From positions 1-54,767 of the forward strand of contig JAFVDW010000011.1 in assembly GCA_017478245.1 (NCBI GenBank): DNA of 54,767 bases. The letters are read 5' to 3'. The stretch comes from Lachnospiraceae bacterium (GTDB taxonomy: Bacteria > Bacillota > Clostridia > Lachnospirales > Lachnospiraceae). The number at the start of each line of letters is the position of its first letter. The first letter of the stretch is position 1. The notes below the pieces were generated by a model. That model was not told the DNA's origin. It made no database searches and saw nothing but the letters and a program-made list of their open reading frames with translations. A program made the translations under genes and the position numbers. Shown here one piece after another: positions 1 to 54,767 of the stretch.

Positions 1-83
1 CTAAGAGGTCTGTATACCATATCGATAGATTTGTTTAAAAGCGCCCACTTGGGAGCCTTGTTAAGGTTACCCTTTTTTACCAT
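1..83 (-). CDS. possible N-terminal part of a gene running off the window
   Basis: Reading leftward from the ATG at 83 the frame stays open to the window edge for 27 codons, starting MVKKGNLNKAPKWALL. A convincing promoter lies upstream (152-180), but no good Shine-Dalgarno precedes this ATG. The nearest strong one (GGGAGGAG) serves an ATG at 129 that opens only a five-codon frame. No family can be recognised from so few residues. The transcription unit is likely; the exact frame is uncertain. Confidence 0.25.
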   Translation of the reverse strand, partial: MVKKGNLNKAPKWALLNKSIDMVYRPL

Positions 84-151
84 CGATAGAAAAAAAGAAT
101 TTTTTGTTAATTCAGGGTTGACTTTTCATAGTTGGTCTCCTCCCAATCCTT

Positions 152-180
152 ATTGTAGCCTTTTCCTCTCTTAGCGTCAA
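152..180 (-). promoter_or_regulatory. sigma-A-like promoter downstream of the Tad operon
   Basis: On the minus strand TTGACG (175-180) and TACAAT (152-157) are separated by exactly 17 bases. It begins about 35 bases after the prepilin peptidase stop, so a new transcription unit starts here and runs off the left edge. Confidence 0.6.
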
Positions 181-214
181 GCCATAATATGTCTTTTACA
201 AATCGATATTTCGT

Positions 215-850
215 TCACTCGGATAATACAACCATGACAATCCAGAATCCTGCTGTAATATATGGTAAAAACGGTTTTGCCACCTTCAGCCTGCCGGTTC
301 TGCTGATATTCCCACACGCGCCCTGCACCAATGCCAATAGTCCAAATGCCACCGCCATGTGCATGGGATAAACGATCATATCCATTCCTCTTATCCACTC
401 AGCAAGCGCACATGTTACAAAGGCATGGCAGTCCGCTCTGCCATACATCCTTGCAAAAAAGTATTCCTGCAACAGCACAAACACTACCAGTCCCAAGATA
501 CTCTCCCTTATGGGCAATCCCTTTTTATGATATCCAAGTATCCTCAACAAGACCATGCCCATCTCTGCGCTCCATGCCGGCCACCAAATGAATTGATACA
601 CACTGCAAATAGTGCAATCCGTGATACATGCCAGTATCAAACACCCTGCCACAATGTCAAACAGTACATTGTCCAACCAGTTATCTGCCAGACATGCCAC
701 CAGACAACCGTTTGCCACTGTCGTCAACGTCAAAACCGCACCTGTCTTTCGGGAAACTGGGAAGTTCCATTCAGTATCTCTGCAAGAGATCATCCTCAAC
801 CCAAGCATCAGTATCCCGCCTATTAAAAAACCATTGAAATATAGCATCAT
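215..850 (-). CDS. A24 family prepilin peptidase (TadV/CpaA-like)
   Basis: A 211-aa polytopic membrane protein and probable aspartyl peptidase that would cleave the leader of the Flp-type pilin and pseudopilins in this operon. Two aspartates are placed as expected for the A24 family: one in ITDCTICSVYQF after the second or third membrane helix, the other in a degenerate GxGD-type motif, YGRADCHAF. About six hydrophobic segments cover the length. The start codon overlaps the stop of the preceding giant surface protein by four bases (ATGA), so the two are translationally coupled. It is the last gene of the operon. The GxGD motif is imperfect (GRAD), so activity is inferred from context and the second Asp. 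Confidence 0.7.
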   Translation of the reverse strand: MMLYFNGFLIGGILMLGLRMISCRDTEWNFPVSRKTGAVLTLTTVANGCLVACLADNWLDNVLFDIVAGCLILACITDCTICSVYQFIWWPAWSAEMGMVLLRILGYHKKGLPIRESILGLVVFVLLQEYFFARMYGRADCHAFVTCALAEWIRGMDMIVYPMHMAVAFGLLALVQGACGNISRTGRLKVAKPFLPYITAGFWIVMVVLSE

Positions 851-3800
851 CTAAGTCTCGTCCGCAGATCATCCAGAATACTGCCCTCTCCTTCAACCAG
901 AGAAAATTCCGGATATTCCGTCAGCACCTTTTCTCCCTTGTAGGCGCGCACGATAATTGTATATTTCTGCTGCTCCAACACCATGAGGGGCACCATAAAC
1001 TGTATTTGCTCTTCATGCTCCGCTGTCACTGAATCCTGATAATCAAATATCCAGTTAATCCCCTGCGCTCCCTTCGCAATTTCCGCCGGGAACTCCACCT
1101 CCACCCGGTCCGCATACCCCCAGGTCTGTATCGTCAGCATTCCACTCTCTCCACGTCGAAATTGTGGCGTATGCGGCTCCAGAATCCGTTTCACCTGCGC
1201 CTGCAAACGAAATCCTCCTGTTCCATATTCCTTGCTTGTCTCATTCCCCACATTATCCACAGCATAGATGCGCACCGTAAAATCTCCGGCATATACAAGC
1301 TCATCTGCATCTATAACAAAAGAAACGCTTCCCCTCTCATCTCCCTCATAGGAAGCCGTACATGCGTTGTCAAAATTTACGATTTCCACGCGCACTTCTT
1401 TGACACCGCTCAAATCATCAAAAGCGGTAATGGTAACCGGTAGACGTGTTTGTCCCCCCACAAGCTTCTCCAGGCGCTCCAACGCTTCCGCTCCGGCAAT
1501 CACCGGGGAAGTGCCATCTCCCATCAACACCAGCTCATTTTGTTTGTCAGCCTGTCGCTTGGAATAAACAACTTCGTCTCCTTCTTTTGCCCCTACGCGC
1601 GGCATTACGCAAATCTTCTTTCCGCCGTCCTTGGGGGGTAATAGAAACTGCTGACGAACCGACAGTTCCCGGTTATGATTGCTGCGTTCCAGACGTGTAT
1701 ACGCATATCGAATCAAGGGAGTATCCCCTTCGGAGGAATAGGGTAACTCCTCGGCGGTTTTCACAATGGTACTTTGCTGCACCGCATCATTGGCAGCAAA
1801 AATAATGCTTCGAGCTGTTTTTTCCTCCTGCTCCGTCTCAAAAATTGCGTAGTTAGGCTGATATTTTTCTGTTGCTGTACCGTCCATATAACCTGAAAAC
1901 CCAAGTGTAAAAGGCGTTTTCCCATCACTTCTCACATAGTATAGAGCAAGACTATTATCAAAATAAACATTCTCGCCCGGCAAAAGTTCCATCGGCTTGG
2001 TAAAAAGCGGCCAGTGAAGCGAATTTTCTTCCAGAGAATCCAACATAATATGACTGGTTTCACCCACATTTCCTGCCACATCCACTGCTGCCACATGCAG
2101 AGACCAAACCTCCTCCTTCAACAAAACCACCACTTTCGGTTCATCCAGAAAACCACCGTGTTGTCCTGCCTCTCCTGCCGTGACGACCGTATCCGGCTCC
2201 TTGTCCAGTACAAAATAATATCCTTTGATTCCTGACACCAACGTATTAACGGTCACATTCGAAGTACACAGAAGCTGCTCGGAGCCCTGCAGATAAGACT
2301 CCGCCTTATGATAATAGTCTGTACCGCTATCCTTTGGCTCCTCCCATGTAATTGCCACCTGCGCATTTCCCAAAGGACGCTGTTTTATACTGTCATCCCC
2401 AATGGCATCCGGTTTTTCCATATCCTTTGCCCCTACTCCCAAAAGCGAAAGCTCCTCCAGATAGCCAATATTTTCTCCCTGTATACGAAATGCTCCATCT
2501 ATTGTTTTACAACCGCTTTGGGAGGAAAAAGTATAGGCATACCGGTTATTTACATAATTACTTCCACCATAAGCGATTCGTGAAGTCACAACCTGCCCCT
2601 CATGATAACCACAGATGAGTGTCTTGGTCTGACCGCCTGATAAATAAATAGAATCCACTCCGATATTCAGCCATCCCCCGGTATGTCCCATATTCGTTAG
2701 GAATTGTAACCTTGTACTTGTAGCAGGTATGGATGCCTTGACCCAGATCTCATAACCTGCCGTTTGGGAATTGTGTACGTTGGTAAGTCTGTGCACTGTG
2801 GCTCCATTCCAGGCTCCCCCCTCTGCCTTCCCATTCCAGAGCACTTTACCGTTTTGATCCACAATTTTGGCATAGGTTTCCGTCTCCCGCAGACGGTCGC
2901 TGTCGGTGGCCTCAGCACCGTAGCATACAAAATGTATCAAAATTTGTGTATTGTGCCTGACTGCAATGTTATTAATCGTCATCCCCAGTGTGGCCTTATC
3001 ATCCTTGGAGTGGGCTTTCACCTTCCAACAATAGCCACTCATGCTTTCTCCCCGGTAAGATGTCCAATTCGTATACTCCGCCATGTCATAGGCATATGTG
3101 GTTGTCTCTCCATGACGTTGTCCAACAACTGCTGTCACCACCAGCCCTCCATCAGCGACACATGCCTCATAAGAATCATCCTCTCTTCTGTAGCACCCTG
3201 TGGGATATTCCCCCTCTTCATGATTATGGACTGTGTAAACACCCTGATTGCCTCCGATATATCCTCCACCACCGCCTGCTTTTCCACCTGCTCCCTGAGC
3301 AGCTTTATCACTGCGCAAACTGGCAGAAGAACCGCCCGCTCCACCGTTACCTGCCGGCGAAGCACCGCCTCCGCCTCCGGCAATCAAAAGAACTCCCTTG
3401 CAATCTGTAGATACAATGGTTCTTCCTCCTCCAACGCCATAGGGATTGCCTCTCCCGCCACCGCCAAATCCATTTTGTCCTCCAACGGTGTAGGAAATGA
3501 TCTCTCCCTTGTTTAGCCACACCTTGGCGGAGACTCTTCCTCCCAGTCCACCAGTGGTATGGATTGCTTTTCCGTTCACGCTGCCATGATAGTCTCCGCC
3601 CTGTGCACCGCTTACAGTCAAGGTATAAAAACCGGATTCCGGAACCGTATATTTACGCCCGGCACCACTGTAAGCATACAGTTCATTCACCTCCTTAGCC
3701 TTCCCCACATCCTCCGCGCTGTGTATACCATACCAGTTTTCTCCGTCTCTGCTCTGATATAGCTTATACACCTTGCCCATTCCATCCATCTGACTCCAAT

Positions 3801-5208
3801 CAAGATCCACAGCCCCTTTTCCTTCATTCACTTTATAGTTATTCCGTGCTCTCAACTGAAGATTGACCCATTGCGCATGTAATGTTATGTCCTGTATGGG
3901 CATAAACGTATCTCCTGCCCCTCCCGCCGGCTTCGTATAAGCTTCATCATAATACCAACCACCAAAGGACCAGCCCGCTCGAACCGGTTCAGGAAGTGTG
4001 ATGGCATCCCAGTCATATTCCGCACGCAAAATATCCTGATTTCCATCCTGTCCCAGGAACACATAGATTCCATCATAAAAAGCGCCTTGAAACGGAGCTA
4101 TCATGCTCCATTCTGCAAACTTTCCGCAAGCCGTCACCGCCTCCAACATACTTCCTCCATGGGTATCAAAATGTACCGTATTTCCTTTCGGGGCTGACAA
4201 TTTCTCCACATCCGGCCGATAGGTTGTCAAATATGCCTGCTCAATAATTATCTCTCCCCATTTACCATCATACATTCCCCCATTGGGGTCAAGTACAAGC
4301 TTACCGGTTGCCGGTCTCCACTGGGCATATAGCCGCACGCAACCTCGCTCCTCTAATTTCCAATCCCATTCCGAAAGGTTGTAAATTTCAGCCCCATCTC
4401 CATACATTCTTCCTGTTCCATCCGGTCGGGTATTCCATCCCACAAACTGCATTCCTAATCGCGTATACGCATTTTGGCTTAAATGCGTAACCGGCGTCAC
4501 TTCTCGTCCTTCATAACGAGTGGCATTGTTGTACATATGATAGCTTGCCGTCATGTAGCCGCCATAAATGCCTCCGAGCACATTGGGATCATATTCTACT
4601 TTGTATTGATTGCAGGAAATTCCCTTGCAGACATGTCTTTCATAGGTTCTTGCCTGCTCCAGATTGTGACAAAACGGGCATAAATAATAATAGTGCATTG
4701 CCTCTCCCACATCCAGTGACGCGATGGAGGCTGCTGCCTGATCGCTCATGTAAAACAACATATCTGAAAGCTTCTCCCCACAGTCTGCGCAATATGCCAC
4801 CCAACCTGAGTAATGGTATTTCTGACAGGCTTGCCTGCCAAAGCGCACTCCATACCAACTATTCTCCTGCGGATAACTATTATGGATACACTGTCCTTTT
4901 GCGTGTTCGCAAACCCATTTCCCAATGGGAATAGTGCCACTCCGACTCATGCTATAATAATGCTCCCCCTTTTTAAGGTTTCGAAGCGTGGACGAGGCTC
5001 CTGTGCGCACAGTCGTACCATAAGTATAATGCTCATAATGCGTATCCCCTGCATTTGTAGTCCATGCCTCACCGGTGGAGCTAAAGGTCACATAAGGGCT
5101 ATCGTATACACTCCCCGCCTGTACTCTTAACAGACCTGCCACAAACATCCCCAGAAAAATGAACACAGCTTTTCCAAAGTGCCTGTACCAAAATGAATAT
5201 CTCCTCAT
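847..5208 (-). CDS. giant secreted Tad-associated surface protein (InlB-type repeats and glycine-rich domain)
   Basis: A 1453-aa protein with a Sec signal peptide (residues 1-32, ending RVQAG). Residues about 90-205 are cysteine-rich with CxxC pairs (YCADCGEKL, LCPFCHNL). They are followed by two Listeria-Bacteroides/InlB-type repeats (about 206-300 and 306-446, typified by GWNTRPDGTG and LYAQW / LHAQW endings). A strongly glycine-rich block lies at about 535-645 (GGGGGASPAGNGGAGG), and Ig-like or fibronectin-like segments carrying AVDxxGN motifs continue to the C-terminus. There is no sortase motif or C-terminal anchor. Its position between the lipoprotein and the prepilin peptidase suggests a pilus-tip adhesin or pilus-associated matrix protein; this is inference. 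The start is supported by AAAAGGGG upstream of the ATG. Confidence 0.8.
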   Translation of the reverse strand: MRRYSFWYRHFGKAVFIFLGMFVAGLLRVQAGSVYDSPYVTFSSTGEAWTTNAGDTHYEHYTYGTTVRTGASSTLRNLKKGEHYYSMSRSGTIPIGKWVCEHAKGQCIHNSYPQENSWYGVRFGRQACQKYHYSGWVAYCADCGEKLSDMLFYMSDQAAASIASLDVGEAMHYYYLCPFCHNLEQARTYERHVCKGISCNQYKVEYDPNVLGGIYGGYMTASYHMYNNATRYEGREVTPVTHLSQNAYTRLGMQFVGWNTRPDGTGRMYGDGAEIYNLSEWDWKLEERGCVRLYAQWRPATGKLVLDPNGGMYDGKWGEIIIEQAYLTTYRPDVEKLSAPKGNTVHFDTHGGSMLEAVTACGKFAEWSMIAPFQGAFYDGIYVFLGQDGNQDILRAEYDWDAITLPEPVRAGWSFGGWYYDEAYTKPAGGAGDTFMPIQDITLHAQWVNLQLRARNNYKVNEGKGAVDLDWSQMDGMGKVYKLYQSRDGENWYGIHSAEDVGKAKEVNELYAYSGAGRKYTVPESGFYTLTVSGAQGGDYHGSVNGKAIHTTGGLGGRVSAKVWLNKGEIISYTVGGQNGFGGGGRGNPYGVGGGRTIVSTDCKGVLLIAGGGGGASPAGNGGAGGSSASLRSDKAAQGAGGKAGGGGGYIGGNQGVYTVHNHEEGEYPTGCYRREDDSYEACVADGGLVVTAVVGQRHGETTTYAYDMAEYTNWTSYRGESMSGYCWKVKAHSKDDKATLGMTINNIAVRHNTQILIHFVCYGAEATDSDRLRETETYAKIVDQNGKVLWNGKAEGGAWNGATVHRLTNVHNSQTAGYEIWVKASIPATSTRLQFLTNMGHTGGWLNIGVDSIYLSGGQTKTLICGYHEGQVVTSRIAYGGSNYVNNRYAYTFSSQSGCKTIDGAFRIQGENIGYLEELSLLGVGAKDMEKPDAIGDDSIKQRPLGNAQVAITWEEPKDSGTDYYHKAESYLQGSEQLLCTSNVTVNTLVSGIKGYYFVLDKEPDTVVTAGEAGQHGGFLDEPKVVVLLKEEVWSLHVAAVDVAGNVGETSHIMLDSLEENSLHWPLFTKPMELLPGENVYFDNSLALYYVRSDGKTPFTLGFSGYMDGTATEKYQPNYAIFETEQEEKTARSIIFAANDAVQQSTIVKTAEELPYSSEGDTPLIRYAYTRLERSNHNRELSVRQQFLLPPKDGGKKICVMPRVGAKEGDEVVYSKRQADKQNELVLMGDGTSPVIAGAEALERLEKLVGGQTRLPVTITAFDDLSGVKEVRVEIVNFDNACTASYEGDERGSVSFVIDADELVYAGDFTVRIYAVDNVGNETSKEYGTGGFRLQAQVKRILEPHTPQFRRGESGMLTIQTWGYADRVEVEFPAEIAKGAQGINWIFDYQDSVTAEHEEQIQFMVPLMVLEQQKYTIIVRAYKGEKVLTEYPEFSLVEGEGSILDDLRTRLR

Positions 5209-5227
5209 ATTTACCCCTTTTCTCTAT

Positions 5228-6067
5228 CTAGCGCTGCAGGTGACATCGGGTACAATATTCCAAAACCACCGTATCTATCCTGTGGTCTTCCTCATTCCAC
5301 ACCTCCGCCCATCCTGTAGTCCAGTCATGTTCGTCCGGCTCTGTATGTGCATCCACATAGCTGATGCCACAGCCCGAACATGTATATGTAATCCTAGTAT
5401 GCTCCACGCAGTTTCCATGCTGCGATTCCACTGCCACATAGTCATGGGGCAGAACCGGCTGTGTATGCGTTCCCGTGCCATCCTCTTCTCCACATTTTGC
5501 ACAACGAAAGGTATAGGAACCCTCCATCGTGCAGGTAGCGGCATTCGGCCAGGACACTTTCTGAAAATCGTGTTCACACGGCACCGCCCCGTCTGTCTCT
5601 ACATCCTCCATAGACTCCTGCTCCGGCTCCTTGGGCTGTTCCTCCGCTCCGGTCGTGTCTCCTTCTGCTTCCTCCGCTCCGGTCATGTCGCCTTCTGCTT
5701 CCTCTGTCCCGGTCATGTCTCCCTCTGCTTCCTTTACCCCCTTATCCCCTTGGTGTACTTCCGGCACCAGGGGTACCGGTTCCTCTTGCGGTTCCTCTTG
5801 CAGTTCCTTTTCCCCCGTGACCGCCTCGTACATCACATTTCCCTCCGGTTTCCGTGAAGGCTCCTCGCCTCTATCCTCCGCAAGCTTCTCTTTGAGAAGC
5901 TCCTGTCTCACAAGCACTCTTTCCTTCACCTCCTGCGTCGCAGCGATTCCGTGCGCCAAAGTATCTATTACCGTCTCTTGTCCGAACCATTCGCCATCTT
6001 CCCGTTTTGCACATCCGCAAAACAAGACGACAGTCAGTAGCATCACCATACAACATCCCTTTTTCAT
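5228..6067 (-). CDS. Tad-locus lipoprotein with CxxC motifs and an acidic repeat
   Basis: A predicted lipoprotein: from the chosen ATG at 6067 it begins MKKGCCMVMLLTVVLFCGC, a lipobox ending at Cys19. Longer starts (6124, 6160) overlap cpaB and would give an unusually long basic N-region. An acidic Glu/Gly/Thr stretch contains three 10-residue copies of EAEGDMTGxE. The C-terminal half holds three CxxC pairs (CAKC, CSGC, CTRC) and many His residues, like a zinc-ribbon-type or disulfide-stabilised fold. It lies between cpaB and the giant adhesin in the Tad operon, so a pilus secretin-substitute or adhesin-anchoring role is possible but unproven. I do not recognise a named family. Confidence 0.65.
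   Translation of the reverse strand: MKKGCCMVMLLTVVLFCGCAKREDGEWFGQETVIDTLAHGIAATQEVKERVLVRQELLKEKLAEDRGEEPSRKPEGNVMYEAVTGEKELQEEPQEEPVPLVPEVHQGDKGVKEAEGDMTGTEEAEGDMTGAEEAEGDTTGAEEQPKEPEQESMEDVETDGAVPCEHDFQKVSWPNAATCTMEGSYTFRCAKCGEEDGTGTHTQPVLPHDYVAVESQHGNCVEHTRITYTCSGCGISYVDAHTEPDEHDWTTGWAEVWNEEDHRIDTVVLEYCTRCHLQR
5641..5730 (-). repeat. three tandem 30-bp coding repeats
   Basis: Three consecutive 30-base units (5641-5670, 5671-5700, 5701-5730) with a few substitutions encode EAEGDMTGxE in the linker of the lipoprotein. Copy number could vary by slippage. Confidence 0.8.
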
Positions 6068-6125
6068 AGCCTTGAACACCTTCCTTTTCACAGTTTTACG
6101 CATTCTTTGCACCATTTTGCGCATC

Positions 6126-6800
6126 CTATTCACAGACCTTGACCACCCGCAGCGTTCCATTCGCCAGGGCAGTATAAAATTGCTCTACGTCTTTTTTCTC
6201 CAGATAAATATTGATACGTTGTGCCGGAGAGCTATGATCCTCATTGGCAATTCCTCCACCGACGCTGTCAAATACCTGTTGTACAAAAATATTCTGCCAG
6301 ACAAGCTTTGTCTCTCCGTCCTCTGTGACAGCATAAATATGAATTCGATCACCTGTCCGCAGAACGCCTCCTACCATCTGGTACAAATCTTCCGCTTTGC
6401 AGCCTGCAACAACTGGCTCCTGCATATCCCCCACAATCTCATTCATCCGCTCAAACATTCCCTCAGTAAGCAGCACGCCTTCCTCAATGACCGTCACAGC
6501 AACCATGTCCTCCACCTGCTCCATACTGATGAGCGCGGTCGCCGGAATGCACTCCTTATCCAATTCCTTCACTGCAAAATATTCCGTCATGTTCTCCTTC
6601 GTCAAAAGCTGCCCCTTGGGAATCTCCTGTGCTGCCACCAGAATTGTTCCTCTTTCATATTCTGTAAGCATACGCTTTTCAATCTGTAACATCGCCACAA
6701 ACAATGCCACCGATGCAATCAATGCAGCCACAATGCTTCCCATCCGAAGCTTTTCCTTATCTACTGACACCAGTATTTTTTTGCCATGTTCTCTTCTCAT
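6126..6800 (-). CDS. cpaB: Flp pilus assembly protein CpaB/RcpC (SAF domain)
   Basis: A 224-aa inner-membrane protein. A cytoplasmic N-terminus is followed by one membrane helix (around SIVAALIASVALFVAMLQ) and an extracytoplasmic SAF domain beginning VAAQEIPKGQLLTKENM, typical of the CpaB/RcpC family that assists Tad pilus assembly. The ATG at 6800 is preferred because GGAG lies nine bases upstream; a GTG at 6815 adds five residues. It follows the TadE-like gene by about 20 bases and overlaps possible starts of the lipoprotein gene. The family is usually 250-300 aa, so this one is short and lacks much of the second half. Confidence 0.8.
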   Translation of the reverse strand: MRREHGKKILVSVDKEKLRMGSIVAALIASVALFVAMLQIEKRMLTEYERGTILVAAQEIPKGQLLTKENMTEYFAVKELDKECIPATALISMEQVEDMVAVTVIEEGVLLTEGMFERMNEIVGDMQEPVVAGCKAEDLYQMVGGVLRTGDRIHIYAVTEDGETKLVWQNIFVQQVFDSVGGGIANEDHSSPAQRINIYLEKKDVEQFYTALANGTLRVVKVCE

Positions 6801-6822
6801 GAGCTCTTTCTCCACTTCTTAT

Positions 6823-7449
6823 TCAATCTATTGCTTGCTTCTCTATCGCCAGAATATCCACCAGCTTTCCCTTATGCGCCTGCACACAGATTCCAAACAT
6901 CCCCTTCACCGGAAAGGATATCTCACTGTATACAGATGTATTCTCGATGACCTGTCCATTGGGTGCTCTGACAGCTCCCAGCTTTCCCTTGATTGTTCTC
7001 GTATTTCCATCCTCCGACATCTGCCACACCGTCACATCCCCCGCCTCTACATTGTAGATTGTGTAATTCACAACAGACACATGCCCTGCGATGACGCCGC
7101 TTTCTTGGCACTTTCCATTTGCATTCAGGCAAAGATTCCCTTCCACTGCCCGCAAATATCGTTGATAAGCCTGATGCGTATCCGCGATCCGGATTGTATG
7201 GGATATCCCATACTCCTCCGGATCAATCACTGCGGATGCCAGATTGGAAGCAGCCAATGCGTCCTCTATGTAAGCTCCTGCGGTGGTATACAGAGATATG
7301 TCCAGTTGCATACACAGAAGGATTATCAGGAGCAACAGGAAATACATTCCTGTCACCCATTCCGCCCTTCCCCCATCCTTCTGCATTGCCCTTGCAAAAA
7401 TTTTGTCATTAATTTTTTGCTGTAGAAACTCTACGCTCTTCAAATTCAT
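6823..7449 (-). CDS. TadE-like pseudopilin / DUF4320-type protein
   Basis: A 208-aa protein with a single N-terminal hydrophobic helix (MYFLLLLIILLCMQLDIS, residues about 35-52) preceded by a positively charged segment and followed by a soluble domain. This layout fits TadE/TadF minor pseudopilins of Gram-positive Tad systems. The start at 7449 has GAAGGAG upstream and overlaps the preceding gene by 41 bases, which indicates translational coupling. Family assignment rests on layout and position rather than on a diagnostic motif. Confidence 0.6.
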   Translation of the reverse strand: MNLKSVEFLQQKINDKIFARAMQKDGGRAEWVTGMYFLLLLIILLCMQLDISLYTTAGAYIEDALAASNLASAVIDPEEYGISHTIRIADTHQAYQRYLRAVEGNLCLNANGKCQESGVIAGHVSVVNYTIYNVEAGDVTVWQMSEDGNTRTIKGKLGAVRAPNGQVIENTSVYSEISFPVKGMFGICVQAHKGKLVDILAIEKQAID

Positions 7450-7765
7450 ATTGCTCCTTCAATTTGCCTTTAATGCACAGTGTAATGGGTGCACCATAGG
7501 TGGCAGCGCAAACGGTACTCCCTGTCAGATCTACTCCCGTCACCCCCACATCTGCCAATTCCTGCTGCAGCTTACTCTCATCTTCCCTGGTCAGATAGCC
7601 CACGGTCTCCATGCGCAGGATATATTTTCTGGCAATCTGACTCACTGCGGACTTTTGCTGAATCAAAGCCACACTGCCCATATAAGCCATCATCACCACA
7701 GTCATAGCCAGTATACAAATCCCCGCGGCAAGCAGCTCCGATACTGTTCCCCTCTGTTTTCTCAT
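7409..7765 (-). CDS. small TadE-like / DUF4320-like pseudopilin
   Basis: A 118-aa protein with a short basic N-terminus (MRKQRGTVSELLAAG) running into a hydrophobic helix (residues 12-34) and a soluble tail with one Cys pair. RGTVSE resembles the Gly and +5 Glu context of class III prepilin cleavage sites, so it could be a substrate of the operon's own peptidase. The start overlaps the pilin stop by four bases (ATGA). The role as minor pseudopilin is inferred from context. Confidence 0.6.
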   Translation of the reverse strand: MRKQRGTVSELLAAGICILAMTVVMMAYMGSVALIQQKSAVSQIARKYILRMETVGYLTREDESKLQQELADVGVTGVDLTGSTVCAATYGAPITLCIKGKLKEQYEFEERRVSTAKN

Positions 7766-7977
7766 AATATTCCAACCATAGCTGCACCGGTAAGAATCTT
7801 CTGTGCCTCACTGGTCATGGAACTCACAATGGACTTGATAAAGGTCGCCATGCTGTCCTTCATCACGACACACAAAAGCAGTGCAATAATACACAGTCCC
7901 ACCGTCACCAGAATGCCGTCGATTCCTTCTTCTTTTTTCATTCCTCTTAGACAAATATTTCTCCATATTTTCTTCAT
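7762..7977 (-). CDS. Flp/Fap-type major pilin candidate
   Basis: A 71-aa protein with basic leader MKKIWRNICLRGMKKEEG, then IDGILVTVGLCIIALLLCVV (hydrophobic) and an amphipathic tail ending QKILTGAAMVGIL. Size, EEG junction and position after tadC match Flp-type pilins of Clostridia. The ATG at 7977 is chosen because AAAGGAA precedes it; an upstream in-frame ATG at 8013 adds 12 residues without an obvious ribosome binding site. The Glu expected at +5 after the Gly is missing, unlike classic Flp1 pilins. Confidence 0.65.
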   Translation of the reverse strand: MKKIWRNICLRGMKKEEGIDGILVTVGLCIIALLLCVVMKDSMATFIKSIVSSMTSEAQKILTGAAMVGIL

Positions 7978-8051
7978 ATCATTTTCCTTTCCTATACATA
8001 TTTCATTCTCCATTCAGCAAACGCTGCTCTGCGCCTGTCCTATTCAGTTGT

Positions 8052-8888
8052 TTAAAAAGTGACTGCCGCCGCATACATATGCGTCACGCAGGCATATAGA
8101 ACGATTCCCATAACCGCTCCCAGTACACCCAGTTGATAAAAAGTAATGCTGCGATCTAATGATGCCTTCCTGCGCTCCATGACAGCACTCTCCATATCCT
8201 TGATTTGTTCTGCAATGTCGCTCAAAAGCTCTACCGCCTGACCGGACTCAAGCGCCTGTAAAATTGTGATACACAAAGAATCAATATAACGATTGTCAAA
8301 CTTTGTCTGAAACCGTTCCAACGCATCGTAAATATCTGCCTTCATCACAATATCTCCTGCCAAATCCAAAAGTGCTTGCTTGAGACGCACCTCCTGTACA
8401 CTGCCATAACACTCTGCTAGTGCGTCCGTTACATAGACGCCCGCGCGAATCTGCAGCTCCAGTGCATGATAAACCAGCTTAATTTCAGGCAAGAGCTTCA
8501 GATTATCCTGTTTGTTCAGATACACCAACAAAAGCTCCGGCAACTGGAAAAGGACTACCGCTGCAAGCAAGCCATACCATACCGAAAAAATACACAATCC
8601 TGTAAATCCCATGATTGCCAAAACCAGTCTTAAGGTAAGATAGCTTGTAGGCTGTATCCATTTCCCAAAGTGATACGCAGCACCATTTTGCAGCAGCCAA
8701 TCGGATTTTCGCTTGTACCATCTGCTGTTTTCGCTTTTTTCCTTGAGCAGTCCGCGCAGCTCCGCATACGCCCCCAAAATTACCCGTTCCGGATACTCCC
8801 TTGATACCAATAGTAAAAGCACAAACAGAATTCCCGCCGCCATCACCGGAATGGTATGCAATATTGATAAAACCAACTCTTCTGACAT
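8052..8888 (-). CDS. tadC: Tad inner-membrane platform protein TadC
   Basis: A 278-aa type II secretion system F-family protein. An N-terminal helix and paired central helices (around YLTLRLVLAIMGFTGL) are followed by the cytoplasmic helical domain (ALELQIRAGVYVTDALAECY) and a C-terminal membrane helix. With TadB it would form the inner-membrane platform for pilus extrusion. The ATG at 8888 has GGGAGGAG seven bases upstream; the longer frame to 8963 would overlap tadB and lacks such a site. It sits 14 bases after tadB. Confidence 0.85.
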   Translation of the reverse strand: MSEELVLSILHTIPVMAAGILFVLLLLVSREYPERVILGAYAELRGLLKEKSENSRWYKRKSDWLLQNGAAYHFGKWIQPTSYLTLRLVLAIMGFTGLCIFSVWYGLLAAVVLFQLPELLLVYLNKQDNLKLLPEIKLVYHALELQIRAGVYVTDALAECYGSVQEVRLKQALLDLAGDIVMKADIYDALERFQTKFDNRYIDSLCITILQALESGQAVELLSDIAEQIKDMESAVMERRKASLDRSITFYQLGVLGAVMGIVLYACVTHMYAAAVTF

Positions 8889-8902
8889 TTTCTCCTCCCT
8901 TT

Positions 8903-9862
8903 TTAATGATGAATACAATAAATCTGCCTGATAAAAAGGGAAAAAATCACTGCCAACACACACAGCGCTATTTTACCGGGTAGGCTGTGGAGGAGAATAT
9001 GCCACACCGAAACCTCTATCAGCCCATCCACCGTGAGAAAAATAAAAAACGATAATCCTAGCAGCAACAGCATATTGATGACTGCTTCTCTGAGCAGTCC
9101 CTTGCGCTCTGTCCCACTCCGCAGATACTCCCGCATGGTACGTCTGCTGTTTTGTACCAATATTGTGAAATCTGCCGAATAGCGAATGCTGATTTCCATA
9201 TTGCGCACCAACTCTTTGAATTTGGGATGTTCCACCTTCTCCGCCATTGCCAATAGTGCCATAGCGGTATCTCCTGTAGTCTGCGCCTCATAATAGCACT
9301 CATCCAACACCCCTTTTAAGGGTTCCTCAACATATCTACTGACTTGTCTGAATATACCGGTGATCTCTCCGGCTGTGATACTGTAGTTGCCAAGAAAGTC
9401 AAGAAATTTCATGAGATTGTCAGTCACAGAACGCATGGCTCTCATTTTCCCCCACAGCACTATTGCCATCTGTGCCAACAGCAAACTTAAACTCCCCCAA
9501 ACACAAGCCTGCAGATGTCCTATCGCCAACGATAGTAACACAATTACCGACGCTGCAATGATGTTCCCCGCAATCCAGTTTTCCACAGTGAGTCCTGGGA
9601 AACGTCGCTTTAACCCACTGTAATACAACTGCCTGTCCAGGCGAAACCATATGGAGTGTTCCTGTTGCAGCGATTGCAGAAGCTGCCGGTTTTCTATCAG
9701 TCGTTTTCTGGCTGACGCGTCCATATACTGTCTTGTCTGCCGCAGTAGCTCCACACACGACTGCAACACCCTAATCTTGCAAAACAGCATTCCCAAACCG
9801 CAGCAAAGTCCTATCAATATCAGCATCCTCATCCACAAAAATCCATCACATAATCTGCTCAT
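8903..9862 (-). CDS. tadB: Tad inner-membrane platform protein TadB
   Basis: A 319-aa type II secretion F-domain protein with an N-terminal helix, two central helices near residues 105-145, a cytoplasmic domain (EITGIFRQVSRYVEEPLK) and two C-terminal helices. It overlaps the end of tadA by 17 bases, so translation is coupled. Together with tadC it is the expected platform pair. Confidence 0.85.
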   Translation of the reverse strand: MSRLCDGFLWMRMLILIGLCCGLGMLFCKIRVLQSCVELLRQTRQYMDASARKRLIENRQLLQSLQQEHSIWFRLDRQLYYSGLKRRFPGLTVENWIAGNIIAASVIVLLSLAIGHLQACVWGSLSLLLAQMAIVLWGKMRAMRSVTDNLMKFLDFLGNYSITAGEITGIFRQVSRYVEEPLKGVLDECYYEAQTTGDTAMALLAMAEKVEHPKFKELVRNMEISIRYSADFTILVQNSRRTMREYLRSGTERKGLLREAVINMLLLLGLSFFIFLTVDGLIEVSVWHILLHSLPGKIALCVLAVIFSLFIRQIYCIHH

Positions 9863-10961
9863 AATTCAAGCTTTTCCTTTCTGCATTCCAACCGGTGCAG
9901 GCAAAAATCTGCTTCACCTTATAATGCTCCATAAAAATCAGGGTTTGAAAGCAGTCCATCATCTTCATCAGCTCATCTCTGGAATAGCGGCTTTCATACA
10001 TGGCATAATCCACCAGCTTGTCCGGTGCCCGGTCTGCCGATGGAGCGTGTATGGTTGCAGCACAAAGCTGTCCTGTATACGCCGCATTCAGCAGATACAA
10101 TGCCTCCGCCCCCTTCACCTCGCCAATGATAAAGAAATCCACATCCATTGTCAGTCCGGCGATGCTGATATGCTGTAAATCATAGCTGACCTGACTTTCT
10201 GTTGTGCCTGGCAGCGAGTGCAAAAACATCATATCCGGATGAAATCGGGTAGTGAGTTCATCTGCCTGTTGGGTGATGAGAATCGCCATATCATCCGGCA
10301 GCGTCTCCTTTAACGCATTCAACAGTGTTGTTTTGCCGGAGGAATTCCCTCCGCAGATTAGTGTGGAGCCCTGCCGGAACCGCTGAATCAGAAGCTCTGC
10401 TGTCTCGCGATTCAACATTTCTTTTTCAATCAGCTCCCCCATCATGGGAAATCTCCTGGGCACCTTGCGAATGCAAAGATATGGCTCGTTATAGGTGTTT
10501 ACCAGGGGCATGGACAAAGTAAAACGCAGGATGAAATCCGGATGACTCTCCGTGTCCGTAAATCGTTGAATTGCATTGAGATTGGATATATTGACCTGAT
10601 TCTTGGTGGCAACATAATCAATAAACTGTCGGTACTCCTTCTCGGAGCCAAAGGCAATTCCCGCATCCATTCGCTTTCCCTCCCGCTTCACACGGATATT
10701 GTCATAGCCTACCACGCGGATATCCGACACACCAGCATCGTCAATTAAGGGCGATAATCTGGAGTACCCAAAAATATACTGTTCAAAAGCATTCATCACA
10801 GCCTCTGCCAACTTGGGCGGCAGTCCAAAATATGTGTTCACATGGGCTTGTGCCTCTTTGAGGAACTCCGTCCGCCCAAGTGAGCCTTTTTTCATTTGCA
10901 TCAGAGTCGCCTGCTTATGCGTGAGATATTCGTTTACCAATTCCTGTAGCTTCTCTTCCAC
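9846..10961 (-). CDS. tadA: Tad/CpaF-type secretion ATPase TadA
   Basis: A VirB11/CpaF-family ATPase (371 aa from GTG 10961) that powers pilus assembly. Visible motifs are Walker A GGNSSGKTTLLNAL near residue 205, an acidic box, a Walker B-like region MDVDFFIIGEVKGAEAL and a His box (CAATIHAPSADRA). No good ribosome binding site precedes the GTG. Instead GGAGG at 11004-11008 lies six bases before an in-frame ATT at 10997, which would add 12 residues (TENNNKATSVCV after the initiator). No TadZ/CpaE-like partner ATPase is encoded next to it. First gene of the operon. Confidence 0.9.
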   Translation of the reverse strand: MEEKLQELVNEYLTHKQATLMQMKKGSLGRTEFLKEAQAHVNTYFGLPPKLAEAVMNAFEQYIFGYSRLSPLIDDAGVSDIRVVGYDNIRVKREGKRMDAGIAFGSEKEYRQFIDYVATKNQVNISNLNAIQRFTDTESHPDFILRFTLSMPLVNTYNEPYLCIRKVPRRFPMMGELIEKEMLNRETAELLIQRFRQGSTLICGGNSSGKTTLLNALKETLPDDMAILITQQADELTTRFHPDMMFLHSLPGTTESQVSYDLQHISIAGLTMDVDFFIIGEVKGAEALYLLNAAYTGQLCAATIHAPSADRAPDKLVDYAMYESRYSRDELMKMMDCFQTLIFMEHYKVKQIFACTGWNAERKSLNYEQIM

Positions 10962-11255
10962 GCAGACAGACGTTGCTTTATTATTATTCTCTGTAATAAT
11001 ATCCCTCCTTTTTGTTTTGATTGCTCTGAAAATCTTGGCTGAATCAGCCTGAATAAAATAATTGGATAAAATAAAAAAGATTAATTAGTCTTGCGTCGAC
11101 TGATGACTAAGTGATTATCAATTTACCGCAGTTCCTTTCATTTGTCAAGCCCTAATTCAAATTTTTAGTAACAGTTTTTAGACTCAATTTGGCTTGTACT
11201 TTTCTGTGGAACATGCTATATTTTATTTATCGAATGAAAAAGGGGGCGTAAAATT
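10962..11255. promoter_or_regulatory. divergent regulatory region between the Tad operon and a small ORF
   Basis: A 294-base AT-rich gap. The minus-strand promoter candidate is TTGACA (11143-11148) with TAAATT (11120-11125), 17-base spacer, giving a Tad leader of about 115 bases. That leader contains a perfect palindrome GGCTGAATCAGCC (11037-11049), a possible operator or small hairpin. The plus-strand promoter candidate is TTGTAC (11194-11199) and TATATT (11217-11222), spacer 17, for the 37-aa ORF. No other gene is seen. Confidence 0.5.
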
Positions 11256-11369
11256 ATGTTCATGATATTAGCCGGCGGTTTGGTAATTATATTGATTGCA
11301 GTTGTAGTTGCAGTTGTTTCCAGCGTAGTGTCTGCGGTTGCAGCAGATCAGTCCGATTTAGACGCGTAA
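11256..11369 (+). CDS. 37-aa single-pass membrane peptide
   Basis: The short frame MFMILAGGLVIILIAVVV continues through a second Val/Ala/Ser-rich stretch and ends DQSDLDA. It is essentially one long hydrophobic helix with an acidic tail. Support comes from its own promoter candidate, a good ribosome binding site (AAGGGGGCG at 11239-11247) and a terminator hairpin about 60 bases downstream. I recognise no family; a membrane-acting small protein or toxin-like peptide is possible. Confidence 0.55.
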   Translation: MFMILAGGLVIILIAVVVAVVSSVVSAVAADQSDLDA

Positions 11370-11427
11370 ACAATAGATAATTCAAGCCCTATAGCAGTTC
11401 ACACATAGCAGCCCAAAAACGCAAAAT

Positions 11428-11455
11428 CAGGGAAGCCTGTCGCTTCCCTGTTCTT
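11428..11455 (+). terminator. rho-independent terminator
   Basis: A nine-base-pair stem CAGGGAAGC / GCTTCCCTG with a five-base loop, followed by TTCTT. It closes the 37-aa ORF and could also act weakly on minus-strand transcripts leaving the Rrf2 gene. Confidence 0.65.
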
Positions 11456-11508
11456 GATTTCCGGTTCTATTTCCAATTCCATTTCCGATTACCATTGTAC
11501 ACTCGACC

Positions 11509-11949
11509 TTAGATGCTATAATCGAGATTTTCCAAACGTTTCTTTCTACTGGTCACCAGATCAGCAATCGTGACATTGTCCACTACTTGATTGATGGCAT
11601 CATAGAGATTCTTCCACACCTCCAGGGTCTCACAAGTGTCACTTCGGTCACACTCGTCCGCATTGCCATCCAAACAAGCCACAGGAGCCAAGGAACCCTC
11701 CGTCAGTCTAAGAATCATACCCACTGTATAATCCTCCGGGTCTCTGGTCAGACGATAGCCGCCCTGTGCCCCACGGATACTTCTCACATAGCCCGCTTTG
11801 TTCAACACTGCGATAATCTGCTCAAGATATTTCTCTGAAATGCCCTGCCTGCTTGCGATTTCCTTTACCTTGATACACTCACCTGAATTGTGCAGTGCCA
11901 GGTCAAACATGACCCGCACCGCATATCTTCCTTTTGTTGATATCTTCAT
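11509..11949 (-). CDS. Rrf2 family transcriptional regulator (IscR/CymR-like)
   Basis: A 146-aa winged-helix regulator. The N-terminal helix-turn-helix starts MKISTKGRYAVRVMFDLA, with wing RGAQGGYRLTRDP. Three cysteines at 92, 100 and 106 sit where IscR carries its Fe-S ligands (92, 98, 104 in E. coli), so cluster binding is plausible; CymR-type proteins lack this triad. It lies 28 bases downstream of cysK on the same strand, which suggests one operon. A palindrome in the cysK promoter (12982-13000) is the likely operator, giving autoregulation and control of cysteine synthesis. Which ligand it senses, Fe-S or cysteine status, is not settled by sequence. Confidence 0.9.
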   Translation of the reverse strand: MKISTKGRYAVRVMFDLALHNSGECIKVKEIASRQGISEKYLEQIIAVLNKAGYVRSIRGAQGGYRLTRDPEDYTVGMILRLTEGSLAPVACLDGNADECDRSDTCETLEVWKNLYDAINQVVDNVTIADLVTSRKKRLENLDYSI

Positions 11950-11976
11950 AGGTACACTCCCTCACCCATCTCACTC

Positions 11977-12915
11977 TTAGTTTTCTGTAAACATCGGTGT
12001 TGACAAATATCTGTCGCCTGAATCGGGAAGCAATACGACAATCGTCTTGCCCGCATTCTCAGGACGCTTTGCCAGCTCTGTTGCTGCATACAACGCTGCA
12101 CCGGATGTGATACCCACCAGAATGCCTTCCTTGTGCGCAACCAGACGCCCTGTGGAAAATGCCTGCTCAGTGGAGATTGTGATAATCTCATCATACACCT
12201 GTGTATTCAGAATAGAAGGTACAAAACCTGCACCGATTCCCTGCAATTTATGAGGTCCGGGCTGTCCACCGGACAACACCGGAGAATCCTTGGGTTCCAC
12301 AGCCACAACCTTGATTGCCGGATTTTTAGCCTTCAGATAAGTTCCTACACCTGTGATTGTACCACCGGTACCGATACCGGCTACAAAAATATCAACCTTT
12401 CCATCCGTATCATCCCAAATCTCAGGTCCGGTGGTTGCCGCGTGCGCTGCGGGGTTTGCAGGATTGTCAAACTGCTGTAAAATCACTGCACCGGGAATAC
12501 TCCGCTCCAATTCCTCTGCCTTGGCAATGGCACCCTTCATACCCTTGGAGCCTTCTGTCAGTACCAATTCTGCTCCGTATGCCTTCAACAGATTTCTTCT
12601 CTCAACACTCATCGTCTCCGGCAGTGTAAGAATCGTGCGATATCCCTTGGCTGCCGCTACACTTGCAAGTCCAATTCCGGTGTTACCGGAGGTGGGCTCG
12701 ATGATGGTAGAGCCTTCCTTCAGAATCCCTTTTTTTTCAGCGTCCTCTACCATGGACAGTGCAATTCTATCCTTCACACTACCAGCCGGATTAAAATACT
12801 CCAGCTTTGCCAAAAGCTTTACATTCTCAATTCCCTGACTTTTTGCGAAATTATCCACCTGTAATAAGGGTGTACGTCCGATTAATTCTGTTGATTTGCT
12901 ATAAATCTTTCCCAT
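11977..12915 (-). CDS. cysK: cysteine synthase A (O-acetylserine sulfhydrylase)
   Basis: A 312-aa PLP enzyme that makes L-cysteine from O-acetylserine and sulfide in the cytosol. Key motifs are all present: [14 protein letters not shown] with the Schiff-base lysine, [14 protein letters not shown] for substrate binding, and the phosphate-binding loop [16 protein letters not shown]. Length matches the family. It is the promoter-proximal gene of a cysK-rrf2 operon. Confidence 0.96.
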
Positions 12916-12981
12916 ATTGATTTCCTTTCTGAATCTCTTATGACTCTAAACTTTTCAAATACTGATTTCCTCTTTTTCGTT

Positions 12982-13042
12982 TCCTACTATTGTAGTAGGA
13001 TTGTTATGAATTAATATTACATCCTGTTTTCCCTATTGTCAA
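12982..13042 (-). promoter_or_regulatory. cysK promoter with Rrf2-type palindromic operator
   Basis: The minus-strand promoter is TTGACA (13037-13042) and TAATAT (13014-13019), 17-base spacer. Just downstream, over the expected start of transcription, is a palindrome TCCTACTA-TTG-TAGTAGGA (12982-13000). A half-similar CCTA/TAGG pair lies at 13033-13047 over the -35. This is where an Rrf2 repressor encoded by the same operon would bind. Confidence 0.65.
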
Positions 13043-13060
13043 GTAGGAATTATTGAAAAT

Positions 13061-13090
13061 TTGACAAACCTGAGAACACTGCCTTATACT
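13061..13090 (+). promoter_or_regulatory. aroA promoter
   Basis: TTGACA (13061-13066) and TATACT (13085-13090) with 18-base spacing, divergent from the cysK promoter. The leader to the aroA start is about 30 bases. Confidence 0.65.
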
Positions 13091-13128
13091 AGACATAACT
13101 TATTATATCTAAAACTATGGAGACACCT

Positions 13129-14463
13129 ATGAAAACTTTTGCTGTTCCAAATATATATCGAGATATACAAAAAAACATATCCGGTACTGTAACTCCCTTC
13201 CAGATAAAGGTTCCCGGCTCTAAGAGCATCACCAACCGCGCATTACTTTTGGCAACGCTGGCAAAGGGTAAAACAGTTCTTAAAGACGTACTGTTCAGTG
13301 ATGATTCCAGACACTTTCTCAAATGTATCCAGGAATTAGGCTTTGAGACCGAGGTGGACGAGGAGCATCACTGTATCACTGTGACAGGATATGGCGGTAG
13401 GGTTCCTCGCACCGAGGCTCATCCATATGTGGGAAGCGCCGGGACTGCGGCTCGCTTTTTGACAGCCTATTTGGGGATTTCCCACGGCACCTACCATATG
13501 GATGCCTCTGAACAAATGCGAAAACGTCCAATGGCTCCCCTGCTTGCTTCTCTTGAAGAATTGGGATGCGAAATTATTTATCCGGATGGTTCTGATACAA
13601 ATGCGGGTCATTTCCCCTTTACACTGCGCAGCCACGGATTCGGAAAACATGATATCACTATCAATATTGACCACAGCAGCCAGTTCTTAAGTGCGCTCCT
13701 CATCGCGTCCTGCCTTGATGAGGAAGCTTTTACAATCCATGTAGAGGGCTCACACGGCATGGCATATATCGATATGACTCGCAGTATGATGGAGCAATTT
13801 GGCGTAAAGGTGGAACAGCCCGCTCCTTCCATGTTCCGCACAGGAGCCGGTCAAGCCTATCACGCTTTGGACTACCGCGTTGAACCGGATGCTTCTGCGG
13901 CTTGTTATTTTTATGCCATGTCACCCTTATTACACATTCCAGTCATGGTGGAGCATATTCATTTTGACTCGCTACAGGGAGATGTCCAATTTCTACATAT
14001 TCTAGAGCAAATGGGCTGTCGTGCAACAGAGAGTGCGGACGGAATTTGGCTTGCGCCGCCTAAAGATGAGAATTTTCACGGTATCACGGTGGACATGTCT
14101 GCCTGCTCCGACCAGGCGATTACCCTGGCTGCAATCGCCCCCTTTGCAGACTCTCCCACCACCATCACCGGCATAGGTCATATCCGTTTTCAGGAGAGCA
14201 ACCGTATTTCTGCCATCGTTACGGAATTGACCAAAATGGGCATCCGCTGTCAGGAGACAGCAAACAGTATCACCATTTATCCCGGCGCCCCCAAACCGTC
14301 CTGTGTGGACACTTATGAGGACCACCGTATGGCGATGGGGTTTGCCCTGACAGGGCTTCGAAGTGATGGCATCATCATCAATAATCCCGAATGCTGCCGG
14401 AAGACTTTTGAAAATTATTTTACGGTGCTTTCAGAGTGCATTGACACTATACACCGTTTTTGA
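13129..14463 (+). CDS. aroA: 3-phosphoshikimate 1-carboxyvinyltransferase (EPSP synthase)
   Basis: The sixth step of the shikimate pathway: it transfers enolpyruvyl from PEP to shikimate-3-phosphate. Visible motifs are KVPGSKSITNRALLLA near the N-terminus, GSAGTAARFLTAYLG in the middle, and EDHRMAMGFALTGL near the C-terminus. The ATG at 13129 is preferred to the one at 13117 because GGAGA sits five bases upstream and the first ATG overlaps that site. It is not in an aromatic operon; carbamate kinase follows after 61 bases. Confidence 0.95.
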   Translation: MKTFAVPNIYRDIQKNISGTVTPFQIKVPGSKSITNRALLLATLAKGKTVLKDVLFSDDSRHFLKCIQELGFETEVDEEHHCITVTGYGGRVPRTEAHPYVGSAGTAARFLTAYLGISHGTYHMDASEQMRKRPMAPLLASLEELGCEIIYPDGSDTNAGHFPFTLRSHGFGKHDITINIDHSSQFLSALLIASCLDEEAFTIHVEGSHGMAYIDMTRSMMEQFGVKVEQPAPSMFRTGAGQAYHALDYRVEPDASAACYFYAMSPLLHIPVMVEHIHFDSLQGDVQFLHILEQMGCRATESADGIWLAPPKDENFHGITVDMSACSDQAITLAAIAPFADSPTTITGIGHIRFQESNRISAIVTELTKMGIRCQETANSITIYPGAPKPSCVDTYEDHRMAMGFALTGLRSDGIIINNPECCRKTFENYFTVLSECIDTIHRF

Positions 14464-14467
14464 ATTG

Positions 14468-14476
14468 TGCTATAAT
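14468..14476 (+). promoter_or_regulatory. extended -10 promoter upstream of carbamate kinase
   Basis: TGCTATAAT (TGn plus consensus -10) starts four bases after the aroA stop, about 48 bases before the arcC start. No consensus -35 is visible at the correct distance, as is common for extended -10 promoters. Confidence 0.5.
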
Positions 14477-14524
14477 TTGGATGATACAAAATGATTATTC
14501 AGTAAATAAGAACGGAGATAAAAT

Positions 14525-15460
14525 ATGAGTAAGAAAAAAGTAGTTGTTTCACTGGGACATGAAGCGCTTGGATACACCACGGAAGAACAGTGGGATGCCG
14601 TGAAGGTGACCGCCAAGGCATTAGCTGATTTAATCGAGGCGGATTACCAGTTGACTATCACCCACAGCAATGGACCTCAGGTCAGCATGATCCACAAGGC
14701 TATGACCGAGCTGCGCCGCGTCTATATCGATTACACACCTGCCCCCATGTGTGTCTGTTCCGCTATGAGCCAGGGCTATGTGGGCTACGATATCCAAAAT
14801 GCTTTGCGTGCAGAGCTATTGTACCGCGGAATCTCCAAGCCTGTCAGCACCATTTTGACACAGGTTACGGTAGATCCCTATGACGAAGCTTTTTATGAAC
14901 CCACTAAGGTCATTGGGCGATTTATGTCTAAGGACGATGCCGAGACCGAGACCAAGAAAGGCAATTATGTGAAAGAATATCCGGGCAAGGGATTTCGGCG
15001 CGTGGTCGCAGCCCCCAAGCCAATCGATATCGTGGAGATTGAGGCTATCCGCACCCTGGCAAATGCCGATCAGGTGGTTATCGCCTGTGGTGGCGGCGGT
15101 ATTCCCGTGATTGAACAACAGCATGCTCTAAAGGGCGCATCCGCTGTCATCGAAAAGGATGCCATTGCCGGTAAATTGGCTGCAGACTTACACACAGACG
15201 AACTTATTATCCTCACCAGCGTAGATTGCGTATACCGTAACTTCGGAACAGAGAACCAGGAGCCGCTTGAATCAATGACTTTGTCAGAAGCTCAGGCAGC
15301 CATTGCCGACAATCAATTTGAAGCAGGTACCATGCTGCCCAAGATTGAAGCGGCTATAGCTTACCTGGAAAAAATTCCTAATGGAATCGTAAGGATTACC
15401 TCTATGAAATGTGTGAAAGATGCCTTGAATGGTAAAGCCGGAACCGTGATTGCCCGATAA
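14525..15460 (+). CDS. arcC: carbamate kinase
   Basis: A 311-aa amino-acid-kinase-fold protein expected to interconvert carbamoyl phosphate plus ADP with carbamate plus ATP. Family features: THSNGPQVSMI substrate loop, YDEAFYEPTKVIGRFM, VACGGGGIPVIE, VIEKDAIAGKLAADL and TMLPKIEAAIAYLE. The usual N-terminal GGNAL nucleotide loop reads GHEALG, a clear deviation. No arginine deiminase or ornithine carbamoyltransferase gene is adjacent, so the pathway partner is unknown. A strong terminator follows. Confidence 0.88.
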   Translation: MSKKKVVVSLGHEALGYTTEEQWDAVKVTAKALADLIEADYQLTITHSNGPQVSMIHKAMTELRRVYIDYTPAPMCVCSAMSQGYVGYDIQNALRAELLYRGISKPVSTILTQVTVDPYDEAFYEPTKVIGRFMSKDDAETETKKGNYVKEYPGKGFRRVVAAPKPIDIVEIEAIRTLANADQVVIACGGGGIPVIEQQHALKGASAVIEKDAIAGKLAADLHTDELIILTSVDCVYRNFGTENQEPLESMTLSEAQAAIADNQFEAGTMLPKIEAAIAYLEKIPNGIVRITSMKCVKDALNGKAGTVIAR

Positions 15461-15525
15461 TCACCGAAAACCATAGGATGATTTCGTTACACTTCTACCT
15501 TTTCACTGATTTCAAACAAAATAAC

Positions 15526-15575
15526 CCGTCCTCCCTAAGATCTATTTCTTATCTTAGGAAGGACGGTTTTTAATT
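15526..15575. terminator. strong bidirectional rho-independent terminator
   Basis: Arms CCGTCCTCCCTAAGAT and ATCTTAGGAAGGACGG form a near-perfect 16-base-pair stem with a nine-base loop and a T-tract. It lies between the convergent arcC and GH16 genes. Confidence 0.9.
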
Positions 15576-15599
15576 ATTCTTTATTACGCCTGAATCAGC

Positions 15600-18500
15600 T
15601 TACTCCTGCGTATTTGCCTGAACGAGCTTCATCATCATGGATGCGCACTCAGCGCGTGTTGCATTTCCAACAGGGTCTAATCTCATTTCAGACTTAGCAG
15701 CTCCTGCTGCACCCTTACCACTCATGATTCCCTGAGATACTGCCCAGCTCAATGCTTCTCTAGCATATGCGCTAACCTTTGCAGAATCGGAGAAATCATC
15801 AATAGTTCCATCGGTAAAAGTGGTATCATAGCCCATCTTTTTTGCATACTTGTAAAGCATCAATGCCATATCCTGACGGGTAATCTTCTTGCCGACACCA
15901 AAGGTTCCATTACCTGTACCATTTGCAATGTCATTTTCGTTTGCCCATTTAACAGCATTTTCATACCATTCTCCTGCCTTCACATCAGGGAAATCCTTTG
16001 CACTACCCTCTAAATCGGGAGAGCCTGCGGAATTGTACAGTGTCTGTACGAACTCTTCACGGGTAATATTTCCGGTAGGACGGAAGTTAGCGCCCTTACC
16101 TGCCATAATACCATTGTCATATACAAACTGTACGGCATCTACCCACCACTGACCTTCTTTGATATCATCAAAGATTTCAATAACGGATTTCTTGCCAGCT
16201 TCCTTCTCTTCCAGAGCCTCCTTAGCATCATTCAGAGCCTTCAGCGCTTTATCTACATCTTCCTGCGTTGCATTCTCGTCTGCCAGAACTTTCTCTGCTG
16301 CTGCCAGTGCTTCCTCAAATGCTGCTACGGATTCCTCGGTGTAGTTACTGGTATCCAGTTCCTTGTTCTCGTCGATTGCTGCCTTCAGGTCATCGGTCTT
16401 GACCGGCTCTTCCGGCTCTTCCTTCTCTACCAGTGCTGCAACTGCAGCTTCCAGTTTATCCAAAGCATCCTGAATCTCTTTCTCGGTCGCCTCTTCGTTT
16501 TCCAGAACAGCTTTTGCTTCCTGCAAAGCTGTTTCCAAAGCAGCTACGGTTTCTTCCGTATAAGCATCTGTGTCAATTGCTTCTGCATCAGCAACCTCTG
16601 CCTCCAATGCGGCTGTAATATCTTCGTCGATCGGAACCCATGTGTCGCCTTGACCGCCTTCACCGCCGCCTTCTTCTACCAATGAAATATCTGCATTCTT
16701 GAATACGAAGGTTGCATTAGATGCTTCACTGTTACCAAGACCAAATACAGTGTGTACCGTCTTCAAAGAAACATCTGCTGTAAAGGTAGTCTCATAGTGA
16801 ACATAACCTTCTCCATCAGCCTCATATGCATTATAGGTAATCGTGGTCGGTCCGTTGTTGTATACATGCCAGCTTCCGCTGTTCTCCTGAATAATATACT
16901 GTGCTGTATTATTGGAGGTTCCGGACATCTTAAAGTCAACGCTGAACTTGTACTTATTGCCTGCAACCAGAGAATAATCCGGGCTGCTTACAATCTGAGG
17001 ATTGTACCATGCGCCACCAGAGGTTGCTCCGGTAACAGTATGTACATCACCATCATTTGACAAAGTACCGCCATCATATACTGCCCATGTGGAATCACTG
17101 TTCAAAGGATTCGGATCTACTTCCTCACCCTGTGATTCACCAATAAGTACTACATTATCAACCTGTACGGAAGCGCCGTCATCAAATGTCAGCACAAGTG
17201 CTGCATCCTTAACCTCCTCTTCCAAATCAAATTTCCAGGTCAGACTCTTCACTTTGTCTGCAGCCTTGTATGCAATCTTTGCACCGGTTGCCAGACGCTT
17301 CGGAGTACCGTCTGCAGCAGTTGTATAGATTGCAGCAGTTACATCCGTATCTGCCCCACTATACATATCCAGTCTCAAGGTATAGCTATCTGCTTTCGCA
17401 TCAAATCCATTCTGATAGATTCCGGGTACAGTGCCTGCTTCCGCGGAAATCTGTGCACGGCGCTCATAATACTTCACACCGTCTGCAATGTTCTCATAGT
17501 TGGTCTTGGAAGCCACATCTACTACCTTTACATCATCCTCAGTAAGTGCTTCTGTGGTGTAACGAGGTACGGAAAGGGTTGTTCCCTCCATAGCCTTCCA
17601 GTAACCGATATGCTTGCTTCCCTGATCAAATGTACTGTTGTAAAGCACATTACCATTTGCAAGTGCAGTTCTCACTGCGGACTCACTATCCAACTCTGAG
17701 GGATCGATGATCTCCACCTTCACGTTGCTGATATACACATTACCGGTTCCCTTTGCACCAAGGTTGAACTCGATACGGCAATCATTGAAATCTTCAACCT
17801 GATTGAACTTGTACTCAACAGGAGTAGCAGTATCTTTCAGTACAAAGCTCTGAATTCCGTAGGTAGACCATCCGGACCACTCTTTGGAATCACAGTTTAC
17901 AGTTTTACCGACCATATCGCCATCTGCATAGGCATCGAAGGATACCTTGTAGGAATAGCCAGCCTTTGCATCATAATGTCCGATCAACTGAACGGAGTAA
18001 TCCTGAGAACCGGCAGTGGTAATCGCTACCTTTGCCCATTCTGTATTATTCGCATCCTTTACGATGGTTGCGCTGCCTGCACCACCCTCGTTCTCGGATA
18101 CATACCATTTGGTCTTGTCAGAATCTCTATCAACATTCGGTGTTGCAATCACGCCATCAGCGATCTCAGCAATCTGATTCTTGCCTGCATAATCAGCCCA
18201 GTCTTCCTTTGCACTTCCATCTGCGCCACGCTCTGCATAGTCTGCATAACCATCGGTCTTCTGATATACACGAACGTAGTCAACATACATGTTGATATCT
18301 TCCTGGAAAGCAGCCTTGTTGTTGGCACCGCCAAAACGTCCGCTGTCTACAGCCAGGTTCAGCAGCATGTAGAACGGCTGATCAAAAGGAGCGTCGAAGG
18401 AAAGGCTGTCGGATGCTCCAGAGAATCCGCTCTTCCAGTTGCTCATGGTGTAAATCTTTACGCCATCATAGTACCATGAAATCTCACCGGGCGCCCAATC

Positions 18501-21227
18501 TACTGCATAGGTATGGAAGTACTTAATATCGGAATCCAAATCCACATATCCGCTTCCCTTGTATACATGATCAGGTGCACCAAAGTGCAGCGTACCACAT
18601 GCCTGATTATGAACATCGTTACCAAAGGAGCCTACGGTCTCCATAATATCAATTTCTCCGGATACAGGCCAGCCACCATAGATATTGGTGCTCTGAGGAA
18701 GCATCCAGAATGCGGGCCATGCGCCTTTTGTTTCGGGCAGAGAGATTCTCGCCTCTACATAACCATAAGTATTGTTGAACAGCTCTGCGTCCGGCTTCGT
18801 GGAACGAATACGGGCAGAGGTATAATTCTTGGCGCTCTCTGTCTCATATACATAAGGGCTCTCCTCATAGGATGCGGTAATTCTAAGCAGTCCGTCTGCC
18901 TTTCCGTCTCCGGTCAGGTCTTCGTTGACTGCAATGTTCTTCTTGTTACCGGTATATGCCTGCAGCTCTGCATTACCCCAACCGGTATTGCCGCAGTCAA
19001 TCGTACCATCACCGAGCTGATATGCCCAGTTGTCCAGGTTCAGACCGGTATCTGCATCTACCTTTGCACTACCATAGTCGCCATCGAACTCATCATCAAA
19101 GATCAGCGTGTAACCTTCTTTTACCTTTCCGGGATCTTTGTAGTCGTACTTCTCATTGTTCTCTGTGTCAGAGAAATCGTACTCATCGCCCTTCTTTGCA
19201 GCGTCTGCACTCTGGGTAGTCTTAGCAACCAGAGTTGCATCCTTGAAGCTGAAGGTTGCGCCGCTTGCCTCGCTATCACCGAGACCAAATACGATATGTA
19301 CATTGTCCTTATCTGCTGCTGCGGTAAACTCTTTTGTATAAGTAACATATCCATCATCATCTGCTTCTGCTGAATCGTAAGTAATCTCCTGAGGACCTTC
19401 ACCAACAATTACTGTCCAGTCTCCATCGGAAGAACCGCTTCTCTGAATAATGTATTTCAGTTTATTATTGGAAGTACCTTCCAGTTTATACTTCACGCTG
19501 AAGATATAATCCACACCTTCCTCAACCTCAAAGAATTTACTCTGAATCTGAGGCTGATACCATTCACTGCCACTGGTAATGTCTGCCAAGGTATGCACAC
19601 CATCTTCGGTGGTAAGAGCCAAGTCAGTACCTGCTCCATTGTCAGCAGTCCATGTATCCGTTGCGGATACAACATCAACCAGCACCTCATCTACTGCATT
19701 GGTATTGGTGGAATCCACGCAATAACCTGCATAAGCGATATCCTCTTCAATCTCATAGATTGAGAAATTCTGAATGGTAATTGTATGATCTCCTGCCTTA
19801 TAAGCATCATCATTAACGATCATACCCAAAGCAGTAAATATTCTCACACCTTCCTTAGCTTCAGCCAGCTTACCGGTAAATACAGTCACGGTAGCGCGCT
19901 TATTTGCAGTAAGGTCATACTTATAATCATCTATAACTACTGCATAATCCTTATCAGGCTGATCTGCATGAAGCAGGGTCTTCTTATCAGCAGTGGAAGT
20001 GATATCATAGGTAATCACATAATTCTTGCCTGCTTCAAAAGTAAGTCCTGTCTGCTCAGCTCTGGTCTGATAACCTTCATAGCCTTCATAGCCTGTAACA
20101 GCTATCACTGTACTATTGTTCGGATAAGCTGTGATCTCTGCATTAGACCAGTCTACCCAATCCTCATGCTTACCCTCGAAGCTAGTTGCCAGATTCTCGC
20201 CAACAGTTGTATAAGAAGGAACAGCTCCGTCATTCTCTCCCTCTTTTTCAACAAGCGCTGTTTTTGCTGCGTTCAATGCGCTCAAAGCTTCGTTTACTTC
20301 ATCCTGGGTAGCATCCTCTTTTTCAGCGACCGTCTTTGCTGCAGCAAGCTTCGCCTTATAATCAGCTACTGTTTCCTCTGTGTAGGCAGCCAGTGCTTCC
20401 TCTGTGAGGGCAGCATCAATGGCAGCATTCAAATCGGTCTTGCTGACCTCTTCGGTCTCTCCGCCACCTTCTTCTCCGCCTTCTTCACCAGCCTGTCCTT
20501 CACCTATAGTAAAGGTTGCGGTAGCAGCTTCACTGTCACCCTTTGCATTGGTGGCAATCAGCTTTACAGCATGAGTGCCTTCTGCATACTTATTGGTAAA
20601 GAACTGCTCGGACACCTGTGTAGCGGTTCCTACTTCCTCATCATCGATGTAGATTGTCCACTTCTCAGGCGCACTTCCGCTGTAAGCTCCCCATACGACA
20701 CGAATCTTACCTTTGTTGGCATCATCAACATCATGGTAGCCTGCAACCAGACCAACGGGCTGATTGGGCACCGTCAGTTCTTCCTCACCCTCTCCGCCTT
20801 CTTCACCGGACTCTCCGCCGGGAATCTTTACTTCTGCAGAGATTGCCGCGGAATATTTCCCATCCTTCTCTCCCTGCAATTCTACGGTATAGGTCTTACC
20901 AGCCTCATATTCATGTTCTGCATCCACATAATCATGAGACACACAATTCTGCTCCGGATATACCTTGCTATACTCGGTAGTTGTATCCTTACCGGTAATT
21001 GTCACGGTATATGTGGTATAATCGGTATTATTACCCCATACCACATTGATTGCCTTAGAGCTTTCCACATAAGACGCCACCAGACCGAATACCGCAGAAT
21101 ATTCATCTCCTACGGGTGTCTGGGCTGCCTCTGCGGTAAGCGGTGTCAGGTTCACACTTGTGAACACCAGTGCCACTGCCAGCAGCCAAGCAAATCCTCT
21201 TTTGCAAGAACGTAACTTTTGCTTCAT
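15600..21227 (-). CDS. SLH-anchored multidomain GH16 beta-glucanase
   Basis: A 1875-aa secreted protein. Signal peptide 1-35 (ending AEAAQ), two fibronectin-III-like domains (about 42-240), a FIVAR-like helical module (about 265-330), carbohydrate-binding-type beta-sandwich modules (about 345-500 and 505-665), then the GH16 catalytic domain (about 700-965). The catalytic motif GEIDIMETVG lies near residue 857, and WPAFWMLP just before it, both typical of laminarinase or licheninase-type GH16. Further CBM-like modules, two more FIVAR-like modules and three C-terminal SLH domains (about 1685-1875) follow. It would hydrolyse beta-1,3/1,4-glucans at the cell surface while bound to secondary cell-wall polymer. 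The ATG is preceded by GGAGGG. Confidence 0.92.
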   Translation of the reverse strand: MKQKLRSCKRGFAWLLAVALVFTSVNLTPLTAEAAQTPVGDEYSAVFGLVASYVESSKAINVVWGNNTDYTTYTVTITGKDTTTEYSKVYPEQNCVSHDYVDAEHEYEAGKTYTVELQGEKDGKYSAAISAEVKIPGGESGEEGGEGEEELTVPNQPVGLVAGYHDVDDANKGKIRVVWGAYSGSAPEKWTIYIDDEEVGTATQVSEQFFTNKYAEGTHAVKLIATNAKGDSEAATATFTIGEGQAGEEGGEEGGGETEEVSKTDLNAAIDAALTEEALAAYTEETVADYKAKLAAAKTVAEKEDATQDEVNEALSALNAAKTALVEKEGENDGAVPSYTTVGENLATSFEGKHEDWVDWSNAEITAYPNNSTVIAVTGYEGYEGYQTRAEQTGLTFEAGKNYVITYDITSTADKKTLLHADQPDKDYAVVIDDYKYDLTANKRATVTVFTGKLAEAKEGVRIFTALGMIVNDDAYKAGDHTITIQNFSIYEIEEDIAYAGYCVDSTNTNAVDEVLVDVVSATDTWTADNGAGTDLALTTEDGVHTLADITSGSEWYQPQIQSKFFEVEEGVDYIFSVKYKLEGTSNNKLKYIIQRSGSSDGDWTVIVGEGPQEITYDSAEADDDGYVTYTKEFTAAADKDNVHIVFGLGDSEASGATFSFKDATLVAKTTQSADAAKKGDEYDFSDTENNEKYDYKDPGKVKEGYTLIFDDEFDGDYGSAKVDADTGLNLDNWAYQLGDGTIDCGNTGWGNAELQAYTGNKKNIAVNEDLTGDGKADGLLRITASYEESPYVYETESAKNYTSARIRSTKPDAELFNNTYGYVEARISLPETKGAWPAFWMLPQSTNIYGGWPVSGEIDIMETVGSFGNDVHNQACGTLHFGAPDHVYKGSGYVDLDSDIKYFHTYAVDWAPGEISWYYDGVKIYTMSNWKSGFSGASDSLSFDAPFDQPFYMLLNLAVDSGRFGGANNKAAFQEDINMYVDYVRVYQKTDGYADYAERGADGSAKEDWADYAGKNQIAEIADGVIATPNVDRDSDKTKWYVSENEGGAGSATIVKDANNTEWAKVAITTAGSQDYSVQLIGHYDAKAGYSYKVSFDAYADGDMVGKTVNCDSKEWSGWSTYGIQSFVLKDTATPVEYKFNQVEDFNDCRIEFNLGAKGTGNVYISNVKVEIIDPSELDSESAVRTALANGNVLYNSTFDQGSKHIGYWKAMEGTTLSVPRYTTEALTEDDVKVVDVASKTNYENIADGVKYYERRAQISAEAGTVPGIYQNGFDAKADSYTLRLDMYSGADTDVTAAIYTTAADGTPKRLATGAKIAYKAADKVKSLTWKFDLEEEVKDAALVLTFDDGASVQVDNVVLIGESQGEEVDPNPLNSDSTWAVYDGGTLSNDGDVHTVTGATSGGAWYNPQIVSSPDYSLVAGNKYKFSVDFKMSGTSNNTAQYIIQENSGSWHVYNNGPTTITYNAYEADGEGYVHYETTFTADVSLKTVHTVFGLGNSEASNATFVFKNADISLVEEGGGEGGQGDTWVPIDEDITAALEAEVADAEAIDTDAYTEETVAALETALQEAKAVLENEEATEKEIQDALDKLEAAVAALVEKEEPEEPVKTDDLKAAIDENKELDTSNYTEESVAAFEEALAAAEKVLADENATQEDVDKALKALNDAKEALEEKEAGKKSVIEIFDDIKEGQWWVDAVQFVYDNGIMAGKGANFRPTGNITREEFVQTLYNSAGSPDLEGSAKDFPDVKAGEWYENAVKWANENDIANGTGNGTFGVGKKITRQDMALMLYKYAKKMGYDTTFTDGTIDDFSDSAKVSAYAREALSWAVSQGIMSGKGAAGAAKSEMRLDPVGNATRAECASMMMKLVQANTQE

Positions 21228-21660
21228 TCTTCATATCCCTCCATACTTATTTTGTTTTTGTGCAAGATGACGGATTGCACATAACTTGACAAGTTTTATT
21301 TTATCACTTTTTGATTAAATATGAAGTGTTATTTTTGAGAATTGGTGCAATTTTTTACAAAAATTTTTATAGCGTTATTCTCCTGTCACTTTTGCACAAA
21401 TCTGGTTGTTTATATTTGTGACTTTTGCCCCGGATAATTACTCTACTCTATATGGCTAAATGACGTTCCGGGTCCAAATTCGAACGAATCGGCAGAAAAT
21501 GTCCATTCCGCCTTATTGTGTGTTAAAATATTTTTACATAGATTCATTGTGAAGCGGAGGGAATATGCTAAGTCATTTTAGAAAGGGGTGAACACAGAAT
21601 AAGTCAACCATTATTATTGATGCAATAAACTAATGAACAAAATGTGTTAGGAGGCAGAAA
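21228..21660. promoter_or_regulatory. long divergent intergenic region between two SLH protein genes
   Basis: 433 AT-rich bases without a substantial gene. Direct repeats sharing ACTTTTGC occur near 21388 and 21420. On the plus strand a mini-ORF (ATG 21564, eight codons, stop 21588-21590) has its own GGAGGG site upstream of the 576-aa gene. GGAGG at about 21649 serves the real start at 21661. I could not assign a consensus promoter in either direction with confidence. Confidence 0.4.
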
Positions 21661-23391
21661 ATGAGAAATTTAAAAGATAAGACAAAATTTATTATCAGTG
21701 TACTAACGACACTCATAATATTCTTGGAAGTACCTTTGTCAGTAGATGCCAGATATTTTAGCGATGTATCCGCTTATAGTCAGGAATACAAGGATGCCAT
21801 GAGTTTTGTTGCGGATAATGGGTACATGAATGGAACCTATACAAATATGTTTTCTCCGGCAGGAACAATGACCAGAGCAATGTTTGTTACGGTATTGTAC
21901 AATATGGCGGGAAGACCTGCTGTCACTAACACAATACCGTTTCCAGACGTAGCGAGCAGTGCATGGTATTATGATCCGGTTAGATGGGCTTACGGCGTAG
22001 GACTGGTGAGTGGCAGCGGAACAGGAAACTTCTCTCCTGATGCATCTATTGCAAAACAGGATGCAAGTCTAATCCTATACAAATATGCAGTTAATAAGGG
22101 ATTGCTTGTAACCAAACAGGATAGTCTGGACGCTTATTCGGATAAGAACAGTGTTTCTTCGTATGCGTTGACGGCTGTAAAATGGGCAGTTGCAACGAGG
22201 ATTTATCCAAATGGTGGAGCGACGGCTCTGACACCGGCTACATCTTTTACGCGTGCTGATATGGCATTGATGATTACGCGATTTGGAACGAATGTGGAAT
22301 ATATCGACTTTGGAAGGGATAATTATTCTTTTAATAACAGTAGCACTTATTTTACCAACACAAGCTACTTTATCTATGGATCGCATCTGGACTATCTGGC
22401 TAGCTGTATTTATGCCGCGTATGATAATCCGACAACGGCATACAATACGGTATATAGCATTAATGAATATAGGCAAGAGGAATGGCAGGGCTCTTGTTAT
22501 GGCATGGCGCTTACAACCATTTTGGATAAGCTGGGAAAGATTGATTTGAACGGTAATTTTGCCTCAAATGCGCAGAGCATGTATAGTATACAGATGCAAC
22601 GAGGAAGTATCACGGAAAGCGCAATTAATTATTACCACATTTCACAGCTTGCAACTGCTTTTAGAACAGGACGTGAAAATTATAGGGGTCATAGTTTATC
22701 CGATCGGATTGACCAGGCAATTACAGATCTCACAAATCATAAGGGCTTGGGGTTGTTTACTTACTTTTGGGATGAAGGAACTGAGTCTTACGGACATACG
22801 GTTGTCGTGTATGATATAACAAAGCTGGCAGATAATTATTATCAGCTTACGGCATATGACAATCGTTATGCGAATGCTCCGGTTGCGATATTGCTCAAGG
22901 CAGGAGATGTATCTAATTGTTTTTGCAAAGCAAAGCTTGGAAACGGAGAATTGGGAGAGGTGCGTTCTATTGAAGTACAGACGGACTTTGCAGCATATGA
23001 TAATATTGATCTTGATGACGATCTGAATGTGGGCGGTAATCTTACACTGACACAAGCTTCGAATGAAACCTTATTTATTGAGTTGACCGGTGAGTTTGAG
23101 ATTGAAAATAGCGAAGGACAACATTTGATATGGAGCGACTTCGAACTGCAAGGGGACATGGCGATTATGGACAGCACTTTTATTGTAGAAAGCCCTGACA
23201 CACCACTGAAGCTCATGGTGGTGATGGATGAAAGTGAGAGTCTGACATTGACATCCCTTACAGAGGGAGCTGAATTAAATGCAAAAATAATGAACAGCAA
23301 CGGAGTTGCTTCCATCAGTGGTGTGACAAGCGAAAAGGTTTATTTTGACAGCATGAATAATGTTTATCTGAATGGCGATGCAATTCAGTGA
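21661..23391 (+). CDS. SLH-domain protein with C39-like cysteine peptidase candidate domain
   Basis: A 576-aa secreted protein. Signal sequence 1-30, then three N-terminal SLH domains (about 33-215; motifs FSPAGTMTRAMFVTVLYNMA and ADMALMI). A papain/C39-like region follows: WQGSCYGMALTTIL with candidate nucleophile Cys near 279, YGHTVVVYD with His near 379, and YDNR with Asp/Asn near 400. The C-terminal part is beta-rich and unassigned. It would sit on the cell wall and cleave peptides or surface proteins; this activity is inferred from the Cys-His-Asn order alone. It is followed after about 14 bases by another SLH gene, so the two are probably cotranscribed. Confidence 0.7.
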   Translation: MRNLKDKTKFIISVLTTLIIFLEVPLSVDARYFSDVSAYSQEYKDAMSFVADNGYMNGTYTNMFSPAGTMTRAMFVTVLYNMAGRPAVTNTIPFPDVASSAWYYDPVRWAYGVGLVSGSGTGNFSPDASIAKQDASLILYKYAVNKGLLVTKQDSLDAYSDKNSVSSYALTAVKWAVATRIYPNGGATALTPATSFTRADMALMITRFGTNVEYIDFGRDNYSFNNSSTYFTNTSYFIYGSHLDYLASCIYAAYDNPTTAYNTVYSINEYRQEEWQGSCYGMALTTILDKLGKIDLNGNFASNAQSMYSIQMQRGSITESAINYYHISQLATAFRTGRENYRGHSLSDRIDQAITDLTNHKGLGLFTYFWDEGTESYGHTVVVYDITKLADNYYQLTAYDNRYANAPVAILLKAGDVSNCFCKAKLGNGELGEVRSIEVQTDFAAYDNIDLDDDLNVGGNLTLTQASNETLFIELTGEFEIENSEGQHLIWSDFELQGDMAIMDSTFIVESPDTPLKLMVVMDESESLTLTSLTEGAELNAKIMNSNGVASISGVTSEKVYFDSMNNVYLNGDAIQ

Positions 23392-23404
23392 AAGGAGTAA
23401 TTTT

Positions 23405-24625
23405 ATGGTAAGAAAAAATGTTCTCGTAGGTTTGGTGACTGCGGCTATGCTGCTTGGCATGAATGGTCTGCATGTGAAAGCGGATTTTTACGAAGAAGTA
23501 AACGATGAAAAAAGTGCGACGTGGGATTGGGCGGAGAATGCCATCCGATGGGCACAGGCAGAGGGAATCAGTACAGGCAGCGGAGATGGTGTATGGAAAT
23601 ATTTCAACGCAGACAGCGCCATTAGCCGAGCGGAAGCAGTGACGATGCTGGATAAATTCATGGAGCTTGACACAGCAGCGTATGAGGCAGACAGCACGGT
23701 TTTTGATGATGTCAATGGCGCATGGTACACGGCGTATGTCAATGCGGCATATGACAATGGCTATGTGTCGGGAAAGGCATCAGGGCGTTTTGATCCCAAC
23801 GGAAAGCTGACCCGCGCAGAGGCTGCCACCATATTGGTAAAAGCGTTGGGGTACGTTGAGCAGGGGGGGACAGCATCCTTTGAAGATATTGCAGATAAAT
23901 GGTATACCGGATATGTGACAACGGCTTATACAAATCAACTGGTGAGCGGAAAGTCTGCAGCACGATTTGACCCGGAGTCAAATGTGACCAGAGCGGAATT
24001 CGTGACGATGCTGTATAATGCGAGAACCAAAGGCTATCAGGATGGAGAGTTTTTTGCGGTTTCAATCTCGTACCATGATGGACAGGACTTTACGCTGAAA
24101 TCGAATGGTGAGGTTATATTTTCATTTACGGCTGATAGCGAGAACGGCGGAGGCACTGTGACGGGCGATGTTACAGTGAAGACATCGACGCCATCGGGGA
24201 TAATGGTGTATCTGCCTCCTTGTACGGAGTTGGAAATGGATCCTGCCGATCTCTGGGATGGCTTGCGTTTCTATGCGCGAAACGGCGAGGTTGACGTGGC
24301 AAGCATAAGTAATTTCAATATAGAAAAAATCGTAATTGAATCGGATAAAAGCGTCGTTTTCTATTGCAAGGACAAGGAAAAGTTTTTCCTGCCGATGTTA
24401 TATATGAGAAACCTGGACGGCTACACCATTACCAATGAGGAAGGGCTTGAGATGCGCTTTGAAAAGGGCAGCGATGCCCCCTCCGAACAGAATGGGTATC
24501 TTAGGAATGAGGATGGAACAGAGGTTTATATAAGGAACGAACCCAGCAAATATTATAAGATAACCCCAATCAATGATACCTCTTTCAAGATTACCGCAGA
24601 GTTTTACTTCCAGACAGCGAATTAA
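23405..24625 (+). CDS. SLH-domain surface protein of unknown function
   Basis: A 406-aa secreted protein. Signal peptide (MVRKNVLVGLVTAAMLLG up to about residue 25) and three SLH repeats (about 30-220, with SRAEAVTMLDKF, TRAEAATILVKAL and TRAEFVTMLYNA). The remaining about 190 residues form a beta-rich domain with no recognised family. The ATG at 23405 has AAAGGAGT eight bases upstream, and the preceding SLH gene ends 14 bases before it. Likely cell-wall bound through the SLH modules; the effector part could be structural or binding. Confidence 0.8.
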   Translation: MVRKNVLVGLVTAAMLLGMNGLHVKADFYEEVNDEKSATWDWAENAIRWAQAEGISTGSGDGVWKYFNADSAISRAEAVTMLDKFMELDTAAYEADSTVFDDVNGAWYTAYVNAAYDNGYVSGKASGRFDPNGKLTRAEAATILVKALGYVEQGGTASFEDIADKWYTGYVTTAYTNQLVSGKSAARFDPESNVTRAEFVTMLYNARTKGYQDGEFFAVSISYHDGQDFTLKSNGEVIFSFTADSENGGGTVTGDVTVKTSTPSGIMVYLPPCTELEMDPADLWDGLRFYARNGEVDVASISNFNIEKIVIESDKSVVFYCKDKEKFFLPMLYMRNLDGYTITNEEGLEMRFEKGSDAPSEQNGYLRNEDGTEVYIRNEPSKYYKITPINDTSFKITAEFYFQTAN

Positions 24626-24640
24626 TCAGAATATCTCTAA

Positions 24641-24680
24641 AGAAAATCGCTTAGGCCGTGCGGTCTAAGCGATTTTTCTT
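24641..24680. terminator. bidirectional terminator between convergent genes
   Basis: The stem AATCGCTTAGGCC / GGTCTAAGCGATT (one mismatch) with a GTGC loop is flanked by A- and T-tracts, serving the SLH operon (+) and the HerA-like gene (-). Confidence 0.85.
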
Positions 24681-24685
24681 TGACC

Positions 24686-26359
24686 TTATTTCAAGAAGGT
24701 ACTCAGCAAGCCTCTGCCCAACGCTGCTCCCACATTGCCGCCCAGCTTCTTGCCGAAGGTACCGCCCACGGTCTTACCGATGGTATTACCCACCTCTCTG
24801 CCGATGGTGCCTGCCGCGGTACTCGCCACACTGGTAGCAGCCTTCTTTGCCGCATTGGTCTTGGCTGCAGCCGCCTTTTCTGCTGCTTTCTTAGCCGCTT
24901 CCTCCTCTTTCAGACGCGCCTTTTCCGCTGCGGCTTCTTCTCTCTGACGTGCTTTCTCTGCTGCAGCTTCTTCCTTCTGGCGCGCCTTCTCAGCATCTGC
25001 CTCTTCCTTTAGGCGCTGTTTTTCTGCAGCCGCTTCCTCCGCCGCTCGCTGCTTCTCCTCAGCCACCTGCATTGCATGTCTGTTCAGGAATTCATATGCG
25101 GAGTCTCTGTCCACTGCCTCGGCATAGCGAATATATAGACTATTATTCTTGATCTCTCTCTCCCTCTGGGCATCATCCAATGCCCCCATCTGACTCTGGG
25201 GAGGCAGGATTGTACATCTTTGCACCACTGTAGGAATACCGCCCTCATCCAACACAGACACCAGTGCTTCGCCAATCCCAAGCTCCAACAAGGTGTTGTA
25301 TGTATCAAAATCCGGATTTTCACGATAGGACTGTGCCGCTGCCCTCACCGCCTTCTGCTCTGCCGGCGTATAAGCGCGCAGTGCATGCTGCACTTTATTG
25401 CCCAACTGGGACAATACACCGTCGGGAATGTCGGAGGGTTTCTGTGTCACAAAATAGATACCCACACCCTTGGAGCGAATCAGCTTCACCACCTGTTCAA
25501 TCTTGGACTTCAGAGATTTGGGTGCATCATCAAACAGCAGATGCGCCTCATCAAAGAAGAAAATCATGCGCGGCTTATCCAAATCCCCCGCCTCAGGAAG
25601 CGTCTCAAAAAGCTCGGACATCATCCACAGCAGGAACGTAGCATACATGGTAGGATTCTGAATCAGCTTACGGCAGTCAAGCACCTCTATCACGCCTTTT
25701 CCGGTGTTATCCGTACGAATCCAATCCTTGATATCCAATGCAGGCTCACCAAAGAACAGGTCTCCTCCCTCTGCCTCTAGCGCTACCAGGGAACGGGTGA
25801 TAGCTGCCACGCTCTGCTTTGCAATATTGCCGTATTTCAAGGAATACTCCTCTGCGTTCTCCGCCACATACTGCAGCATGGAGCGCAAATCCTTGGTATC
25901 AATCAGAAGCAGATTCTCGTCATCTGCAACCTTGAATACAATGGTGAGCACATCCGTCTGTGTGTCATTCAGATTCATGATTCTGCCCAACAGAAGCGGT
26001 CCCATCTCAGAAATCGTAGTTCTAAGGGGCATTCCGTACTCCCCATACACGTCCCAAAAACAGGTGGGATAAGAGCGGAAATCAAAGCCGTCTGCCGCCA
26101 GTCCCAATCCATCAATTCTCTTCTGAAGGCTCTCACTGCTACTTCCGGCATTACACATCGCCGCCAAATCTCCCTTTACATCGGCAAAGAACACCGGCAC
26201 TCCACAATCGCTGAAGGATTCTGCCAACACCTTCAGGGTAATTGTCTTACCGGTACCGGTGGCACCAGCAATCATCCCATGGCGGTTAGCCATCTTAGGA
26301 TAAATATATACCTTTTCATCCCCTGATTTTCCTACATAAATCTTCCCATCCTGAAACAT
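24686..26359 (-). CDS. HerA-like ATPase, DUF853 family
   Basis: A 557-aa P-loop ATPase of the HerA/FtsK clade. Walker A GATGTGKTITLK at about 31-42, Walker B-like MIFFFDEAHLL near 266, and VTQKPSDIPDGVLSQLGNKV typical of DUF853. After about residue 430 a charged Ala/Glu/Lys/Arg coiled coil repeats EAAAEKARQ/LKEE, and the tail is glycine-rich and basic (GTIGREVGNTIGKTVGG). RBS GGAGGTTATTT before the ATG. The family's cellular role is poorly defined; DNA translocation or processing is assumed from relatives. No NurA nuclease is adjacent. Confidence 0.88.
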   Translation of the reverse strand: MFQDGKIYVGKSGDEKVYIYPKMANRHGMIAGATGTGKTITLKVLAESFSDCGVPVFFADVKGDLAAMCNAGSSSESLQKRIDGLGLAADGFDFRSYPTCFWDVYGEYGMPLRTTISEMGPLLLGRIMNLNDTQTDVLTIVFKVADDENLLLIDTKDLRSMLQYVAENAEEYSLKYGNIAKQSVAAITRSLVALEAEGGDLFFGEPALDIKDWIRTDNTGKGVIEVLDCRKLIQNPTMYATFLLWMMSELFETLPEAGDLDKPRMIFFFDEAHLLFDDAPKSLKSKIEQVVKLIRSKGVGIYFVTQKPSDIPDGVLSQLGNKVQHALRAYTPAEQKAVRAAAQSYRENPDFDTYNTLLELGIGEALVSVLDEGGIPTVVQRCTILPPQSQMGALDDAQREREIKNNSLYIRYAEAVDRDSAYEFLNRHAMQVAEEKQRAAEEAAAEKQRLKEEADAEKARQKEEAAAEKARQREEAAAEKARLKEEEAAKKAAEKAAAAKTNAAKKAATSVASTAAGTIGREVGNTIGKTVGGTFGKKLGGNVGAALGRGLLSTFLK

Positions 26360-26467
26360 AAATAACCTCCTGTGTTTTATATTTTCTGCACTAAAACCTT
26401 CCGTATGTATATAGACACTCTTTTGTCAGCATTGCGCCGCTCACATTCCAAATTATACCTTACCCCA

Positions 26468-27178
26468 TCACGAATTGCAATGCCGCCCCATCTCTTTTTC
26501 ATGGATTCTTCTCGCCAGATACACAAATGGTGTATCTACCAGACTGGTAAAAATAAAAATCACATAGCTAGAGCAGAAAATAGAGAATAATGTATGTCCA
26601 TCGTATGTTCCCCAGAAAGCAAATAATGTAAACAGCAGCGTATTAAGAATCTGACTGATCAATGTAGAGCCATTATTACGCAGCCACAGAAATCGTCTCC
26701 TGTCTCCAAATTTTCTTTCCGTCAGCTCCCACCACTTATGGTACAGCCATACATCAAAAAGCTGGCTGACGGCATACACCACCAAGGAGGAGAGTACCAT
26801 GCGGGGCGTGTTGGCAAACACTGTCCTAAAGGCTCCCATCATGGTATCATTTTCACTGGGAGTATATATCAGCCAGCTCTGTGAAAGTATCAGGAAGAAA
26901 ATCGAAGAAAAAATCCCTATGAATACCGCCTGATTCGCCGCTTTCTTCCCTTCACACTCCGACAAAATGTCCGTAATCAAGAACGTCACAGCAAACAATA
27001 CATTTCCCAGGGTCTGCTCCATACCAAACGCATCAATCAGCAATAACGCCTCTATATTAGCAAGAATCGTCGCCACTGCACTCAGCCCGTACAGCCCGCT
27101 TTTCCCCCAAAATTTATATCCGATCAATGTCATTCCGAAAATAAAAACAACCGATGCCAATAACAATAATTCGTTCAT
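26468..27178 (-). CDS. yhhQ: queuosine precursor transporter (YhhQ family)
   Basis: A 236-aa membrane protein with about six helices. Family features: FAVTFLITDILSECEGKKAANQAV and the conserved C-terminal part with WLRNNGSTLISQILNT and SLVDTPFVYLARRI. YhhQ proteins import queuosine precursors or queuine. The ATG at 27178 is chosen with GGAG about 12 bases upstream; a TTG at 27196 would overlap the upstream radical SAM gene. Coupling to that gene suggests a salvage pair. Confidence 0.88.
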   Translation of the reverse strand: MNELLLLASVVFIFGMTLIGYKFWGKSGLYGLSAVATILANIEALLLIDAFGMEQTLGNVLFAVTFLITDILSECEGKKAANQAVFIGIFSSIFFLILSQSWLIYTPSENDTMMGAFRTVFANTPRMVLSSLVVYAVSQLFDVWLYHKWWELTERKFGDRRRFLWLRNNGSTLISQILNTLLFTLFAFWGTYDGHTLFSIFCSSYVIFIFTSLVDTPFVYLARRIHEKEMGRHCNS

Positions 27179-27179
27179 C

Positions 27180-27875
27180 TCAATCACCAACTCCAAAATC
27201 CGTATTATTTACTAAAATATCCACCCGCCAATCATCGCGATACACCGGATACAGTTCTCGCATAAAGTCCCTGATGACTTGTCCATCCGGTACAAACGCC
27301 GTGGTATTCTCGCACATGATATTCAGGCAAATTCTTTCAAAATATTTTAATCCCAATTCAATATCCCGCCTCATGGTCTCCACGCTCTGCCCGGCAAGCC
27401 CAAACAGAAAATTGGCTTCCTCGAACTGTTCACTGATGATGTCAGGCTCTCTGTCAGGAATTCCTTTCTGCAAGACGCTCTCTCTAAAATCATAATCAAA
27501 GGTTTCCAGTCCAAGCTTCATCTTAAGCTCATAGCCTTCAAATTGCTTGCGCAGCGCCGGAATCTGTTTCCGATACAGGTAGTGAGACTCGAAATGAATC
27601 ACTTGAATCCCTTTTTCTCCGGCAATCGTTCCAATCAACTCCAACGTTCTATCGTCCAGTTCAAACACAGAGCCGGAATTAATCACCTCCAGATTCCCAT
27701 ACACTCCTGTGACCCGCCCCAATACCTCCTGATTGATACGAAAATTTTCCTCCACATTCTTACTGCTGTCACTGTGATAATCACAGAAGGGGCATTTCTG
27801 ATAAATGCACCCCATTCCTCTCAAAAGTACTATTTCTCTCTTGTTTTTTTCCTCAATCACACTGTATCTGTCCAT
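27180..27875 (-). CDS. radical SAM protein, possible queuine-salvage enzyme (QueL-like)
   Basis: A 231-aa protein with GCIYQKCPFCDYHSD near residue 22: a C-x4-C-x2-C arrangement (Cys 23, 28, 31) rather than the usual C-x3-C-x2-C. Later segments such as KLGLETFDYDFRESVLQKG fit a short radical SAM barrel. It has its own promoter (27917-27945), and its stop abuts the yhhQ start. Known biology: some Firmicutes use a radical SAM queuine lyase, QueL, with an importer to turn scavenged queuine into preQ1. The pairing here fits that, but the identity is an inference; other radical SAM activities are possible. Confidence 0.7.
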   Translation of the reverse strand: MDRYSVIEEKNKREIVLLRGMGCIYQKCPFCDYHSDSSKNVEENFRINQEVLGRVTGVYGNLEVINSGSVFELDDRTLELIGTIAGEKGIQVIHFESHYLYRKQIPALRKQFEGYELKMKLGLETFDYDFRESVLQKGIPDREPDIISEQFEEANFLFGLAGQSVETMRRDIELGLKYFERICLNIMCENTTAFVPDGQVIRDFMRELYPVYRDDWRVDILVNNTDFGVGD

Positions 27876-27916
27876 AAACCTCTACCATCAATCCGCTTTC
27901 TAGCATCAACCATATG

Positions 27917-27945
27917 ATTATATATTCACCTTCCTATTTGGTCAA
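27917..27945 (-). promoter_or_regulatory. promoter of the radical SAM / yhhQ pair
   Basis: TTGACC (27940-27945) and TATAAT (27917-27922), 17-base spacer, overlapping the 3' end of yolD. The short leader (about 35 bases) shows no preQ1 riboswitch core. Confidence 0.65.
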
Positions 27946-28354
27946 TTGTTAAAATATCATCCATAGGTATCATCTGACCTTCCGACAAAAAAATAAGCCG
28001 TTTATAGGGATCTATTTTTCGGACAAATCCCTCGGCTGTCACATAAGCACCACCCAATTTCACCTCATCCGGCACAAAATAACGGATGCTCACCTGCACC
28101 TTTTCCTCCATTCTAAGCTGTATTTGCCACAGTTTTTCGTCCAGAACCGCCTTTTCCTCCTCATCCAGTTCAATACGCTCCTCCGTCAACCGCGCCCTCT
28201 CCCGCATAGTAGCTCCCAATCCGGTGAGTGCCGCAAAGGGTGCAAATTGAGCTGCCCGATCCATCAACGGCATCTGCGGATGATGTTGAGACACCGGATG
28301 GGGCAGGTTAATGATATCATCATATCGATGCTCTTCGTTGGAATATGCGTTCAT
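27926..28354 (-). CDS. YolD-like protein
   Basis: A 142-aa protein with the YolD-family pattern PQMPLMDRAAQFAPFAAL followed by an acidic helical region and a small beta domain (GFVRKIDPYKRLIFL). YolD proteins are typically encoded next to UvrX-type Y-family polymerases, as here (about 50 bases downstream), and are thought to regulate or assist them during DNA damage. RBS AAAGGAG before the ATG. Confidence 0.85.
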   Translation of the reverse strand: MNAYSNEEHRYDDIINLPHPVSQHHPQMPLMDRAAQFAPFAALTGLGATMRERARLTEERIELDEEEKAVLDEKLWQIQLRMEEKVQVSIRYFVPDEVKLGGAYVTAEGFVRKIDPYKRLIFLSEGQMIPMDDILTIDQIGR

Positions 28355-28404
28355 TTATAATCTCCTTTATATCGACGTTTGCGCTCCCCTTCTGCCGAAC
28401 ACGC

Positions 28405-28962
28405 TTATGCTTTGTGACCGCCAATTTGGCGATTGCGCTCCATAGCAGTAGCCCCTTCCTCCAGATTCATCCCCTTGAGAATCGCATTCTTTCCATATTT
28501 TTTCTTAATACTGAGCATTGCCTGCTGGACTTTGCGCTCTTTTTCCAATGCAGCTTCCTCTCTCGCCCGCTCTTTTTCCAATTCCTCGAAGTTCGTGAAT
28601 AAATCTAATTGTTCGTAAGCGGCCTCCTGTGCTATACTGCTCTCCAAAACAACATGGTTTGCCACCACCGTGATACGCCTAATCAAAAGCTTCGGATTGA
28701 CAACACGGTCGTAAAGCTCCATCACTGCGTCCACAATTAACTTTGTGGAGGATGTCCGCCGCCCCAGATTCGCAGTGCCGTGGGCATGCTTGGGAATCTT
28801 CCGTCCGTAGCGATCCGTCGTGATCTCACCTCCGTATTCCTTGCGGATATTGGGGTCGCTTAGATTCTCAATATCATATCGCAAGGTGAGTACCATCTGA
28901 TCCGTAGTCAGTCCCTTATCCACCAGATCCAACACCAGCAAATCCGTCATCTCCCGAACCAC
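28405..28962 (-). CDS. C-terminal part of interrupted Y-family DNA polymerase (little finger, clamp motif)
   Basis: This 185-codon frame is the exact in-frame continuation of the upstream polymerase after a single TAG at 28963-28965. It starts at GTG (VVREMTDLLVLDLV) and contains the little-finger domain and, near residue 118, QLDLF, a canonical beta-clamp binding motif, then a charged tail. Intact UvrX-type proteins contain both halves in one chain of about 500 aa. Translation could restart at the GTG, but no strong ribosome binding site is seen. It could be a nonsense-mutated gene, a sequencing error, or a readthrough case. Confidence 0.8.
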   Translation of the reverse strand: MVREMTDLLVLDLVDKGLTTDQMVLTLRYDIENLSDPNIRKEYGGEITTDRYGRKIPKHAHGTANLGRRTSSTKLIVDAVMELYDRVVNPKLLIRRITVVANHVVLESSIAQEAAYEQLDLFTNFEELEKERAREEAALEKERKVQQAMLSIKKKYGKNAILKGMNLEEGATAMERNRQIGGHKA

Positions 28963-29934
28963 CTACTTGGCTTTTTCAAAACTATATGGACACTGCAGCA
29001 CCTGTCCCGAGCTTACACTGTTCGTCTCCGGACGATATGCTTTAATCTCTTCTATGGTGCAGGGCTCCCACCCCCAGGCATGATCAATGAGCAATTCCGC
29101 ATTCACCCCAAAAAGCTTGTATAACAGCTCTTCATTATAGTAGTCTGTGGGGGTTCCTATAGAGCACCTCGCCACATCTCCCATGGTGAACAGACCGTTT
29201 TCCTCCAATTTTTTGCTATAGCCTCTGCCCACCCGCCAAAAGTCCGTGAGCGGTCTGTGGTTCCAGAGCAGGTGTCTGTAACTCATCTCATCAAGCTCCG
29301 CAATCCGCACGCCATCCTCGTCCGCCGGTATATGCTTCGCCACGATATCCATGGCAACCTTGCAGAGATAAAGATTCGTACCAATGCCCGCAGTAGCCGT
29401 TATTCCGGTGCTGTCAAGGACATCCTTGATCATTTTTTTCGCCAGATCATGGGGAGTAAGTCCATGTAGCTTCTCATATCTGGTAACATCCATAAACACT
29501 TCATCCACTGAATAGATATGGATGTCCTCCGGCGCTATATATTTTAGATAGATATTGTAAATATTGGCGCTGAATTCCATGTAACGTGCCATGCGCGGAG
29601 GCGCTATAATGTAGTCCAATGCCAGTTCCTCTCTCTCCTTCAGTTCACTGTCCAGATAAGAGGAGCCCTCAAACTGATGTTCCGGAGCACAGCTCTGTCT
29701 CCGGGCATTAATCCGCTTCACCGCCTGTACCACTTCAAACAATCTGGGTCGCCCCGGTATACCATATGACTTTAGCGACGGCGAGACCGCAAGACAGATC
29801 GTCTTTTCCGTACGACTGGCATCCGCCACCACCAGATTGGTATTCATCGGGTCCAGCTTCCTATCCACGCACTCAACGGAAGCGTAAAAGGATTTCAAAT
29901 CTATTGCAATATATATTCGGCTGTCTCGCTCCAC
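28963..29934 (-). CDS. Y-family DNA polymerase (UvrX/ImpB-MucB-SamB type), catalytic part
   Basis: 323 aa carrying the palm and fingers of a translesion polymerase: IAIDLKSFYASVECVDR with the first catalytic Asp, IYSVDEVFMDV with the Asp-Glu pair, and the HhH-type thumb region WRVGRGYSKKLEENGLFTMG. The GTG start at 29934 has GGAGG nine bases upstream. The chain ends prematurely at TAG 28963-28965 and so lacks the little finger and clamp-binding motif encoded just downstream in the same frame. In Y-family enzymes that loss is expected to reduce processivity and recruitment. Confidence 0.88.
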   Translation of the reverse strand: MERDSRIYIAIDLKSFYASVECVDRKLDPMNTNLVVADASRTEKTICLAVSPSLKSYGIPGRPRLFEVVQAVKRINARRQSCAPEHQFEGSSYLDSELKEREELALDYIIAPPRMARYMEFSANIYNIYLKYIAPEDIHIYSVDEVFMDVTRYEKLHGLTPHDLAKKMIKDVLDSTGITATAGIGTNLYLCKVAMDIVAKHIPADEDGVRIAELDEMSYRHLLWNHRPLTDFWRVGRGYSKKLEENGLFTMGDVARCSIGTPTDYYNEELLYKLFGVNAELLIDHAWGWEPCTIEEIKAYRPETNSVSSGQVLQCPYSFEKAK

Positions 29935-29986
29935 CTTTTACGCCTCCATCTCTTATATTATATACTAATTAACATACTACTTAAGA

Positions 29987-32302
29987 TTACTTTTTCAGGA
30001 ATTCCTCTGCCGCATCCAGGCTTGCATATCCATACCGACGCGCGCTATTTTCCATAATGGCAAAGGTAAGATTCCTGCCTGCCCTGGCATACTCCACTAC
30101 ATATTGTCCGTACAACTGCAGCATTTTATCGGAATAGGTACTGATTTCACCACGCAGATAGGTCTCATAGGAGGTATCCCATATTTCATCCTCTGCCGTC
30201 CGAATGGCTCTGGCATTGTCTGCAAGATGGGGATATTGGGATGCAAATTCTTCCATCCAATTCACCTGCATGGCAACAATCTGTTCAATCACCGTCTTTT
30301 TCTCCGGGGATATCTCCGGAAAATTCCCTTTAATCTCCTCGTAGCGTTCCGGTGTGGTACTCTCCATCATTCTACCATATTTCTCCGTGATAAGATTATG
30401 ACCTTTGCGATATTCTCTGTCAAAATCATATAGATATTGCATCAGCATGGTTCGATTCCATGTGAGATACTGGCTCCTGCGCATGATGGAAAAGGTATTC
30501 CAATTATTTTGGCACTCTGCCCTGCCGCCTTCATTCTGGACTTTATCGAAAGCCTCAAACTCCAGTCTGGCAATTCGTTCCACCAATTCTTCATCATCCA
30601 TCACCGCAAACCGTGATTTCTGCAACAATTCATCCACATGCTCGCCCAGGTATGTCTCACTGTCACTGATGAATGTGTTTTGATACAACTCTGTGGCAAG
30701 GTATTCCGCAATGCGCTCTAGCTGTTTCTCTACAATGGAAAACTGCACAATACCCACCATCATTCCCAGCGTCCATCCCGCATCGGACTCCTGCACACTT
30801 CGATACAGCCACTTGTCATGCGGCGGATAGCGCCCCTCTATATAATGCTGTATTTTCATGGCTTCCTTCAAAGCATCCGACAACATAATCAAAGCGGTAA
30901 TATCATCCCCTCTTTTTTTCATGCGTGCATAATTGTATTGACCACACTGTGCAAACACCGCAACACTTTGCGCAAGCTTCAAATAGCGGATACTCTCAGG
31001 ATATCCCCGAAGCAGCTTCTTGCGCATATCGCTGAAGATTCCCTCCGGATCTACAAATACCTCACCGTTGACCGCCGCCGCCAGAGAAGCATCCGAAATC
31101 TGCTGCCAGTTTATCTTCTCATAATCCGCCGTCTGCAAAAGCCTCTCGTAAAAAAAGTCTATGGTCATGACTCCTCTGCGACCTTGCCCCTGAGGGGTCA
31201 CTTTTCTCTTATAACCTTTCCACTCTATCGGAAGTTCCTCGTATGCCTCCTCCAATTCTTTGCCAATCTCGGCATAGGTTTCCTTTGTTACCCAAATACA
31301 AAATCCGGGTCCCCAATCGTGATCTCTGGACAGTTCATCATCATATCCAAAGCAATCCGAGCCTTCTCCTACAAGTCCCACAGCAATCCGAGCCAGATAC
31401 GCTCCAAATTTTTCTTCCAGCATAGGCTTGCCTACCGTTTCGTAATACTCCCGGCACAAAGCCATGCCGTTCACTTCTGTTCCATTCTTTTCACCCTCTG
31501 ATTCCCGTACAGAATGCAGAGCCTTCTCACAGAGTTCAATATTATCCTGCAATCTGTAATATGCCTTATTCTTCCCCAAATTTTGCTCAATGATAACCAT
31601 AGCGGACCGGAAATAGAAAATCGCCTCTTTATATGTCTCCATCCTATAATAATAGCTTCCCAAGGCAGAAAGTGCAGCACCGAAATGAGAATCCTCCACC
31701 TTGATTGTACGAAAAACTTCTATTGCCTTCTCCGCATCCTGTTTTGCCTCCTGCAGTTCACTAAGCTGCAAACGTGTTGCCGCAAGATTCGCGTAAGTCA
31801 CCGCCACCTCATAACGGGCATTGCGCTCTTCCACAATCGGCAAGGCTTTGAGAAGACATTCTTTGGCACGTTCAAAATCACCCATCTCCTGATATAAAAG
31901 GCTTAAGTTATTTTCCAGACTTGCCAGAAGCAAATGATCCAAATCCGCAGTTTGCTCATAAATCTCCCGAACATGCAAATAATGCTCCAACGAGTCCTGT
32001 AATCTTCCGACAGCCCGATAGGCATTTGCCACATTGAGCAGAGTGGTCGCATAAGGAATCGTTCCCTGCAATCCCATTCTCTCCGCCTGCGCAACCGCCT
32101 GCGCCGCAATCTTACACACAGTATCTACCTGGTTCGTCTCCCGATAAAATCCTATTAATTCATTCAGAAGCTGTAACACTGCCCCATCATCCTGCTCTTC
32201 AACCGCCTGATGCAAGCTGTCTAGCATCAGCTTTTCTGCTTCCTCTGATTTATTCTCTTCAAATAGCCCATCCACTTTCCGAAAAATTTCATTCATATCC
32301 AT
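29987..32302 (-). CDS. TPR and DUF4037 (nucleotidyltransferase-like) protein
   Basis: 771 aa. The first about 270 residues are tetratricopeptide repeats (AYRAVGRLQDSLEHYLHVRE, ALSALGSYYYRMETYKEAIF). The rest matches DUF4037, with a nucleotidyltransferase-like core GSDCFGYDDELSRDHDWG near residue 316. The start at 32302 has GGAGG eight bases upstream; a longer frame to 32359 would run through the terminator hairpin and is rejected. Substrate unknown. No adjacent partner gene indicates its role. Confidence 0.82.
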   Translation of the reverse strand: MDMNEIFRKVDGLFEENKSEEAEKLMLDSLHQAVEEQDDGAVLQLLNELIGFYRETNQVDTVCKIAAQAVAQAERMGLQGTIPYATTLLNVANAYRAVGRLQDSLEHYLHVREIYEQTADLDHLLLASLENNLSLLYQEMGDFERAKECLLKALPIVEERNARYEVAVTYANLAATRLQLSELQEAKQDAEKAIEVFRTIKVEDSHFGAALSALGSYYYRMETYKEAIFYFRSAMVIIEQNLGKNKAYYRLQDNIELCEKALHSVRESEGEKNGTEVNGMALCREYYETVGKPMLEEKFGAYLARIAVGLVGEGSDCFGYDDELSRDHDWGPGFCIWVTKETYAEIGKELEEAYEELPIEWKGYKRKVTPQGQGRRGVMTIDFFYERLLQTADYEKINWQQISDASLAAAVNGEVFVDPEGIFSDMRKKLLRGYPESIRYLKLAQSVAVFAQCGQYNYARMKKRGDDITALIMLSDALKEAMKIQHYIEGRYPPHDKWLYRSVQESDAGWTLGMMVGIVQFSIVEKQLERIAEYLATELYQNTFISDSETYLGEHVDELLQKSRFAVMDDEELVERIARLEFEAFDKVQNEGGRAECQNNWNTFSIMRRSQYLTWNRTMLMQYLYDFDREYRKGHNLITEKYGRMMESTTPERYEEIKGNFPEISPEKKTVIEQIVAMQVNWMEEFASQYPHLADNARAIRTAEDEIWDTSYETYLRGEISTYSDKMLQLYGQYVVEYARAGRNLTFAIMENSARRYGYASLDAAEEFLKK

Positions 32303-32344
32303 CGCAGATACCTCCGCTCTATCTATTTTCTTTGATTCTAACAC

Positions 32345-32372
32345 AAAAAACCTGTCCACAGACAGGTTTTTT
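32345..32372. terminator. bidirectional rho-independent terminator
   Basis: AAAAAACCTGTC-CACA-GACAGGTTTTTT is a compact perfect stem with A and T tracts. It terminates the chemoreceptor transcript on the minus strand. Confidence 0.85.
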
Positions 32373-32429
32373 GCTTATTCATATGCCATCCGGCATAAAT
32401 ATTTCATGAAAGTCTCTAAAAAGCAGGCT

Positions 32430-34139
32430 TTAATCGATCTGGAAGAAATTCAACATCTCATGCATTTCATCAGATACCTGACGCAGTTCATTCGCTGCAG
32501 TGTCGATTGCCTGGAAGATTCCATTCAACGTCTCCATGGAAGCATTTGTCTGCTCGGTTGCCGCCGCATTGCCCTCGGATATAGCGGACAAATCGGAGAA
32601 TGTATTAATCAAGTTGTTCTTAGACTCGTTAACGGTCTGAATATGACTGGTAATGGTCTTAGAGCTCTCTGTAACCTTCTCAACCTCTGTTACCATCAAA
32701 TCCATATCAGCTCTGGTAGCAATCAACTGCTCACTCTGTGCCTTCAGCTTGCTGTCAAGAGCGTTAGCCGTGGTAACCGTCTCCTCGGAACCGCTAATCA
32801 ATCTGTCAACAATCTCATTAATATGAGAGGTTGCATCCTTGGACTGATCTGCCAGGGAACGAATCTCGTCTGCAACAACTGCAAATCCACGTCCTGCCTC
32901 ACCTGCTCTTGCTGCCTCGATAGAAGCATTCAGAGACAGCAGGTTCGTCTGTGCAGAAATATCATCGATGAAGTTAGACATTTCAGCAATATCCTTAACG
33001 GAATTGTTGGTGGAAAGGATATGCTCCTCAATTCCCTTCATCTCTCTCATTACATCTTCGTTATGTCCAATCAGAACCTTCAATGCTGCAAGTGCATGCT
33101 GGCATGCCTGCATCATCTCTGCTGCATAGCCATCCAACTCATTGATATCGCCTGTGATACCTTCGATATCTGTACCGATTCTCAATGTATCCTCTGCGGA
33201 ATCCTGCAAATTCTCTGCCTGAGTAACAGCACTCTGTGATACCTCATCCATAGCCAGAGATACCTGATCAGATGCCTCGGTCGCCTGTGAAGTAGAATCA
33301 TGTACTTCACTACTTGCATGCTTCACTTCCTCGGACAGCTTCACAATCTCAGATACAACTCCATGGAGCTCATCATCCAGTTTCTTGGTACTCTCTGCGA
33401 TGATTCCCAGTTCATCTCTTCTCTTAAGTGTCTTAGGATCAATGGTAATCTGCAGTTTACCATCAGACAACTGCTCAAGTGCCTGTACGATATCGTGCAT
33501 AACCTTATTGGTCTTCTTGATAGAAATGATTCCAATGATGATGATCACTACAATAAATACTGCTGCAATAGCGATCATAACATTTCTATGGGTAGCGATC
33601 TCAGCGATAATACCGGTGGACTCTCTACCTGCAGACAACATACCAACAACCTGTCCATCAGAATTAATCATAGGTACATAATACATAAAGTAAACCTTGC
33701 CGCCCAAAGTAGCACGCTGAATATAAACCTCCTGACCTGTCAGGTAGCACTGCTTCGCCTGCTCGGATGCTTTACCCTCCAACATACGCGTTCCATTCTC
33801 ATCTACCAATGTGGTAGCGGCACGGTTATCCATAAAGAAGATAGAGTAATCCAGACCTGTCAGCTCCTTCATCTCATCAATAACTGCATTGTTACCAGAG
33901 ATTCTGGCTTCACCCTTCCAAACAACGCCTTCCTCATCCATCCAAAGGTCACCGGGCTTTCCAACATTCAACTCCGCTCTGTACTCCAAACATGCAACAC
34001 GAACAACCTCTTCAATCATCTCATTGTAAATGTTGTTAATTTCACTGATACCATATACTGCCAATACCAGAGATACCAGTGTAACTGCGATAATGGTTAT
34101 CGCAACCTGCTTCACGAGTAACTTTCCTTTTCGTTTCAC
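32430..34139 (-). CDS. methyl-accepting chemotaxis protein
   Basis: A 569-aa chemoreceptor. TM1 (about 10-30), an extracytoplasmic single-Cache-like ligand domain (about 35-180; [20 protein letters not shown] and [19 protein letters not shown]), TM2 (about 187-208), HAMP, then a long signalling coiled coil with hairpin tip [20 protein letters not shown] and [15 protein letters not shown]. It signals to CheA/CheW in the cytoplasm. The GTG start has GGAG nine bases upstream. A single-gene unit with its own promoter and terminator; the ligand is unknown. Confidence 0.94.
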
Positions 34140-34183
34140 TTTTGCAATCTCCTTTCATGAAGTATTTAAAACCTCTCCATTAA

Positions 34184-34211
34184 ATTATATCACAATTTAT
34201 AAATCCCTCAA
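34184..34211 (-). promoter_or_regulatory. chemoreceptor promoter
   Basis: TTGAGG (34206-34211) and TATAAT (34184-34189) with a 16-base spacer, a vegetative-type promoter rather than the flagellar sigma type. Confidence 0.55.
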
Positions 34212-34297
34212 GCTTTTTTTATGTTTTTTTCATGCAAATTTTATAAATTTTAGGCACAAATCCAAAATATTTTATGTATTATTTAGGTAGGCTTCTC

Positions 34298-34306
34298 TGC
34301 TATAAT
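34298..34306 (+). promoter_or_regulatory. extended -10 promoter of the ArsC/Spx-like gene
   Basis: TGCTATAAT lies about 55 bases before the ATG at 34361; no consensus -35 is visible. Confidence 0.5.
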
Positions 34307-34360
34307 AAGTAATAACAAGCAATATAAACGAAGCAATACCACGAAAGGCAGGGTAAACAC

Positions 34361-34717
34361 ATGAATTTACTGATTGGCTATGACAAATGCAGCACCTGCA
34401 AAAAAGCAGAAAAGTGGCTGTCAGACAACCAAATTTCCTTCACCAAGCGTCCCATCAAGGAGGAACACCCAAGCGCGGAGGAACTGCGCGCCTGGCAAAA
34501 GGCATCCGGCATACCTTTGAAGAAGTTTTTTAACACCAGCGGAATGTTGTACCGGGAAATGAATCTGAAGGACAAAATCGGCGATATGAACGATGATGAA
34601 ATATATGCTCTTTTGGCCACCGACGGCATGCTGGTAAAGCGCCCTATTCTTGTAGGCGAAGATTTTATTCTACTGGGCTTCAAGGAACCGGAATGGCAAA
34701 ATGCCCTCAAGCGTTGA
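34361..34717 (+). CDS. ArsC/Spx family thioredoxin-fold protein
   Basis: 118 aa with the N-terminal redox or regulatory motif CSTCKKAEKWL (CxxC) and the family's RPIKEEHPSAEELRAW, KFFNTSGMLYREM and LVKRPILVGEDFILLGF segments. Arsenate reductase/Spx-like proteins include both thiol reductases and RNA-polymerase-binding regulators. The GxxxGF ending and CxxC favour the YffB/MgsR-like subgroup, so arsenate reduction should not be assumed. It precedes the amidase gene by 45 bases and is probably cotranscribed. Confidence 0.85.
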   Translation: MNLLIGYDKCSTCKKAEKWLSDNQISFTKRPIKEEHPSAEELRAWQKASGIPLKKFFNTSGMLYREMNLKDKIGDMNDDEIYALLATDGMLVKRPILVGEDFILLGFKEPEWQNALKR

Positions 34718-34762
34718 AAATTGAAATACACAAATTAAAATTGCAAGGAATCGAAAAAAAGA

Positions 34763-36028
34763 ATGAGAAAACTACTTAACAGAATCCACAAACAATCAAA
34801 CACATTACTTTTGTCATTATTGCTGTGCACTGCGCTCAGTCTGACCGCCTGCAAAGCTACAGCTCTCCCCCAGGACCCGGAAGAGAGTTCTCAGCCTCTC
34901 ATAGGTCAAGGCTTCGTTCAAGAGCCCACACCAAGCACAGAGCAGCTTGCGTCAGACACCGCAGAATCCACCGCAGCCGAAGCTGATACCTCTACGGACA
35001 TTGCCGCCACTGAAGCCGAAGCTGACAGCTCTACGGACATCGCCGCCACTGAAGCCGAAGCTGACAGCTCTACGGACATCGCCGCCGCATCTGAGACTGA
35101 CAACTCTACGGATATCTCTACCACCGTAATGGGTGAGATGTACACCACTGCCAGAGTCAACGTGCGGACAGCCCCCTCCATTGACGCCCCGATCCATCAG
35201 GTGCTAAGTGCCCGCGAAGCGGTGCAGTTCACAGGAACACATGAAGAATGGACCACTGTTTTGATAGATGGAGCTGTCTACTATATTGCCAGCCGTTATC
35301 TTGCCAAAGAGCTCCCACCGGAGCCCCAACTGGCGACAGAAGGCTCTGACGAGCAGCCCATCCCCGTATCCACAACCACCGGCTCCGTAGATGCCGCTTC
35401 TTTCCTTGTGGTCATTGACGCTGGACATCAGGCAAAGGGAAATAACGAAAAAGAACCTATCGGTCCGGGTGCTACTGAAATGAAAGCCAAGGTGGCAGGC
35501 GGAACCCACGGAGACACAAGCGGTCTGGCAGAATATGAGCTGACCCTGCAACTGGCGCTAAAGCTCCAGACAGAGCTTACAGACCGCGGCTATCAGGTTC
35601 TCATGATCCGTACCACCAACGATGTCAACATCAGCAATGCAGAACGCGCGCAAACCGCCAATGATGCAGGTGCCAACGCATTCATCCGCATTCACGCCAA
35701 TGGTTCGGAAAACACTTCTGCCAACGGCGCTATGACCATTTGCCAGACATCAGGTAACCCTTACAACGCTGCCTGGTATGCACAGAGTAAGGCTCTTTCC
35801 TCGGCTGTACTGGATGATCTGGTGGCAGCTACGGGATGTAAAAAAGAACGGGTGTGGGAGACAGATACCATGAGCGGCATCAACTGGTGTCAGGTGCCTG
35901 TTACCATCGTGGAGGTTGGTTATATGACGAATCCAACTGAAGATGCGCTGATGGCAACCGATGACTATCAAGCGAAAATCGTCACCGGTATTGCCAATGG
36001 CATCGAGCATTTCAGACAAGGACAATAA
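34763..36028 (+). CDS. lipoprotein N-acetylmuramoyl-L-alanine amidase with SH3 domain
   Basis: 421 aa. Lipoprotein signal ending LSLTAC (Cys30), then a low-complexity linker with three 13-residue tandem repeats (from about residue 73). An SH3b-type domain (about 130-185; [19 protein letters not shown]) is followed by an Amidase_3 catalytic domain (about 215-420). Zinc-site residues are visible in [16 protein letters not shown] and FIRIHANGS, with the catalytic Glu in [12 protein letters not shown]. It would hydrolyse the lactyl-Ala bond in peptidoglycan, for separation or remodelling, tethered to the outer face of the membrane. Confidence 0.93.
34979..35095 (+). repeat. three tandem 39-bp coding repeats
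   Basis: Units start at 34979, 35018 and 35057 and encode [13 protein letters not shown] or close variants; a fourth, degenerate unit extends to about 35120. The second and third copies are nearly identical at the DNA level, so recent slippage is likely. Confidence 0.85.
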
Positions 36029-36033
36029 CTTTT

Positions 36034-37089
36034 CTACACCAGAATTTTCTTTAAAATTTCATCCTCGCGCAGGAATTTTTTCGCAAGCTCGCGATATTTT
36101 TCCTCATGCAGATAAGTATGTCTGTAGGGCTTGATAGAAGGCGCCTTATCAATAGCCGCCTCAAAATCACTGCGCTTCATGCCAAGCGTTGCCACATAAT
36201 CAAAGAAGCCTGTGTCCGTAAAAATGGTTCTCACTCTCACATAGCGATGATCCTGCACCAGACTCATCAGATATGTGGCAATTCCCACCTGAATACCATG
36301 AAGCTGCGGATTCTCCAGCATTTTGTCCAAGGCGTGGGAAATCAAGTGTTCACTGCCACTGGTAGGCGCACTGCCTCCTGCGATTTCATTGGCAATACCG
36401 CTCATAGCCAGAGAGTCCAACAATTCCTTCAGAAACAGATCATCGTGAATGGTCTCAAAGGGTGTCCGCACAAAGCTGTTCACCGCTTTTTTGGCAATCA
36501 TCATAGAAAAATCATTCAATGTGGTATACCCCATCTTATCCTCGTATACCCAGTCATACAGAGACGTGATCTTCGCCACCATATCTCCGATTCCGGAATA
36601 GATGAATTTCTCCGGCGCACTCTTAATCACATCCGTGTCCACCACAATACCATATGCCAGTGCTGCAGGCACGGAATTTCTTCTGCCATCTATCAGAAGC
36701 GAAGCGCTGGAACTGGAAAATCCGTCGCTGGAGGACGATGTGGGGACGCTGATAAAGGGCATTTTCCTAAGATACGCAGCATACTTTGCCGCATCAATCA
36801 CCTTACCGCCGCCGATACCAACGATTCCCTGCACCTTCGGGTCGATTCCAAACGCCAGATCAATCAAATCATCCATATCCACCGTATCAATCTCACAATA
36901 TTCGAATACATTGACCCCTGCTTCCTTTAAGGATTTCATGACACGCTCACCGAACATATCAATCAGCCCATTGCCAAAATAAATCACAACATTATCAATA
37001 TCGCCGGACTTGATGTACGCCCCAAGATAGTCCAACGTTCCTGCACCAATCTTCAAAATGCTGGGAATTGCGATTGTTTTTGCACTCAT
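36034..37089 (-). CDS. glycerol-1-phosphate dehydrogenase-like (iron-containing ADH superfamily) protein
   Basis: 351 aa. NAD(P)-binding motif GIVGIGGGKVIDAAKYAA, then SVPTSSSSDGFSSSSAS and metal-ligand regions GIGDMVAKIT, SEHLISHALDK and PQLHGIQVG, matching the AraM/EgsA branch that reduces DHAP to sn-glycerol-1-phosphate. Related dehydroquinate-synthase-fold members exist, so the substrate is provisional. It is convergent with the amidase gene (5-base gap), and a hairpin element lies upstream of its start. Confidence 0.85.
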   Translation of the reverse strand: MSAKTIAIPSILKIGAGTLDYLGAYIKSGDIDNVVIYFGNGLIDMFGERVMKSLKEAGVNVFEYCEIDTVDMDDLIDLAFGIDPKVQGIVGIGGGKVIDAAKYAAYLRKMPFISVPTSSSSDGFSSSSASLLIDGRRNSVPAALAYGIVVDTDVIKSAPEKFIYSGIGDMVAKITSLYDWVYEDKMGYTTLNDFSMMIAKKAVNSFVRTPFETIHDDLFLKELLDSLAMSGIANEIAGGSAPTSGSEHLISHALDKMLENPQLHGIQVGIATYLMSLVQDHRYVRVRTIFTDTGFFDYVATLGMKRSDFEAAIDKAPSIKPYRHTYLHEEKYRELAKKFLREDEILKKILV

Positions 37090-37118
37090 TTCTTAAACCT
37101 CTCATTCATCTTTTTATT

Positions 37119-37205
37119 TAGGTAATTGCGAAACTCCTATCATGGCTCCTTAGATTGTGCATATCGTACAATATAGGCATCCCAAGTAAGTTTCGCAATT
37201 ACCTA
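37119..37205. repeat. 87-bp inverted-repeat element (MITE-like)
   Basis: Perfect 17-base terminal inverted repeats: TAGGTAATTGCGAAACT at 37119-37135 and its reverse complement at 37189-37205. The interior is partly self-complementary (TCCTAT/ATAGG, ATTGT/ACAAT). The right end supplies the TAG stop (37203-37205) of the adjacent epimerase gene. No flanking target duplication is obvious. Confidence 0.7.
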
Positions 37206-38219
37206 CTCCTTTTTAGTTTCTATGCTTTTCTCCATGAAATATTTGTAGGTAGCTCTCATCCCCGCCACCAGGTCTGTGTATTGTACACCCAGCTCTTTCA
37301 CCGATGCGCCGCTGTAATGCTCAGACTCTTCCTGATAAAAAGGAAACGGCAAAGGGATGTCGCGCCCGGCGACCTCATCAACAGGCATCTCCACCCGTTC
37401 AAAGTCAACCTCCGTCGCTTTAGTCAGTATATCCGCAAAATCATCATAAGTCAACGTTTTGCTGTCACAAACATTATATGCCTTATCGTATGCCTTTTCA
37501 TTACACAAACAGCGCAGGAGAACCCCTGACACGTCCTCCACATATACCAGTTGGAAGCTGCCCGTAGCTCCTGTGGGGTGTATGATCTGTCCCGCCTCCT
37601 TAATCCAGTGAAAATACATTCCCTCTCTGGGCGCGTAATTCCCCGGACCATAGATTACAGCAGGGCGGAGAATGGTCCACGCCGTCCCCGTCCTTGCACA
37701 ACACTCCTTCAGTTCCTTCTCCAGTGTCACCTTTCCTGTGATATAAGCACCTGCTTCACCGCCAAAATCTCGGTCTTCATATGGAGCACACTCATCCAAA
37801 AGCATTCCCATCCCCCGTCGATACACATCCACGGTACTCACAAACAGATACTGCCGTAGCCTGCTCTTCATGTGTCGAAAAATAGAGGCAACATCACCTT
37901 TTTCATAGCCGCAAAAGTCTACCACCGCGTCCAAAGTCTGCCCTTCAAAATACCGCCGGGCAATGTCCTCCAATGCCTTTTCATCATGGCGGTCTGCCAC
38001 CAGAGGCTGCACGCGCAGCTTCCGGTTTGCAGCAAGGATATCCCCTCCGGGCAACCATTCAGCCAGAGGATAAGTCCCTCGATTCAGGACATAGATACAG
38101 GTCTCATCGCCCTCGTCGCCGTCGGACGCAGCCAAAGCCTCTGCCTCCTCTCGCAACAGATTTTTCAGAAAGCATTTTCCCAGAAAATAAGTGCCCCCTA
38201 TTATCAAAATATTTTTCAT
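37203..38219 (-). CDS. NAD-dependent epimerase/dehydratase family protein
   Basis: A 338-aa extended short-chain dehydrogenase fold. Dinucleotide-binding GGTYFLGK near the N-terminus, active-site-type Ser-Thr (LFVSTVDVYRRG) and the YxxxK pair in AYITGKVTLEKEL. Substrate probably a nucleotide sugar, not determined. It follows the polyphosphate phosphotransferase gene by six bases (operon). Its stop codon lies in an inverted-repeat element, so the C-terminal end may have been altered by insertion. Confidence 0.85.
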   Translation of the reverse strand: MKNILIIGGTYFLGKCFLKNLLREEAEALAASDGDEGDETCIYVLNRGTYPLAEWLPGGDILAANRKLRVQPLVADRHDEKALEDIARRYFEGQTLDAVVDFCGYEKGDVASIFRHMKSRLRQYLFVSTVDVYRRGMGMLLDECAPYEDRDFGGEAGAYITGKVTLEKELKECCARTGTAWTILRPAVIYGPGNYAPREGMYFHWIKEAGQIIHPTGATGSFQLVYVEDVSGVLLRCLCNEKAYDKAYNVCDSKTLTYDDFADILTKATEVDFERVEMPVDEVAGRDIPLPFPFYQEESEHYSGASVKELGVQYTDLVAGMRATYKYFMEKSIETKKE

Positions 38220-38225
38220 CTTATA

Positions 38226-39707
38226 TTATACCTCAGCCAATTTCTTCTCAATGGCTTTAATCACAATCTTCAACGCCTTGATACGGGCATATTTCTTGTC
38301 ATTGGATTCCAGCACATGCCAGGGTGCAAAAGCCGTGTTGGTCTTCTGCAGCATCTCATCGATTGCCTCCTCATAAGCGTCCCATTTCTCGCGATTGCGC
38401 CAATCCTCATCCGTAATCTTCCACTGCTTCTCCGGCGTGTTCTGGCGCTCGGTAAACCGGGCAAGCTGGGTATCCTTGTCAATCTGTACCCAGAATTTGA
38501 TGACTACCGCATTCCAATCCACCAGTTCCTTCTCGAACTCATTCATTTCGTTATAGGCGCGCTGCCAATCATTCTCCGAGCAAAAGCCCTCTAGACGCTC
38601 CACCATCACTCGTCCGTACCAGGTGCGGTCAAAAATTGCAATATGTCCATCCTTAGGCAGTCTGTTCCAGAATCTCCAAAGATAATGTCTGGATTTTTCC
38701 GCCGGCTCCGGGCTCGCAATGGGATGCACCTCATAGCCTCTGGGGTCCAGTGCCGCTGCAATCCGCTTAATGTTACCGCCTTTTCCTGCCGCATCCCAAC
38801 CCTCATAAGCAATAATCACAGGAATCTTCTTGTGATACAGTTCATTGTGCAACTCGCCCAATCTGCTCTGCAGCTTATCCAGTTCCTGCCTATACTCCTC
38901 GTCTGTCATGGATTTGTCTAACGGAATTTCGGACAGCTTCGGAATCGCCTTCATAGGAAACGCATTCTGCAAAAGCGGCGCGTGTCTTCCGCCATCAGCG
39001 TTCGCCAGTGCCGTGTCAATGCTGCGCACCAAAATTTCTGTCATTTGCAGTTCCGCCCATTTCTTGCTCTTGGAGTCAATAAAATACCAGGGTGCCACAA
39101 ACTGATTCGTAGCCTCTATGTACTCATCATACACGTCCAAACACTTGTCATAATGCTTGTTCTGCCATTTATCCTTTTTGTTCACACGCCACCTGGTATT
39201 CTCATCCTCCTCCAAAGCCTCCAGACGTTTCTTCTGTTCCTTCTCTTCTATATGGAAAAAGAACTTCACCACCAAATAGCCGTTGTCATTGAGCTGTCTC
39301 TCGAAACGCTTAATACTGGTAAGATGCTCCTTATACTGCTTCTCGTCAATGTCGCCGTGAAGATATTGATTCGTCACCTCTCCCATCCAGCTTCCATCAA
39401 AGAAGGAAAACTTGCCCTCCGCAGGTATCCGCACAAAATAGCGGTACAAAAAGGGTCTGCGCAGCTCATCAGAGGTGGGTGCCGACAATGTCTCCACCCT
39501 GAAAAATCTGGGATCCAGATTCTTGATCACCCTGCCCAATACACTGCCTTTACCCGCAGCTCCCCAACCGTCCATGACTACCAGAACCGGCAGCTTCTTC
39601 TCCTTGATGAGTGTCTGCTTTGCGGAAAGCGCTGCTCTGGCTGCTTCCAGACGTCTCGCCAATTCCTCATCACTTGGTCTTTCTTCCTTCGCCCATTCTT
39701 TTAACAT
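38226..39707 (-). CDS. pap: polyphosphate:AMP phosphotransferase (double-domain PPK2)
   Basis: 493 aa with two PPK2 domains. The N-terminal one has VMDGWGAAGKGSVL and FFDGSWMGEV; the C-terminal one has EGWDAAGKGGNIKR and IFDRTWYGRVMVERLEGF. It phosphorylates AMP to ADP with polyphosphate. In the two-domain class the C-terminal domain keeps the catalytic lid motif (DRTWYGR) while the N-terminal copy is degenerate (DGSWMG), exactly as seen here. The ATG at 39707 follows GGAGGTTGGGGTT; the 29 extra upstream codons are unlikely to be coding. Confidence 0.93.
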   Translation of the reverse strand: MLKEWAKEERPSDEELARRLEAARAALSAKQTLIKEKKLPVLVVMDGWGAAGKGSVLGRVIKNLDPRFFRVETLSAPTSDELRRPFLYRYFVRIPAEGKFSFFDGSWMGEVTNQYLHGDIDEKQYKEHLTSIKRFERQLNDNGYLVVKFFFHIEEKEQKKRLEALEEDENTRWRVNKKDKWQNKHYDKCLDVYDEYIEATNQFVAPWYFIDSKSKKWAELQMTEILVRSIDTALANADGGRHAPLLQNAFPMKAIPKLSEIPLDKSMTDEEYRQELDKLQSRLGELHNELYHKKIPVIIAYEGWDAAGKGGNIKRIAAALDPRGYEVHPIASPEPAEKSRHYLWRFWNRLPKDGHIAIFDRTWYGRVMVERLEGFCSENDWQRAYNEMNEFEKELVDWNAVVIKFWVQIDKDTQLARFTERQNTPEKQWKITDEDWRNREKWDAYEEAIDEMLQKTNTAFAPWHVLESNDKKYARIKALKIVIKAIEKKLAEV

Positions 39708-39853
39708 AACCCCAACCTCCTTCACTCTTGTTTCTATGCGTATCCTGTCATTCCCTGTTTTCACCATTTTACCCCAAATTCTCGCTCTGTACAATACATC
39801 CTGCGGAAAATAATGGTACTCAAATCTTTTATTTTATGATATAGTGTATATTG

Positions 39854-39859
39854 TATAAT
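39854..39859 (+). promoter_or_regulatory. -10 element of the aquaporin gene
   Basis: TATAAT 24 bases before the start, followed by AAGGAGG at 39868-39874. No clear -35 is seen. Confidence 0.35.
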
Positions 39860-39883
39860 TAATTTTATAAGGAGGTTTTCGTA

Positions 39884-40585
39884 ATGAAAGCAACAAAGAA
39901 GTACATTGCCGAGTTCATCGGTACATTCATCCTTGTGTTCATGGGATGCGGTACAGCAATGCTGGTAGGCTGTGATGCAGTAAATGGGGGTGGCTATGTC
40001 CTGACTGCTTTCGCATTCGGTCTTGCTATCGTAGCTATGGCTTACGGCGTTGGCAACATCTCCGGAGGACATGTGAATCCGGCAGTTTCCCTGGCAGTTC
40101 TTATCAATGGCGGAATGACAATGGCTGATTTTATCGGTTATGTCATCGCTCAATGTCTGGGTGCCTTCGCAGGAAGCGGCGTACTGGCACTTATCTTCAA
40201 ACTGGGGAACATACCTGATATGACCGGCGGATACGGCAGCAACGGTCTCGGCGGCGTAGGCGGCAGCGTGGCAGCAGGCATTATCGTAGAAATCGTTCTC
40301 ACCTGCATCTTTATCGTAACGATTTTGGGTGTAACCAGCAAAAATCAGACCCACGGTTCCTTTGGCGGACTGATCATCGGTCTCACTCTGGTAGGCGTAC
40401 ATATCATCGGCATTGGTCTTACCGGAACAAGCGTAAACCCCGCAAGAAGCCTGGCACCTGCAGTCATTGCAGCAATCGGTGGCAATGCAGAGCCCATCAA
40501 ATCCCTTTGGGTATTCATTGCAGCACCTCTTGTCGGTGCAGCAATCGGAGCTTATGTTTACAAATATCTTGAAAGCAACAAATAA
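39884..40585 (+). CDS. aqpZ: aquaporin Z-like water channel
   Basis: A 233-aa MIP-family protein with six helices and two NPA half-helices: SGGHVNPAVSLAV and TGTSVNPARSLAP. A His in VGVHIIGIGL precedes the second NPA, and the Arg follows it, as in the selectivity filter of water-specific AqpZ rather than glycerol channels. A single-gene unit with a terminator directly behind. Confidence 0.94.
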   Translation: MKATKKYIAEFIGTFILVFMGCGTAMLVGCDAVNGGGYVLTAFAFGLAIVAMAYGVGNISGGHVNPAVSLAVLINGGMTMADFIGYVIAQCLGAFAGSGVLALIFKLGNIPDMTGGYGSNGLGGVGGSVAAGIIVEIVLTCIFIVTILGVTSKNQTHGSFGGLIIGLTLVGVHIIGIGLTGTSVNPARSLAPAVIAAIGGNAEPIKSLWVFIAAPLVGAAIGAYVYKYLESNK

Positions 40586-40600
40586 ATTCTAAAACATACC

Positions 40601-40634
40601 CCGGACACGCTCATAGGCTGTGTCCGGTTTTTTT
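40601..40634 (+). terminator. rho-independent terminator of aqpZ
   Basis: CCGGACAC / GTGTCCGG stem with an 11-base loop, then seven Ts. Confidence 0.9.
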
Positions 40635-40720
40635 ATTTGCTTTCCTCCCTGAAACAGTATATAATCTACCATATATATATCACATAAAACGATTCGGGAC
40701 TTACACAGGAAGGAGGCCCC

Positions 40721-43700
40721 ATGTCACACATTCATCACAACCATACTTATTCTCGCTTTGCGAAACGTTTTAGCACAGCGGCTTTGTCGCTTATTACCAG
40801 TGTTCTTTTTACGGCATTTTCGCCCGCTACTTGTTTCATAAGTTTTGCAGAAGCAACTACCCTGACAGATTTGAATACAAACACTTCCACCGATACTGCA
40901 CCTGCACCCAAGAGCGATTTTAGCGGTCAGGGTGCCGGATTTACTTCTGTATTATATAACAGCAGCAATGGTCTGCCCACCTCAGAGGCAAACGTCGTCC
41001 TCCAGACACACGATGGTTTTATTTGGATCGGCAGCTACAGCGGTCTGATCCGATATGACGGTACAGAATTCTACCGATACGATTCCTCTGTGGGAATATC
41101 CAGTGTGGTCAGCCTCTACGAGGATTCCAGACAGCGCCTCTGGATTGGCACCAACGACAACGGCGTGGCTGTGTTGGAGGATGGCACATTTCGGTTTTAC
41201 AGCAAGGCAGACGGCTTGCGCTCCTCCTCTATACGATCTATCACGGAAGATAATGAGGGGAATATTTTGATTGCCACCACCTTTGGCATGGCTTATGTTG
41301 ACACGACAGATACGCTTCATATTTTGAGTGACCCACAGATCGACCAGGAATATATCTGCGAGCTGCAGCGGGATAATGAGGGCACTATATACGGCGAAAC
41401 GTTGGGGGGATCTTTTTTCTCTATCAGAAATAAACGGGTAGAATTATTCTACAACGGCAGCGCTTTGGGCATTGGTGTTGTCAGTTGTATCACACCGGAC
41501 ATTGAAAATCCCGGTTATGTATATCTGGGCACAGAACAGTCCGAGGTAATCTATGGAAACATGCGGGACGGTATGAAAGAATACAAGACCTACTCTGCTG
41601 CACCGCAGGTGAATATCAACCGTATCTTTCAAGACAAAAATATGCTATGGATCTGTGCTGATAACGGAATTGGGTATTTTTCCGATAACATGAGCTATGT
41701 AGAGTTACAGAATATTCCAATGAACAATTCTGTGGACAACATGATCATCGACTATGAAGGCGATCTATGGTTCGCCTCCTCCCGCCAGGGTGTCATGAAA
41801 ACCGCCCCCAGCCTGTTTACAAATCTAAGTCTGATTGCCGGTCTGGACGATGTGGTAGTCAACACAACCTGCCAGCACGGAATCAATCTATATGTGGGCA
41901 CAGACCGCGGACTTTATATCCTGAACTCCGCATATCGTCTGAAAAACACACCTTTGACCGAGCTGCTCTCCGGTATCCGCATTCGCTGTATTAAACAGGA
42001 TCTGACGGGCAACCTGTGGATCTGTACCTACAGTGATCTCGGTTTGATCTGTTACCACAAAGACGGTACCTACGAAAGCTACACAGAGGCCACAGGACTC
42101 GTATCCAACCGCATCCGCACAGTGGAAATTCTACGCGACGGAAAAATAGCTGTATCCTGCAGCGGCGCCGTATATATCTTTCAGGATGGTGAAATCATCG
42201 AACATTACGACAGTACCAGCGGCATCAGTAACACGGAGATTTTAAGCATTGCCGAGGGAGAAAACGGAGTCCTGTATCTGGGCAGCGACGGCGATGGTCT
42301 GTACCGTGTGGACGGCAAACAGGTGTCCCGCTTCGGACTGGAGGACGGTCTGAATTCCGAGGTTATCCTGCGCATTAAAAAGGACGAAGAACGAGGGATA
42401 TACTGGATCATCACCAGCAATTCTCTTGCCTATATGAAGGACGAGAAGATTACCACGATCAATCACTTCCCCTACTCCAACAACTTCGATATTTACTTTG
42501 ATAATGCCGGCGGTGCATGGGTGTTAAGCAGCAATGGCATCTATGTGACCGGCGTAGATAACCTATTGGAAGACACGACTCCGGAATACACGCTCTATGA
42601 CACCAAATGCGGACTGCCCTGTGTGGCAACCGCCAACTCCAGAAGCGCCATTGATGCGGATGGCAACCTGTTCATTGCAGGCACCACAGGAGTGAGTCTT
42701 GTCAATATCAATGATGCCACGGAACAGAGTGAAGAAATGAAGCTGACAGTGCCTTTTGTAGAGCTTGACGGTGAACTGGTAACTTTGCATGAAGGGGAAA
42801 AGGTGAACATCCCCGCCAACTGCAAGCGTCTTACCATTTATGGTTATGCGCTAACCTATTCCTTGAAAAATCCACGCATGATATACTATCTGGAAGGCTT
42901 TGATGATGAAGAGACCACCGTCTCCAAGCAGGATATGGAGCCCGCCACCTACACGAACTTAAAAGGCGGAACCTACACCTTCCATCTGGGCATTATCAAC
43001 ACCCTGACCGGCAAGGAGGAGAATTCCATCTCCGTGACGTTGGTAAAAGAAAAAGCCATTCACGAATATGTGAGTTTTTGGCTGGTGTTGGGTTTACTGA
43101 TTGCAACGGCTGCAGCATTAAGCGCCTTGGCGATTGTACGCAAAAAGACCGCAGCTCTGATTGCCAAGAAAGAAGAGAACGAGATTTTCATAGACCAGAT
43201 AATCCATGCTTTCGCAAAATGTATCGATGTGAAGGATACTTATACCAATGGTCACTCCTTCCGCGTGGCAAAATATTCCAGCATGCTTGCTGAGAAAATG
43301 GGCTACTCTGCGGAGGACGTGAAGGAAACCTACAACATTGCTCTCCTGCACGATATTGGGAAAATCAGTATCCCTGACAATATTCTGGGTAAACCGGGCA
43401 AGCTGACCGACGAGGAATATGCCGTCTTGAAGCAGCATCCACAGAAGGGTTACGAGATATTAAAGGACATCAAGATTATGCCTCAGCTCGCCATCGGTGC
43501 CGGCTACCACCATGAACGACTGGACGGAAAAGGATATCCCCGCGGCGTGACTGCCGAAGAGATTCCTTTGACCGCACAGATTATCGCTGTGGCAGATACC
43601 TTTGATGCCATGTACTCCACCAGACCCTACAGAAAACAAATGGCTATCGAAGATGTCATCGCAGAGCTGAGACGGGTAAGTGGCACACAGCTCAACGGTG

Positions 43701-43762
43701 ACGTGGTAGAAGAACTGATTGCAATGATCGAAAACGGAGAGATTAACAAAGAGACACTATAA
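40721..43762 (+). CDS. extracytoplasmic beta-propeller sensor with HD-GYP phosphodiesterase domain
   Basis: 1013 aa. A signal or anchor segment (about 15-45) is followed by many two-component-regulator-propeller repeats (about 60-690; GFIWIGSYSGLIRYDG, QRLWIGTNDNGVAVLEDG) and a Y_Y_Y-type domain (about 700-780). One membrane helix (FWLVLGLLIATAAALSALAI) leads to an HD-GYP domain (about 820-1005) with HSFRVAKYSSMLA, LLHDIGKISIPDNIL, GYHHERLDGKGYPRG and VADTFDAMYSTRPYR. The HDxGK and GYP signatures are intact, so c-di-GMP hydrolysis in response to an extracellular ligand is the likely role. RBS AGGAAGGAGG. The ligand is unknown; glycan-type signals are common for such propellers. Confidence 0.92.
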   Translation: MSHIHHNHTYSRFAKRFSTAALSLITSVLFTAFSPATCFISFAEATTLTDLNTNTSTDTAPAPKSDFSGQGAGFTSVLYNSSNGLPTSEANVVLQTHDGFIWIGSYSGLIRYDGTEFYRYDSSVGISSVVSLYEDSRQRLWIGTNDNGVAVLEDGTFRFYSKADGLRSSSIRSITEDNEGNILIATTFGMAYVDTTDTLHILSDPQIDQEYICELQRDNEGTIYGETLGGSFFSIRNKRVELFYNGSALGIGVVSCITPDIENPGYVYLGTEQSEVIYGNMRDGMKEYKTYSAAPQVNINRIFQDKNMLWICADNGIGYFSDNMSYVELQNIPMNNSVDNMIIDYEGDLWFASSRQGVMKTAPSLFTNLSLIAGLDDVVVNTTCQHGINLYVGTDRGLYILNSAYRLKNTPLTELLSGIRIRCIKQDLTGNLWICTYSDLGLICYHKDGTYESYTEATGLVSNRIRTVEILRDGKIAVSCSGAVYIFQDGEIIEHYDSTSGISNTEILSIAEGENGVLYLGSDGDGLYRVDGKQVSRFGLEDGLNSEVILRIKKDEERGIYWIITSNSLAYMKDEKITTINHFPYSNNFDIYFDNAGGAWVLSSNGIYVTGVDNLLEDTTPEYTLYDTKCGLPCVATANSRSAIDADGNLFIAGTTGVSLVNINDATEQSEEMKLTVPFVELDGELVTLHEGEKVNIPANCKRLTIYGYALTYSLKNPRMIYYLEGFDDEETTVSKQDMEPATYTNLKGGTYTFHLGIINTLTGKEENSISVTLVKEKAIHEYVSFWLVLGLLIATAAALSALAIVRKKTAALIAKKEENEIFIDQIIHAFAKCIDVKDTYTNGHSFRVAKYSSMLAEKMGYSAEDVKETYNIALLHDIGKISIPDNILGKPGKLTDEEYAVLKQHPQKGYEILKDIKIMPQLAIGAGYHHERLDGKGYPRGVTAEEIPLTAQIIAVADTFDAMYSTRPYRKQMAIEDVIAELRRVSGTQLNGDVVEELIAMIENGEINKETL

Positions 43763-45029
43763 TCATCTGATATGGACACGCCCAAGCATATGATTCAGCT
43801 CCAGCTCGTCCATATCTACATCCAGAATAGATACCTCTTGCTCCTCCTGGTTTTCCTTTGTCTGGAAAGTGCTTCCAACTCCCTGCACCATCACACAAGC
43901 AGCCAGAAACATGATATAAATATTATTCTGCTGTCCGGGAAGCACTTTTACAGATAGCTGTCTCAACGTCTTCCAGTGCATGATATCCTGACGCTGAGCG
44001 GTCATTTCAGCCACAGCCTCTCCCTCAAAATTCCGAAGCACCCACCCCACGTCCTGTTTGCAGCGCTTGGCAAGCTCCCCATCGATCTCCAGAGAATAAT
44101 CCAATCCGGATACCTCATAATTCTTCGTTTTTTCACTTTTTCTTACAAGTGAGAAACCATCCTCTCCCTCCAGATGTACAATGAATTTATTCTCTGAAGC
44201 AGTCGAACGCTTTAGGAAGCCTGCTCCATTCTGTTCGCTATCCAATATCAGTATACGAGTTTGATCTGTTATATCCTCCCGCAGCATGTATAACAGGACA
44301 CCATTGTCATCCTCCAATCTCCAACCTGCATCCCCTGAAAGCTGTTCTCCCGGAGCCGCATGAATGCGAAAGCTTTGCTGAGTGGTCATCTGCTGTGGCA
44401 GAGATTCCACTCCTTTATCCGGACCTCTGCCGGTACGCAGTTTCACAGTCTCCAAATGCTGCAGACTGCGTTCCTCTTTCTTTTTCTCGATTGCTTTCCA
44501 CACCTTGAGCGCAATATACAGCATGACACCGGCTTGCAGCATATTTCCCACATTGCCGCCCACCTGCAAATCACCCTTCGCGATACTTAGAACCATCACA
44601 AACGCATTTTGCAATATAATTGCGACAAATAAAATCGTCATGACTCCCAATAATACATTCATAAAACCACCGGTGGACATGGTAAGGGCAACATTTTGCA
44701 CCGACTGCCCTCTATCTTCCGCTACGGCGCGCAGACGCCAGGTGGCTCGTTTGACATAGATTACCACCGTATCCCCTTTTTCGAAAGGTACAACCTCCAT
44801 CGTGTCTCCCGCAAAGGTATCCTCCTGTAATCTGCCTTTTGCGCCAATAACGCGGAATCTCAGATGGGTACCGCCACTCATTCCCGGTCTTTTGACGACC
44901 ACGGTAGCACGATAAGCCACCGGCGGAAAACACAAATACAATCGGCAGAATCACGAAAATCAGACCTGCTATCAATCCTACTGCACCGGAGTACTCTGTT
45001 TTCTCAGATTGTAATGCTATTTTTTTCAT
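43763..45029 (-). pseudogene. frameshifted membrane protein of unknown family
   Basis: The gene begins at ATG 45029 with a good site (GGGAGGGTGAGGCAGG) and encodes MKKIALQSEKTEYSG plus a first membrane helix (LIAGLIFVILPIVFVF). It continues in the next frame from about 44927 (PPVAYRATVVVKR) to the stop at 43763. A single extra T in the TTTT run (plus-strand 44927-44930) accounts for the shift. The longer second frame alone starts only at a TTG without a ribosome binding site. It predicts two more helices and a beta-rich C-terminal domain (WVLRNFEGEAVAEM), loosely reminiscent of tubby/LURP-like folds. Function unknown. Sequencing error, mutation, or programmed slippage are all possible. Confidence 0.7.
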
Positions 45030-45145
45030 CCTGCCTCACCCTCCCGAATACGATTATTCTCAGCTTATCATATTGCATGACATCTGACAAGAAACGCCCG
45101 GTTGCAAAATGGGTGTTTTCCAGTAACCGGTGGTTGCACTTATTC

Positions 45146-45847
45146 TCATTTATTTTTGCTCTTCCCCCTTGCCGTCAAATATAACCCGACAACCATAGTT
45201 ACGATTGCCAGAAGCTGCACTGCCCGGTGAATCGGTGCCGACACAGATTCACGGATGCACAATGCCGCTACATTCATCAAAAGTCCCACGGAAAGCAGGG
45301 GCGATACACTTCGATTACGCATCTTCGATGCAATCCCCGTCTGCTGCTCCTCCAATTCTGCAATGGTATTGTTAAGCTGCAACACCGTATTCACCATCAT
45401 GAGCAACATCAGCCCGATAAAAATAGCCGCCACATATCCAATCCAGACACCCGTCACACCTGCAAACAGTTCGAAAAAGAAGCACAGCAGCATCAGTATG
45501 GTAACAACCTTGAACATCTTACGAATCTTGAGATAATGCTCCATAGCAGACTGCGCATCCGTGTACAATTCAAACGCTCCATCCGCCGCCTTCTTGCGCA
45601 GGATAATCCAATAGCCCCAATTCTGCACGATCTCCACGCCCATCTCCTGCATGAAATTCCGATATTCATCCGACACACCACCGAATTTATCTCCGAAATC
45701 CACCTGATAAATATATTCACCGGGTTCACTCTTATCAAAATAATAAAGTCCGGCAAAAAAGCGTTTCATAGCCCATCCCCGGGCAGCCAGTTCATTCAAC
45801 CATTCGGTCTCTGCATCCTTATCATAGTACAATCTGAATTTATACAT
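45146..45847 (-). CDS. DUF2812 domain membrane protein
   Basis: 233 aa. The N-terminal DUF2812 region (MYKFRLYYDKDAETEWLNEL and GYWIILRKKAADGAFELYTD) is followed by four hydrophobic segments. Such proteins are commonly encoded with PadR-type regulators, as here (63 bases downstream of padR). Function unknown; probably part of an envelope-stress or antimicrobial-response module regulated by PadR. Confidence 0.85.
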   Translation of the reverse strand: MYKFRLYYDKDAETEWLNELAARGWAMKRFFAGLYYFDKSEPGEYIYQVDFGDKFGGVSDEYRNFMQEMGVEIVQNWGYWIILRKKAADGAFELYTDAQSAMEHYLKIRKMFKVVTILMLLCFFFELFAGVTGVWIGYVAAIFIGLMLLMMVNTVLQLNNTIAELEEQQTGIASKMRNRSVSPLLSVGLLMNVAALCIRESVSAPIHRAVQLLAIVTMVVGLYLTARGKSKNK

Positions 45848-45910
45848 TTTATTTTCCTCCTGTTTGACAATTCATTTTCTGTTATACATACAAGCATTTT
45901 TGCCTGCAAT

Positions 45911-46231
45911 CTACATCTGCTCATCCATCAGCTTTGCATTTTCCAACAGTTCTCCCAGTCTGGTTCTCTCTGCTGCGAATACCTCTCTGCCCAACTCTGT
46001 AATCACATATTCCTTTTTCTTTCTGGACTCCGTATCCACGCTGTAAAGCGTTATCCATCCCTTCTTCTGCATAGTCTGAATGGCGCCGTACAACGTGCCC
46101 GCTCCCAACACCACACGTCCTTCTGTCAGCTCTTCCACCTCTTGTATAATTCCATAACCATGGTTCGGGCGGCGCAGCGCAAGCAGAATATAGTAGACCG
46201 CCTCGGTAAGCGGCATATCCTTTTCCGACAT
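45911..46231 (-). CDS. PadR family transcriptional regulator
   Basis: A 106-aa winged-helix protein. LTEAVYYILLALRRPNHGYG, then GAGTLYGAIQTMQKKGWITL and a C-terminal dimerisation helix are characteristic of PadR-s1 regulators. A large palindrome overlapping its promoter (46313-46366) indicates autorepression. It is cotranscribed with DUF2812. Confidence 0.93.
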   Translation of the reverse strand: MSEKDMPLTEAVYYILLALRRPNHGYGIIQEVEELTEGRVVLGAGTLYGAIQTMQKKGWITLYSVDTESRKKKEYVITELGREVFAAERTRLGELLENAKLMDEQM

Positions 46232-46312
46232 ATTCTTTTCCTCTCTTTCCGTTTGAGCCTTTAGGCGTTTGCGACTTTCTTTAAGCTCAAAATCTATATT
46301 CTCTGATACATC

Positions 46313-46372
46313 AATATATCGCCATCTGATATATCATATCTATAATATATCAGATGGCGATATATTTGTCAA
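46313..46372 (-). promoter_or_regulatory. padR promoter embedded in a 54-bp perfect palindrome
   Basis: Two perfect 22-base arms (46313-46334 and 46345-46366) surround a 10-base centre. The minus-strand promoter TTGACA (46367-46372) and TATATT (46344-46349), 17-base spacer, places the -10 and spacer inside the right arm, so a bound dimer would block RNA polymerase. Confidence 0.75.
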
Positions 46373-46619
46373 CAGTCAAATAACCAACAACAGGGAGCAT
46401 CTGAAAACACGGCAGAGCAGACCACCCCGACAATGCGGAAAATGTGCACGAGCAGGGAAATAATATCGGACAAGATTTGCCGTAGACCCACGAGGGATAT
46501 CAAGAGCGGGAACTATTGACCGCTCCCTGCCTTTTGGAAAGTTATGGAAATTTTCAAAAATCATTGAAATTGGGCGTGCTTTGCCGTATCATGAATATGA
46601 GGAAGTGGGTGATAAAACA

Positions 46620-47414
46620 ATGAATAAAGAGCAACAGCACCAAGAGGACTTACAGAGGCTAAGAGGCTTTCGTCTGATCGACGATGACTTTATGAACGCC
46701 TGCTTTGATGACAACATCGAGGGGACGGAGCTCATTCTGCGCATAATTCTTAATAAGCCTAATTTATCTGTCAAGAGCGTCAAGACGCAGAAGGTCATGA
46801 AGAACTTGTTGGGGCGTGATATATGGCTTGACATCGACGCAACGGACGGAGACAATGCAGAGCTTGATATAGAAATACAGCGAGCAGACAAAGGTGCTGA
46901 TCCTAAAAGAGCGAGGTATCATTCGAGTATTCTTGACGCACATTTATTAAAACCGAATGATGATTTTAAGGATTTGCCCGAAACCTATGTGATTTTCATT
47001 ACCGAAAATGATGTAATTGGTGATAACGAGCCGATATATATTATAGACAGACAAATCATCACTACAGGAAAGTCGTTTAACGATGGCGAGCATATCATCT
47101 ATGTAAACGGAGCAGATAAGAATCGTGCAACGGAATTAGGAAAGTTAATGCATGACTTCTTTTGCACAAACCCTGATGATATGCATTTCAAACAGTTAGC
47201 AGACAGGGCAAGGTATTTCAAGGAAGATGAGAGAGGAGTGGCAACGATGTGCAAGGTTATGGAAGATATGAGAAACGAAACCGCAGAGCGGACAAAAATC
47301 CAATCCGCAATGAATTTGTTGAAGCTTGGGAAATTATCATTTGAGGAAATAGCCAATGCAATGGAATTATCGGTCGAGAAAGTAAAAGAATTGGCTATGC
47401 CAAAAACAGTTTAA
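46620..47414 (+). CDS. PD-(D/E)XK nuclease family transposase / Rpn-like protein
   Basis: 264 aa. The nuclease core shows LGRDIWLDIDATDG followed by AELDIEIQRADKG, the Asp and ExQ residues of the PDDEXK_2 transposase/Rpn family. The C-terminus carries a short helix-turn-helix-like segment (LSFEEIANAMELSVEKVKELA). Such proteins occur in multiple genomic copies and promote recombination. The ATG at 46620 has AGGAAGTGGG upstream; the TTG at 46581 adds 13 residues. No terminal inverted repeats were found, so no IS is called. Confidence 0.85.
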   Translation: MNKEQQHQEDLQRLRGFRLIDDDFMNACFDDNIEGTELILRIILNKPNLSVKSVKTQKVMKNLLGRDIWLDIDATDGDNAELDIEIQRADKGADPKRARYHSSILDAHLLKPNDDFKDLPETYVIFITENDVIGDNEPIYIIDRQIITTGKSFNDGEHIIYVNGADKNRATELGKLMHDFFCTNPDDMHFKQLADRARYFKEDERGVATMCKVMEDMRNETAERTKIQSAMNLLKLGKLSFEEIANAMELSVEKVKELAMPKTV

Positions 47415-47426
47415 CAAATCCATCAT

Positions 47427-47467
47427 GGGGAGTGTGGGATATGTAATGTCTCGCTCTCCCCTTTTTT
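47427..47467 (+). terminator. terminator after the PD-(D/E)XK gene
   Basis: GGGGAG and CTCCCC arms with a long loop, followed by six Ts; moderate support because the loop is about 22 bases. Confidence 0.55.
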
Positions 47468-47644
47468 CTATTCGGCTCAATCGAGCCAATTTCCCACAAA
47501 TTCTTTTCAAATTGATGAATATTTCCTTGACAACTTGCTTCAGGGCAACCCCTATGTACATTTCCATGAACAATTATATACGTTTTGCAAATGCCTAATA
47601 TGTTCTTTCATTCAAGCCAAACAACTACGATTTACTGATAGGAC

Positions 47645-48310
47645 TTAATCTACAACCACGACACTGGTGATCACCGGCTGCTCGTCTGCCGGAATCGTTC
47701 CATTACCATCAATAGGTCTGGCATCCTTGGCAATCTGCTCTACAATCTCCATTCCTTCTGTCACATGACCGAAAGCGGCATACTGTCCGTCCAGATAGTC
47801 CGCATCTGCCACCATGATAAAGAACTGGGAGCTGGCACTATCAGGGTCCTGCGCTCTTGCCATAGAGATGACACCCTTTACATGTGAAATATGATTCTCC
47901 ACACCGTTTGCCGCAAACTCACCCTTGATATTCTGTTCAGCGCCTCCCGTACCATTGCCGTTAGGGTCACCGCCCTGAATCATGAAGCCATCCATAATAC
48001 GATGGAAAGTCAACCCATCATAAAATCCATCCTTCGCTAGCTTCACAAAATTAGCCACCGTGATCGGTGCCGTGTCGCCATCCAACTCCAACTTGATGGT
48101 TCCATAATTCTCCACGGTAATCTCCACATGATGCGCACCGCCAACCGCCGTCGTATCCGCACCTGCATCCCCATCTGTCACAGCCTCTTCCACTGCATCT
48201 GAGTCCGTAACGGAGCTCGTCGAATTAACGCTTTCCTGCTTACCGCAGGCTGCCATTCCCAACAATAGCACCATCATAACCGGTGCAAGCCATTTCATAC
48301 TTTTCTTCAT
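47645..48310 (-). CDS. lipoprotein peptidyl-prolyl cis-trans isomerase (cyclophilin type)
   Basis: 221 aa. Lipoprotein signal ending LLGMAAC (Cys22), a Ser/Thr/Asp-rich linker, then a cyclophilin domain (about 58-221) with FHRIMDGFMIQGGDPNGNG, GVISMARAQDPDSASSQFFI and YAAFGHVTEGMEIV. It catalyses proline isomerisation on the outer face of the membrane, assisting folding of exported proteins. GAGGAG precedes the ATG by about nine bases. Confidence 0.94.
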   Translation of the reverse strand: MKKSMKWLAPVMMVLLLGMAACGKQESVNSTSSVTDSDAVEEAVTDGDAGADTTAVGGAHHVEITVENYGTIKLELDGDTAPITVANFVKLAKDGFYDGLTFHRIMDGFMIQGGDPNGNGTGGAEQNIKGEFAANGVENHISHVKGVISMARAQDPDSASSQFFIMVADADYLDGQYAAFGHVTEGMEIVEQIAKDARPIDGNGTIPADEQPVITSVVVVD

Positions 48311-48496
48311 ACTTTTTCACTCCTCATTTTTTATAGAAATCTCCAGGCGTTTGCGAAACTCTTTGACAAGTCACAAAACTATACGGAAGAACATCTAAAA
48401 TAGTTCCGAAGCAGTGGCTAGTCACCATTTCAGATGTTATTTCGTACAGCTTCCGGCTATTACTTCACCAACACACTCCTAAGAGCTTCCGCATAC
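48311..48496. other. intergenic region with imperfect hairpin and a dispersed motif
   Basis: Contains AGGCGTTTGCGAAACT (48345-48360), related to the terminal repeats of the 37119-37205 element and to AGGCGTTTGCGA at 46263-46274. It also holds an imperfect inverted pair (CGGAAG at 48384-48389 with CTTCCG at 48450-48455; AACATCT with AGATGTT inside). Possibly a decayed copy of the same repeat family. No gene is seen. Confidence 0.4.
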
Positions 48497-48522
48497 AAAA
48501 AGCAGCCCTTCAGAGCTGCCTT
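48497..48522 (-). terminator. terminator of the 163-aa orphan gene
   Basis: On the minus strand GCAGC-TCTGAAGG-GCTGC is followed by TTTTTG, 15 bases after the stop. Confidence 0.75.
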
Positions 48523-48536
48523 TCGCTATATTTATA

Positions 48537-49028
48537 TTATTCAATCACATCGAAGCTACCGCCAACGGCGATCTTGCCGGTCAGAAAATCTCTGCTTTCC
48601 TTCACTCTCTGAGCAAGTACGGTCGGATCAAAAAATACACTTCGCTCCTCCCTCTCATCGCTACTCTTGGCATTCGCGCCAATTTTAATCTCCGCTAACT
48701 GTACATTTGCTTCTGTAGTACCTGTAGTCGCATTCTCCCTCATCAACAGTGACTGATATACCTCTCTGCTACTGTTCGTCTGCTGTACAGCGCCCTGATA
48801 GAAATCCCGCACCGACCTCTGTAAAGCTGCAGGAAATGGAACTACCTCGGCATCCTGAATAGAATCGTTCCCGGCAGCCAAGCCCTGCTCAACAGCCAAC
48901 TTTGCCTGCTCATCTGCAGAATAAGCTTCACTGTACGCCACTGCATGCTCTGTTCTTAAATTGTTTGCCCTTAACTCGCTGTAATTATCCACAGAACCCG
49001 GATAGGTCAGCACTGCTCCCATAATCAT
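48537..49028 (-). CDS. hypothetical 163-aa soluble protein
   Basis: I do not recognise a family. The protein (MIMGAVLTYPGSVDNY at the start, GKIAVGGSFDVIE at the end) is polar, probably helical in the middle, and has no signal peptide, membrane helix or cysteines. It is a complete single-gene unit: promoter at 49131-49159, a structured leader with two hairpins, GGAGGG nine bases before the ATG, and a terminator directly after. That clean architecture argues for a real, independently expressed gene. Confidence 0.75.
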   Translation of the reverse strand: MIMGAVLTYPGSVDNYSELRANNLRTEHAVAYSEAYSADEQAKLAVEQGLAAGNDSIQDAEVVPFPAALQRSVRDFYQGAVQQTNSSREVYQSLLMRENATTGTTEANVQLAEIKIGANAKSSDEREERSVFFDPTVLAQRVKESRDFLTGKIAVGGSFDVIE

Positions 49029-49065
49029 CTTAACATGCCCTCCGTTGCATTCTTACGATGATAAA

Positions 49066-49098
49066 GCTGATTACATCAGCTAGCCAACTCCATTGGCT
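49066..49098 (-). promoter_or_regulatory. two adjacent hairpins in the leader of the 163-aa gene
   Basis: GCTGAT-TAC-ATCAGC (49066-49080) and AGCCAA-CTCCA-TTGGCT (49082-49098) are perfect six-base-pair stems lying next to each other, between the promoter and the ribosome binding site. Confidence 0.5.
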
Positions 49099-49130
49099 TA
49101 AATTCGTAATAAAATATTCTACAGTTAGCA

Positions 49131-49159
49131 AGTTTATCACTCATCGTCTAGGAAGTCAA
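49131..49159 (-). promoter_or_regulatory. promoter of the 163-aa gene
   Basis: TTGACT (49154-49159) and TAAACT (49131-49136) with a 17-base spacer. Confidence 0.55.
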
Positions 49160-49228
49160 TAGGAGTAAGCGCGAAAAGTTTCCCAAAAAGTTCACGAAAC
49201 AGCATGTTTTTTCAGTGTTTTTATACAA

Positions 49229-49259
49229 AAACTCCCAAAGTTGCCTTTGGGAGTTTCCC
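49229..49259 (-). terminator. terminator of the GH3 gene
   Basis: AAACTCCCAAAG-TTGC-CTTTGGGAGTTT is a perfect 12-base-pair stem, followed by a T-tract on the minus strand. Confidence 0.9.
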
Positions 49260-49291
49260 TAAAGTACCATTTTCGGTATATTTTACTCAAT

Positions 49292-52141
49292 TTAGAAAGC
49301 TGTTCCGTTCTCTCTAAATTCTCTAATCCTGTTCATCATTTCCTCCTGACTCATCACGCGCTCTAGCTTACAGGACTTGATCTTCATGCCGCCCTGTCCA
49401 AAGTAGAACTTCAGGAAGAAAGTAGTGTTAATCGCATCTACCGGCTCAATCACCTCTGTATGTACCTGAGTATCCTTGCCGGTCAGCGTAATTGTCTTCA
49501 ACAGTTCATGCTCCTTGAATACAGACAGGGGAACCTGTGCCAGTTCGCTGATGCCTTCTACATAACACTCTATCGTTAGTCTGTAACGCCCGCCACCTGC
49601 ATTCAACTGATACAAATTGGAGGCTCCTTTGGAGGTATCCATGGCTACAGCACTTTCTGCGCCATCCGGAGATACGATGTAGAACACCCCTTCTTCGTCA
49701 CTCTCGGAGACCTCACGCATCTCTCCATCGCCATCCAATTCCTGATCCTTCATAGCATCCAGTTCCATATCAAGAGGCGTCTTCTCCCCCAACATAAACT
49801 GCAATGCCGGCAGCTTTAACAGTACACCACAGATGTTTTTCGCAGTCCGCTGCAACTCGCTACGGGTCACAGTACCATTCTCCACCCCTTCTTTAGAAGT
49901 GTCCTGCGCAGTAGGCAGACCCGCATCCGGCATAACCATGTACAGATCATTTTGTGCCCTCACCATCACGGCAGTATGCGCCACCTGACCCTTCTCGCCT
50001 TCTTCATTACCCTGCGCCCACCAGTCAGTCATGACCGCACCGCCAAAGCCCCACTCACCGCGCAGTACTGTAGTCAACAGGTCGTAATTGCTTGCAGCAT
50101 GAATACCGTTGATACGATTATAGCTGGTCATAATCAGGAATGCGCCGCCCTCTTTGACCGCAATCTCATACCCTCTCAAATATATCTCTCTGAGCGCTCT
50201 CTCGGATACCACACAATCCACCACAGAACGCATAAACTCCTGATTGTTGCAGGCGAAATGCTTGATTGTACCGGTCACATTATATTTCTGCATACCCTTT
50301 AACTGCGCCGACGCCATCTTTCCGGTCACCAACGGATCTTCTGAAAAATATTCAAAATTCCTGCCATTCAAAGGATTGCGGTGAATATTCATGCCCGGTC
50401 CCAGCAAGGTATCAACATGATTCTTCCGCAGCTCCATGCCTTCATATTCATAAAGTGCTTCCGACAATTTCTCATTAAAAGAGCAAGCCAGACAAGTACC
50501 ATTCGGCATAGCAAATGCCTTGGTTCCACAGTCCATACGAATTCCACTGGGTCCATCCGAACATCCTGCCTTGGGAATTCCGTACTTCTGCAAAGCTTTG
50601 TTCACACCACCGAAAGCACCGGCAATTCCCGGTGTCACGCCTGCCGGCGACATTCCCTCGCCACGCACCATTGTCATCAGCTCATCATCACTCAGTTGTG
50701 CTACAAACTGATCCATGGTCGCCATACTCGCTCTCACGTCTTCCAGTTTGAATCCCTTATCTCCAGTGTATTTTAATTCCGTAGGAAGGTTTGCCTTTCT
50801 CCGCTCCATAGGGTCAATGGTTCTGGTCGGCGCCTCCTCGAAGGTAATCTCATAATTTGTCCCCTCTGTCGCTGTCGGTTTCAACCGCTTGAAATTCATC
50901 ACTGGAGCCATTACCTCCTGCAAGGTTTCGAACACCTCTAAGCCATCCTGCGTAAATTCAAATACTTCTTTCGCCTCTCTCACATCTCCACCGAGATAAA
51001 AACGATACGCCCCCTCTTCCAAAACATAGCTACTCTTATTCCCGGTGATTCCGCTGTCATCATAAGAAGCCAGTTCATATTTGGACACATGGAGTGTCAA
51101 AATTTCACTTTCTCCCGATGCCAGATTTTGCGTTTTATCAAAAGCACATAGCGCGCGTGCAGCTTTTCCCAACTTGCCCTGCGGTGCCTCTACATATACT
51201 AGCACAGCATCCTTTGCGTCCGCGTCACCGGTATTGGTGACCTGAATCTGCAGCGTCACCTCCTCCTTGGTCACCTCAGCAGACACAAGCGCTCTGTCAA
51301 ACGTGGTGTAGGACAAACCAAAACCGAATGGAAACATTACTTTCTCTTTTGCGAAAGTCTCAAAATAGCGATACCCAACATAGATATCCTCTACATACAC
51401 ATTGCGCTCCGGATCACCATGATACGCAGTAGAAAAATAATCTTCTATATTGTAAGCAATGGTATCTGTCAAACGCCCCGAAGGAGCAATCGTCCCCTTC
51501 AACACATCCAGCACTCCGTTACCGCCTTCCTGACCGCCTTGCCATACATAGAGCACAGCGGAAGGATTCACTTCCTCCATCCACTTCATATCAATAATAT
51601 TGCCCACATTCAAAAGCACTACGGTACGTTCAAAACGCCCACATACCTTTTTCAACATATCATACTCAATATCGGTGAGCAGGTAACTTCCTGCCTCCGC
51701 CTTGCTATCCTTATCCTCTCCTGCGGTACGTCCTACAATAATTACAGCCAAGTCAGATTCTGCAGCAGCCTCATCCACCAGCTCTTCTGTCAGTGGCATT
51801 TCCTCCTGAAACCAGGGCTCCTGTGCCCAGCCTTGTCCCACATCAAAAGGATGGTCAACAATCCACTCCTCATACGCCTTACGAACAGTCTCATTCAGTT
51901 CAATTTCTTCATCCGCCTCCAGCGCCTCATAAATGCCGGTCACATATCTGGTGTTCACTAAGCCTCCGGAACCAGTTCCGCTTTTATAATAATTGAACTG
52001 TGTCCGCCCAAACAGTGCTACTTTTTTGTTACCGACGAGAGGAAGTACCCCACCCTCATTTTTAATCAGTACGATGCCTTCCCCCACTGCCGCCCTTGCC
52101 AGTGCCGCATAGGTTTCAAGGTTAAATTTCTGCACGCCCAT
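49292..52141 (-). CDS. glycoside hydrolase family 3 beta-glucosidase, permuted domain order
   Basis: 949 aa, no signal peptide, so cytosolic. The order is reversed compared with typical GH3: the alpha/beta-sandwich domain comes first (EGIVLIKNEGGVLPL near residue 25), then a fibronectin-III-like domain (about 290-400), then the (beta/alpha)8 barrel with GCSDGPSGIRMD and the nucleophile region GGAVMTDWWAQGN (Asp near 705), and a C-terminal beta-rich domain. This permutation is known from Butyrivibrio and Ruminococcus enzymes. It likely hydrolyses beta-glucosides or short beta-glucans imported after extracellular digestion. AAAGGAG precedes the ATG. Confidence 0.93.
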   Translation of the reverse strand: MGVQKFNLETYAALARAAVGEGIVLIKNEGGVLPLVGNKKVALFGRTQFNYYKSGTGSGGLVNTRYVTGIYEALEADEEIELNETVRKAYEEWIVDHPFDVGQGWAQEPWFQEEMPLTEELVDEAAAESDLAVIIVGRTAGEDKDSKAEAGSYLLTDIEYDMLKKVCGRFERTVVLLNVGNIIDMKWMEEVNPSAVLYVWQGGQEGGNGVLDVLKGTIAPSGRLTDTIAYNIEDYFSTAYHGDPERNVYVEDIYVGYRYFETFAKEKVMFPFGFGLSYTTFDRALVSAEVTKEEVTLQIQVTNTGDADAKDAVLVYVEAPQGKLGKAARALCAFDKTQNLASGESEILTLHVSKYELASYDDSGITGNKSSYVLEEGAYRFYLGGDVREAKEVFEFTQDGLEVFETLQEVMAPVMNFKRLKPTATEGTNYEITFEEAPTRTIDPMERRKANLPTELKYTGDKGFKLEDVRASMATMDQFVAQLSDDELMTMVRGEGMSPAGVTPGIAGAFGGVNKALQKYGIPKAGCSDGPSGIRMDCGTKAFAMPNGTCLACSFNEKLSEALYEYEGMELRKNHVDTLLGPGMNIHRNPLNGRNFEYFSEDPLVTGKMASAQLKGMQKYNVTGTIKHFACNNQEFMRSVVDCVVSERALREIYLRGYEIAVKEGGAFLIMTSYNRINGIHAASNYDLLTTVLRGEWGFGGAVMTDWWAQGNEEGEKGQVAHTAVMVRAQNDLYMVMPDAGLPTAQDTSKEGVENGTVTRSELQRTAKNICGVLLKLPALQFMLGEKTPLDMELDAMKDQELDGDGEMREVSESDEEGVFYIVSPDGAESAVAMDTSKGASNLYQLNAGGGRYRLTIECYVEGISELAQVPLSVFKEHELLKTITLTGKDTQVHTEVIEPVDAINTTFFLKFYFGQGGMKIKSCKLERVMSQEEMMNRIREFRENGTAF

Positions 52142-52400
52142 AATACGTCTCCTTTAATGATAATTTCAGTGTAAAATTCATTTCTTACATGGTAACACAT
52201 TATGGGGAAATCCTCAATTTGTTTTTTGGTATCTTTAATCTCATTTTTTAGGTGATTATTTGCTGAATATAACTGCTCATTATCTCTAACTGAAGTAAAA
52301 AGTTAAATTCCTCTTTTTTCATATCTGGGTAGAATTACGTCACAAGTAGAATTTAATCTTTCACACAGCCAACATAAATGATAAGGTATTTATTGTCCTT
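52142..52400. other. AT-rich intergenic region
   Basis: About 260 bases between the GH3 start and the first CRISPR repeat. I see no gene, no clear promoter and no RNA structure beyond the GH3 ribosome binding site. Confidence 0.4.
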
Positions 52401-52497
52401 CTGACAGCTCGCACCTCCGCAAAGGGCGTGACTTTTTTGTGATTAAGAGTACGCTTGAACTTGGTATTTCAATCCACACACCCGCAAGGGGTGTGAC
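52401..52497 (-). CRISPR. detached leader-distal end of a type I-C-like CRISPR array
   Basis: A degenerate 32-base repeat (52401-52432, 21 of 32 positions matching), a 33-base spacer (52433-52465) and one perfect 32-base repeat (52466-52497). The perfect copy is identical to those at 54606-54767. The repeat reads ATTTCAATCCACACACC at its left end on the plus strand, so the transcribed orientation (ending GGATTGAAAT) is minus. The degenerate copy at the far end is typical of the leader-distal terminus. Confidence 0.85.
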
Positions 52498-52503
52498 ATA
52501 GCC

Positions 52504-54094
52504 ATGCGCGAGCCAGGCTATAGCCCGACCCGAATCAGATCGAAAGCCCTAAAGATGCTGCAGGCGGATAAGGATTTCCAGAAATCCGTGGCAGAAAACA
52601 CACTGGAACACAAGAAAAAAGTACAGGAGCTCCTAAAGCAGATTGAAATAGAGGCATTCTGGGCAACCAAAGAGGTTATGTCCGGAACAGCTAAAATGTC
52701 ATAAGCAAACGACCTCTCCATCTGGGAGGAGGGAGCAAGAAGTTGACTGATGATTCATACCTGGCAAAATTGGCAGAAGCGATGACAAAGCACTTATAAA
52801 AGTATGCTCCGGCAGCTTTAGCGAAGAAAAGGTCTTAGAAGAGACTATCCACAATCTGGCACAGTCGGGATTGCGCTCCATTGATTTTGCATCCGGCTAC
52901 TCTATGCAGTTGGATACGGCGGTGCGACTGGCACTCAGAACCGGAGCGCATCAGCTTGCTGCCAAGATTACAGACCAAAATATTATCAACACAGGAGAAA
53001 ATCTGGTATATGTGTCAGAGCATTGGGGAGCGCGAAACGAGGGGATAGGACATGCAAATCATGAACAGTGGCAAGGGAAGGTATATTTTATCAAAGACGG
53101 TACCAATTACTCCAAAGAGGCAAAAAGGATTGGACAAGACAGAATCATGTCGTTATGGTATGCTACCGGATATAGTGTAGATGGAAGCAGGGAGAATGAC
53201 CCTCTGGGGCTAAATGGCTACAACTGCCGGCATAATCATTATGTTTGGTTTGAGGGTGCATCCTCACTGCCGACCAAAAACCCGGAACCCAAACCGGTCA
53301 CCATAGGAGAGAGAACTTACGACTATTACGCCATGACACAAAAGATGCGCGCCATGGAGCGTGCTGTGAGAGCCCTAAAAAAGGAAAAAGAGGCACTTAA
53401 GGCTCTCAATATGGATACCACTCAAATACAAGACAAAATCAAGCGCAAAACGAGCCAATACTATGATTTCTGCGAGAAGTGCAAGGTGAAAGATAAATCC
53501 GAGCGGCTACGATATGAATGTGGTACCTCTGAGCTGAAAAAGACAAAGGCGTGGAATGGGTTTGAAGCATCAGTAATACCTGAGAAAAACTTGAAAAAGA
53601 AGGAAAGAGAGGTTGCTTACAAAGATATAACGGAAAAGTGGATTTCAAATGCAACACCAAACAGTCATGAAGTAAAAGACCTACTGGAATACACTATCAA
53701 CGGTGTTACATATAAGATTGATGGACATAATGTGGTCAGAACATGAAAAGCAAATCGCGGAAATGTTGGAAAGACAAGTTGGAGGAGAAATATATATGGT
53801 ACCGCGAATCAACAATCCTGCCAATATCTCCACACCGGATTATTTTTTAATCAACACAGGTATGACCTAAAAACTCTCACGGATCAGGCTACAGAGAACA
53901 CCATTTTCAACAGGGTAAAGAAAGCTAAGAGACAAACCAAACGATTTATCCTTGATCTCACAGAGTTCCCTTTAACCGACGAAGTAATCAATAGTCAAAT
54001 TGATAGGATATTCTGGTCAAAAGACACAATGTTTGTGGAAGAACTTGTTCTCGTGCGAGAATATAAAATAGTCAAGGTATTTGCGAGAAAATAA
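52504..54094 (+). pseudogene. decayed phage minor capsid protein gene with CdiA-like nuclease tail
   Basis: Fragments in all three frames together spell a phage minor head protein. 52504-52704 gives the N-terminal part (RIRSKALKMLQADKDF), interrupted by TAA at 52702. 52708-52799 continues with NDLSIWEEGAR and, after a shift, KLTDDSYLAKLAEAM. From about 52754 the frame LAQSGLRSIDFASGYSMQLD runs through GLNGYNCRHNHYVWFEGAS to TGA at about 53744. A short segment in the +1 frame (HEKQIAEMLERQVGGEIYM, TPDYFLIN) follows, then the original frame resumes near 53855 (HRYDLKTLTDQATENTIFN) and ends at 54094. The TPDY...YDLKT pair is a PD-(D/E)XK signature as in CdiA C-terminal tRNA nuclease-like toxins. 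At least five lesions, so non-functional. Confidence 0.8.
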
Positions 54095-54219
54095 AAAGAG
54101 GCTGACACGCCGTCACATCTCAAAAGAGAATTCACGAAAACAACGACCAACCTCTTTTATTAATTAAAGTATATCACAAATGTATAATTCTATACAAGGT
54201 TTTATTATAAATTTCTTAC

Positions 54220-54248
54220 TTGCAAATAACATAATCCACTGTTATAAT
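54220..54248 (+). promoter_or_regulatory. promoter of the KTR peptide gene
   Basis: TTGCAA (54220-54225) and TATAAT (54243-54248), 17-base spacer, about 47 bases before the start codon. Confidence 0.6.
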
Positions 54249-54294
54249 AGACGCGCGAAACATAAATAACGATTATAACAAAGAGGTGGTTATA

Positions 54295-54462
54295 ATGCAG
54301 TCGTTTTGGGTGTCATGTCCCAAATGTGGTTATCCGCATTTTATCAAACGTTATACAAAAACGGAATTGAGAAATTTCCCGGCATATTGCAAGGGATGTA
54401 AAAAAGAAATTAATATAACATTAAAGAGCCGAGAGCCTAGTAAATCAGTACAACTGGTTTAG
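54295..54462 (+). CDS. cysteine-rich KTR family protein
   Basis: 55 aa with two CxxC pairs, CPKCGY near the start and CKGCKK in the middle, a zinc-ribbon-like pattern. FWVSCPKCG and the basic KRYTKTELRNFPAYC segment fit the cysteine-rich KTR family often found on phages, integrative elements and near their ends. RBS AAGAGGTGG lies about six bases before the ATG. The last codons overlap a terminator hairpin. Function unknown; nucleic-acid binding is plausible. Confidence 0.75.
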   Translation: MQSFWVSCPKCGYPHFIKRYTKTELRNFPAYCKGCKKEINITLKSREPSKSVQLV

Positions 54463-54474
54463 TTAGGCTCTTTT
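54433..54474 (+). terminator. terminator hairpin overlapping the KTR stop
   Basis: GAGCCTA (54433-54439) pairs with TAGGCTC (54464-54470); the interior TAAATCAGT / ACTGGTTTA extends the stem with small mismatches, then TTTT. The stem begins inside the coding sequence. Confidence 0.7.
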
Positions 54475-54481
54475 ATGTTAC

Positions 54482-54551
54482 TGCGAAACGAGTGTGGCGG
54501 CTCACCTGTTTTATATTACAAGGGTCGCAGATTCGACTCCTGCTTTCGCGA
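54482..54551 (+). tRNA. degenerate tRNA-like sequence
   Basis: TGCGAAA (54482-54488) pairs with TTTCGCG (54544-54550), and an A sits in the discriminator position. A T-arm GCAGA-TTCGACT-CCTGC with one mismatch and a weak D-arm (GTG/CAC around TGGCGGCT) are present. The anticodon arm is poor: CCTGT pairs ACA-A-GG with a bulge and the loop has eight bases. No CCA is encoded. It may be a pseudo-tRNA, a phage-borne tRNA-like element or a tRNA-derived attachment site. Confidence 0.35.
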
Positions 54552-54605
54552 TTTCCGAACTGCAGAAAAAGCAGTTAAAAATCATTGTAAAGGAGAGAAT
54601 ATCAT

Positions 54606-54767
54606 ATTTCAATCCACACACCCGCAAGGGGTGTGACGGGATTTGTCAAAAGGCATAATCCACATATCGGATTTCAATCCACACACCCGCAAGGGGTGTG
54701 ACGCCGTCTTGAATTGCCCGTACCATGTCGGTGTTATTTCAATCCACACACCCGCAAGGGGTGTGAC
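54606..54767 (-). CRISPR. type I-C-like CRISPR array, continuing beyond the window
   Basis: Three perfect 32-base repeats (54606-54637, 54671-54702, 54736-54767) and two 33-base spacers (54638-54670, 54703-54735). The last repeat ends at the final base of the window. Repeat length, the CACACCC-GCAA-GGGGTGTG stem and the ATTTCAATCC terminus match type I-C repeats. Polarity predicts transcription on the minus strand with leader and cas genes to the right, outside this window; the subtype is therefore an inference from the repeat. Confidence 0.95.

Follow-up and report, generated by a model that had tools for sequence, protein, structure and literature searches.

The closest described parallel to the locus analysed here is SiL-E1, a stretch of pING1-like plasmid DNA of about 2 kb that lies exactly between two repeats of the array CRISPR_2 in Sulfolobus islandicus LAL14/1 (PMC3718332). 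Its authors termed it a pseudo-spacer and knew of no earlier description of such large spacers; it contains several genes, is reported to be missing from other S. islandicus strains and could, in their view, have arisen either when a protospacer was wrongly processed or when the plasmid recombined with matching spacers already present (PMC3718332). A mobile insert within an array has also been described in S. solfataricus, where ISC1359 is inserted in spacer 28 (PMC3025118). Our search of the open-licence literature found no further pseudo-spacers of the SiL-E1 kind.

The window, i.e. the whole 54,767-nt stretch of DNA that was analysed, is an entire contig (C119) of a bacterial genome of 119 contigs (2.49 Mb, 95% complete), which from its fragmentation and the nature of its relatives we take to be a metagenome bin. 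At the right-hand end of the window, 2,108 bp of decayed phage DNA stand between two complete and identical repeats of a CRISPR array (52497 to 54606). As in SiL-E1, the similarity extends up to the repeats on both sides (PMC3718332). SiL-E1 involves an archaeon, a subtype I-A array, conjugative-plasmid DNA with five ORFs and the genome of a cultured strain (PMC3718332), whereas our case involves a bacterium, a type I-C array, phage head genes that are clearly decayed and a draft genome bin. The ISC1359 insertion shares with it the position within an array but arose when the element transposed into a spacer behind a short target site (PMC3025118), whereas our segment has no transposase in the ORF pieces scanned and both of its edges are repeat edges. 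If real, the locus would be the second such pseudo-spacer in the open-licence literature and the first in a bacterium. Its features are as follows, S_L and S_R denoting the putative spacers at the left and right edges:

52401..52432, minus strand: degenerate terminal repeat at the leader-distal end of the array, 21/32 identical to the consensus
52433..52465, minus strand: ordinary spacer, 33 nt
52466..52497, minus strand: type I-C repeat, reading GTCACACCCCTTGCGGGTGTGTGGATTGAAAT on that strand, exact copy
52498..54605, plus strand: candidate pseudo-spacer, decayed phage DNA of 2,108 bp with a perfect repeat on either side
52498..52531, minus strand: putative spacer/protospacer S_L, 34 nt, which array and phage would have in common, with homology up to the repeat edge
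52532..52534, minus strand: GAA on the plus strand, which on the crRNA-sense strand reads as a TTC PAM immediately 5' of S_L
52498..52783, plus strand: 5' part of a minor-capsid gene, gene start missing
52784..53746, plus strand: remaining minor-capsid frame (Phage_min_cap2)
53703..54094, plus strand: broken frame covering the capsid end and a CdiA_C-type toxin tail
54286..54462, plus strand: small cysteine-rich KTR gene, part of the phage module (PF14205 and synteny)
54480..54551, plus strand: phage tRNA gene, decayed (relatives have tRNA-Met or tRNA-Arg)
54572..54605, minus strand: putative spacer/protospacer S_R, assumed to be 34 nt, apparently cut off after the first two start-codon bases of a scaffold-like phage gene
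54606..54637, minus strand: type I-C repeat, exact copy
54638..54670, minus strand: ordinary spacer, 33 nt
54671..54702, minus strand: type I-C repeat, exact copy
54703..54735, minus strand: ordinary spacer, 33 nt
54736..54767, minus strand: type I-C repeat, exact copy, its last base being the end of the contig

The preliminary description of this DNA had reported identical 32-nt repeats at 52466-52497 and from 54606 onward and had read them as one array split by phage DNA. The first statement holds and the second is supported: the repeat ATTTCAATCCACACACCCGCAAGGGGTGTGAC is present in four exact copies (52466-52497, 54606-54637, 54671-54702 and 54736-54767), and a search allowing up to three mismatches found no further copy elsewhere in the genome bin. 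From one repeat start to the next the distance is 65 bp, except for the 2,140 bp that span the phage segment. Arrays can be oriented by the terminal letters GTGGATTGAAAT of the repeat, and since it is the minus-strand repeat that ends in them, the leader should lie to the right, off the contig. This orientation, together with the degenerate repeat at the left, identifies the left piece as leader-distal, again in agreement with what had been proposed.

With 32-nt repeats and three spacers that are all 33 nt long, the array has the dimensions of type I-C, for which spacers of 32-37 nt are known from P. aeruginosa (PMC7913775). The corresponding operon is found on contig C12 in the order cas3-cas5c-cas8c-cas7-cas4-cas1, the contig stopping inside cas1. 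NCBIfam models scored above their cut-offs for Cas5c (7e-73), Cas8c (1e-94), Cas7 (6e-104), Cas4 (3e-34) and the Cas3 core (7e-34); Cas1c (7e-76) fell below its own cut-off, the gene being truncated by the contig end, while the general cas1 model scored above cut-off. We infer that the missing cas2, the leader and the front of the array would bridge C12 and the window contig.

That an array split in this way is unusual, as the preliminary description had also said, is supported by the arrays of relatives. Arrays were obtained from 10 of the 11 loci supplied, and in the array pieces examined 161 of 162 inter-repeat gaps measured 33-38 nt, the sole odd one containing a run of N. With that gap left out (n=161), spacers of 33 nt were counted 34 times, 34 nt 58 times, 35 nt 43 times, 36 nt 21 times, 37 nt four times and 38 nt once, so that 34 nt is the mode (58/161).

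The interrupting DNA is one collinear piece of a phage, comprising a capsid gene without its start, a CdiA_C tail, the KTR gene, the decayed tRNA gene and what looks like the ribosome-binding site of the next gene followed by the letters AT. The minor capsid was identified far above chance (Pfam PF06152, 4.8e-51; PHROG 581, 4.7e-44), the toxin tail is of the CdiA_C family (PF18451, 3e-15) and the small gene matches the KTR family (PF14205, 2.6e-9). The KTR gene and a tRNA-like sequence had been listed earlier as items beside the phage DNA; the gene stands, the tRNA-like sequence is not an intact tRNA (ARAGORN found none in the window), and both belong to the same phage module rather than being separate material. 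The tRNA-like stretch aligns with phage-internal tRNA genes of relatives, for which reason we rejected it as an attachment site, and at its position a tRNA-Met or tRNA-Arg stands in 7 of the 8 relative loci scanned, L045 being the one without. Rfam gave no match to 52200-54767 up to an E-value of 0.1.

Phages and prophages with the same head module (e.g. L009, L025, L028, L045 and L050) likewise have a minor capsid with a variable tail, followed, where these could be seen, by KTR, tRNA and the scaffold-like gene; in L009, L025 and L028 the order capsid, KTR, tRNA and next gene is the same as in the window. The amino-acid identity to such relatives is 67-76% over 250 codons in 19 comparisons. 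They differ from the window in that the capsid gene is open in L009, L025 and L028 and in that the module lies among phage genes and not among CRISPR repeats. A comparison with phage databases, as had been suggested earlier, did return a phage but no near-identical parent: the segment had one match among GenBank phages (65% over 18% of the query) and none in a plasmid search, and IMG/VR yielded no near-identical parent by exact 19- to 32-mers or by a degenerate motif, six matches containing the 19-mer only, with differing bases around it. When the spacers of the relatives and of the window were compared with the retrieved loci, only matches of 14-17 nt were obtained, too short for a local PAM.

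A stop codon at 52702-52704 interrupts the capsid gene, which has also lost 1 nt near 52733 and about 103 bp near 52772-52783; further on, the capsid/toxin sequence goes out of frame near 53740 and returns to it near 53858. With this stop, these two deletions and two frame changes, decay has gone too far for the segment to belong to a live phage; the adjoining gene of 949 codons is open, which makes a generally error-ridden assembly unlikely. The mean ratio of changes at codon positions (1+2)/3 was 0.35 between the window and its relatives as against 0.37 (sd 0.04) when relatives were compared with one another in 165 pairs. Of the 21 relatives with this stretch, 19 entered the comparison with the window (L007 and L047 did not, presumably because of a length filter), and some relatives are duplicated genomes. 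This substitution pattern, resembling that between relatives, suggests that inactivation was recent.

At the left edge, ATAGCCATG agrees with L027 in 9 of 9 bases up to the last base of the repeat, and the other five aligned relatives have ATG and part of the remaining letters in common with it. The homology therefore begins at the repeat edge itself and not, as had been stated, within seven bases of it. One spacer length inside this leader-distal edge, after 34 nt, a PAM is present (GAA at 52532-52534), TTC being the type I-C consensus from P. aeruginosa (PMC7913775), which may not be that of this host. S_L was taken as 34 nt because this is the commonest spacer length in the relatives; a GAA would be met by chance from a random segment start in 2.9% of cases at exactly 34 nt and in 11% at 33-36 nt. 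S_L occurs once in the bin at up to three mismatches.

The right end of the segment reads AAAGGAGAGAATATC-AT, and the AT stands 8 nt behind a ribosome-binding site, a spacing by which it appears to be the first two bases of the start codon of the next phage gene. The start of this gene in the relatives is ATGAA in 15 of 16 loci and ATGGAA in one, the 16 being those of 31 loci scanned in which a gene start could be identified among the candidates (duplicates included, about 11 distinct). From the relatives, a GAA PAM is thus predicted just beyond the right edge, in the place now held by the repeat. The ribosome-binding site and the AT fit the layout in the relatives, whose own letters differ, so that the similarity reaches both repeats without unaccounted bases, at the left by L027 and at the right by layout. 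Like S_L, S_R has a single occurrence in the bin (up to three mismatches), and the two putative protospacers share one orientation and follow the order of the array.

Joins that lie at repeat edges and are placed like spacers relative to a type I-C PAM, seen at the left and predicted at the right, point to a crossing between spacers and protospacers, either in DNA or in an assembly path. Whatever the route, it is probable on this reading of the sequence that both edges are spacer/protospacer boundaries. Our preferred explanation, to which we give a little less than an even chance, is a CRISPR pseudo-spacer formed by recombination in the cell between a phage and two pre-existing spacers; we infer, in other words, that both edges were once spacers and that the join was made in the cell. 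The array would formerly have held two normal spacers from one phage source, S_L leader-distal and S_R leader-proximal, their protospacers lying on one phage strand at a distance of about 2 kb. Crossovers at the two 34-bp identities between the array and a phage or prophage with both protospacers would have exchanged the repeats and spacers between S_R and S_L for the intervening 2.1 kb of phage DNA, a fragment that would have had no function in the array and whose capsid/toxin gene would then have decayed. The shared orientation and collinearity of the putative protospacers are what a double crossover requires. A Campbell-type single crossover at one spacer was also considered and rejected: it predicts a second S_L before the right repeat, and S_L was found once. 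The preliminary description, which had named recombination between an array and a prophage remnant as one of two origins, came close to this explanation but overlooked the spacer-edge joins and their PAMs.

Recombination and direct integration of a large fragment can be told apart by sequence: under the former a PAM is expected within the segment, at one spacer length from its distal edge, and under the latter it is not. A PAM-sized offset of this kind is readable at our left edge, and the passages on SiL-E1 contain no such test (PMC3718332); in our case the left PAM favours the second of the options given there, recombination with matching spacers. If this is what happened, spacers would be more than memory: they would also offer short homology arms by which a phage could overwrite the very array directed against it.

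Against a join made in the cell, recombination over 34 bp is inefficient, the contig comes from a fragmented draft genome and ends within the array, and shared 34-mers are precisely the segments able to mislead a de Bruijn graph. An assembly chimera, although we rank it below an in-cell join, is nearly as likely. An array with S_L and S_R would have been assembled such that the path switched at S_L to a decayed remnant elsewhere, carrying both protospacers and belonging to the same strain, another strain or another species, and switched back at S_R. The junctions lie exactly at the 34-nt stretches that array and phage would have in common, the genome is in 119 contigs with this one terminating on a repeat, and the contig with the cas operon breaks in cas1, which means that the rest of the array was left out of the assembly; assembling arrays from short reads has moreover been described as prone to chimeric contigs (PMC6617893). 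For such a chimera the assembler would have had to go wrong twice, independently, over a single 2.1 kb piece while resolving the adjacent repeat units, and the bin contains no second S_L, no second S_R and no copy of the neighbouring portal gene, the same portal query being positive in 5 of 6 relatives, although the remnant may be unbinned or lack these. Major-capsid genes were likewise not found in the bin with two types of query, a result to which we give no weight, the first query finding only 2 of 6 relatives and the second having no control. An exact repeat search of two collections, which may omit this genome's own records, returned no second assembly of the array. Should the locus prove to be an artefact, it would supply a simple warning sign, namely edges that stand one spacer length away from a PAM, by which CRISPR-phage fusions in draft and metagenome assemblies can be filtered.

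The remaining explanations place the join in the cell by other routes. A giant spacer, formed when Cas4-Cas1-Cas2 integrated 2.1 kb of phage DNA at the leader without trimming it, with duplication of the repeat and later spacers added in front, needs only one event, accounts for the exact repeat edges and the duplicated repeat, and is helped by the PAM predicted at the right edge, the one edge that would need it. It would amount to a casposon-like integration by a modern CRISPR integrase (or host partners) next to a correct 5' PAM, with the left PAM a coincidence. We consider it unlikely, given that it does not predict the GAA 34 nt inside the left edge (see above for the chance values) and that known integrases measure spacer length. 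In its favour, faulty protospacer processing was named as possible for SiL-E1 (PMC3718332). The two origins that do not involve spacers at all are much less probable still. Illegitimate recombination, insertion of a mobile element or a prophage remnant that ends at the repeats by happenstance would suit the nature of the DNA, a decayed prophage remnant, but this is a very improbable account of two edges that both fall at repeats and at spacer-like distances from PAMs. The insertion of mobile DNA, the other origin named in the preliminary description, finds no support either: Pfam detected no integrase or transposase in the 12 ORF pieces of 52498-54605, seven of which gave no match at all, the tRNA-like sequence corresponds to a phage gene in relatives and not to an attachment site, and apart from the CRISPR repeat itself there is no target duplication at the segment ends, where it had been suggested to look for one, and no terminal repeat in or around the segment, so that mobile insertion with target duplication was rejected. 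Finally, integration of viral genomes at similar repeats has been envisaged (PMC8616872), and recombination of the array with repeat copies (solitary repeat units) on the phage would also leave repeat-exact edges. Nevertheless, this seems the least probable of all, since the phage would need two repeats, one of them inside a minor-capsid gene that is uninterrupted there in relatives; the exact repeat is absent from the viral contigs searched, and the PAM at 34 nt is left unexplained.

In the genomes of the genus, this repeat type occurs in 20 of 138 (at most one mismatch), a survey that is uninformative on the frequency of kilobase-sized gaps. One genome, G058, has a 189-nt gap that consists mostly of N. 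The flank to the left of the array (query 51000-52400) has matches in 92 of the 138 genomes, the longest outside the window being 71% over 1,121 bp.

In the phage family related to the remnant, the C-terminal part of the minor-capsid protein varies between members, and with this tail the protein resembles a head protein fused to a polymorphic toxin. The CdiA_C domain scan covered the remnant and the relative locus L026, and CdiA_C forms this region in both; the tails in three further relatives appear to differ from these two.

Minor-capsid genes
52784-54094, window remnant, CdiA_C tail
L026:3469-5331, CdiA_C tail
L025:4383-6164, other tail
L028:2226-3995, other tail
L009:1197-2816, other tail

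A small, cysteine-rich KTR gene sits between the minor-capsid gene and the phage tRNA, and this capsid gene/KTR/tRNA synteny is conserved in the window, L009, L025 and L028. A tRNA-Met or tRNA-Arg gene was present in seven of the eight scanned loci of the family, in several phages immediately preceding the scaffold-like gene, mid head module.

KTR genes
54286-54462, window, Pfam match
L009:687-857, similarity
L025:6668-6829, similarity
L028:4250-4417, similarity
Phage tRNA genes (tRNA-Met or tRNA-Arg)
L009:555-629
L028:4454-4526
L025:6859-6934
L047:5617-5691

Contig C12 of this genome (G000) holds a type I-C cas operon (L044:7602-14784) that is probably the array's partner; the operon is truncated within cas1 at the contig end. 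Elsewhere in the window, a 277-aa ORF (46581-47414) presumably resembles Rpn/PD-(D/E)XK transposase-like nucleases.
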